From: a virus
Direction: 5' to 3' (one strand)
Length of the DNA: 29,164 bases
Virus record (IMG/VR): IMGVR_UViG_3300002460_000132
Coordinates: 1-29,164 of that record
The notes below the pieces were generated by a model, which saw nothing but the letters and a program-made list of their open reading frames with translations, did not search any database and was not told the DNA's origin. Of this stretch, positions 1-29,164 are shown piece by piece. The translations under genes were made by a program, and so were the position numbers. The first letter of the stretch is position 1; each line of letters begins with the position of its first letter.

Positions 1-1
1 T

Positions 2-442
2 TGCTCGATTTGTTGGGCAGGTGCAGAGACGATAGCCTATCCGTGGGTGGGAGAGGCTATTCAAGCCACAAGAGAATTTGTGCAGAGTGACGTGAAGAAG
101 ATAGGGGCCAACAATAAGTTTGAGTCGAGATGGTCTCGTAGAATACTAGAAGTGGGTGTCAAGAATTGGGTGTGGGACACGATGCAATGTGCTCACGTTC
201 TCGACTGTCGACCTGGTATCACTTCTGTCAAATTTCAGGGTTTCGTCCGTCTAGGGGTTGAGGACTGGTCGGCAAATATGAAGGCTTATCTTCATGACAC
301 TAGAGAAGATGGAACGAACCGGATTCGAGAGGCAGATTTGAGGTCACTTCTTCTATATTGCGGTCTTGATTCCTTGATTGAGTTTCATATTGCAGTGATT
401 CAGAAGAGAGAGATGGAAAAGGGGTTTCCGTGGCACGACTGA
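2..442 (+). CDS. DnaQ-like 3'-5' exonuclease (Pol I proofreading domain), 5'-truncated
   Basis: The frame is open to the left edge, so the gene starts before the window; the first ATG in view (47) lies inside the domain. The protein carries the second half of a DnaQ/Pol I proofreading fold: an Exo II-like GANNKFESRW, then WDTMQCAHVLD, then an Exo III-type Tyr-x3-Asp (YCGLDSL). The DxE Exo I motif must lie upstream. In ordinary Pol I this domain continues into the polymerase domain. Here it stops at TGA 440-442, and a separate polymerase gene starts one base later. Known role of the family: removal of misincorporated 3' nucleotides during synthesis. Inference: it works in trans with the adjacent polymerase. 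Confidence 0.85.
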   Translation, partial: CSICWAGAETIAYPWVGEAIQATREFVQSDVKKIGANNKFESRWSRRILEVGVKNWVWDTMQCAHVLDCRPGITSVKFQGFVRLGVEDWSANMKAYLHDTREDGTNRIREADLRSLLLYCGLDSLIEFHIAVIQKREMEKGFPWHD

Positions 443-443
443 T

Positions 444-1862
444 ATGATTCAACCCTCTTCAAAAGCCGCCTACAGATTGATGATGGAAGGGTCTGAAGCT
501 CTGACTGACGTTGAAGAGAACGGAATGAGAATTGACGTCGATTATCTCGACAAGGTAATTATTCAGACAGGTGAGAAGATTCGAGAGATGGAGCAGACTC
601 TCAGATCAGACGAGGTATTCACCGTCTGGAGAAAGCAGTTTGGTGAAAAGGCAGATCTTGGAAGTCGACACCAATTGGGAAAGGTGATTTTTGGTTGTCT
701 TGGGGTTGAGAGTAAGAAGAGTACCAAAGGTGGTAAAGATGGCAAAGTAAGCAAACCATCTACTGATATCGAAGCTCTTGAGGATGTTGACTTCCCATTT
801 GTAAGACGATACCTGACTCTCGAGAAATTGAAGAAGGCGAGATCAACGTATCTGGTAGGTTTGAGAAGAGAAGTGGTGGTGGTAGATGGAGTAGGACTGG
901 TTAGGCCTTCTTTAAATTTGCATCTGGCATCTACGTTTCGCTCAAGTGGCTCAGATCCGAATTTACAGAATCAACCGGTCAGGGATAAGAGACAAGCGAA
1001 ACTGATCAGGTCCGCGTTTATACCGAGAAGTTCAGATTACATTCTGGTAGAGGTCGATTATTCCGCCCTTGAATTTCGAGGAGCCGCTTCATTCTGGACG
1101 GATGAAAGAATGATAGCCTATGCAAGCAACCCCGATCTTGACATCCACCGTGATATGGCAATGGAATGTTATCTCTTAGAAAGAGATCAGGTTTCAAAAC
1201 CAGCTAGATCATTTGCCAAGAATCAATTTGTCTTTCCAGTTCTTTATGGGAGTTATTGGGGGAATTGTGCTCCAAATCTTTGGTCTCAGATTGGAAGAGG
1301 TGAATTGAAGAGAGTTGATGGCCTTGATCTCTACGAGCATCTAGCACAGAAAGGAATAGATAGGTTAGGTAGGAAGAAGACCAAGACAGACAGAGGAGAT
1401 GATGGACCGGGAACCTATTTGAATCTCATTCGAGAAGTCGAAGAAGAGTTCAATAAGAAATTCCCAACGTGGAGTGAACAGAAGGATGTCTGGTGGAACC
1501 AATACCTTGAAAGGGGTTGGTTTCCACTTTCGACTGGTTTCGTTGTCTGTGGGGTTTTCTCGTACAATAACCTGATGAACACCCCTATACAGGGGCCATC
1601 ATTTCATTGTCTTCTCTGGTCGTTGATTCAATTGAATAAGTGGCTGAAGAAGTACAAGATGAAGTCGAAGATTATCTGCGAGGTGCACGATTCGTTGATC
1701 CTCGATGTTTTCAAACCAGAACTCCCGGATGTGATTAATCAGACGAAGAAAATAATGACTGAAGACGTTCGAGAAGCGTGGCGATGGATTAAGACGCCAC
1801 TAGGAGTTGAGATTGAAGCTTCGGAAGTGAATTGGTTCCTGAAAAAGCCTCTCGCGATATAG
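444..1862 (+). CDS. family A DNA polymerase, polymerase domain only
   Basis: A 472-residue Pol I-type polymerase without exonuclease domains. In order: an N-terminal thumb-like part (DVEENGMRIDVDYL near residue 25), FRSSGSDPNLQNQP before the palm, motif A DYSALEFR with the catalytic Asp, motif B RSFAKNQFVFPVLYG with the dNTP-binding Arg and Lys, NTPIQG, and motif C VHDSLI with the second catalytic Asp. All key residues are present, so it should be active. It begins one base after the exonuclease stop (TGATATG), which suggests coupled translation. A third piece of classical Pol I, the 5'-3' exonuclease, is encoded at 9217-10086. Likely the phage replicative polymerase. Confidence 0.95.
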   Translation: MIQPSSKAAYRLMMEGSEALTDVEENGMRIDVDYLDKVIIQTGEKIREMEQTLRSDEVFTVWRKQFGEKADLGSRHQLGKVIFGCLGVESKKSTKGGKDGKVSKPSTDIEALEDVDFPFVRRYLTLEKLKKARSTYLVGLRREVVVVDGVGLVRPSLNLHLASTFRSSGSDPNLQNQPVRDKRQAKLIRSAFIPRSSDYILVEVDYSALEFRGAASFWTDERMIAYASNPDLDIHRDMAMECYLLERDQVSKPARSFAKNQFVFPVLYGSYWGNCAPNLWSQIGRGELKRVDGLDLYEHLAQKGIDRLGRKKTKTDRGDDGPGTYLNLIREVEEEFNKKFPTWSEQKDVWWNQYLERGWFPLSTGFVVCGVFSYNNLMNTPIQGPSFHCLLWSLIQLNKWLKKYKMKSKIICEVHDSLILDVFKPELPDVINQTKKIMTEDVREAWRWIKTPLGVEIEASEVNWFLKKPLAI

Positions 1863-1882
1863 ACTTTGTGGCAGGTGTTGTT

Positions 1883-2083
1883 ATGATCCGTTGGCTGAAA
1901 GAGAAGACAAATCTTCCTTTGCCTAGTTTTCACATCTGGCCTATGTGGATGTGGAAAATCCTCTTCAGATACGAGCCGTGGTTTACGGTGTTTCGAAACA
2001 GACCAGGAGTGAGAAGTGACGGAAGGCATTTTCGTTGGGGATTCAAATTTATTATCATTGAATTTGGGAATCGCGGTCCGTAA
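1883..2083 (+). CDS. small aromatic-rich hypothetical protein
   Basis: A 66-residue protein starting at ATG 1883, 20 bases after the polymerase stop. An in-frame TTG at 1832 would extend it over the polymerase end, but ATG is preferred. It is rich in Trp, Phe and Arg (IWPMWMWKILF, then RNRPGVRSDGRHFRWGF). The third-base pattern looks coding, and the tail resembles small phage proteins ending in RWGFKF-type segments. No function recognised and no signal peptide. Its TAA lies inside the first strand of the inverted-repeat element that follows. Confidence 0.5.
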   Translation: MIRWLKEKTNLPLPSFHIWPMWMWKILFRYEPWFTVFRNRPGVRSDGRHFRWGFKFIIIEFGNRGP

Positions 2084-2187
2084 AACAATTGCGTAGTCGG
2101 GCGTATAACGCAAGGTTCTGCCTCGAGTAGCAAAGTACGTGGACGGGTAAGAGAACGCGGCACAGCCTAGACTGTGCGGTTTAACGG
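2078..2187 (+). ncRNA. predicted four-way-junction RNA element
   Basis: The 115 bases between genes hold nested perfect inverted repeats. A closing stem pairs 2078-2086 with 2179-2187 (8 of 9 pairs, one A-A mismatch). It encloses three hairpins: TTGCGT/ACGCAA (2089-2094 with 2108-2113), GTTCT/AGAAC (2115-2119 with 2152-2156) and GCACAG/CTGTGC (2160-2165 with 2172-2177, six-base loop). The topology resembles a cloverleaf, but no T-loop or anticodon loop is recognisable. The promoter-like TATGAT starts at the next base. It could be a structured leader, a processing site or a free RNA. Structure judged by eye only. Confidence 0.4.
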
Positions 2188-2193
2188 TATGAT
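2188..2193 (+). promoter_or_regulatory. promoter -10-like element for a leaderless mRNA
   Basis: TATGAT, followed after exactly five bases by ATG 2199, with no ribosome binding site. A start about seven bases past the hexamer falls on the ATG itself. The same hexamer-to-ATG spacing is seen at 20054-20059. No TTGACA-like -35 at 16-18 bases. Confidence 0.35.
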
Positions 2194-2198
2194 ACACA

Positions 2199-2393
2199 AT
2201 GGGTAGAGTAACCGAGATAAGCGTTTCTATGGGTAGGACGGTGAATGTAGGAGAATACGAATTCTTCAATGTCAAAGTAGACATGACAACGACAGTCGAT
2301 GACGACGAAAATTCAGAAGAAGTCTACGAGGAGTTGAGAGCAAACATCTACAAGAAGTTGCAAGAGCAGGTAGTGAGGATACTCCCAGATTGA
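2199..2393 (+). CDS. small conserved phage-type hypothetical protein
   Basis: A 64-residue protein opening GRVTEISVSMGRTVNVGEYE and ending in an acidic, probably helical half (EEVYEELRANIYKKL). This layout of a short beta-rich start reading 'VSMGRTVN..EYE' and a helical end is common in small phage ORFs of unknown function. There is no Shine-Dalgarno sequence before ATG 2199; the upstream bases are the promoter-like TATGAT and a structured element. Its stop TGA is one base from the methyltransferase ATG (TGATATG). Function unknown. Confidence 0.75.
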   Translation: MGRVTEISVSMGRTVNVGEYEFFNVKVDMTTTVDDDENSEEVYEELRANIYKKLQEQVVRILPD

Positions 2394-2394
2394 T

Positions 2395-3150
2395 ATGAAA
2401 GTCAAATATCCTAGAGGTGAGCTTTGGTTAGGAGATTGTTTTGATCTCTTAAAAGAAGTCCCTGATAAGTCGATTGGAATGGTCTTTTGTGATTTACCTT
2501 ATGGGAAGACCAATGCAGATTGGGATAAGGTTTTACCTTTTGAGCCTCTTTGGGAGAATTTTGAAAGGGTCTGTCGAGAGAAAGCGGCGATTATTTTTAC
2601 GGCGACTCAACCATTCACATCTCAGGTTGTGATGTCGAAGAAGGAGTGGTTCAGGCATGAGTGGGTATGGGATAAAGTCAGGCCGACGGGTTTTCAAAAT
2701 GTGGCTTATAAGCCCATGGTTCAACACGAAAGTATTCTAGTGTTTGGTTCTGAAACTGTGTCTTATTCACCCATTAAGGGGAAGAGAAATAAAGGTAGAG
2801 TGAAACAGAAAACGAGAGCAGTTTCAAAACACCTTTCGACTCAATGTCAACCTAAGGATGGAGGAGAGGTGACCTTTGATACCTTTCCTAATACAATTCT
2901 ATCTTTTACGTCTGTGATGGGGCCCAAGCTAGTCCATCAAAATCAGAAACCCACGGCTCTTCTCGCCTACCTGATAGAAACCTATACGCAGAAAGATGAA
3001 ACAATTCTGGATCCGACGTGCGGAAGTGGGACAACGGCCGCGGCAGCAATTCATACCAACAGGAGATTTCTTTGTATCGAGAAGGGACTTGAAGAGTTTG
3101 AAGTCGCAAAAAACAGAATAGAGAATGAATCAGGTGGTTTTGACTTTTAA
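2395..3150 (+). CDS. N6-adenine (or N4-cytosine) DNA methyltransferase, beta-class
   Basis: A 251-residue SAM-dependent DNA methyltransferase of the N6_N4_Mtase type. The catalytic motif IV comes first (FCDLPYGKTNADWD, about residues 31-44; DLPYG in place of DPPY). The SAM-binding motif I comes last (LDPTCGSGTTAAAA, near residue 204), after the helical QKPTALLAYLIETYT. This order defines the beta class. No restriction nuclease gene adjoins it, so it is probably an orphan enzyme for protecting phage DNA or marking it. DPPY-like motifs suit adenine. Its stop overlaps the next start by one base (TAATG). Confidence 0.9.
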   Translation: MKVKYPRGELWLGDCFDLLKEVPDKSIGMVFCDLPYGKTNADWDKVLPFEPLWENFERVCREKAAIIFTATQPFTSQVVMSKKEWFRHEWVWDKVRPTGFQNVAYKPMVQHESILVFGSETVSYSPIKGKRNKGRVKQKTRAVSKHLSTQCQPKDGGEVTFDTFPNTILSFTSVMGPKLVHQNQKPTALLAYLIETYTQKDETILDPTCGSGTTAAAAIHTNRRFLCIEKGLEEFEVAKNRIENESGGFDF

Positions 3151-4193
3151 TGAGAGCCGGACCAATTCCTCACTGGGTTTGTGGTTGCGGGGCCAGAAAC
3201 AGTTTTGAGTTTGAAAACTGTCCAAAATGTGACTCAAAGAACGACAGGAAAACAAGAATGAATGAAGACTCGAAAGCAGTGGAACTTTACCGTAGATACC
3301 GACCGACGAAATTCTCAGAAGTGGTTGGACAGAAAGAAGCTGTCCAGACCCTTATGGATATGGGGAAGAGAGGAGTGATCCCTCATTCTGTTTTGTTCAC
3401 CGGACCGTCGGGATGTGGCAAGACGACACTCGCCAGAATTCTTCGCACGAAACTGAAGTGCTCCGATTATGATTTCACAGAAGTGAATGCTGCGGATTTC
3501 AGAGGAATTGATTCGATTCGAGACATTCGAGAACATATGGGGGCGGCTCCTATGTCAGGTGAATGTCGAGTCTGGCTAATTGATGAAATCCATCAACAGA
3601 CAGGGGCTGCCCAGGACTCTTTTCTGAAGATGCTTGAGGACACACCAAGCCACGTCTACTTTCTTCTAGCGACAACTGACCCCCACAAACTCAAGAAGAC
3701 GATCATCACTCGGTGTACGGAAATTCGTTGCAAGCCTATCTCTGAGACAGATTTGATAGGTCTGGTGAAGAGAGTTTCAGAAGCAGAGGGCAAAACTCTC
3801 GAAGAGAAGGTGATGAAGAGGATCGTCCAAGTTTCAGAGGGAAGTGCTAGAAAGTGTCTGGTGGTGCTTCACGCCGTCATTGGGTTAGCGACTCTTGAAG
3901 AACAGATGAAGGCGATTGAGAGTTGTGACATCGAGGGGCAGGCATTTGAATTGGCAAGAATTCTGATGAACGAGAAGGCGAGGTGGGGTGATGTGAAGGA
4001 GATTTTGAATCTTCTCCAAGAAGAGGACGCTGAAGGGTTGAGAAGAATGATTCTTGGTTATTGCAAGTCAGTTCTTCTGAAATCAGGAAATGCGAGAGCA
4101 GCGATGATAATTGAGGAGTTTCGTGAGCCTCTTTTCACTATCGGGATGCCTGGATTGGTGGCGTCGTGTTTCAATATAACCAATCCAGCGTGA
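3150..4193 (+). CDS. sliding-clamp loader ATPase (DnaX/RFC-like) with N-terminal zinc finger
   Basis: A 347-residue AAA+ clamp loader. A zinc-finger-like start (WVCGCG...CPKC, residues 9-27) precedes the conserved ELYRRYRPTKFSEVVGQ, Walker A GPSGCGKT (about 85-92), Walker B VWLIDEIH, sensor 1 LLATTDP, and a TRC arginine-finger segment. A helical lid and collar follow. Known family role: ATP-driven loading of the clamp at primer ends. An internal ATG at 3258 has a better ribosome binding site (AGGAAAACAAGA) and would give a form lacking the finger. The finger reads well in frame, so 3150 is kept. No separate clamp gene is seen here. Confidence 0.9.
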   Translation: MRAGPIPHWVCGCGARNSFEFENCPKCDSKNDRKTRMNEDSKAVELYRRYRPTKFSEVVGQKEAVQTLMDMGKRGVIPHSVLFTGPSGCGKTTLARILRTKLKCSDYDFTEVNAADFRGIDSIRDIREHMGAAPMSGECRVWLIDEIHQQTGAAQDSFLKMLEDTPSHVYFLLATTDPHKLKKTIITRCTEIRCKPISETDLIGLVKRVSEAEGKTLEEKVMKRIVQVSEGSARKCLVVLHAVIGLATLEEQMKAIESCDIEGQAFELARILMNEKARWGDVKEILNLLQEEDAEGLRRMILGYCKSVLLKSGNARAAMIIEEFREPLFTIGMPGLVASCFNITNPA

Positions 4194-4196
4194 TTC

Positions 4197-4208
4197 GTAT
4201 AATAAGAG
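4197..4208 (+). promoter_or_regulatory. phage promoter-like motif CGTATAATAAGA
   Basis: A perfect TATAAT (4198-4203) lies five bases after the clamp loader stop and 17 bases before ATG 4221. It is part of the recurring CGTATAATAGAG-like motif (also 17203, 20053, 29112). No consensus -35. Confidence 0.5.
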
Positions 4209-4220
4209 CAGGGGAAACAG

Positions 4221-4847
4221 ATGGCCCTGCCAGGCTACGGATACAAATGGACCTGCCCACGATGCAAATCAATTCATTGGTATAAGCCAATGAAGGGTTG
4301 TCAAAGGTGTGGGTTCTATCTACTCGAGAAGGTACCGGAGATGGAAACACAGACGAAAGACGCAGAATTGAGACTTGAGATTGATCGTCTCAGGCTTGAT
4401 GAAGAGCTGGTCGGGCAGGCTGTTCAAATCTACACCTGGTCGAAAAAAGTGGCAGATGCTCAACTTGAATATGATGAGGCGAAGGCAGCTCTCGATCTCG
4501 CTGACGCAGAACTTGACAGAGCAATTCGTGACACTCCTGATCAATACGGAATTGCGAAATTGACGAATGAAGTAGTCAATCAGACCATTCTCCTTCAACC
4601 TGATCATCAGGTCTCTCAGAAGGTGGTGAACAGGTGCAAACATCGTCTTGGGATGGCACAGGCAGCGGTGAATGGGTTGGAACACCGTAAGAGAGCATTG
4701 ACTCTTTTGGTCGACCTTTTCACCAAAGAGTATTATTCTGAACCAAGCAGACGCAAAGAATTGTCAGAAGAGGAAAAAGAAGCTATTCGGTCTAGAGGTA
4801 GGAGGAGAATTGAACGAGAGGAAATGTCTTCGGAGGATGCAGAGTGA
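4221..4847 (+). CDS. zinc-finger plus coiled-coil hypothetical protein
   Basis: A 208-residue protein. The first 35 residues hold a CxxC...CxxC zinc knuckle (WTCPRCKSIHWYK then GCQRCGF). After that comes a long charged helical region (about residues 45-175; EAKAALDLADAELDRAI, HRKRALTLLVDLF), probably coiled coil, and a basic/acidic tail. The zinc knuckle is loosely like that at the start of the clamp loader gene before it. Ribosome binding site AGGGG seven bases upstream of the ATG. Function unknown; nucleic-acid or protein scaffolding is a guess from architecture. Confidence 0.75.
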   Translation: MALPGYGYKWTCPRCKSIHWYKPMKGCQRCGFYLLEKVPEMETQTKDAELRLEIDRLRLDEELVGQAVQIYTWSKKVADAQLEYDEAKAALDLADAELDRAIRDTPDQYGIAKLTNEVVNQTILLQPDHQVSQKVVNRCKHRLGMAQAAVNGLEHRKRALTLLVDLFTKEYYSEPSRRKELSEEEKEAIRSRGRRRIEREEMSSEDAE

Positions 4848-5026
4848 GCATCTTTGATTGGATATTCAACGCGATCTTCCTTCTGGGGATAGTGTTCGTT
4901 CTGATTCCTCTAGTGGTTTTCATGGTGGTGAGAGTAGCGACTTTCACGTACCTTCAGGCTCGACACAGGTTTACGAAAGATTTCAACCAGAAAGAAAGGA
5001 ACGACACAAATGGGACGCGAAGATAG
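4844..5026 (+). CDS. small single-span membrane protein
   Basis: A 60-residue protein starting at GTG 4844, whose start overlaps the previous stop (GTGA). Residues about 8-33 are a continuous hydrophobic segment (IFLLGIVFVLIPLVVFMVV), followed by a basic tail (RHRFTKDFNQKERND), so the C-terminus should be cytoplasmic. The next gene starts 17 bases before its end in another frame. Function unknown. Confidence 0.65.
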   Translation: MSIFDWIFNAIFLLGIVFVLIPLVVFMVVRVATFTYLQARHRFTKDFNQKERNDTNGTRR

Positions 5027-6173
5027 AAAAGAACGAGTGAGTTTGGCACGGCGGAGAGCGGAGAATCATGCGGCAGGGTTCTCGACGTCGATGCTGAAGA
5101 TGCCTGACGGACTTCGATTCTATGAATTGAAAGAAGGCACACATATGATTGATGTGGTGCCTTACGTCATCACTAAAGGGAAGGATGAAAGAGGAGGCAA
5201 TCCGAATGCAGAACGAGGGCAGACTTATTTCGAGAGAACCTTCTGGACCTACCGGAACATCGGTCCTGAACAGAAGACCTACGTCTGTCCGTCGAAGACT
5301 TTCGGAGCTAGGGACTTCATTCAGGAATGGCGGATGGATGAGGTGAAACGCCCAGCCCTCGGCGATTCCGCAGCAGAGAAGACTCGCCAGGACATGATCA
5401 AAGCCCTGACTCCGAAAGAGCGGCAGCTCTTTCTCTTCTATGAGCCTGATCACCCTGAGAAAGGACTTCAACTCTTCGAATTCTCATACCACAAATTCGG
5501 GAAGCTGCTCGACGAGAGAATTCAGAAGTCTCCAGAGTCGTTGGGATGGGATTTGTTCTACTTCCCGGATGAAGCAGGAATGACTCTCCAGTTGATGGTC
5601 AAGGAAGACAAACCATACGGACTTGATGTCTTCTCGATCGACTTCCTCCCTCGTCGAAAACCCCTTCCGCAGGAAATCATCAATCACAAGGTTGATCTCG
5701 ATGATATGCTGATTGAGGTCCCTTACGAGAAACTGAAGTCCCTGTTTCTCGGAACTTCGGACGTTGAGAAGACTGAACACAAGACCCAGACAGAGGAGAA
5801 GAAGACTGAAGAAGCCCCTTTTGATCGACCTGCAAGAGAAGAGCCGAAGAAAGAAGAACCCAAGACAGAGCCTGAGAAGAAGAAAGAACCGAAGGCGTCT
5901 GATTTCGGACTGAAGGTTCGAGACGAGGTAACTTACAAGGGAAAGAAATGCACTATTGTCAAGATCTCTCCGGATGAGACTTCATTGACGTTGATGGATG
6001 AGAACGACGACATCGTCAAGGCTGTCAGTCCAGAAGAGGTGGCTTTGGAGAAGAAGTCTGAGAAGAAGAAAGAGGAACCGAAGGCTGAGAAAAAGACGGA
6101 AGCTCCCAAATCTGCTCCTAAAGATGAAGATGATTCGAAAGATCAGGAATGGGATAAGGATTGGGACGAATAA
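5010..6173 (+). CDS. phage single-stranded DNA-binding protein (gp32-like), probable
   Basis: A 387-residue protein. The N-terminal core reads like phage SSBs (MLKMPDGLRFYELKEGTHMI, DVVPYVIT, a lone YVCPSKTFG). Then comes a Lys/Glu-rich linker (about 250-295), a small beta domain (FGLKVRDEVTYKGKKCTIV, about 297-345), and a second linker ending in the very acidic DQEWDKDWDE. An OB-like core with an acidic tip is the hallmark of SSBs, where the tip recruits partners. A small SH3/KOW-like domain inside the tail is unusual. It sits between the clamp loader and RecA genes, as expected. The family call rests on pattern, not search. Confidence 0.6.
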   Translation: MGREDRKERVSLARRRAENHAAGFSTSMLKMPDGLRFYELKEGTHMIDVVPYVITKGKDERGGNPNAERGQTYFERTFWTYRNIGPEQKTYVCPSKTFGARDFIQEWRMDEVKRPALGDSAAEKTRQDMIKALTPKERQLFLFYEPDHPEKGLQLFEFSYHKFGKLLDERIQKSPESLGWDLFYFPDEAGMTLQLMVKEDKPYGLDVFSIDFLPRRKPLPQEIINHKVDLDDMLIEVPYEKLKSLFLGTSDVEKTEHKTQTEEKKTEEAPFDRPAREEPKKEEPKTEPEKKKEPKASDFGLKVRDEVTYKGKKCTIVKISPDETSLTLMDENDDIVKAVSPEEVALEKKSEKKKEEPKAEKKTEAPKSAPKDEDDSKDQEWDKDWDE

Positions 6174-6370
6174 AAGAAATGATAAAGACTGGGAGAGGTG
6201 AGGTTGAGGGAATCCAGAATCCTCGGTATGCTGGATCAAAAAAACCGATGAGGGACCAAAAAGAACCTGCTAGGTGAGGAAAGAAATCTCCGGGCCTCAG
6301 TGATCTACGGATGTGTGTCCCACTGAGGATGTAGTCTGCAGTTCTTCTCTCAGTCTTTTCTGATGACAGA
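6174..6370 (+). other. 197-base structured intergenic region
   Basis: Holds several inverted repeats: ATCCAG/CTGGAT, CCTCGGT with ACCGATGAGG, and the perfect CCTCAGTG/CACTGAGG described separately. A 32-codon ORF (6179-6277) is possible but has no good ribosome binding site. No clear -35/-10 pair and no T-run terminator on the + strand. ATG 6371 also lacks a convincing Shine-Dalgarno sequence. Confidence 0.5.
6295..6332 (+). promoter_or_regulatory. hairpin with CsrA-like binding motifs
   Basis: A perfect 8-bp stem CCTCAGTG (6295-6302) with CACTGAGG (6321-6328) presents an 18-base loop containing CTACGGATGT. A second GGATGT spans 6327-6332. The published CsrA selection consensus is RUACARGGAUGU with GGA in a hairpin loop, and this phage encodes CsrA 1.5 kb downstream. 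Inference only: GGATGT also occurs about a dozen times elsewhere in the window. Confidence 0.3.
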
Positions 6371-6679
6371 ATGACTCCATTCGAAGCCGAACTCGAAAGT
6401 TCTCTAACCAACGAAGAATTGTTGGTTGAACTTTTGAAATGGGTGGTTGAGAAGAATCGAATAGGAGCGATGGGAGTAACTACACCCAAAGGAGTAGACT
6501 TCCCTGATGAGTTGATTGATTCTATTGTTGAAAACGATGAGATGATCAAATGTATCATCGGAGAACTCAAAGGTAGGTTTCTAACAGATCGAGTTCGAGA
6601 TTTTCTCAACGACATTGAAAAGACGATAGACGATTACGCAATCTTGGGATGGGATGTTGGAGCTGATGAAGATGACTGA
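6371..6679 (+). CDS. acidic hypothetical protein upstream of recombinase
   Basis: A 102-residue acidic, mostly helical protein (LTNEELLVELLKWVVEKNR; DEMIKCIIGELKGRF; ending DVGADEDD). No recognised domain. It follows the structured intergenic region, and its end overlaps the RecA start by eight bases, so the two are probably translationally coupled. A role as a recombinase mediator or anti-SSB partner would fit the position but nothing in the sequence proves it. Confidence 0.7.
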   Translation: MTPFEAELESSLTNEELLVELLKWVVEKNRIGAMGVTTPKGVDFPDELIDSIVENDEMIKCIIGELKGRFLTDRVRDFLNDIEKTIDDYAILGWDVGADEDD

Positions 6680-7787
6680 CACAGACGTCGAAACGGTGAA
6701 AAAAGAACTCACTAAGAAGAAAGAGTATGAACCTCCAATCAAGAAGGAGGACTTTCTCTCATCAGGATCAACGCTCCTCAATCTAGCTGTCAGTGGAAAT
6801 CCCTATGGAGCCTTCGTAAAGGGAAAATACTTCTGGTTCGTTGGGGATTCTGATTCAGGGAAGACGTTCTTGACGATGACGGCTCTTGCAGAGGCTACGA
6901 TCAATAAGAACTTCGAAGATTATGATTTGATTTTTGACAATGCTGAAGATGGAGCACTGATGAACGTCGAAAAGTTTTTCGGTCATCGTCTCGTCAAGAG
7001 GTTGCAATCGCCTAGGATTATAGATGGACTTCCTGTCTACAGTCGAAAGATCGAACAGTTGTACTACCACCTTGATGATCGACTTGAGTCAATCGAGAAA
7101 GGAAAAGGAAAACCGTTCATTTATCTGATGGACAGCATTGACAGTCTATCATCAGAATCAGAAGAAGTCAAATTTGGAGAGATGAAGAAAGCTGATAGAA
7201 AGGGGAAAGAGATTTCAGGCATTATGACTGACGGGAAGGCTAAGATAAATTCGATGTTCATGCGAGGGATTGTGTCGAGGTTGAGTCAGTCGAAGAGCAT
7301 ATTGATAGTGATCAGCCAGACCAGAGACAATATGGGTGGTGGAAAGTTTGATCCTAAATCAGTGTCCGCTGGAGGAAGGGCTCTCAAGTTCTACGCCGCT
7401 TGTCAAATATGGTCATCACCAGCAGGAAAATTGGTCAAGACGGTGAATACCAAACCGAGACAGATAGGCATCAACGCCAAAATAGCTGTCAAGAAGAACA
7501 GAATCACCGGAAAAGAGTGGTCTGTTGAGCTGCCAATTTATTGGAGTTCCGGACTTGACAATTTGGGCAGTATGGTTGATTTCTTGGTTGAAGAGAAACA
7601 TTGGTCAGGAACGAAAGACGGAAAAACGATCGAAGCAGAAGATCTTGATTTTGAAGGTTCGCGAGACAAGTTGATTGCGTATATTGAAGAGAACAATTTG
7701 GAGATGGCTGTGACAGAGTTGGTGGTTGAGGTGTGGAAGGAAATCGAAGAAGCTTGTAGTGTCCAACGAAAAAGTCGATACTCTTGA
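6672..7787 (+). CDS. RecA/UvsX-type recombinase
   Basis: A 371-residue strand-exchange ATPase. Walker A GDSDSGKT lies near residue 58, Walker B FIYLMDSIDSL near residue 150, LIVISQTRDNMG follows, and then the L2-like SAGGRALKFYAACQIW, the equivalent of the GGxALKFY segment of RecA. Known role: filament on ssDNA, homologous pairing, recombination-dependent replication. In-frame ATGs at 6654, 6666 and 6672 compete; 6672 is chosen because GGAG (6659-6662) is nine bases upstream. GGATGT overlaps this leader, a possible CsrA contact. It sits directly before csrA. Confidence 0.88.
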   Translation: MTDTDVETVKKELTKKKEYEPPIKKEDFLSSGSTLLNLAVSGNPYGAFVKGKYFWFVGDSDSGKTFLTMTALAEATINKNFEDYDLIFDNAEDGALMNVEKFFGHRLVKRLQSPRIIDGLPVYSRKIEQLYYHLDDRLESIEKGKGKPFIYLMDSIDSLSSESEEVKFGEMKKADRKGKEISGIMTDGKAKINSMFMRGIVSRLSQSKSILIVISQTRDNMGGGKFDPKSVSAGGRALKFYAACQIWSSPAGKLVKTVNTKPRQIGINAKIAVKKNRITGKEWSVELPIYWSSGLDNLGSMVDFLVEEKHWSGTKDGKTIEAEDLDFEGSRDKLIAYIEENNLEMAVTELVVEVWKEIEEACSVQRKSRYS

Positions 7788-7804
7788 TGAAAGGAATCTG
7801 AATC

Positions 7805-8044
7805 ATGGCCTTGGTTTTGTCACGGAAGAAAGATGAAAGCCTTGTCATTGGTGACAACATCGTAGTCACCGTGGTCGACATTCGAGGAGACAAGGTTCGG
7901 CTGGCAATCCAGTGTCCGAACGAAATTCCAGTTCACAGGCAAGAGGTGTACGAGGCGATCCAGAGAGAGAACCTTCGAGCGGCTGGTTTGGATCCTAATG
8001 CTGTTCCTCCCGTTGACAAAGGTTTCAAGAAAGAAGCTTCATAA
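7805..8044 (+). CDS. csrA: CsrA-type carbon storage regulator
   Basis: A 79-residue protein that is CsrA over residues 1-55: LVLSRKKDESLVIGDNI, VTVVDIRGDKVRLAI, PNEIPVHRQEVYEAIQ. The RNA-contacting arginines are present (Arg7 and Arg45, matching Arg6 and Arg44 of host CsrA). A 20-residue extension ends KKEAS. CsrA dimers bind GGA in mRNA leaders and usually block ribosome access. A phage copy could retune host metabolism or act on the phage's own leaders (see 6295-6332). Ribosome binding site AAAGGA. The stop codon lies inside a tRNA-like sequence. Confidence 0.93.
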   Translation: MALVLSRKKDESLVIGDNIVVTVVDIRGDKVRLAIQCPNEIPVHRQEVYEAIQRENLRAAGLDPNAVPPVDKGFKKEAS

Positions 8045-8105
8045 TTTAATGGTAGAGACGAGTTCTTATCAAGCTCGGGTATAGGTTCGATTCCTACTGG
8101 AGCCA
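8035..8105 (+). tRNA. tRNA-like element, possibly tRNA-Ile(UAU), degenerate
   Basis: A 71-base cloverleaf overlaps the csrA 3' end. Acceptor: 6 of 7 pairs (8036-8041 with 8098-8103; top pair A-C). U8 is present. The D-loop AATGGTA carries G18G19, but the D-stem is weak. Anticodon stem GAGTT/AGCTC (8060-8064 with 8072-8076) with seven-base loop CTTATCA. T-arm ATAGG, TTCGATT, CCTAC. CCA is not encoded. By structure the anticodon is TAT at 8067-8069, but C at position 37 is atypical, so it may be a decayed tRNA or a tRNA mimic. The ribosome binding site GGAG of the next gene starts two bases after its end. Confidence 0.5.
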
Positions 8106-8116
8106 TGGAGATTTAA

Positions 8117-8497
8117 GTGGCAAATCCTTTCAATCAAGAAAGACTCGAATTGAAAGTCAAAGCCAGAAAGGCTGCGATTGAAGCTTTACAATTCTTGAAA
8201 GATTCAGTTGACGGGGACGTAGAGCATTTCTGGAAGGTGACAAGAGACTTCATTCTTGAGATAGCCCCTCTTCGAAGACCCGTTGAGCAGATAGAGCCAA
8301 TGACAGACGTCCAGGCTCGAAGATTTGAAAACCAAGAAATGCCTTATGGTGAGTTCAAAGGTCAACCTGTCAGTCACGTTCCCTTGGATAGGCTTGATTG
8401 GTACGCTGGTCAAGGAGATGAATTCAAAAGTGATTTGAAAAGGTATCTGGCGAATGAAGAGGTCAGGTTGAGAGTGAGGGAGGAGGTAGGAGAATGA
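8117..8497 (+). CDS. DUF3820-like protein
   Basis: A 126-residue protein starting at GTG 8117 (GGAG seven bases upstream). The first 60 residues are helical and charged. The C-terminal half reads MPYGEFKGQPVSHVPLDRL, DWYAG, LKRYLANEEV, which matches the DUF3820 pattern of a 'MPFGKYKG' start and a short helix. This module is also found at the end of some DnaQ/RNase T-type exonucleases. Function unknown; association with nucleases suggests a DNA-related role. It overlaps the next gene by ATGA. Confidence 0.75.
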   Translation: MANPFNQERLELKVKARKAAIEALQFLKDSVDGDVEHFWKVTRDFILEIAPLRRPVEQIEPMTDVQARRFENQEMPYGEFKGQPVSHVPLDRLDWYAGQGDEFKSDLKRYLANEEVRLRVREEVGE

Positions 8498-8778
8498 TTG
8501 TACAAGAACGATTAGACGAGATTCGACTCAACCATCGAACAGGTTATGAGATAAATCGAGAAACGACTGCTGGCATTGTTTTTGAACTCCTCGATGAAAT
8601 CAAAAGACTCAAAGAAGGAAGATTCACACTTGAAGAACTTCAAAACCTCTGTCACAACCTAACGGATTCTGATTACAAGGCGTTCTGTGATGGGTGTGAT
8701 GTTGAGCAGAAGAAGTTGTTCGGGAAGTGTCGAACAGAAGAGATAGCAGGTGACTTTGAAGGTTTGGTTAAGAAATGA
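8494..8778 (+). CDS. small conserved phage hypothetical protein
   Basis: A 94-residue protein joined by ATGA overlaps to both neighbours. The N-terminal half is helical (AGIVFELLDEIKRLKEG). The C-terminal half reads FTLEELQNLCHNL then FCDGCDVEQKKLFGKCR, a pattern I associate with phage proteins that share 'F..EE...LCHNL...F..GC...Q..LFG'. Three cysteines and a histidine could hold a metal, but spacing is not that of a standard finger. Function unknown. Confidence 0.7.
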   Translation: MIVQERLDEIRLNHRTGYEINRETTAGIVFELLDEIKRLKEGRFTLEELQNLCHNLTDSDYKAFCDGCDVEQKKLFGKCRTEEIAGDFEGLVKK

Positions 8779-8996
8779 AAACCTTGTCTTGGAAAAAGGG
8801 AATCCCTAAGAAACCAGGAATTTACCTGAGAAATAATCCACCTGCCAGTCAAATTGTCAGACAGGATTTGTATTTGATCGACGGAGAACTTTGCACCAGT
8901 GGAGAAGGATTGAGTGCCACTAGAATGAAGAATTGGAAAGGCGCAAAGACAATGTGGTGGTTTGGACCAATTCCTAGGCCACCTGAAGGAGAGTGA
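8775..8996 (+). CDS. small hypothetical protein (WxxxxPxxPGxY type)
   Basis: A 73-residue protein, start by ATGA overlap. Opens LSWKKGIPKKPGIYLRNNP and ends in WWFGPIPRPPE. Short single-domain proteins with 'PGIYL' and a Trp-rich end are frequent in phages and recall the DUF551 group, also seen at 19006-19518. No catalytic residues recognised. Function unknown. Confidence 0.7.
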   Translation: MKTLSWKKGIPKKPGIYLRNNPPASQIVRQDLYLIDGELCTSGEGLSATRMKNWKGAKTMWWFGPIPRPPEGE

Positions 8997-8997
8997 G

Positions 8998-9216
8998 ATG
9001 GGAGTTGTTCGAACGGTGGGCTTTGGGAAAGAGCATTTCCCGAGGCAGGGATCTCATCTGAACAAGAAAGTAAGGGTCTGTTTCTTCTACGACGTCAAGA
9101 AGGTGATTGAAGGAGAAGTTGTTAGGGATGATATGGAAGAGCCTTTTCGTACAATCATAAGACTCAGTGATGGTCGTTACATTGAATCTTCAGAGTGTCA
9201 GTATTCGACAGATTAA
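8998..9216 (+). CDS. small hypothetical protein
   Basis: A 72-residue protein starting at ATG 8998, one base after the previous stop, with a strong ribosome binding site (GAAGGAGA). An upstream in-frame TTG at 8962 would overlap the previous gene and is not preferred. Predicted beta-rich (KKVRVCFFYDVKKVIEGEVV, TIIRLSDGRYIESSECQYS), possibly a small barrel. Ends TAA directly abutting the exonuclease ATG. Function unknown. Confidence 0.65.
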   Translation: MGVVRTVGFGKEHFPRQGSHLNKKVRVCFFYDVKKVIEGEVVRDDMEEPFRTIIRLSDGRYIESSECQYSTD

Positions 9217-10086
9217 ATGAAAACCTGGCTCCTCATCGATGGTTCTTGTTTCGCACACCGCGCCCACCACGTTCTCGGTCAACTGACTCACGAAGGGATG
9301 GGAACGGGTGTAGCCTTTGGAATGATGAGAGACATCGAAATCCAAATTGAACTTCACGGAGCATCGAAGGTCGTCCTAGCATTTGACCATCCCGGATTGA
9401 GTCTTAGAAAACAGATCTGTCCAACCTACAAAGGCAATCGACGACAAGACCTGACAGATGAAGAGAAAGAAGATTACAGACTCTTCTATGAGCAGGTTGA
9501 CAGACTGAAATCTTATATTTTGCCGTCATTGGGATACAAGAACGTTCTCGAAGTGTCTGGGTATGAAGCTGATGATATTCTAGCCCAGGTCGCTGAAAAG
9601 ATCCCAGACGATGAAGAGGGAGTGATAGCCACCACAGATAAAGATCTTCTTCAATGTCTTCGATCGAACGTGCGATGCTACAATCCAACATCGAAGAAGA
9701 TGGTCACATCAGAATCGTTCTACCAGGCATGGAATGTGACTCCCGAACAATGGGCATCAGTAAAGGCGTTGGCAGGATGTCCGACAGATAACGTGGAGGG
9801 AATCAAGGGAATAGGTGAGAAATCAGCGGCAGGTTGGTTCAATGGAAAATTGAAACAGACGAGCAAGAAGTGGTTGCTGATAAATGAGAACATCGACTTC
9901 TTGAAGAAAAATCTTCCTCTTGTGAAGCTGCCGTTTCCAGGATTAAGGCTGCCGGAGATAGTAGATGACGAGAGAACCGAGTCGAAGAAAATTGCTATTC
10001 AAGAGCAGTTAGGAATTCGGAGCAGAAGAGTGAAGGGAGTGGTGAGAGGAGTAGATGTTGTTTCCAGTGGCGGGTTTGATATCTGA
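9217..10086 (+). CDS. 5'-3' exonuclease / flap endonuclease (Pol I N-domain type)
   Basis: A 289-residue FEN-family nuclease. It opens WLLIDGSCFAHRAHH, with the first metal-binding Asp. FDHPGLSLRKQ and YKGNRRQ follow, then the acidic cluster GYEADDILAQVAEK, TTDKDLLQCL, and the helix-hairpin-helix GCPTDNVEGIKGIGEKSA. Known role: removal of RNA primers and 5' flaps. It is the third separate piece of Pol I in this window, next to the free proofreading and polymerase genes. No ribosome binding site is obvious; its ATG abuts the previous stop, so coupled translation is likely. Confidence 0.93.
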   Translation: MKTWLLIDGSCFAHRAHHVLGQLTHEGMGTGVAFGMMRDIEIQIELHGASKVVLAFDHPGLSLRKQICPTYKGNRRQDLTDEEKEDYRLFYEQVDRLKSYILPSLGYKNVLEVSGYEADDILAQVAEKIPDDEEGVIATTDKDLLQCLRSNVRCYNPTSKKMVTSESFYQAWNVTPEQWASVKALAGCPTDNVEGIKGIGEKSAAGWFNGKLKQTSKKWLLINENIDFLKKNLPLVKLPFPGLRLPEIVDDERTESKKIAIQEQLGIRSRRVKGVVRGVDVVSSGGFDI

Positions 10087-10097
10087 GGAGAAGAAAG

Positions 10098-10658
10098 ATG
10101 AATCATAATTGGATGCAGACGAGAGATGGCAAGGCTCATTTCTTCCACGACCCAAAGGCTGAGACAATTGATCCTGATACGATAGCGACGGTCTTGTCTC
10201 GAATCTGTCGGTTTGGCGGGCATACGAAAGATTTCTATTCCGTAGCTCAACACAGTTGTCTGGTTTCTCATCTGGTTCAACTACCTGAGTTGAAATTGCC
10301 GGCTCTTCTTCACGACGCTCATGAGGCCTATACGGGATTTGGGGATGTGGTAGGGCCGGCGAAGTGGTATTTTGAGGAACAGGTAGGTGGTAGTTGGATG
10401 GGGTATCATGAAAAGAAAATGGATTTGGTGATAGCAGAAAGATTTGGGTTTGATGCTGAATTATTCTATCACCCGTCTGTTCGACACGCTGATATGAAAG
10501 CTCTGGCAACTGAGGGTAGGGATCTTCTCGGACCAAAACCATTTCCGTGGATTGAACTTCCAGAACCCTGCGAATCAGAATTGAAGGTCTGGGATATGGA
10601 AAGGGCTAAGGCTTCTTTTGACGTCGCTCTTCGAAAGTGTCTCAAGAGGAAGAAATGA
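10098..10658 (+). CDS. HD-domain phosphohydrolase (YfbR-like phage type)
   Basis: A 186-residue HD hydrolase. In order: WMQTRDGKAHFFHDP, LSRICRFGGHTKDFYSVAQH (metal-binding His residues), then the HD signature ALLHDAHEAYTGFGDVVGP, and a distal Asp in VRHADMKALATEGRD. This pattern fits phage HD proteins related to YfbR 5'-nucleotidases, which dephosphorylate (d)NMPs. Inference: nucleotide salvage alongside ThyX and MazG. Good ribosome binding site GAGGAG. Overlaps the next gene by ATGA. Confidence 0.85.
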   Translation: MNHNWMQTRDGKAHFFHDPKAETIDPDTIATVLSRICRFGGHTKDFYSVAQHSCLVSHLVQLPELKLPALLHDAHEAYTGFGDVVGPAKWYFEEQVGGSWMGYHEKKMDLVIAERFGFDAELFYHPSVRHADMKALATEGRDLLGPKPFPWIELPEPCESELKVWDMERAKASFDVALRKCLKRKK

Positions 10659-10918
10659 TCAAGTTTTTGGGTAGTTCAAATGGACGGCCGATGTTGGGTT
10701 TTGGTCTCTCGAGAGGCAATTGTGAAATGCTTCTTCAGAACAAACCTATTTTCATCGATTTGAAAGTGATGCTGTGTGACGTGCCCAAGGGTGTTGATTT
10801 GAACGAGGCGACGGTTTTCATCTTTGCGGGCGAGACGGAAGAGTTGATGCAGAAAGAATTAGCCAAACATACGAAACTCCCTTCGAGAGTTGTTCCTCAT
10901 CATGAGGAGAATTTGTGA
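10655..10918 (+). CDS. small conserved hypothetical protein
   Basis: An 87-residue protein, start at ATG 10655 (GAGGA upstream, ATGA overlap with the HD gene) rather than the earlier GTG 10637. Opens IKFLGSSNGRPMLGFGLSRG, NCEMLLQNKPIFIDL, then FIFAGETEELM. 'LGFGLSRGNCEMLLQNKPI' recalls a phage family with 'GLSE.N...L..G.PI'. No catalytic motif. Function unknown. Confidence 0.65.
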   Translation: MIKFLGSSNGRPMLGFGLSRGNCEMLLQNKPIFIDLKVMLCDVPKGVDLNEATVFIFAGETEELMQKELAKHTKLPSRVVPHHEENL

Positions 10919-11181
10919 TGACGCCTGTTGAATTTAAGCAGCAGAACATTGTTTTTGGGAAAGATCAACCTGAGTATCTCCCTCTTCCGTCGTATACAGA
11001 CGAAAGACAGACTATCAGTTGCTGGAGGTTGACTCTGTTTGAAAGGTTGACACTTCTGGTGACAGGAAGAATTTGGCTTTGCCAGATGAATTTTGGTGAA
11101 GCTCTTCAACCTCAATTACCGACGGTTGATTGTCCTTTCATTTTGAATAGAGGTGTTGTTCATGTTCAGGAGAAAGAATGA
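10918..11181 (+). CDS. conserved mobile-element hypothetical protein
   Basis: An 87-residue protein starting at ATG 10918, overlapping the previous stop by one base. Opens TPVEFKQQNIVFGKDQPEY, then CWRLTLFERLTLLVTGRIWL and LQPQLP. The ' W.L...ERL..L.TG.IWL ' segment is an amphipathic to hydrophobic stretch, seen in small proteins of phages and mobile elements. It resembles residues 50-70 of the protein at 18069-18368. It may be membrane associated. Function unknown. Confidence 0.7.
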   Translation: MTPVEFKQQNIVFGKDQPEYLPLPSYTDERQTISCWRLTLFERLTLLVTGRIWLCQMNFGEALQPQLPTVDCPFILNRGVVHVQEKE

Positions 11182-11627
11182 GAATTCTTGCGTTGGATTT
11201 AGCGACCCACTGCGGCTTTTCACATTCGTGTGGAGAATCAGGTTGTTTTGATTTATCTATAAAGAAAGATGAAAGTTCAGGGATGAGGCTCATTCGTTTT
11301 CGAGGGAAACTGAATGAAATGAAATCAGCAGTTGGGGTTGATCTCGTAGTATATGAGACAGCCCTTCAGATGCCCGGTGTGAGAGCAGGTTTTGCCGTTG
11401 CTTCTGAACTTCAAGGCGTTCTGAAGGTCTGGTGTGAAGATAATAGGGTGGATTTCAAACCCTACTCTCCGACAGCGATCAAGAAACACGCGACTGGAAA
11501 AGGGAATGCCAACAAAGCGAAGATGATAGAGGCCGCTCAGAAGAAGTGGCGGCGAGTCTTCACTGATGATAATGAAGTCGACGCCAGATTTCTACTTGAT
11601 CTCGCGAAGAAAGACCTAGGACTGTGA
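11178..11627 (+). CDS. RuvC-like Holliday junction resolvase
   Basis: A 149-residue RNase H-fold nuclease. The catalytic acids are in the RuvC order: ILALDLATHCG (Asp6), VVYETAL (Glu), and a C-terminal acidic helix DDNEVDARFLLDLA. The middle segment PTAIKKHATGKGNANKAKMI is the basic helix region that phage RuvC proteins share. Known role: cutting four-way junctions made by recombination before packaging. It joins the previous gene by ATGA and the next by GTGA. It fits with RecA and SbcCD in the same window. Confidence 0.88.
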   Translation: MRILALDLATHCGFSHSCGESGCFDLSIKKDESSGMRLIRFRGKLNEMKSAVGVDLVVYETALQMPGVRAGFAVASELQGVLKVWCEDNRVDFKPYSPTAIKKHATGKGNANKAKMIEAAQKKWRRVFTDDNEVDARFLLDLAKKDLGL

Positions 11628-11995
11628 AACCACTCGGACCAATTTCAGGACTGGAGAAAGTGACTGTGAGCAAGAAAGAATTCAACAAGGCTTGGCCTCA
11701 TGGTGGAGATAGGGTTTCAGAGCAAGAAGAGCAGGGACCTGCTAGAGAACCATCTGTTGTTTTTCAGCTTGAGTCTCTTTCAAAAACGGTCGATGATCTG
11801 AGGGGTGTATCGAAGATTCTGTCAGAGCGATTGGTGTTGGTGCTGAATCAACATCCACGCCCAGAGACTGATCAGAGAGACACCAAAGATTGCAGTGAAC
11901 CTTGCAAGATCGCTGACTCCTTGAAACATCTCAACCAGAACGTCTCTGAGGTCGTCTGGCTTTTGCGAGACCTGAATGAAAGGTTGGAGATTTAA
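11624..11995 (+). CDS. hypothetical protein with helical C-terminus
   Basis: A 123-residue protein starting at GTG 11624 (GTGA overlap with the RuvC-like gene). The first 45 residues are polar and probably disordered. The remainder is heptad-like (FQLESLSKTVDDLRGVSKI; IADSLKHLNQNVSEVVWLL), so it is likely a coiled coil. Two cysteines (DCSEPC) are not a standard finger. No family recognised. Confidence 0.6.
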   Translation: MKPLGPISGLEKVTVSKKEFNKAWPHGGDRVSEQEEQGPAREPSVVFQLESLSKTVDDLRGVSKILSERLVLVLNQHPRPETDQRDTKDCSEPCKIADSLKHLNQNVSEVVWLLRDLNERLEI

Positions 11996-12255
11996 TGGCT
12001 ACTCTTCCAACGAAGAAACCAGACTACAAACTCAAGGTTCTGAATAAGGTAACCAACGGAAGAGGGGAAATTGGTGCGGCTTGGATCAACAAAGATGGGT
12101 CTATCTCCATCAGGTTGAATCCTTGCACTCGTCTGGAAGACTCAGAGGATTTGTTGATCACTTTGTTCAAGAACGAACCCTATCAACCTCCGGTGAAAGC
12201 TGAGCCATACGATGAGCCTCGACCAACTCCAGATGATGGAAAATCTCCTTTCTAG
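11995..12255 (+). CDS. small conserved hypothetical protein
   Basis: An 86-residue protein, start overlapping the previous TAA by one base (TAATG). Its core YKLKVLNKVTNGRGEIGAAW, INKDGSISIRLNPC is a beta-strand pair of the kind found in small phage and plasmid proteins that read 'GEIGAAW.N.DGSISI.LNP'. The tail is Pro/Asp-rich and probably disordered. Function unknown. Confidence 0.7.
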   Translation: MATLPTKKPDYKLKVLNKVTNGRGEIGAAWINKDGSISIRLNPCTRLEDSEDLLITLFKNEPYQPPVKAEPYDEPRPTPDDGKSPF

Positions 12256-12265
12256 GGATCGGAAG

Positions 12266-12571
12266 ATGCCAAAACCAGGTGATTGGAGAATGTCGGTTGA
12301 GGTTCTTCAGGCAGGTCAACCTAGACCCTACGCAGATTCGATTTACCATTATCGAGTCTTCTTTGAAACGATTCCATTTCTTTTGAAAGACGGCCGCCAG
12401 ACAGAGTATGAGCCATCGAAGTGGATTGAGGAGGTGGTTATTCCTATCTTGAAAGGAATTCACCATTGGTATGACAAACCAGAGAATTGGGCTTCGACAC
12501 GATTGAGTTACGTGAAGAACACTGGGCCAGGTTTATGGGAGTTCGTGCTGGTTGAACCTTTTACGGATTGA
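12266..12571 (+). CDS. hypothetical protein
   Basis: A 101-residue protein, start at ATG 12266 with AGGGATCGGAAG just upstream. An in-frame ATG at 12212 would overlap the previous gene by 44 bases and is less likely. Contains DSIYHYRVFFETIPFLL, then a Trp-rich middle (SKWIEEVVIPILKGIHHWY) and a beta end (GLWEFVLVEPF). Single compact domain by appearance; no motif recognised. Function unknown. Confidence 0.6.
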   Translation: MPKPGDWRMSVEVLQAGQPRPYADSIYHYRVFFETIPFLLKDGRQTEYEPSKWIEEVVIPILKGIHHWYDKPENWASTRLSYVKNTGPGLWEFVLVEPFTD

Positions 12572-12577
12572 AATTTG

Positions 12578-12817
12578 ATGTCGTCACCAGCTCATAGAAT
12601 AACCTACAAGGGTGTGAAAGAGAGATTCCAATCTAATGTGGATAGACTCTGTCGAGAAAGAGGCTGGAATGTCTGGAGGCTGGTTCAAGAGTCAGGTGTT
12701 CACAGATCGACCGTCTATCGTATAGTAAACGGAGATGAGAAGAGTGTACCGAACGTGGTTGTGGTTATGAAGATAGCAGCGGCTTTAGGGGTCAGGATGG
12801 ATACGTTGTTTCATTGA
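12578..12817 (+). CDS. Cro/C1-type HTH transcriptional regulator
   Basis: A 79-residue protein that is almost all an XRE/Cro-C1 helix-turn-helix: FQSNVDRLCRERGWNVWRL, VQESGVHRSTVYRIVNG, VVVVMKIAAALGVRMDTLF. The recognition helix is SGVHRSTVYRIVNG (about residues 41-54). It has no dimerisation or cleavage domain, so it is a Cro-like or Arc-size regulator. No palindromic operator was seen near it. It is the only clear sequence-specific repressor-type gene in the window. Confidence 0.85.
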   Translation: MSSPAHRITYKGVKERFQSNVDRLCRERGWNVWRLVQESGVHRSTVYRIVNGDEKSVPNVVVVMKIAAALGVRMDTLFH

Positions 12818-12830
12818 GGATTTGCGTCTT

Positions 12831-13319
12831 ATGTATCTGATTAAGCATCTCTGCCATCGAACTGACATCAGTATGAGTCATCACGGATTCACGATAGATC
12901 TGTCACTTGAGTTCAAAGAGAGGGTAGCGAAGAGTGGTTTGAATCAAGAGAAGGTGGATTATCTGTTGCTACATGAAGGTCGAATTTGGTTAGATTGTGC
13001 GGGGTTTGGTGAGACATGGGATCCAGATAATTGCGGATTTGAGAAAGACGAGAACTTGAAACCAGGCCCGCGGGCAAGGCCACTCCACAGGCCCGGAGAG
13101 GATTTGAGAGTGACTTGGGGAGAATGGGGGCCTGAGCATATCTCTGTCCCTGGAAACGCCTGTGGTTTAGACATTGAACGATCTTCTTTTGGGTGTTTGT
13201 TTGAAGAGGGAATCAGCCTGCTTCCGCACAATGTTGATTCGTTGGTACAGAAGTATCTTCTTTTGATAACCTTTACGAGCCTAGCGGAATTGGTTTACCT
13301 CTTTTCAAGAGATGTCTGA
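12831..13319 (+). CDS. hypothetical protein of unknown family
   Basis: A 162-residue protein, start at ATG 12831 (GAGGA about 10 bases upstream). ATG 12873 is an alternative. The N-terminal third is helical (DLSLEFKERVAKSGLNQEKV). The middle is Trp/Gly/Pro-rich (DCAGFGETWDPDNCGFEKD; GEDLRVTWGEWGPEH) and the end is hydrophobic (LLLITFTSLAELVYLF). No recognised motif. It is followed by a 490-base stretch without a gene. Confidence 0.55.
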   Translation: MYLIKHLCHRTDISMSHHGFTIDLSLEFKERVAKSGLNQEKVDYLLLHEGRIWLDCAGFGETWDPDNCGFEKDENLKPGPRARPLHRPGEDLRVTWGEWGPEHISVPGNACGLDIERSSFGCLFEEGISLLPHNVDSLVQKYLLLITFTSLAELVYLFSRDV

Positions 13320-13332
13320 CTACTACTGTCCG

Positions 13333-13338
13333 TAAAAT
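13333..13338 (+). promoter_or_regulatory. weak promoter-like -10 (TAAAAT)
   Basis: CCGTAAAAT follows a stop codon in the way the CGTATAAT motif does elsewhere, but the hexamer has one change and the trailing AGAG is missing. If used, it would start an RNA around 13345 that covers the structured region and reads on into the SbcC N-half gene. Confidence 0.25.
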
Positions 13339-13382
13339 GTATTGCATGTGAGCACCAATCAGGTTAAAGTAGCGATGTCCAA

Positions 13383-13804
13383 ACTTCTCGCAAGAAGTAC
13401 AATTCGACATGATAGAACCCCAGGAATGGGTGCATTCCTCTTAGAGAAATTTAAGAGGCTCACTTTGCGAGGTGAGGGACAAAGTGCATCCTTTTCTGGG
13501 GTTCTCTTTTGTCGTACCGGTTGGTGCTGTCTTGAATTTCGAGGCTGTAAAACTAAACGAGCCCAGGTCAGCTTCATTGGGTTTTCTCTGCGAGACAGTC
13601 AAGGACATGAAGAGATTCATGGTGGACCACGTGATGGGATCACTTCCCAGCGATCGGGAACCAACTTCAAAAATCCGGGTTCAGTTCTCCCTTATTCCCC
13701 GGTCGGACTTGGTGCTTCTAGCACTCAAACTCTGGTAGCCGATCAGTCCTCTACCCCTAACCGTGTCTTATTCAGACTTGTCTCTACAAGTCCGTGAAAG
13801 GGGT
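13383..13804 (+). ncRNA. large structured RNA / leader candidate
   Basis: About 420 bases of stacked inverted repeats. ACTTCT/AGAAGT hairpin (13383-13398). A 10-bp perfect closing stem 13414-13423 with 13496-13505 encloses three hairpins: AATG/CATT-type 13422-13439, CCTCTTA/TAAGAGG 13437-13458, CACTTTG/CAAAGTG 13461-13486. Then CTGTC/GACAG (13527-13531 with 13594-13598), CATGAA-GAGA-TTCATG with a GNRA loop (13606-13621), GTGAT/ATCAC (13631-13643), TTCCC/GGGAA (13644-13660), CCGGG/CCCGG (13675-13702), GGACT/AGTCC (13705-13749) around GTGC/GCAC, and a final stem 13753-13804. It is not a tRNA, tmRNA or known riboswitch that I recognise. Confidence 0.5.
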
Positions 13805-13814
13805 GTTGTGATTG
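13753..13814 (+). promoter_or_regulatory. ribosome binding site sequestered in a stem
   Basis: ACCCCT (13753-13758) pairs perfectly with AGGGGT (13799-13804), closing over an inner hairpin GACTTG-TCTCTA-CAAGTC (13775-13792). AGGGG is the only good Shine-Dalgarno match for the TTG start at 13812, eight bases further on. The stem would hide it, as in translation-controlling riboswitches and thermosensors. Confidence 0.45.
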
Positions 13815-14948
13815 TTCAGTGAACTTCGCATCCAAAATTTCCAGAATCACTCCAAATTGAAGGTTGATCTGGATCCCAAGATCACGACGATCACAGGTAG
13901 ATCGGACGTAGGCAAGTCCGCAATTCTCAGGGCACTCAAATGGGTCTGCTTGAACAGCCCTCAAGGTGAATCGTTCATAAAGAACGGAGAGCCTGGGACT
14001 ACAGTTCAGCTAATCGTCGATGATAGGAAGATCGTCCGGAAGAGAGGAAAAGGAGACAACCTCTACCTGATCGAAGAGGAGGAATTCAAAGCCTTCAGTT
14101 CGAATGTGCCGGACGAGATTGCAAAGATTCTGAATGTTGGAGATAAGAATTTTCAAGGTCAACACGATTCAGTCTTTTGGTTTTCTCAGTCCGCAGGTGA
14201 AGTTTCGAGGCAGTTGAATTCAGTTGTCGATTTGGGTGTGATTGATGACTCTCTGGCGAACGTAGCGAAGAAGGTTCGACATTACCAAACCGCAGCAGAA
14301 ATCAATAGAGAAAGACTTCAGAAATCTAAGACCAGACGTGAGTCGTTGGCTTGGGTAGTAGATGCCAACAACGACTATGCAGAGGTGGAGCGGAAAGGTA
14401 GCTGTAGCCGCACAGCAACGGCTGTAGCCGCTTCGTTGCGGGAATTAGTACAAGGCATCGTGGGCAGCCAAAAGGCTATTACAGCCGCGACAGGGCAGTA
14501 CAGCGAGCTACGGTCGATGGGCATTCTAGCTGTCTCTGCAAAGAAATCTTCTGACAAGAAGATAGAGTTGTCAAAGCTGATTCAGTTTGTCAGAGACCAG
14601 AAGAAAGTTCTCGATAGGGGTGTTCCAGATATCTTGGCTTTGACGGCTTGGTACACCTCTTCGAAGACGATTGAATCTGATAGATTGAGATTGAGCAGGT
14701 TGATAGGTGAGATTAAGACACAGAAGGTAATTTTGGCTAGAGGGATACCAGACTTTTCTGGGGTTGAGTCTTTTTTGAAATCGTACAATGAAGCGAGAGA
14801 CAAGAGGATTCGACTGAGAGACTCTTTGTTGGTTCTTAGAGGATCTGTTCTGACTGCTGATGAAGAAAAGAAGACCTCAGAGCAAGTCCACAAAGAACTG
14901 GAAGAGAAACTCGAAGGCAAGTGCCCTGTCTGCGGAAAGGAATTGTAG
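13812..14948 (+). CDS. SbcC/Rad50-like ATPase, N-terminal half with zinc hook
   Basis: A 378-residue protein starting at TTG 13812; a stop directly upstream in frame leaves no other start, and MFSELRIQNFQNHSKL is a typical SbcC opening. Walker A GRSDVGKS (residues 29-36), a Q-loop-like segment FQGQHDSVFWFSQS, then coiled coil to the end, where CPVCGKEL supplies the zinc-hook CxxC (371-374). The Walker B/signature half is missing and is encoded at 19406-20041. Known role of the complex: processing of DNA ends and hairpins with SbcD. Residues about 196-233 come from an anomalous GC-rich segment. Confidence 0.85.
   Translation: MFSELRIQNFQNHSKLKVDLDPKITTITGRSDVGKSAILRALKWVCLNSPQGESFIKNGEPGTTVQLIVDDRKIVRKRGKGDNLYLIEEEEFKAFSSNVPDEIAKILNVGDKNFQGQHDSVFWFSQSAGEVSRQLNSVVDLGVIDDSLANVAKKVRHYQTAAEINRERLQKSKTRRESLAWVVDANNDYAEVERKGSCSRTATAVAASLRELVQGIVGSQKAITAATGQYSELRSMGILAVSAKKSSDKKIELSKLIQFVRDQKKVLDRGVPDILALTAWYTSSKTIESDRLRLSRLIGEIKTQKVILARGIPDFSGVESFLKSYNEARDKRIRLRDSLLVLRGSVLTADEEKKTSEQVHKELEEKLEGKCPVCGKEL
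14398..14511 (+). repeat. GC-rich inverted-repeat segment inside the SbcC N-half gene
   Basis: 114 bases (38 codons, frame kept) at about 58% G+C by hand count, clearly higher than the flanks. The ends pair: GTAGCTGTA (14398-14406) with TACAG (14499-14503) and CTAC (14508-14511) around a CGAG bulge. Inside, GGCTGTA (14420-14426) pairs with TACAGCC (14480-14486), and GCTGTAGCCGC is repeated directly at 14401 and 14421. The encoded stretch is Ala/Ser/Thr-rich. It may be an inserted element that lengthened the coiled coil. Confidence 0.4.
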
Positions 14949-14950
14949 AG

Positions 14951-15112
14951 GTGATAAGGTTTTTGAAAGCCGGTGTTTGGGTTTTCTGGTTCACTGTCTA
15001 CCTGATGGCTTCTGTGGCTCATTACTTCACGGGTTGGGTTGCAGAATGGGCAGGAGAGAAGGAACAGAGATGGGATTCCCTAGTGAATATACCTTCTAGA
15101 AAAGAGGAATGA
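14951..15112 (+). CDS. small membrane protein
   Basis: A 53-residue protein starting at GTG 14951, two bases after the SbcC N-half stop, with AGGA about nine bases upstream. Residues about 5-27 (AGVWVFWFTVYLMASVAHYF) form one hydrophobic, Trp/Phe-rich span, followed by a charged tail. Function unknown. Its TGA overlaps the next ATG by one base. Confidence 0.6.
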   Translation: MIRFLKAGVWVFWFTVYLMASVAHYFTGWVAEWAGEKEQRWDSLVNIPSRKEE

Positions 15113-15345
15113 TGTTCGTTCGTCACAAACCATTGGCCGTTGATGCTCAACAGTTTCGAGGTTCGAGTGAAACCCTACCATTTGGAGGGGTAGATTTTCA
15201 TCGAGATAGTGATGGTTTCTATGTTGAGAATTCTTCTGGGTCAATCATTCGATTGGTGCCTGGTGATTGGGTTCTTAGGCAGGTTGATGGAAGCTATCTG
15301 GTGTCTAAGGCAGAAGACTTCGAAAGGGATTACGAATCCGTTTGA
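15112..15345 (+). CDS. small phage protein of the 'KFRKKPVxVEA' family
   Basis: A 77-residue protein. ATG 15112 is chosen over ATG 15109 because GAGG is too close to the latter. FVRHKPLAVDAQQFRG at the start, then SSGSIIRLVPGDWVLRQVDG and KAEDFERDYESV. This is the widespread small phage domain with a 'PGDWI' turn and a 'F...Y' end. The next gene carries a second copy, so the pair looks like a tandem duplication followed by divergence. Function unknown. Confidence 0.75.
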   Translation: MFVRHKPLAVDAQQFRGSSETLPFGGVDFHRDSDGFYVENSSGSIIRLVPGDWVLRQVDGSYLVSKAEDFERDYESV

Positions 15346-15357
15346 AAGGACAGAAGA

Positions 15358-15840
15358 ATGAAATTTCGAAAGAAGCCGGTAGTGGTTGAAGCCAATCAGT
15401 ATCTTCGACGAGGTGAGAGTCCGGTAGGTCTTTTTGGCAGGGAAGATGGTTCGGCTTTCACAATCACGATCCACGGGCAAGAAACAGAAGTTGAGATTGG
15501 TGATTGGATCATCCTTGAAGACCCTCCGGGTGATGGTACTAGAGCTTACCCTTGCAAACCAGATATCTTCGAGAAGACTTACGAACTTGTTGAAGAAGAA
15601 CCTAAGAAAGAAGAGGAACAGAAATCAGTCTGGGTTGAAACTCTAGGCTCGTCCAACCTCAACGGATTTGGTTATGATCCGAAGACCTTGGTTTTGACAG
15701 TTGAGTTCAAAGGTGGAGGAAGATACAGATACTTCTCGGTTCCGAAGAAGGTTTTTGAAGAGATGAAAGAGGCAGAGTCGAAGGGATCATTCTTTCAGAA
15801 GAGCGTGAAGGGCAATTTTCATTTTGAGAAGGAAGAGTAG
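15358..15840 (+). CDS. 'KFRKKPVVVEA' domain fused to a KTSC domain
   Basis: A 160-residue two-domain protein. Residues 1-80: MKFRKKPVVVEANQYLRRGE, VEIGDWIILEDPPGDG, YPCKPDIFEKTYELV. A Lys/Glu linker follows, then residues about 97-158: GSSNLNGFGYDPKTLVLTV, YRYFSVPKKVFEEM, FFQKSVKGNF. The last part fits the KTSC domain (small, named after its conserved residues), common in phages and next to nucleic-acid enzymes. Fusion with the first domain is less common. Good ribosome binding site (AAAGGACAGAAG). Function unknown. Confidence 0.8.
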   Translation: MKFRKKPVVVEANQYLRRGESPVGLFGREDGSAFTITIHGQETEVEIGDWIILEDPPGDGTRAYPCKPDIFEKTYELVEEEPKKEEEQKSVWVETLGSSNLNGFGYDPKTLVLTVEFKGGGRYRYFSVPKKVFEEMKEAESKGSFFQKSVKGNFHFEKEE

Positions 15841-15841
15841 A

Positions 15842-16099
15842 ATGATATCTGAAAACCTCAAAGCCACCATTGCCGGAATTGAGTACCACTGGTGTGGTGG
15901 GTTCGGTGCTGTCTTGCAGAGCCATGAAAGGGGAGTTAAGAAAGGTGATGTGAGAATGATAGGCAAGGTGATTTTCTTCGCCTACATGGTTGAGCGTAGT
16001 GGGTGGCTGAGAGAAGTGAATTGGGTTCCCCAACAAGAAATTACTGCTGAGTGGATCAGGGAATTTAAGAAAGAAGTTTTTGGAATCAACAATGTCTAA
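15842..16099 (+). CDS. hypothetical protein
   Basis: An 85-residue protein, start at ATG 15842, one base after the previous stop, with GGAAGAG upstream. Contains HWCGGFGAVLQSHERGVKKG, then IFFAYMVERSGWLREVNWV. Alpha/beta by appearance; no motif recognised. Its end overlaps the SbcD start by eight bases. Function unknown. Confidence 0.6.
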   Translation: MISENLKATIAGIEYHWCGGFGAVLQSHERGVKKGDVRMIGKVIFFAYMVERSGWLREVNWVPQQEITAEWIREFKKEVFGINNV

Positions 16100-17009
16100 G
16101 GTGGTGGCTATCCTCTGCTCTGACCTGCATTTTTCTCACACTGCCCCCTCTTTCAGGTCAGCAGAACCTGATTGGTATGAAGCAATGAAGAGGGGAATTG
16201 ACGAACTGAAGTCGGTAGCGGAAGAACACAGAGCGCCAATCATCTGTGCTGGAGACGTTCTTGATAGATGGAACACCTCGAGTGAGCTAACCAATTTCTT
16301 GATCGACAATCTCCCTCCTCTCTATTCGATCTATGGGCAGCATGACGCTCCGTTTCATAGAGGAGAAGACCTTCATCGGTCAGCGTATGGCACTCTGGTT
16401 CGAGCAGGGACATTGAAAGAGTTGGGAAAGATTCCAAGTCGAATTGACAGCTTCTGGGTACATCCCTTTCCGTGGGGGAAAGAGATTACTCCTCTGGAGA
16501 GTCTGCAGAGAGGTTATCTTCACTTGGCAGTGGTTCATCGGTATATTTGGGACAGGCCTCAGAATTCATATCCAGGGGCGGAAGAGACGAAGAGGACGTC
16601 AGCCTACGAAGAATCTTTGAAAGGGTACACGTCTGCAGTATTTGGCGATAATCACAGAGGCTTCAACACTAAAATTGGTTCTTGCAATGTGATGAATTGC
16701 GGAACCTTCTTCCGTAGAAAATCTGATGAGATTATTTACAGACCGATGATAGGACTTCTTCATTCTGATGGAGTGATTGAGCCTCATTATCTAGACACGT
16801 CGAAAGATGTTTACGTTGAGAATCCAATCAAGAAGAAGGTTGATGATGATCGGACAGAGAGTTTTTTGAAAGAATTAGAAGCTCTTGGTTCTGATTCATT
16901 AGACTTTCGAGAGGCAGTGAATAGATATTTTGATCAGAACGAAACAGAGCCTCTGATTAAAGACATGGTCTTGGAGGCCATTGTCAATGGCGGAAAAGAA
17001 CGCTCCTGA
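16092..17009 (+). CDS. SbcD/Mre11-like nuclease
   Basis: A 305-residue calcineurin-type metallophosphoesterase of the Mre11 group. The metal-binding motifs are in order: CSDLHFSH, CAGDVLDRW, YGQHDAPFH (GNHD equivalent with Gln), AVVHRYIW, and VFGDNHRGF. The acidic, helical end (from about residue 240) is the expected ATPase-contact region. Known role: exonuclease and hairpin endonuclease in the SbcCD/Rad50-Mre11 complex. It lies between the two halves of the split SbcC. The upstream TTG 16080 is not used; ATG 16092 overlaps the previous gene. Confidence 0.88.
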   Translation: MSKVVAILCSDLHFSHTAPSFRSAEPDWYEAMKRGIDELKSVAEEHRAPIICAGDVLDRWNTSSELTNFLIDNLPPLYSIYGQHDAPFHRGEDLHRSAYGTLVRAGTLKELGKIPSRIDSFWVHPFPWGKEITPLESLQRGYLHLAVVHRYIWDRPQNSYPGAEETKRTSAYEESLKGYTSAVFGDNHRGFNTKIGSCNVMNCGTFFRRKSDEIIYRPMIGLLHSDGVIEPHYLDTSKDVYVENPIKKKVDDDRTESFLKELEALGSDSLDFREAVNRYFDQNETEPLIKDMVLEAIVNGGKERS

Positions 17010-17199
17010 TTATTGTCCCACTCTTGATGAGATCTCGTCTAGGGGGGAGGCTCTACGGTGGATGCTGATAATGGAGTGGCCAATGTATCTAATCGATTCA
17101 ATTTTCTACGATGACAGCCCAAGTCTTGAAACTGCTCGTGATTTGGTGTACAGGTTTGGGCCAGATGAGGCTAAGAGGCGGATGATTTTGATGCTTTGA
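16987..17199 (+). CDS. small hypothetical protein
   Basis: A 70-residue protein, start at ATG 16987 with GGAGG ten bases upstream, overlapping the SbcD end by 23 bases. DYCPTLDEISSRGEALRWML, EWPMYLIDSIFYD, RFGPDEAKRRMILML. Helical and amphipathic; no motif. Position suggests coupling to SbcD. Function unknown. Confidence 0.6.
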   Translation: MAEKNAPDYCPTLDEISSRGEALRWMLIMEWPMYLIDSIFYDDSPSLETARDLVYRFGPDEAKRRMILML

Positions 17200-17202
17200 T
17201 CC

Positions 17203-17214
17203 GTATAATAGAGT
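17203..17214 (+). promoter_or_regulatory. phage promoter-like motif GTATAATAGAGT
   Basis: TATAAT (17204-17209) sits five bases after a stop. ATG 17218 follows eight bases after the hexamer, with no ribosome binding site, so any transcript would be almost leaderless. The 12-base core is the same as at 29112-29123. Confidence 0.5.
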
Positions 17215-17217
17215 GAG

Positions 17218-17490
17218 ATGGAAATGAATCTCCCAAAGAGTAAACCAGCAAACCACTTCAAAGAAGAGAGGATTTTTCGAGCGATTCAGATTTGTCTCGT
17301 AGAAGGAATCTATCCGTCGGCCGCAGCGGTTAGTCAGAGAATGGGCAGGAATACGAGAACACTGAACGGATCTGAGTGCATTACGAGAAGGATGCTTTTC
17401 AAAAGATTAGGCATCAAGATGAAGACGAATGGGAATTGGGCAGGAGACAAGATCGATTATGAGCACGAGAGATGGCAGATGGGTTACTGA
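17218..17490 (+). CDS. putative winged-HTH DNA-binding protein
   Basis: A 90-residue basic protein. After a polar start, FRAIQICLVEGIYPSAAAVS, QRMGRNTRTLNGSECITRRM, LFKRLGIKM looks like helix, turn and wing of a winged HTH, the type that reads 'YPS...V...MGR...LNG.....R...L...G'. It follows a promoter-like motif directly. It could be a phage transcription factor. No other domain. Confidence 0.6.
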   Translation: MEMNLPKSKPANHFKEERIFRAIQICLVEGIYPSAAAVSQRMGRNTRTLNGSECITRRMLFKRLGIKMKTNGNWAGDKIDYEHERWQMGY

Positions 17491-17503
17491 AGGGAGAGAA
17501 TAG

Positions 17504-17833
17504 ATGACAAGGAATTTTCAGATTGCAGTTCTCGTCAGTTTTGTTTTGATGTGTGGTTGTACAGATGAGAATGATCCTGGCGTCGTAGCCAGAAATAGAC
17601 AGACACTCCGGGAAGAAGGTAAATTGGTTGGGACTCTTCCAGACGGCAGAATCGTGAGACGATATGAGATTGACATGGGTCCAAATCAGTATAATCATTT
17701 CGTCTACGTTATCGACGGATCTGCCGTGACGACTGTGAATGTTCATCAAGGCAAGACCAATTTAGTTCAGGTTATGATTGACGGAGTTCGGTATGTTCCT
17801 GCTGAAAAGACGATGCAAGGAGGAGTAGAATGA
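17504..17833 (+). CDS. putative lipoprotein
   Basis: A 109-residue protein with a short basic start, a hydrophobic run (QIAVLVSFVLM) and Cys-Gly-Cys at about 17-19. This is a plausible, slightly non-standard lipobox. The mature part reads VGTLPDGRIVRRYEIDMG, then HFVYVIDGSAVTTVNV. Such small lipoproteins occur in phages, but in a replication module the role is unclear; superinfection exclusion is a guess. Ribosome binding site AGGGAG. Confidence 0.7.
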   Translation: MTRNFQIAVLVSFVLMCGCTDENDPGVVARNRQTLREEGKLVGTLPDGRIVRRYEIDMGPNQYNHFVYVIDGSAVTTVNVHQGKTNLVQVMIDGVRYVPAEKTMQGGVE

Positions 17834-18072
17834 TCGATGCTGAAGAATACTCCCGCCTGAAGAAGCGAGCTGAAAAAGCACGATCAGAAGCCGATCGTGC
17901 TCAAGGTGTGCTTGATGAACAACTGAAGAAACTCAGATCAGATTTTAATGTCGAAACTCTTGAAGCAGCGGAAGAGTTGGTGAAGAAGTTTGAGAAGGAA
18001 GAACAAGAAGCGGAGAAGAAGTACAGAGAAGAACTGAAGACCTTTGAGGAGAAATGGGGAGAGAAAATGTGA
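17830..18072 (+). CDS. small coiled-coil protein
   Basis: An 80-residue, almost wholly helical protein: YSRLKKRAEKARSEADRAQG, VLDEQLKKLRSDFNVETLEA, then Glu/Lys-rich heptads. It matches a common phage family (a 'Y.RLK..AE.A..E.DRAQG.L......L...F...TLEEAE' pattern), often found beside SbcC/Rad50-like genes. Inference: it may pair with the split SbcC coiled coil. ATGA overlap with the lipoprotein gene. Confidence 0.75.
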   Translation: MIDAEEYSRLKKRAEKARSEADRAQGVLDEQLKKLRSDFNVETLEAAEELVKKFEKEEQEAEKKYREELKTFEEKWGEKM

Positions 18073-18368
18073 GTAACGAAGTGACTTGTTCGTTTGAACC
18101 TGACAAGAGAACTTGGTTCGAGAGACTGAGAGACAGACTCTTTCCGGCTCGGCATTGTTTTCTTCCTGAGCCTCTGTCTGAGTGGGAGATGAAGGGGAGA
18201 CTCAGGATAGAGACGATCGTGGTATTGTCGTTTGCAGACAAGATTCGAGTTCTTCTTACGGGAGTTGTGGTTGTTCAGACGGGCACAATTACAGAAAACC
18301 GGATAGGGCGAACCAAGACCTCGTCCGTATCGTTTGTAGGGACTAAGAATAGAGATTTGAGAGGATAG
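18069..18368 (+). CDS. hypothetical protein, possibly membrane associated
   Basis: A 99-residue protein starting at GTG 18069 (GTGA overlap; GGAG upstream). The first half is charged (RTWFERLRDRLFPARH). The second has LSFADKIRVLLTGVVVVQ, a hydrophobic segment matching the pattern of LTLFERLTLLVTGRIWL in the protein at 10918-11181. I take them as distant relatives within one small phage family. Function unknown. Confidence 0.65.
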   Translation: MSNEVTCSFEPDKRTWFERLRDRLFPARHCFLPEPLSEWEMKGRLRIETIVVLSFADKIRVLLTGVVVVQTGTITENRIGRTKTSSVSFVGTKNRDLRG

Positions 18369-18372
18369 AAAA

Positions 18373-18630
18373 TTGGCATTGAAATCAATTCAGAGTGAGT
18401 GGCAGGGTTTCTCGAGAATGGTGTTCGAAAAAACTCCTGCGTCTGAGATTCAGATTTCAGAGATGAAGAAGGCATTCTTTGCAGGAGCCTGGACTTTGTT
18501 AATGCAGATGATGGAGATAGGAGAGGATCACATTCCTGAAGAGGTTGGGTGTGCTCATCTGGAGAGTTTGAAGGCTGAGTGTGAAGAGTTTAAGAAATCA
18601 ATCATGAAAGAGTATGTTGAGGGCAACTGA
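18373..18630 (+). CDS. small conserved phage protein
   Basis: An 85-residue protein starting at TTG 18373, with GAGGA eight bases upstream. FSRMVFEKTPASEIQISEMK, KAFFAGAWTLLMQMM, then LESLKAECEEFKKSI. 'Q..EM..AF.AGA......M' followed by a helical 'L..E...F' is a pattern of many phage hypothetical proteins. No catalytic motif. Function unknown. Confidence 0.75.
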   Translation: MALKSIQSEWQGFSRMVFEKTPASEIQISEMKKAFFAGAWTLLMQMMEIGEDHIPEEVGCAHLESLKAECEEFKKSIMKEYVEGN

Positions 18631-19016
18631 TGGATGAAAAGACCACCATCTTCGTCTTCGGTTCAAACTGTGAAGGTAGGCATGGTAAGGGAGCAGCTCT
18701 TGAAGCCTTGAAAAATTGGGGTGCAATACCGGGGCAATCAATGGGTTTGCAAGGAAGAAGTTATGCGATTGTGACAAAAGAACTGAGATCGCATTGGCCA
18801 AAGGTCGGATTGAGAGAAGTTGAGTTAGGTGTTTCACAGTTTCTTCAATTTGCACGAACTCATGATGAACTTCATTTCAAAGTGACAGCGATTGGATGTG
18901 GTTTGGCAGGATTCAAAGTGGCAGAAATTGCACCTTTCTTTGAGAATGTTCCTGAGAATGTTGAGCTTCCCGTAGAATTTGAAGAGGAATTGAAGAGGAG
19001 AAGGAATGGGACTTAG
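18630..19016 (+). CDS. A1S_2505-type phage non-structural protein (macro-like)
   Basis: A 128-residue protein: IFVFGSNCEGRHGKGAALEA, GQSMGLQGRSYAIVTKE, then VSQFLQFARTH and VTAIGCGLAGFKVAEIAPFF. 'FGSN..GRHG.GAA' and 'GCGLAGF...IAP.F' define a phage family annotated as A1S_2505, whose layout recalls macro domains that bind ADP-ribose-like ligands. Substrate not known. Start overlaps the previous stop by one base. Confidence 0.85.
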   Translation: MDEKTTIFVFGSNCEGRHGKGAALEALKNWGAIPGQSMGLQGRSYAIVTKELRSHWPKVGLREVELGVSQFLQFARTHDELHFKVTAIGCGLAGFKVAEIAPFFENVPENVELPVEFEEELKRRRNGT

Positions 19017-19518
19017 CATCAGATATGTCTGGAAATGTGACATCTGTGGAGCAGAGAAGCAATTGATTGTAGCTGATGAAGATTACCATCTTTGTATGAA
19101 TGATAGGATAATGAGGCCGAATCTGTTGCCTACTTCTGACGATGGTTGGGGTTGGAGATGGGTTCGAAATATGTTGGTTTGTGACAGACACAAGGTTCAG
19201 ATTCTTGCAAATGTGACATCAGACCCAAATCAATCGGTTGAGGTAGTAGATAAACCAAACACAGAGATGGCAGGGTTGGTTGATTGGAAACTAATTGACT
19301 CTGCTCCAGATGATGCTTTGATTCTTGTTGGCTGGAAGACGAAGGCTTTTGGAGTGATAATGAAATGGGTGTACATCACCGCCTTGAAACACGAGGGAAA
19401 GTGGTATGATGCAGCAGGCAACTCCTTCAATTTCTCAGTCGACGGACCTATCTACTGGAAAAATCTCCCTAGTCCGCCAGAGGTTGGACAGGCTTCTGGT
19501 CGAGTTCAATCAGGTTGA
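19006..19518 (+). CDS. zinc-binding N-terminus plus DUF551-like domain
   Basis: A 170-residue protein. Residues 8-50 carry YVWKCDICGAEKQ and later CDRHK, a likely treble-clef or ribbon metal site. Residues about 90-160 are WKLIDSAPDDALILVGW, KHEGKWYDAAGN, PIYWKNLPSPPE, the DUF551-like pattern common in phages. Start ATG 19006 has GGAGAAGG upstream. The SbcC C-half ORF begins about 110 bases before its end in another frame, so one of the two boundaries may be wrong. Confidence 0.7.
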   Translation: MGLSIRYVWKCDICGAEKQLIVADEDYHLCMNDRIMRPNLLPTSDDGWGWRWVRNMLVCDRHKVQILANVTSDPNQSVEVVDKPNTEMAGLVDWKLIDSAPDDALILVGWKTKAFGVIMKWVYITALKHEGKWYDAAGNSFNFSVDGPIYWKNLPSPPEVGQASGRVQSG

Positions 19519-20041
19519 TCTCCAATGGAAAGAAGACAAATCAGCTTTTGTCGAGTCTGAGAATTTCTTGACTGCGGCGGAAGAAGCTCAGAAAATTCTG
19601 CAGGTGGTAGCTCAGGCAATTCAAGAGCAGGTCCATGATAAGATAGCCGCAGTCGTGACTCGATGCCTTGAGACAATTTTCGACGAACCTTATCAATTCA
19701 AAATAGAGTTTGAGAGGAAGAGAGGCAGAACAGAAGCCAACCTGATTTTTGTCCGTGGGGGATTGGTGTTGACTGATCCGATCAATGAGGCAGGAGGAGG
19801 AGTGATTGATGTAGCGGCCTTTGCTCTTCGATTGGCTTGTCTGATTCTTGAGAGACCTATTCGGAGAAGAGTGTTGGTTTTGGATGAGCCGTTTTCAAAG
19901 GTTAGGGGGAGTCAGAACAGACAGAGAATGAGAGAGTTGATCGAGTCGCTGGCGGAGGATTTTGGTGTCCAATTCATTTTGAACGTGGACGGGGACGTCT
20001 ACCCGGAATTCATGTTGGGTACTGTGATCGAGTTAGGTTGA
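19406..20041 (+). CDS. SbcC/Rad50-like ATPase, C-terminal half
   Basis: A 211-residue protein holding the second half of an SbcC head: a short coiled-coil return (RLDRLLVEFNQVDLQWKEDK), the signature motif EAGGGVIDVAAFALRLA, Walker B RRVLVLDEPFSKV, and the D-loop-like SQNRQRM. There is no Walker A and no zinc-hook CxxC; both are in the gene at 13812-14948. ATG 19406 has GAGGGA eight bases upstream but overlaps the DUF551-like gene by 113 bases; a TTG or CTG near 19484-19500 is an alternative. Together the two proteins should rebuild one SbcC-like ATPase. Confidence 0.8.
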   Translation: MMQQATPSISQSTDLSTGKISLVRQRLDRLLVEFNQVDLQWKEDKSAFVESENFLTAAEEAQKILQVVAQAIQEQVHDKIAAVVTRCLETIFDEPYQFKIEFERKRGRTEANLIFVRGGLVLTDPINEAGGGVIDVAAFALRLACLILERPIRRRVLVLDEPFSKVRGSQNRQRMRELIESLAEDFGVQFILNVDGDVYPEFMLGTVIELG

Positions 20042-20052
20042 TGGACTTATTC

Positions 20053-20059
20053 GTACAAT
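20053..20059 (+). promoter_or_regulatory. promoter-like motif CGTACAATAGAAC, leaderless
   Basis: TACAAT (20054-20059), then AGAAC, then ATG 20065, with no ribosome binding site. Hexamer-to-ATG distance is five bases, the same as at 2188. It follows a stop codon by 12 bases. No consensus -35. Confidence 0.4.
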
Positions 20060-20064
20060 AGAAC

Positions 20065-20382
20065 ATGGTTGAAACACTTTTACCAATCGGATGGCAGGAA
20101 GTAGAACCTGTCGGAATTCCGTCTGATGTTGGTACACCTGAAGATGAATGGGATTCAACTGCCAGTCCGAAGAAGCCAAGAAAAGAAACTAGACGGTGGG
20201 TTAGAGGCGTTCGATACGTTCGAATCTGTGTGATGGAGGATGAAGAAGATAAAGAACCAAGGTTTGTTCTTCATCGAGGAATTATTGGTGATGAAGACGG
20301 TGACGGGTTCAGACATTACAGCGAAGATTTCAAGGAGATCTTTATCAAGGCAAAGGCTCTTATGAGAGTGGGAGGATATTGA
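20065..20382 (+). CDS. hypothetical protein
   Basis: A 105-residue protein. The N-terminal 55 residues are Pro/Glu-rich and probably disordered. The rest is beta-rich (RRWVRGVRYVRICVMEDEED, PRFVLHRGIIGDED), with an acidic strand-turn-strand look. The ATG is preceded by a promoter-like motif and no Shine-Dalgarno. It is one base from the AAA+ gene (TGATATG). Function unknown; possibly a partner of the ATPase. Confidence 0.65.
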   Translation: MVETLLPIGWQEVEPVGIPSDVGTPEDEWDSTASPKKPRKETRRWVRGVRYVRICVMEDEEDKEPRFVLHRGIIGDEDGDGFRHYSEDFKEIFIKAKALMRVGGY

Positions 20383-20383
20383 T

Positions 20384-22135
20384 ATGATTTTGACACTGAA
20401 GGCACCAATTGTCACAGCTCTTAAAACAGATCTGGCTCGACTTCACATTTTTGAAATAGACAAAGATGGAGATATTGTCTATAAAAAGAATGGTAGGAGG
20501 CACAATTTCAATTATGAGAAAGAAGCTGAGCTTGATCTTTCAGCGTTGACGAAAGGTGAGACTCAGAATCTAGTCACTCTTCTTGAGACGGCGAAGGTTC
20601 ATGGATGTAAGGTGGCAGCGTCTGATGTGAAAAAATACCTTCGAGCGTCGGAAGAAGGCGTTGAAAACGTCAGGGCAAGAACCTGTCGACAAGCGGCTTG
20701 GATGCTAGAGCATTTCTTCGCTCGACTTCCTCACCACGCGATCTTCAGCCGCGATCAATATGGAGGGAACAGCTACAGCGGTTACTATGTAGGTGACGTT
20801 GATTTCGAGCCGACAAAACCAGGCACCAGTTCTCGAGATCGGCAGGAAGAATATTGTCAAATCGATCTTTGGCACATTGAGAACGATTGTCGAAAGAGCG
20901 GCGGTCTTAGACTTCATCGAGGTGATGTCCTTGAGATGACGTGCCTTGAGATTCTCGACGGGATGGGATATGTGTCTGAAACTCCTCGACTGATGGAGAG
21001 GCTGCGAACAGAGACTGAACTGTTCTACAAGAGAAGTGAGCAGATTGGTCTTCAGTGCAAGGCAGTTGGATTGGGTCTGGTTGATCTTGACGATGCTTCG
21101 GAGTCTAGTGACAGAGGTTACGGTCGAAACAAGATCAAACTTGACCATTTTGGCGAATCAAGAGTGGTGGTAGACGTCTACCAAGAAACCGACAAAGAAG
21201 AGAGAAGTGGTCGAGGTGGTGGAGAGGTTGATCCCTATCGATGGCACAATTGGAATATGAGGTTTCATACACCTTCTGAGGATGAGATCGTCCGTCACCT
21301 TGAAGCAGATGAAGACACTGCTGAGCCAACGGATGTTGATATTCCAGTTCATCCTCTTGTGCCTTGCTATGATTTAAAAAGACACAAGAGATTGAGAATT
21401 CACGTCAATAACCTTACGCCCTATCAGTATGACAAGAACGTCTCAGAAAGGCTTGTTTTGCCTGACAGGGATTGGAAGATGGTGAACCTGTTGGTTGATC
21501 ATTCTTCGAACGAATTCAATGATATTGTGGCGAACAAGGGTCAGAGCATGAATGTCCTGTCTGTTGGAATTCCAGGGACGGGTAAGACAGCGACAGCAGA
21601 AGTCTTTGCGGAATTCAAGGAACGTCCGCTCTACACGATCCAATGCAGTCAACTCGGGTTGGATGCTGATCAGGTTGAGAAGAATCTGTCAATCATTATG
21701 ATGAGAGCAAACAGATGGAACGCCGTTCTTCTTCTCGATGAGGCAGATGTCTACATTCGGAAACGCGGAACTGATTTGAATCAAAATGCCATCGTTGGGG
21801 CATTTCTGAGAGTTCTTGAGTATGCGAGTTGCATTCTGTTCATGACGACGAATCTTGAGGATTCAGTTGACGATGCAATTACGAGTCGGTGCATCGCTCG
21901 ACTTCATTACGGACCTCCTGGACCTGAAAATCAGAGTAAGATCTGGAGAATCTTGTCTGGGTTGAATGGACTGACGATGACTCTTGAGGAGATTAAGAAG
22001 GTCACAACAAGACATCCAAACCTTACCGGAAGAGATGTGAAGAATCTTCTCAAGCTGGCGTCGTTTGCAAAGGCAGATAAGATGATCGACGCTGAGGCGG
22101 TTGAATATGCTCTCCAGTTCAAGCCGACGGAGTGA
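20384..22135 (+). CDS. AAA+ ATPase with a large novel N-terminal region
   Basis: A 583-residue protein. Residues about 385-580 are a classical AAA+ module: Walker A GIPGTGKTATAEVFAE (about 395-402), LDADQVEKNLS, Walker B AVLLLDEADVYIRKRG, FLRVLEYASCILFMTTN (sensor 1), TSRCIARLHYG (arginine finger), and a helical lid. This resembles the FtsH/BCS1/proteasome branch rather than clamp loaders. Residues 1-380 are not recognised: a small start, then a region with EEGVENVRARTCRQAAWML and a Cys/His-poor, charged core. No protease site. A remodelling or protein-unfolding ATPase is inferred. Confidence 0.8.
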   Translation: MILTLKAPIVTALKTDLARLHIFEIDKDGDIVYKKNGRRHNFNYEKEAELDLSALTKGETQNLVTLLETAKVHGCKVAASDVKKYLRASEEGVENVRARTCRQAAWMLEHFFARLPHHAIFSRDQYGGNSYSGYYVGDVDFEPTKPGTSSRDRQEEYCQIDLWHIENDCRKSGGLRLHRGDVLEMTCLEILDGMGYVSETPRLMERLRTETELFYKRSEQIGLQCKAVGLGLVDLDDASESSDRGYGRNKIKLDHFGESRVVVDVYQETDKEERSGRGGGEVDPYRWHNWNMRFHTPSEDEIVRHLEADEDTAEPTDVDIPVHPLVPCYDLKRHKRLRIHVNNLTPYQYDKNVSERLVLPDRDWKMVNLLVDHSSNEFNDIVANKGQSMNVLSVGIPGTGKTATAEVFAEFKERPLYTIQCSQLGLDADQVEKNLSIIMMRANRWNAVLLLDEADVYIRKRGTDLNQNAIVGAFLRVLEYASCILFMTTNLEDSVDDAITSRCIARLHYGPPGPENQSKIWRILSGLNGLTMTLEEIKKVTTRHPNLTGRDVKNLLKLASFAKADKMIDAEAVEYALQFKPTE

Positions 22136-22138
22136 GTG

Positions 22139-22972
22139 ATGAGAGGATATGAACTCTATAAGATTTTTCAAGGTCTTGCGCCAAAAGAGCAAGACTACGC
22201 TGTTGGTTATTTTCTTGGTGGCGTCGGAATGTTAGCTGAAGGTTTCACCACACCTCATAGACACCAAGAGAAGGCTGTCTTTGCGATGAATGAGTTTGAA
22301 GACGCTATGAAGAAATCAGAAGAGATTGACTTGAGCAACCCTGAAGCTGATCCTTTGGTGATATCTGCTGAAAGAGTATCTTCGTACGAATCGAAAGAAA
22401 CGCACAAACCGTATGAAGGAGGATTGTCTCATAGAGAAAGAGCTGAGCTAATTGGTTTCTTTCCTGCGGGAGGACAGAGCATTGACAAAACGGGTCAGAA
22501 GATGTGGTCTCAGGGTCAGGTAGATTGCATTCGAAAGGTTATGAAGGAAAGGGCAGCGAAGAACACGTTGGTGAGGTTCAGTCACACTCTTTACACCCGT
22601 GAAGACAAAGATGCTCCTCTTTTAATCAAAGATCCGAATGGAGACATCGTTCTCCAATTGTGCAAGGTTTGTGGTCGAGGAGAAGCTGAACTGGATACTA
22701 TTTGTCCGGGTTTCAAGAATGGTTTGAATCCGAATGAGGCTATTGTCTCAACTGAGAAAGAAACTGTCAATCATCCATCTCACTACAATCAAGGCAAGAT
22801 TGAAGTGATTGATGCAATTGAAGATTGGAAACTTGATTTTTCAGAAGGTTGCGTCGTAAAATACTTGGCAAGGCACAGACACAAGAACGGGTTGGAAGAT
22901 TTGAAAAAAGCCCGTTGGTACTTGAATCGTTTGATTGAAAATCTTGAAAAGAAAGAGCAAGATGACGTTTAG
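22139..22972 (+). CDS. DUF3310 (SaV-like) protein with N-terminal extension
   Basis: A 277-residue protein starting at ATG 22139 (three bases after a GTG). Residues 1-170 are unrecognised, with a helical core. Then CKVCGRGEAELDTICPG, a Cys-rich strip common in phage proteins. Residues about 208-272 are DUF3310: NHPSHYNQGKIEVIDAI, FSEGCVVKYLARHRHKNG, LEDLKKARWYLNRLI. The domain is often annotated as SaV-like and sits beside nucleotide genes. Here it precedes MazG and ThyX. The fusion with the long N-terminal part is unusual. Confidence 0.8.
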   Translation: MRGYELYKIFQGLAPKEQDYAVGYFLGGVGMLAEGFTTPHRHQEKAVFAMNEFEDAMKKSEEIDLSNPEADPLVISAERVSSYESKETHKPYEGGLSHRERAELIGFFPAGGQSIDKTGQKMWSQGQVDCIRKVMKERAAKNTLVRFSHTLYTREDKDAPLLIKDPNGDIVLQLCKVCGRGEAELDTICPGFKNGLNPNEAIVSTEKETVNHPSHYNQGKIEVIDAIEDWKLDFSEGCVVKYLARHRHKNGLEDLKKARWYLNRLIENLEKKEQDDV

Positions 22973-23312
22973 CGAACGAAATAGACAGAGATGTGAGGCG
23001 CCAAATGGGTTCAACCACAAACTCAATTCTTGGACTTTGAGTGATTGGATGACGGCTCTGACGGGAGAGGTCGGAGAAGCTGCAAATATCATCAAGAAGC
23101 TCAATCGAATTCGTGACGGGATTCGAGGGAACACAGAATCTCTCGGGCAACTGACAATGATGCTCGCAGATGAACTCGCTGACGTAGCAGTTTATCTGGA
23201 TCTTCTGGCTCAGGCTGCTGGTTTCGATCTAGAGACAATTCGAGAGGCGAAGTTTCAGAAGACAAGTCAGAAGATTGGTTACATCGAACCTGAACAGAAA
23301 GAACCCAAATGA
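22962..23312 (+). CDS. MazG-like nucleotide pyrophosphohydrolase
   Basis: A 116-residue all-alpha NTP pyrophosphohydrolase. ATG 22962 is chosen over 22935, which would lie deep in the previous gene. Metal-binding ExxE is in WMTALTGEVGEAANII and ExxD in LADELADVAVYLDLLAQ, then GFDLETIREAKFQKTS. Known family role: hydrolysis of (d)NTPs to monophosphates; phage copies may also affect the host stringent signal. Coupled to ThyX by ATGA. Confidence 0.87.
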   Translation: MTFSERNRQRCEAPNGFNHKLNSWTLSDWMTALTGEVGEAANIIKKLNRIRDGIRGNTESLGQLTMMLADELADVAVYLDLLAQAAGFDLETIREAKFQKTSQKIGYIEPEQKEPK

Positions 23313-24406
23313 CAGCCATCGTCACGAAACGATCGTTGACCAGAGAAGAACGAACAGTCGAAGATCTCCGTTGGAAAAAGTTTCCTGTCCTCAGTGACGG
23401 ATTCGTCTGTCTGGTTGATGTGATGGGAGACGATTCATCTGTGGTTCAGGCGGCGAGGGTGAGTTATGGAAAGGATGTGAGAGCGGAAGAGCGATCTGAT
23501 AAGCACATCAAGAAGCTGAAGAGCCTTTTCGGGGAAAGAGAGATTGTTCCTGGTCCAGGTGCTGGTGTTTATGGATGTTACAATGAGGTCGAACATAAAT
23601 GGGCTCGAGAGTCTATTGTTGAAGATCAGAAGAAAGACGATCGAAATCTCATTCGCTATATGATGAGACATAATCACGGAACCCCATTCGAAATGTGCGA
23701 ATTGAAGCTCCTCATTCGAATGCCGATGGACTCATGGAGGCAGATGATTCGTCATCGCACCGCCAACGTGAATGAGTATTCGACGAGATACACGGAAGCG
23801 ATTGACTCGATGGACAAGACACCCCCGGACCAATGGAGACTTCAAAGTGGAACGAATAAGCAAGGGAGCTTGGGAAGATTAGAAGAATGGCCAAAGGAGA
23901 TCAAACCTTACGGTGAAAGTTTGATTTCGGCTGGGAAGTATCTGTCGATGCAAGAGGCAGACTTTCACGATAGGGCTCAACGTATCTACCAGGAGAGATT
24001 GAAATTTGGTGTTGCTCGAGAACAGGCCAGAAAAGACCTTCCTCTTTCGAATTTCACCGAGGCTTATTGGAAATGTGATCTGAGAAATGTTCTCCACTTT
24101 CTCGGTCTTCGAATGGATTCTCATGCTCAACTTGAAATTCGTCAGTACGCTACGATCATCGGAGAACAGATTGTCAAACCACTCTTTCCGATGGTGTGGG
24201 AAGCGTTTGAGGATTACAGACTCGGAGCGATGAGTTTGACGAGGTTGGATATTGAGACGATTAGGAAATGTCTGAGTTGGTATGAGAAATTCACAAAGAT
24301 TGAAGCGGATTCTCAGTATTGGCCTGAAGAATGGAGAACAGAAAAGAGTCGAGAACGTGACGAGTGCATTGAAAAACTGAAGAAGCTTGGGTTGGTGGAG
24401 GAATAG
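23309..24406 (+). CDS. thyX: flavin-dependent thymidylate synthase ThyX
   Basis: A 365-residue ThyX. RHRTANVNEYSTRY is the ThyX motif; the Ser of RHRx7S is kept, while the earlier Ser position is Asn. Also AARVSYGKD, RYMMRHNHGTPFEMCELK, and the C-terminal NVLHFLGLRMDSHAQLEIRQ. About 40 extra residues (near 66-105; VPGPGAGVYGCYNEVEHKW) lie between the first strand and the DxxLIRYMMRH helix, and a 40-residue tail is added, so it is longer than most ThyX (about 220-280). Reaction: dUMP to dTMP with methylene-THF and FADH2/NADPH. Confidence 0.93.
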   Translation: MTAIVTKRSLTREERTVEDLRWKKFPVLSDGFVCLVDVMGDDSSVVQAARVSYGKDVRAEERSDKHIKKLKSLFGEREIVPGPGAGVYGCYNEVEHKWARESIVEDQKKDDRNLIRYMMRHNHGTPFEMCELKLLIRMPMDSWRQMIRHRTANVNEYSTRYTEAIDSMDKTPPDQWRLQSGTNKQGSLGRLEEWPKEIKPYGESLISAGKYLSMQEADFHDRAQRIYQERLKFGVAREQARKDLPLSNFTEAYWKCDLRNVLHFLGLRMDSHAQLEIRQYATIIGEQIVKPLFPMVWEAFEDYRLGAMSLTRLDIETIRKCLSWYEKFTKIEADSQYWPEEWRTEKSRERDECIEKLKKLGLVEE

Positions 24407-24413
24407 CAATTAT

Positions 24414-24505
24414 CACCTTACTCAACGCAATAGCAACGCGATAGCCGCGTTACTAGGTAGGTGTGCATAGTCCGCTATTAGGACGAAAACTGTGCGGCTA
24501 TCGCG
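24414..24505 (+). repeat. structured intergenic repeat, possible RNA switch
   Basis: In the 130-base gap before the SEC-C gene: CGCGATAGCCGC (24437-24448) and GCGGCTATCGCG (24494-24505) are a perfect 12-bp inverted repeat 45 bases apart. The first copy also forms a local hairpin AACGCG/CGCGTT (24435-24451) inside CACCT-TAC/GTAGGTG (24414-24421 with 24457-24463). GTCC/GGAC (24470-24484) lies between. The two pairings exclude each other, as in a bistable leader. AGGAGGG (24526-24532) follows. Confidence 0.45.
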
Positions 24506-24536
24506 ATGCAGTGCGGTTGTCTTATAGGAGGGTGAA

Positions 24537-24737
24537 ATGGATAAGGCCACGGGAAAGATTTATGTTGATTTGGAATCTGCGAGAAGAGATCGTGTCAAAG
24601 AAGAAAATCTTCTTGAGATGGGAGTAGCACCTACTCCCAGACAGATTTCTAGAGGCAGAGTCAGTAGAAATGAACCCTGCTCGTGTGGTAGTGGTAAGAA
24701 GTTCAAGAGATGTTGTTTGAAGAGGAGCTATCCGTGA
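24537..24737 (+). CDS. SEC-C motif protein
   Basis: A 66-residue protein ending in RNEPCSCGSGKKFKRCC, the SEC-C zinc motif (CxCx8CC) known from the tail of SecA and many small proteins. The N-terminal half is charged and helical. It could bind zinc and a protein partner. Strong ribosome binding site AGGAGGG. A structured gap precedes it. Confidence 0.85.
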   Translation: MDKATGKIYVDLESARRDRVKEENLLEMGVAPTPRQISRGRVSRNEPCSCGSGKKFKRCCLKRSYP

Positions 24738-24991
24738 AATGGTTTTCAGATCTAGCTGATCTACCAGAAGAGGCTAGAATAAGGATCATTGGTGAAGCAG
24801 TCATGTCTGTGTCTGGGCAAGGCATAATAGGTTTTGTGGTAGATTCAGAACCAGGCAAGGCGGATAGGTACGTCCGTAAATTGATAACGAGATTCCCAGA
24901 TATTAGAGAGATTGATAGGGTTAATGGACCTGTCAAGAACACAACGACGATTAGAGTCTGTCGAAAAGATAAGATGCCTGAGAAAGGTTGA
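24734..24991 (+). CDS. hypothetical protein
   Basis: An 85-residue protein starting at GTG 24734 (GTGA overlap, AGGAG seven bases upstream), not the earlier ATG 24710. KWFSDLADLPEEARIRIIGE, AVMSVSGQGIIGFVV, RYVRKLITRFPDIREIDRVN. Alpha/beta, with no motif recognised. Its stop lies in the first copy of a 19-base tandem duplication. Confidence 0.6.
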   Translation: MKWFSDLADLPEEARIRIIGEAVMSVSGQGIIGFVVDSEPGKADRYVRKLITRFPDIREIDRVNGPVKNTTTIRVCRKDKMPEKG

Positions 24992-25017
24992 GATGGATGA
25001 GAAAGGTTGAGATGGAT
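24980..25017 (+). repeat. 19-bp tandem duplication over a translation start
   Basis: GAGAAAGGTTGAGATGGAT occurs twice head to tail (24980-24998 and 24999-25017), with a partial third start. Each copy contains a ribosome binding site, TGA and ATG. The first copy ends the previous gene and opens a five-codon ORF (MDEKG); the second gives the true start of the next gene. Confidence 0.9.
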
Positions 25018-25398
25018 GAGAATTTCGGACGATTGATGGAGTTGTTAGAAGCTCACAGGAGATTTCATCAACGAGTAGGTTGTCCGGGTCGGCCTGAGTG
25101 TTTGGTCTGTGCAGAAGAGGAGTGGTTTGAATTGCACAATCGAGAGGACAAACCATGCACAGAGGAGTTCTTCAAATCAATTGGTTGGATTAACCATAAG
25201 AGTAGTTACTGTTCGACGTGGTGTCTTCCAGTGAGTCGAATTGAAGCTACGTTCTATTTTGAGCCTGGTGTCTACTATCAGTTCAGTGTAGGACACATGA
25301 TTTTTCCGATCAAAACTGAGGGACAGGTAAGAACTCTATTGAAATTGATCGGCCACATTCCTTCTGAGGTGAAGACAGATGGATCGAAGTCAGATTAA
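25012..25398 (+). CDS. hypothetical Cys-rich protein
   Basis: A 128-residue protein starting at ATG 25012 in the second copy of a tandem duplication. The TTG 24988 start would add the repeat's own translation and is rejected. FGRLMELLEAHRRFHQRVGC, RPECLVCAEEEWFELH, CSTWCLPVSRIEATFYF. Two CxxC-type pairs suggest a metal site. No family recognised. Confidence 0.65.
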   Translation: MDENFGRLMELLEAHRRFHQRVGCPGRPECLVCAEEEWFELHNREDKPCTEEFFKSIGWINHKSSYCSTWCLPVSRIEATFYFEPGVYYQFSVGHMIFPIKTEGQVRTLLKLIGHIPSEVKTDGSKSD

Positions 25399-25693
25399 CT
25401 GGAACTCGATTGGATTTGGTTACGATCCTTTCTGGTTTCAGCGGTTGTTAGAGACACACAGAGAAAAAGACGTCGAAAGAATCATGAGGCAGAATCAAGG
25501 GAGAAAAGTTAATGGGCATCCAGTGGTGTTGATAGAAGAGCCGAAAGGAGAGAAAGGCATCTGTCCAAATTGTGGTTCAAATGCCTTTTTCAATATCTGG
25601 GCTCGACAGCATAATGCTCAATGTGTTGATTGTGGAACTCAATTCAGAGTGGTTTTCGAATTTGGTGTCCCGATGGGAAAAGTGGTAGAATAG
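25379..25693 (+). CDS. zinc-ribbon hypothetical protein
   Basis: A 104-residue protein, overlapping the previous gene by 20 bases. The first half is helical (FQRLLETHREKDVERIMRQN). The second is a zinc ribbon GICPNCGSNAFFNIWARQHN, AQCVDCGTQFRVVFEFG (CPNC...CVDC). It is one of four small Cys-rich genes in a row. Function unknown; RNA, DNA or protein binding is possible. Confidence 0.7.
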   Translation: MDRSQINWNSIGFGYDPFWFQRLLETHREKDVERIMRQNQGRKVNGHPVVLIEEPKGEKGICPNCGSNAFFNIWARQHNAQCVDCGTQFRVVFEFGVPMGKVVE

Positions 25694-25707
25694 AAAGGAG
25701 AAGATGA

Positions 25708-26067
25708 ATGCCTTGTCCACTCTGTAAAAGTGAGGCCTATGAAACTCTTATCAATGATTCAAATGGTAGTGCGACCATATCAGTTCGTTGTGCAGATTGT
25801 CGAGCGATCTATGAAATCGAAAGACCAATCGAATTTGATTCTGAAGGTTTGAAATTCAGAAGATTGATTCGAGGATTTCTGTCAGGTGTGAACGATGTGT
25901 TGAAAGAATTCAGTCAAACCACTCACGGGTCGATAGCAGCTCGAGGACCTGTTGATTTGCAGTCGGTTCTCGATGAAATGGTAGAAGCCTACGACAAACC
26001 TGATTCGTACAATATCAGTGAGCTAAGCCAACACATCGAGGCATTTTTGAAAAGTGAGAAAGAATGA
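25708..26067 (+). CDS. zinc-ribbon hypothetical protein
   Basis: A 119-residue protein. A ribbon at the start (PCPLCKSEAYETLIN, RCADCRAIYEIER), then helical segments (FRRLIRGFLSGVNDVLKEFS, YNISELSQHIEAFLK). GAAAGGAGAAG upstream of ATG 25708. The start is a ribbon like that of the previous protein, but the rest differs. Function unknown. Confidence 0.7.
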   Translation: MPCPLCKSEAYETLINDSNGSATISVRCADCRAIYEIERPIEFDSEGLKFRRLIRGFLSGVNDVLKEFSQTTHGSIAARGPVDLQSVLDEMVEAYDKPDSYNISELSQHIEAFLKSEKE

Positions 26068-26231
26068 AGAGTAGGCAAGGCGTTAAGGAGATGAAACAAA
26101 TCCTAGTCGCGGCCATTGAGACAGGGACTCAGCCTGTCTGGGTAAAGATGGCTATTGAATGGATGGAAGAAGCAGAGAAAGAGATTACTCATCTGAAGGC
26201 ACTTCTTGCTGAGAAGGGTGATAGAGAATGA
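26064..26231 (+). CDS. 55-residue hypothetical protein
   Basis: A short gene in the gap between two larger ones: ATG 26064 overlaps the previous stop (ATGA) and its TGA overlaps the next ATG (ATGA). It encodes MKSRQGVKEMKQILVAAIET, TQPVWVKMAIEWMEEAEKEI and a helical, acidic end. The perfect tiling makes it convincing. Function unknown. Confidence 0.75.
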   Translation: MKSRQGVKEMKQILVAAIETGTQPVWVKMAIEWMEEAEKEITHLKALLAEKGDRE

Positions 26232-26533
26232 ACTCGAAACTCACATGGAAAGATCTCGGTGGCTGGGAAGAGGCGTGGGTAGGCACTCTTCTTGATGGAG
26301 TTCGATTCACTCTTGAGGCTCGTCCGTCTTGTCATAGAAGAGGGATGCACAGACTCTTGGTTGAAGTCTGCGGTGGAGAGAATCATCACAAATGGGGTTG
26401 TTTTGATGATCAAGATCAACCAATGCGATACTACCATTTGAGAGAATCAGCAGAGAAAGAAGCTCAGGCGATAGCAGATGTCTTAGTGGCAGGAAGAATG
26501 GAAATCGCAGAGTTGGAGGAGAGTCGTGTCTAA
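26228..26533 (+). CDS. hypothetical protein
   Basis: A 101-residue protein: LTWKDLGGWEEAWVGTLLDG, RFTLEARPSCHRRGMHRLLV, EVCGGENHHKWGCFDDQDQP. The His/Cys-rich middle (CHRRGMH, CGGENHHKWGC) might bind metal. The second half is a helix (AEKEAQAIADVLVAG). ATGA start. No family recognised. Confidence 0.65.
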   Translation: MNSKLTWKDLGGWEEAWVGTLLDGVRFTLEARPSCHRRGMHRLLVEVCGGENHHKWGCFDDQDQPMRYYHLRESAEKEAQAIADVLVAGRMEIAELEESRV

Positions 26534-26711
26534 ATCAAGAGAAGACCTGATTAACATCTACTGTCAGTTTGTGAATGATAACGAATTGAGCACCGCTGAT
26601 CTTTTGGTTCTGATTGAATTGACCGTTAGAGAGATTTCAGCAAGAGGATCGATTTCCGAAGATCAGGTTCGACGGTTGAAGAGTATGGTGAAGGAGATGA
26701 GTCAGTGGTAG
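26526..26711 (+). CDS. small helical hypothetical protein
   Basis: A 61-residue protein starting at GTG 26526, with GGAGGAGA upstream, overlapping the previous gene by eight bases. REDLINIYCQFVNDNELSTA, DLLVLIELTVREISARG, then a helical end. All-alpha by appearance. Function unknown. Confidence 0.6.
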   Translation: MSKSREDLINIYCQFVNDNELSTADLLVLIELTVREISARGSISEDQVRRLKSMVKEMSQW

Positions 26712-27079
26712 AAATATTCTGTGCGAAGTGTCAGAGAAGATGTGATGGGTATGGAGATCTTCTACAGAAAAGCAGTCCTGATCCAGTGGTAGTCATCTGC
26801 AGATCCTGTGGCAATTCTTTTCTGGGGAGGATCAAAGACAGCACCAAACCCACGTCCATAGAGTATGCCAAGATAGATGAAATCAAATCCTCTGTGAATC
26901 ATTCGCAAGAAGAATATGGAAAAGCCGTTCTTGAATGTGTTTCATCTCTGAATAAATCTCTCATCAAAGCAGGAAGAATTCCGATGACGTTGGATGAGAT
27001 GACAGGCATATCGATTTATCATTTCATTCTTCAGATGGCGAGTAACGGAATTCGATTTACGGTGGTTTCGAAGGAATAG
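26705..27079 (+). CDS. zinc-ribbon hypothetical protein
   Basis: A 124-residue protein starting at GTG 26705 (GGAG nine bases before). EIFCAKCQRRCDGYGDLLQ, VVICRSCGNSFLGRIK form a CxxC...CxxC ribbon. The rest is helical (YGKAVLECVSSLNKSLIKAG). It belongs to the zinc-ribbon cluster 24.5-27.1 kb. Function unknown. Confidence 0.65.
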   Translation: MVEIFCAKCQRRCDGYGDLLQKSSPDPVVVICRSCGNSFLGRIKDSTKPTSIEYAKIDEIKSSVNHSQEEYGKAVLECVSSLNKSLIKAGRIPMTLDEMTGISIYHFILQMASNGIRFTVVSKE

Positions 27080-27081
27080 AA

Positions 27082-27231
27082 GTGAAACCAACTGAATCTC
27101 CAACAGAATGGTACAAGAAATTCAAGGACAGATTCTACCGAAGTCAAGGTTACTGGATGGCTGATCAGGTTGGGTGGTTGATTCTTCTGGTATTGACTAC
27201 GATTCTTTTCATTCTGTTTTGGAGTAGATAA
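27082..27231 (+). CDS. 49-residue membrane protein
   Basis: A short gene starting at GTG 27082 with AAGGAA upstream. An N-terminal soluble part (SPTEWYKKFKDRFYRSQGYW) is followed by one transmembrane span (VGWLILLVLTTILFILFW) and Ser-Arg. Its TAA overlaps the next ATG by one base. Small membrane proteins are typical of phages. Function unknown. Confidence 0.65.
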   Translation: MKPTESPTEWYKKFKDRFYRSQGYWMADQVGWLILLVLTTILFILFWSR

Positions 27232-27437
27232 TGAGTCCAGAAGAAAGAGCAGATTTGGTAGAAGAAAGAGCTCTCGAGATGCTGTTAGCAGCCATGAAAG
27301 GATTTGATGATTTCATGTCTGTGGCTGCCTGTGCTGATTCGATTCGAAAGGCAGACCTAGTCGAAACGGCGAAGGCGGTTTTTACGGCTGGATTTACAGA
27401 AGGTTTTTCATTTGCCGGAAGAATGCAAAAATCATGA
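27231..27437 (+). CDS. small hypothetical protein
   Basis: A 68-residue all-helical protein: SPEERADLVEERALEMLLAA, MKGFDDFMSVAACADSIRK, AVFTAGFTEGFSFAG. No motif. The TAATG start and ATGA end fit the operon. Function unknown. Confidence 0.65.
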   Translation: MSPEERADLVEERALEMLLAAMKGFDDFMSVAACADSIRKADLVETAKAVFTAGFTEGFSFAGRMQKS

Positions 27438-27706
27438 AAGAACAGCATTTGACTACTCCGTGGAAGGTCGCTGAGGACTGGTATCGAGAATCTGAGATAG
27501 CCTCTGCGATACAGAGGAATCGAAGTATCACCCTTGATCTAAGTGAAAAGATCCCAACTGATATCTATAGTCCAGAATTTGCAAAATGGCTAACACACGA
27601 ATACCGTTTAGCGATGGTAAAGGGAATCCAGATTGGAAGAAGTTGTGACAGAAGTGAAGACAAGACGAAAGAAGAATCTATAAGAGACATTCAATCGTTA
27701 GTATAA
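27434..27706 (+). CDS. hypothetical protein
   Basis: A 90-residue protein: TTPWKVAEDWYRESEIASAI, ITLDLSEKIPTDIYSPEFAK, WLTHEYRLAMVKGIQIGRSC. Mainly helical. Followed by a 42-base AT-rich gap. No family recognised. Confidence 0.6.
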   Translation: MKEQHLTTPWKVAEDWYRESEIASAIQRNRSITLDLSEKIPTDIYSPEFAKWLTHEYRLAMVKGIQIGRSCDRSEDKTKEESIRDIQSLV

Positions 27707-27748
27707 AGAAATGTCAAGTTTTTGTTATGTTTGATTTGAGAAAGAGAT

Positions 27749-28597
27749 ATGAAAAAGAGAGAAGATGAAAAACCTAGGGCAGCAGTCGAACGGGAGAAAA
27801 AACTGGCTCGACTTGAGAAACTTCTTCTGAGAGGATTGACAAATCAGCAAGAGTTAGCGGCTGCATTTGGTGTGACCGATATGACGATTTCGAATTGGAT
27901 TAGGATCATTCAGAAGAGATGGGAGGAGCAGAGGGTTAAGGATTTTGATCAACAAAAGACTATCCGTGTGAAGCAGATAGAGGCGGTCGCGGTTGCGGCT
28001 TTGAATGATTATGAAAGATCAAGACAGGATGAAGAAGAATTCACGATAACGAGAAGAGGGTGTGAGGAGTGTAGAGGGACAGGAGAGAAGAGACAGAGGT
28101 GTGAATTGTGTAAGAAGGGCAAAGAAGAATTCATGGCAGGGAAGTTCAGAGTGTGTTTGAAATGTCACGGTGAAGGGTATCTGGTGATTGAGAATTGTTC
28201 AGTGTGTCAAGGGACAGGGAAGGTGACAGTAGAGATGAGGAAGGTGAGAGGGAAGACTGGTGATCCTTCTTATCTGACGGTGGCGAAGGCATGTTTTGAG
28301 GCATGTGCGAAATTGGAGGGTCTGTATCCGGCAGGGACGATAGGAAGAATTTCGAAAGAGATTATCACAGAGGCGAAGTTGGTTGGTGGAGAGACACAGA
28401 GGACATTAGAGTCGTTTTGGTATGAGGCTCCGATTGATTTGATTATCAAGTCAAAGGCCGTGTTAGAAGAGTTCCGGGCAGGGGTGAAGACAGGGGAAGT
28501 GAAGAGGATAGAGGCGATGGTGTTTGAGACGAAGGCTGAGGAGGCAGATGGTGACGTGTCGAGGTTTAGGGAGAATGAAGGGGAGGAGACAGAATGA
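27749..28597 (+). CDS. HTH plus DnaJ-type zinc-finger protein, possible small terminase subunit
   Basis: A 282-residue protein. Residues about 18-60 are an HTH (LARLEKLLLRGLTNQQELAA, FGVTDMTISNWIRII) of the kind at the start of phage small terminases. Residues about 104-158 carry DnaJ-like CxxCxGxG units: CEECRGTG, CELCKKG, CLKCHGEG, CSVCQGTG. A helical region with DPSYLTVAKACFEACAKLEG follows, common in small terminases, then an acidic tail. Insertion of DnaJ fingers into a terminase-like protein is unusual. Large terminase is not in the window. Confidence 0.6.
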   Translation: MKKREDEKPRAAVEREKKLARLEKLLLRGLTNQQELAAAFGVTDMTISNWIRIIQKRWEEQRVKDFDQQKTIRVKQIEAVAVAALNDYERSRQDEEEFTITRRGCEECRGTGEKRQRCELCKKGKEEFMAGKFRVCLKCHGEGYLVIENCSVCQGTGKVTVEMRKVRGKTGDPSYLTVAKACFEACAKLEGLYPAGTIGRISKEIITEAKLVGGETQRTLESFWYEAPIDLIIKSKAVLEEFRAGVKTGEVKRIEAMVFETKAEEADGDVSRFRENEGEETE

Positions 28598-28818
28598 CTC
28601 CCGCTGAATGGAAGACTCGCTACATCAACCGTCTGAAAAGACTTGTTTGGTTTCTTGAATCTAAGGCTCCGATGAGTGTCTGTGCTCAAGAGTACGTTCT
28701 GGTTATGCAGGCTGCGGAACAGGTTATAGGTGAGAAAGAAATCAAGGCAGCTGAGTTCAGATGGAGAGCATCGATGGCTCCAGGTCCCATCGAAGATAGA
28801 ATTCAAGGTGAAGGATAG
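28594..28818 (+). CDS. small hypothetical protein
   Basis: A 74-residue helical protein: TPAEWKTRYINRLKRLVWFL, CAQEYVLVMQAAEQVIGEKE. ATGA overlap with the HTH/zinc-finger gene, so probably a partner. No motif recognised. Confidence 0.65.
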   Translation: MTPAEWKTRYINRLKRLVWFLESKAPMSVCAQEYVLVMQAAEQVIGEKEIKAAEFRWRASMAPGPIEDRIQGEG

Positions 28819-28822
28819 AGAA

Positions 28823-29107
28823 ATGGCAAGTATGATGGAAGTAGTTGAAGAGAACGCTCGACAGATCGAGCAGATGTTTGATACTCATTTTATCTTTGGA
28901 GAAGGTTTTGAAGATTGGCTAAAGGAACTCGGGTTTGATCCAAAGGCTTGGGTTCTCCAGGCAAAAGGATTTCGTCTGAGGGTAGGGGTTGCTGGTGTAG
29001 GTAGAATAGCAGTCTATCTGACAAGAGGTCTCGATGAGATACGACTTTGTGATGTAGAGACTAGAGGTGATTTGTTTCTGATTCTGAAGGCTTTGAAAGT
29101 GAAGTGA
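28823..29107 (+). CDS. hypothetical protein
   Basis: A 94-residue protein, start at ATG 28823 (AAGGA upstream) rather than 28730, which lies inside the previous gene. EVVEENARQIEQMFDTHFIF, then LQAKGFRLRVGVAGVGRIAV. Alpha/beta; no motif recognised. Followed by a promoter-like motif. Confidence 0.6.
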   Translation: MASMMEVVEENARQIEQMFDTHFIFGEGFEDWLKELGFDPKAWVLQAKGFRLRVGVAGVGRIAVYLTRGLDEIRLCDVETRGDLFLILKALKVK

Positions 29108-29111
29108 GAGC

Positions 29112-29123
29112 GTATAATAGAGT
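29112..29123 (+). promoter_or_regulatory. phage promoter-like motif CGTATAATAGAG
   Basis: TATAAT (29113-29118), five bases after a stop and 20 bases before ATG 29139, which has AAAGGA as ribosome binding site. Identical over 12 bases to the motif at 17203. Confidence 0.55.
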
Positions 29124-29138
29124 GAAAGGAAAATTGAT

Positions 29139-29164
29139 ATGGACGATAATCTAATTATCAGAGC
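29139..29164 (+). CDS. start of a gene cut by the window end
   Basis: ATG 29139 begins MDDNLIIR and runs off the window. AAAGGA lies eight bases upstream and a promoter-like motif before that. Too short to identify. Confidence 0.5.

Follow-up and report, generated by a model that had tools for sequence, protein, structure and literature searches.

The analyzed window comprises the whole of virus record IMGVR_UViG_3300002460_000132 (29,164 bases, positions 1 to 29,164), with nearly all genes carried on the + strand. It encodes a polymerase-only PolA (444-1862), a clamp loader (3150-4193), a UvsX-like recombinase (6654-7787), a separate exonuclease (9217-10086), ThyX, SbcD, and a split SbcC. 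DNA polymerase I is therefore divided between the polymerase-only gene and the separate 5'-exonuclease gene, a division conserved in relatives. SbcC/Rad50 is encoded in two pieces, separate N-terminal and C-terminal halves that flank SbcD (13812-14948, 16080-17009, and 19406-20041), and the SbcC-N/SbcD/SbcC-C order is kept in about 35-38 relatives. A CsrA gene (7805-8044) is followed by a low-scoring tRNA-Ile(TAT) (8035-8105), which overlaps the end of CsrA. The phage lineage has over 280 relatives in IMG/VR, and no close isolate was found.

The longest gap of the window, at 13320-13811, is flanked by genes on one strand, the next gap noticed being 6174-6370. The upstream gene (12831-13319, + strand) ends before the gap and encodes a conserved 165-aa phage protein with a WGEWGPEHISVPGNACGLDL motif and homologues at loci L018-L021. 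Although no Pfam or PHROG family was matched, sequence comparison indicates that this gene is real, with family members in four other phages and a C terminus matching theirs. The WGEWGPEHISVPGNACGLDL-motif protein family is spread over diverse phages, including one of 230 kb. Downstream of the gap, sbcC-N (13812-14948, + strand), the N-terminal half of the split SbcC/Rad50, begins with a TTG start codon, has PHROG exonuclease/SbcC matches, ends in the zinc hook CPVCGKEL, and occupies the same place in the gene order of relatives. The interval that holds the gap is variable-length cargo between ruvC/exo and sbcC, beside a Cro/C1-type regulator. No promoter or terminator of its own was detected in the gap.

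Codon-usage scores were negative in all six frames of the gap and below those of real genes. A gene classifier for which 14 records from this group of phages served as training data (cross-validated AUC of 0.96) assigned 0.08-0.29 to the + strand open reading frames, as compared with 0.66-0.98 for annotated genes scored alongside, and 0.04-0.12 to two minus-strand frames within the gap. A further minus-strand frame (13743-13964), which overlaps the 3' edge of the gap and is mostly antisense to sbcC-N, scored 0.64, most simply because it runs opposite a real gene. These scores bear out the original prediction that some 490 bases lack a credible gene. A protein-coding gene, small or decayed, in an open + strand frame (13342-13797 or 13472-13738) appears very unlikely, even though one frame is open for 153 codons, a length matched by just 4 of 2000 base shuffles, and the 13472-13738 frame has a gene-like base composition by codon position. 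Against such a gene, in addition to the classifier scores, neither a homologue nor gene-like composition was found for the 153-codon frame, the 13472-13738 frame has no homologue or good start, and there is no well-placed ribosome-binding site. Likewise, no conserved protein was recovered in either open + strand frame: neither matched Pfam or PHROG, tblastn of 13445-13738 against phages gave nothing significant (best E = 4), and tblastn of both frames against relatives produced no significant match.

The minimum free energy (MFE) of the whole gap was -172.2 kcal/mol as compared with -144.0 ± 6.9 kcal/mol in dinucleotide shuffles (z = -4.1), clearly below zero. In a 250-base scan of the whole window, 13376-13625 was the strongest of 232 + strand windows with z = -8.4, where the runner-up reached -4.6. 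When the gap was tested in parts, 13345-13535 gave z = -7.1 and 13536-13811 gave z = 0.04, the 3' part being unstructured except for its last hairpin. The stretch 13349-13531 had a + strand MFE of -81.2 kcal/mol (z = -7.5), and the fold boundaries are sharp at both ends of the core. Since only the 5' part of the gap carries the fold signal, the object is about 178 bases (13351-13528) and not 490. Thus, of the large structured non-coding RNA that was originally proposed, the structure holds but the large size does not, and in place of about a dozen perfect inverted repeats the repeat finder gives five pairs of at least 8 bases. On these folding statistics, 13351-13528 stands as a genuine orphan RNA domain with a strong fold, predicted far beyond chance in one sequence only.

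The predicted core is a closed + strand domain (13351-13528) with one side hairpin in addition to its five helices. Helix P1 (13351-13364 with 13516-13528) has 13 bp with one bulged A and a pair probability of about 0.8-0.99, and pairs the AGCACCAATCaGGT region with ACCGGTTGGTGCT. Inside P1, a single-stranded stretch is followed by a 6-bp side hairpin, ACUUCU-CGCA-AGAAGU (13383-13398, in both MFE and centroid structures), and then by the P2 rod (13405-13426 with 13493-13514), which has 5+2+13 bp with 1x1 mismatches and includes the perfect 10-bp stem AGAACCCCAG/CTGGGGTTCT. P3 (13428-13436 with 13483-13491, 9 bp) leads from P2 into a three-way junction with P4 (13437-13458), a 9-bp hairpin with a GAAA tetraloop at 13446-13449, and P5 (13459-13476), a 7-bp hairpin with a UGCG loop; the unpaired GGACAA at 13477-13482 closes the junction of P3, P4, and P5. 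Both the 10-bp stem and the GNRA-capped hairpin described beforehand are therefore present, but the junction, formerly taken to be four-way, is three-way in the predicted fold. Forcing the AUGUC:GACAU pairing of the four-way variant was 3.7 kcal/mol worse than the three-way fold, and an alternative junction with this pairing may form at that cost.

The two strands of the core differ in folding strength, with -62.0 kcal/mol (z = -4.6) on the - strand as compared with the -81.2 kcal/mol (z = -7.5) of the + strand. A covariance model (R1) built on the 13405-13514 stretch scored 128.9 bits on the + strand and 42.1 bits on the - strand. The + strand fold contains seven G-U pairs; of its three 1x1 mismatches, each is U-U or U-C and none is A-C, the form that a G-U pair on the other strand would take here. 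The pairing therefore suits a + strand RNA, and the asymmetry supports such an RNA over a DNA palindrome, the small counts making this support short of proof. A DNA-level element, either a replication or packaging inverted repeat or a MITE-like insertion with RNA folding as a by-product, is consequently unlikely, despite 30-nt arms that are 80% complementary at the DNA level, the variability of the interval between relatives, and strong palindromes elsewhere in related phages (L006, L022, and L053). Besides the strand asymmetry, no direct repeat longer than 8 nt (two copies) was found, which leaves no iterons, and no second copy was found within the record or in phage or plasmid collections.

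Fold energies are near-equal on both strands for the strong hairpins of L006 and L022, and likewise for the palindromic repeats of L058, as they should be for DNA palindromes. At 5740-5870 of L006, three consecutive near-perfect hairpins lie in the same ruvC-sbcC interval and are strand-symmetric (z = -6.7 and -7.3). L022 holds a perfect palindrome at 20409-20465 with arms of ∼26 bp (GCATCCATGGACACGGCAGCCATG...), close to where a sigma-like open reading frame begins (z = -7.7), and L058 has tandem dispersed palindromes (GTCATGACAGATGTCATGA and variants) at 11190-11370, between uvsX and sbcC-N (z = -8.0). The ssb-uvsX intergenic region of relatives is enriched in folded windows, with z < -3 in 28 of 735 as compared with 102 of 13,783 overall; the counterpart in the window itself, between the SSB-like gene and uvsX (6174-6370), folds weakly (z = -1.3).

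Searches of Rfam at gathering and permissive thresholds returned nothing credible for the gap. Together with the fold z-scores and the non-coding tests, this agrees with the earlier view of a structured non-coding RNA of no recognized family. The scale of that RNA had been likened to GOLLD and ROOL, structured non-coding RNAs of phages and prophages that are often found near tRNAs (PMC12286853). The likeness in scale was not upheld, as the core is ∼180 nt, many GOLLD members are >800 nt (PMC12286853), and neither covariance model matched, GOLLD giving no hit even at E up to 10. GOLLD and ROOL form multi-chain RNA cages and often adjoin tRNAs, whereas the core has one three-way junction and the sole tRNA of the window is 5.2 kb distant; a core of ∼178 nt, its fold predicted without pseudoknots, also falls short of their very large, many-helix, pseudoknotted architecture. 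Given that the phage encodes CsrA, a CsrB-type CsrA sponge was considered and rejected, since GGA motifs are not enriched: about seven GGA were counted by eye in the 490 bases, which is the chance level, and most are paired or in stems.

Packaging RNA of the phi29 type is a phage RNA of <200 nt arranged around a three-way junction, and the core is similar on each of these points. Unlike that RNA, it sits in a block of replication and recombination genes with no packaging gene recognized beside it, and no Rfam match to phi29-type pRNA was found. Retron RNAs run from an outer stem through a short hairpin to a long one, an order of elements that the core shares within a total length of ∼180 nt. 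Accordingly, the core was considered as a retron-like msr-msd RNA that lacks its reverse transcriptase, with P1 as a1/a2 and a UAGC near the outer stem. This is the least probable of the readings: the candidate guanosine is several bases off the outer stem, the UAGC being set back in an internal loop, Rfam produced no match, and, unlike in retrons, no reverse transcriptase was found beside the core, with PF00078 absent from the record and from five relatives and no retron reverse transcriptase motif in six frames.

About 100 IMG/VR and genome loci of relatives were gathered by SbcC, SbcD, and UvsX protein searches, all of them distant (best UvsX identity of about 58%) but with conserved gene order. 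No homologue of the RNA was found in these loci by blastn, nhmmer, or a single-sequence covariance model, or in 46 whole viral records by the covariance model, an empty answer that, having no positive control, is a weak negative. Phage and plasmid DNA similarity searches gave just one 29-base chance match, and the 15-base junction pattern occurred in 20 stretches across IMG/VR, none of which (0 of 20) had the fold. Loci of relatives of the upstream 165-aa protein contained no match to the RNA model, and the RNA therefore does not travel with that protein. A 28-base match of 93% among 395 genomes of one phylum (E = 7e-5 per genome) was judged to be chance; the locus fetched for it gave weak model scores (≤14 bits), and the matching bases were not visible in it.

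Hardly any sequence separates ruvC from sbcC-N in the nearest relatives, with 20 bp between them in L022, 8 bp in L024, and 21 bp in L026 (8-35 bp across these three and L023); in this phage the two are set apart by 2.2 kb of small genes and by the RNA. More generally, the interval before sbcC-N in relatives ranges from 3 bp to about 5.9 kb. This variation among relatives places the RNA in variable cargo. Moreover, as the nearest relatives have no such RNA between their nearly adjacent ruvC and sbcC-N, sbcC does not need it, and no conserved association of the RNA with sbcC-N was seen in relatives, whose loci and whole records were searched with the RNA model.

The main rival to a role in cis is a small phage RNA of ∼180 nt that stands alone; it would be transcribed within the cargo interval or released from it and would act in trans, for example by binding a host or phage protein or by countering a defence. 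Its own long closing stem and a fold that stops sharply at both ends would suit such an RNA, as would a variable cargo interval beside a Cro/C1-type regulator, where accessory functions are expected. It ranks just below the cis role, and we consider it possible and nearly as likely, with two points against it: no site resembling a promoter or terminator was found for it, and no relative was found elsewhere in the phage, plasmid, and IMG/VR loci and viral records that were searched. The more specific proposal, by which the core represents a new ∼180-nt class of stand-alone phage RNAs and is the first of them to be seen, residing in ruvC-sbcC cargo and having a host or phage target in trans, is somewhat more doubtful.

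A second structure lies at the other end of the gap, where a hairpin, TACCCCT...AGGGGTG (13752-13805, + strand; z = -2.7 for 13750-13812), is predicted over the sbcC-N Shine-Dalgarno sequence AAAGGGG (13797-13803). There is moderate evidence that this hairpin would cover the Shine-Dalgarno sequence. The locus thus resembles a cis-acting leader in being on the same strand as sbcC-N, upstream of it, and structured at its ribosome-binding site. The operators of T4 genes 32 and 43 and the hairpin at the Aeh1 mobE ribosome-binding site are likewise folded RNAs 5' of a DNA-metabolism gene, and hairpin pairing with the ribosome-binding site is common to those phage leaders and this locus. The phage leader RNAs are small, however, and several have a known protein ligand, whereas the main domain here is larger and lies 283 bases before the start codon.

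Tentatively, the most likely reading is that the core is an intercistronic RNA domain shaping the processing or translation of the sbcC transcript. The same-strand neighbours and the absence of a detected promoter or terminator fit a piece of a longer message. In this mechanism, 13351-13528 would be an independently folding + strand domain between two same-strand genes of the phage transcript, and it would be transcribed within a polycistronic message running into the sbcC half-genes. The core would act in cis, setting the processing or stability of the message, and would separate the upstream accessory genes from sbcC-N, with the hairpin at 13752-13805 limiting access to the sbcC-N ribosome-binding site. 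Its double-stranded rod is of a kind that RNase III could cut. Typical RNase III sites in phage polycistronic messages are simple hairpins; the core is like these processing stems in that genes sharing a transcript are separated by a long double-stranded rod, and unlike them in having a three-way junction and a separate closing stem. A cis role in the processing or translation of sbcC-N, as we infer it, is supported by the hairpin covering the Shine-Dalgarno sequence and by phage precedents (PMC3014915). Against this role, the core ends 283 bases 5' of the sbcC-N start with a mostly unstructured stretch intervening, and no homologue occurred among the searched sets, hence no sign of conserved structure. 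Since the RNA is absent from relatives, any cis role would be particular to this genome.

Collectively, these data describe a well-defined orphan as it stands, with strong support for its structure from a single sequence. Confirmation would make it a new phage RNA of an undescribed family, in a lineage with >280 IMG/VR relatives, and a concrete target for probing.
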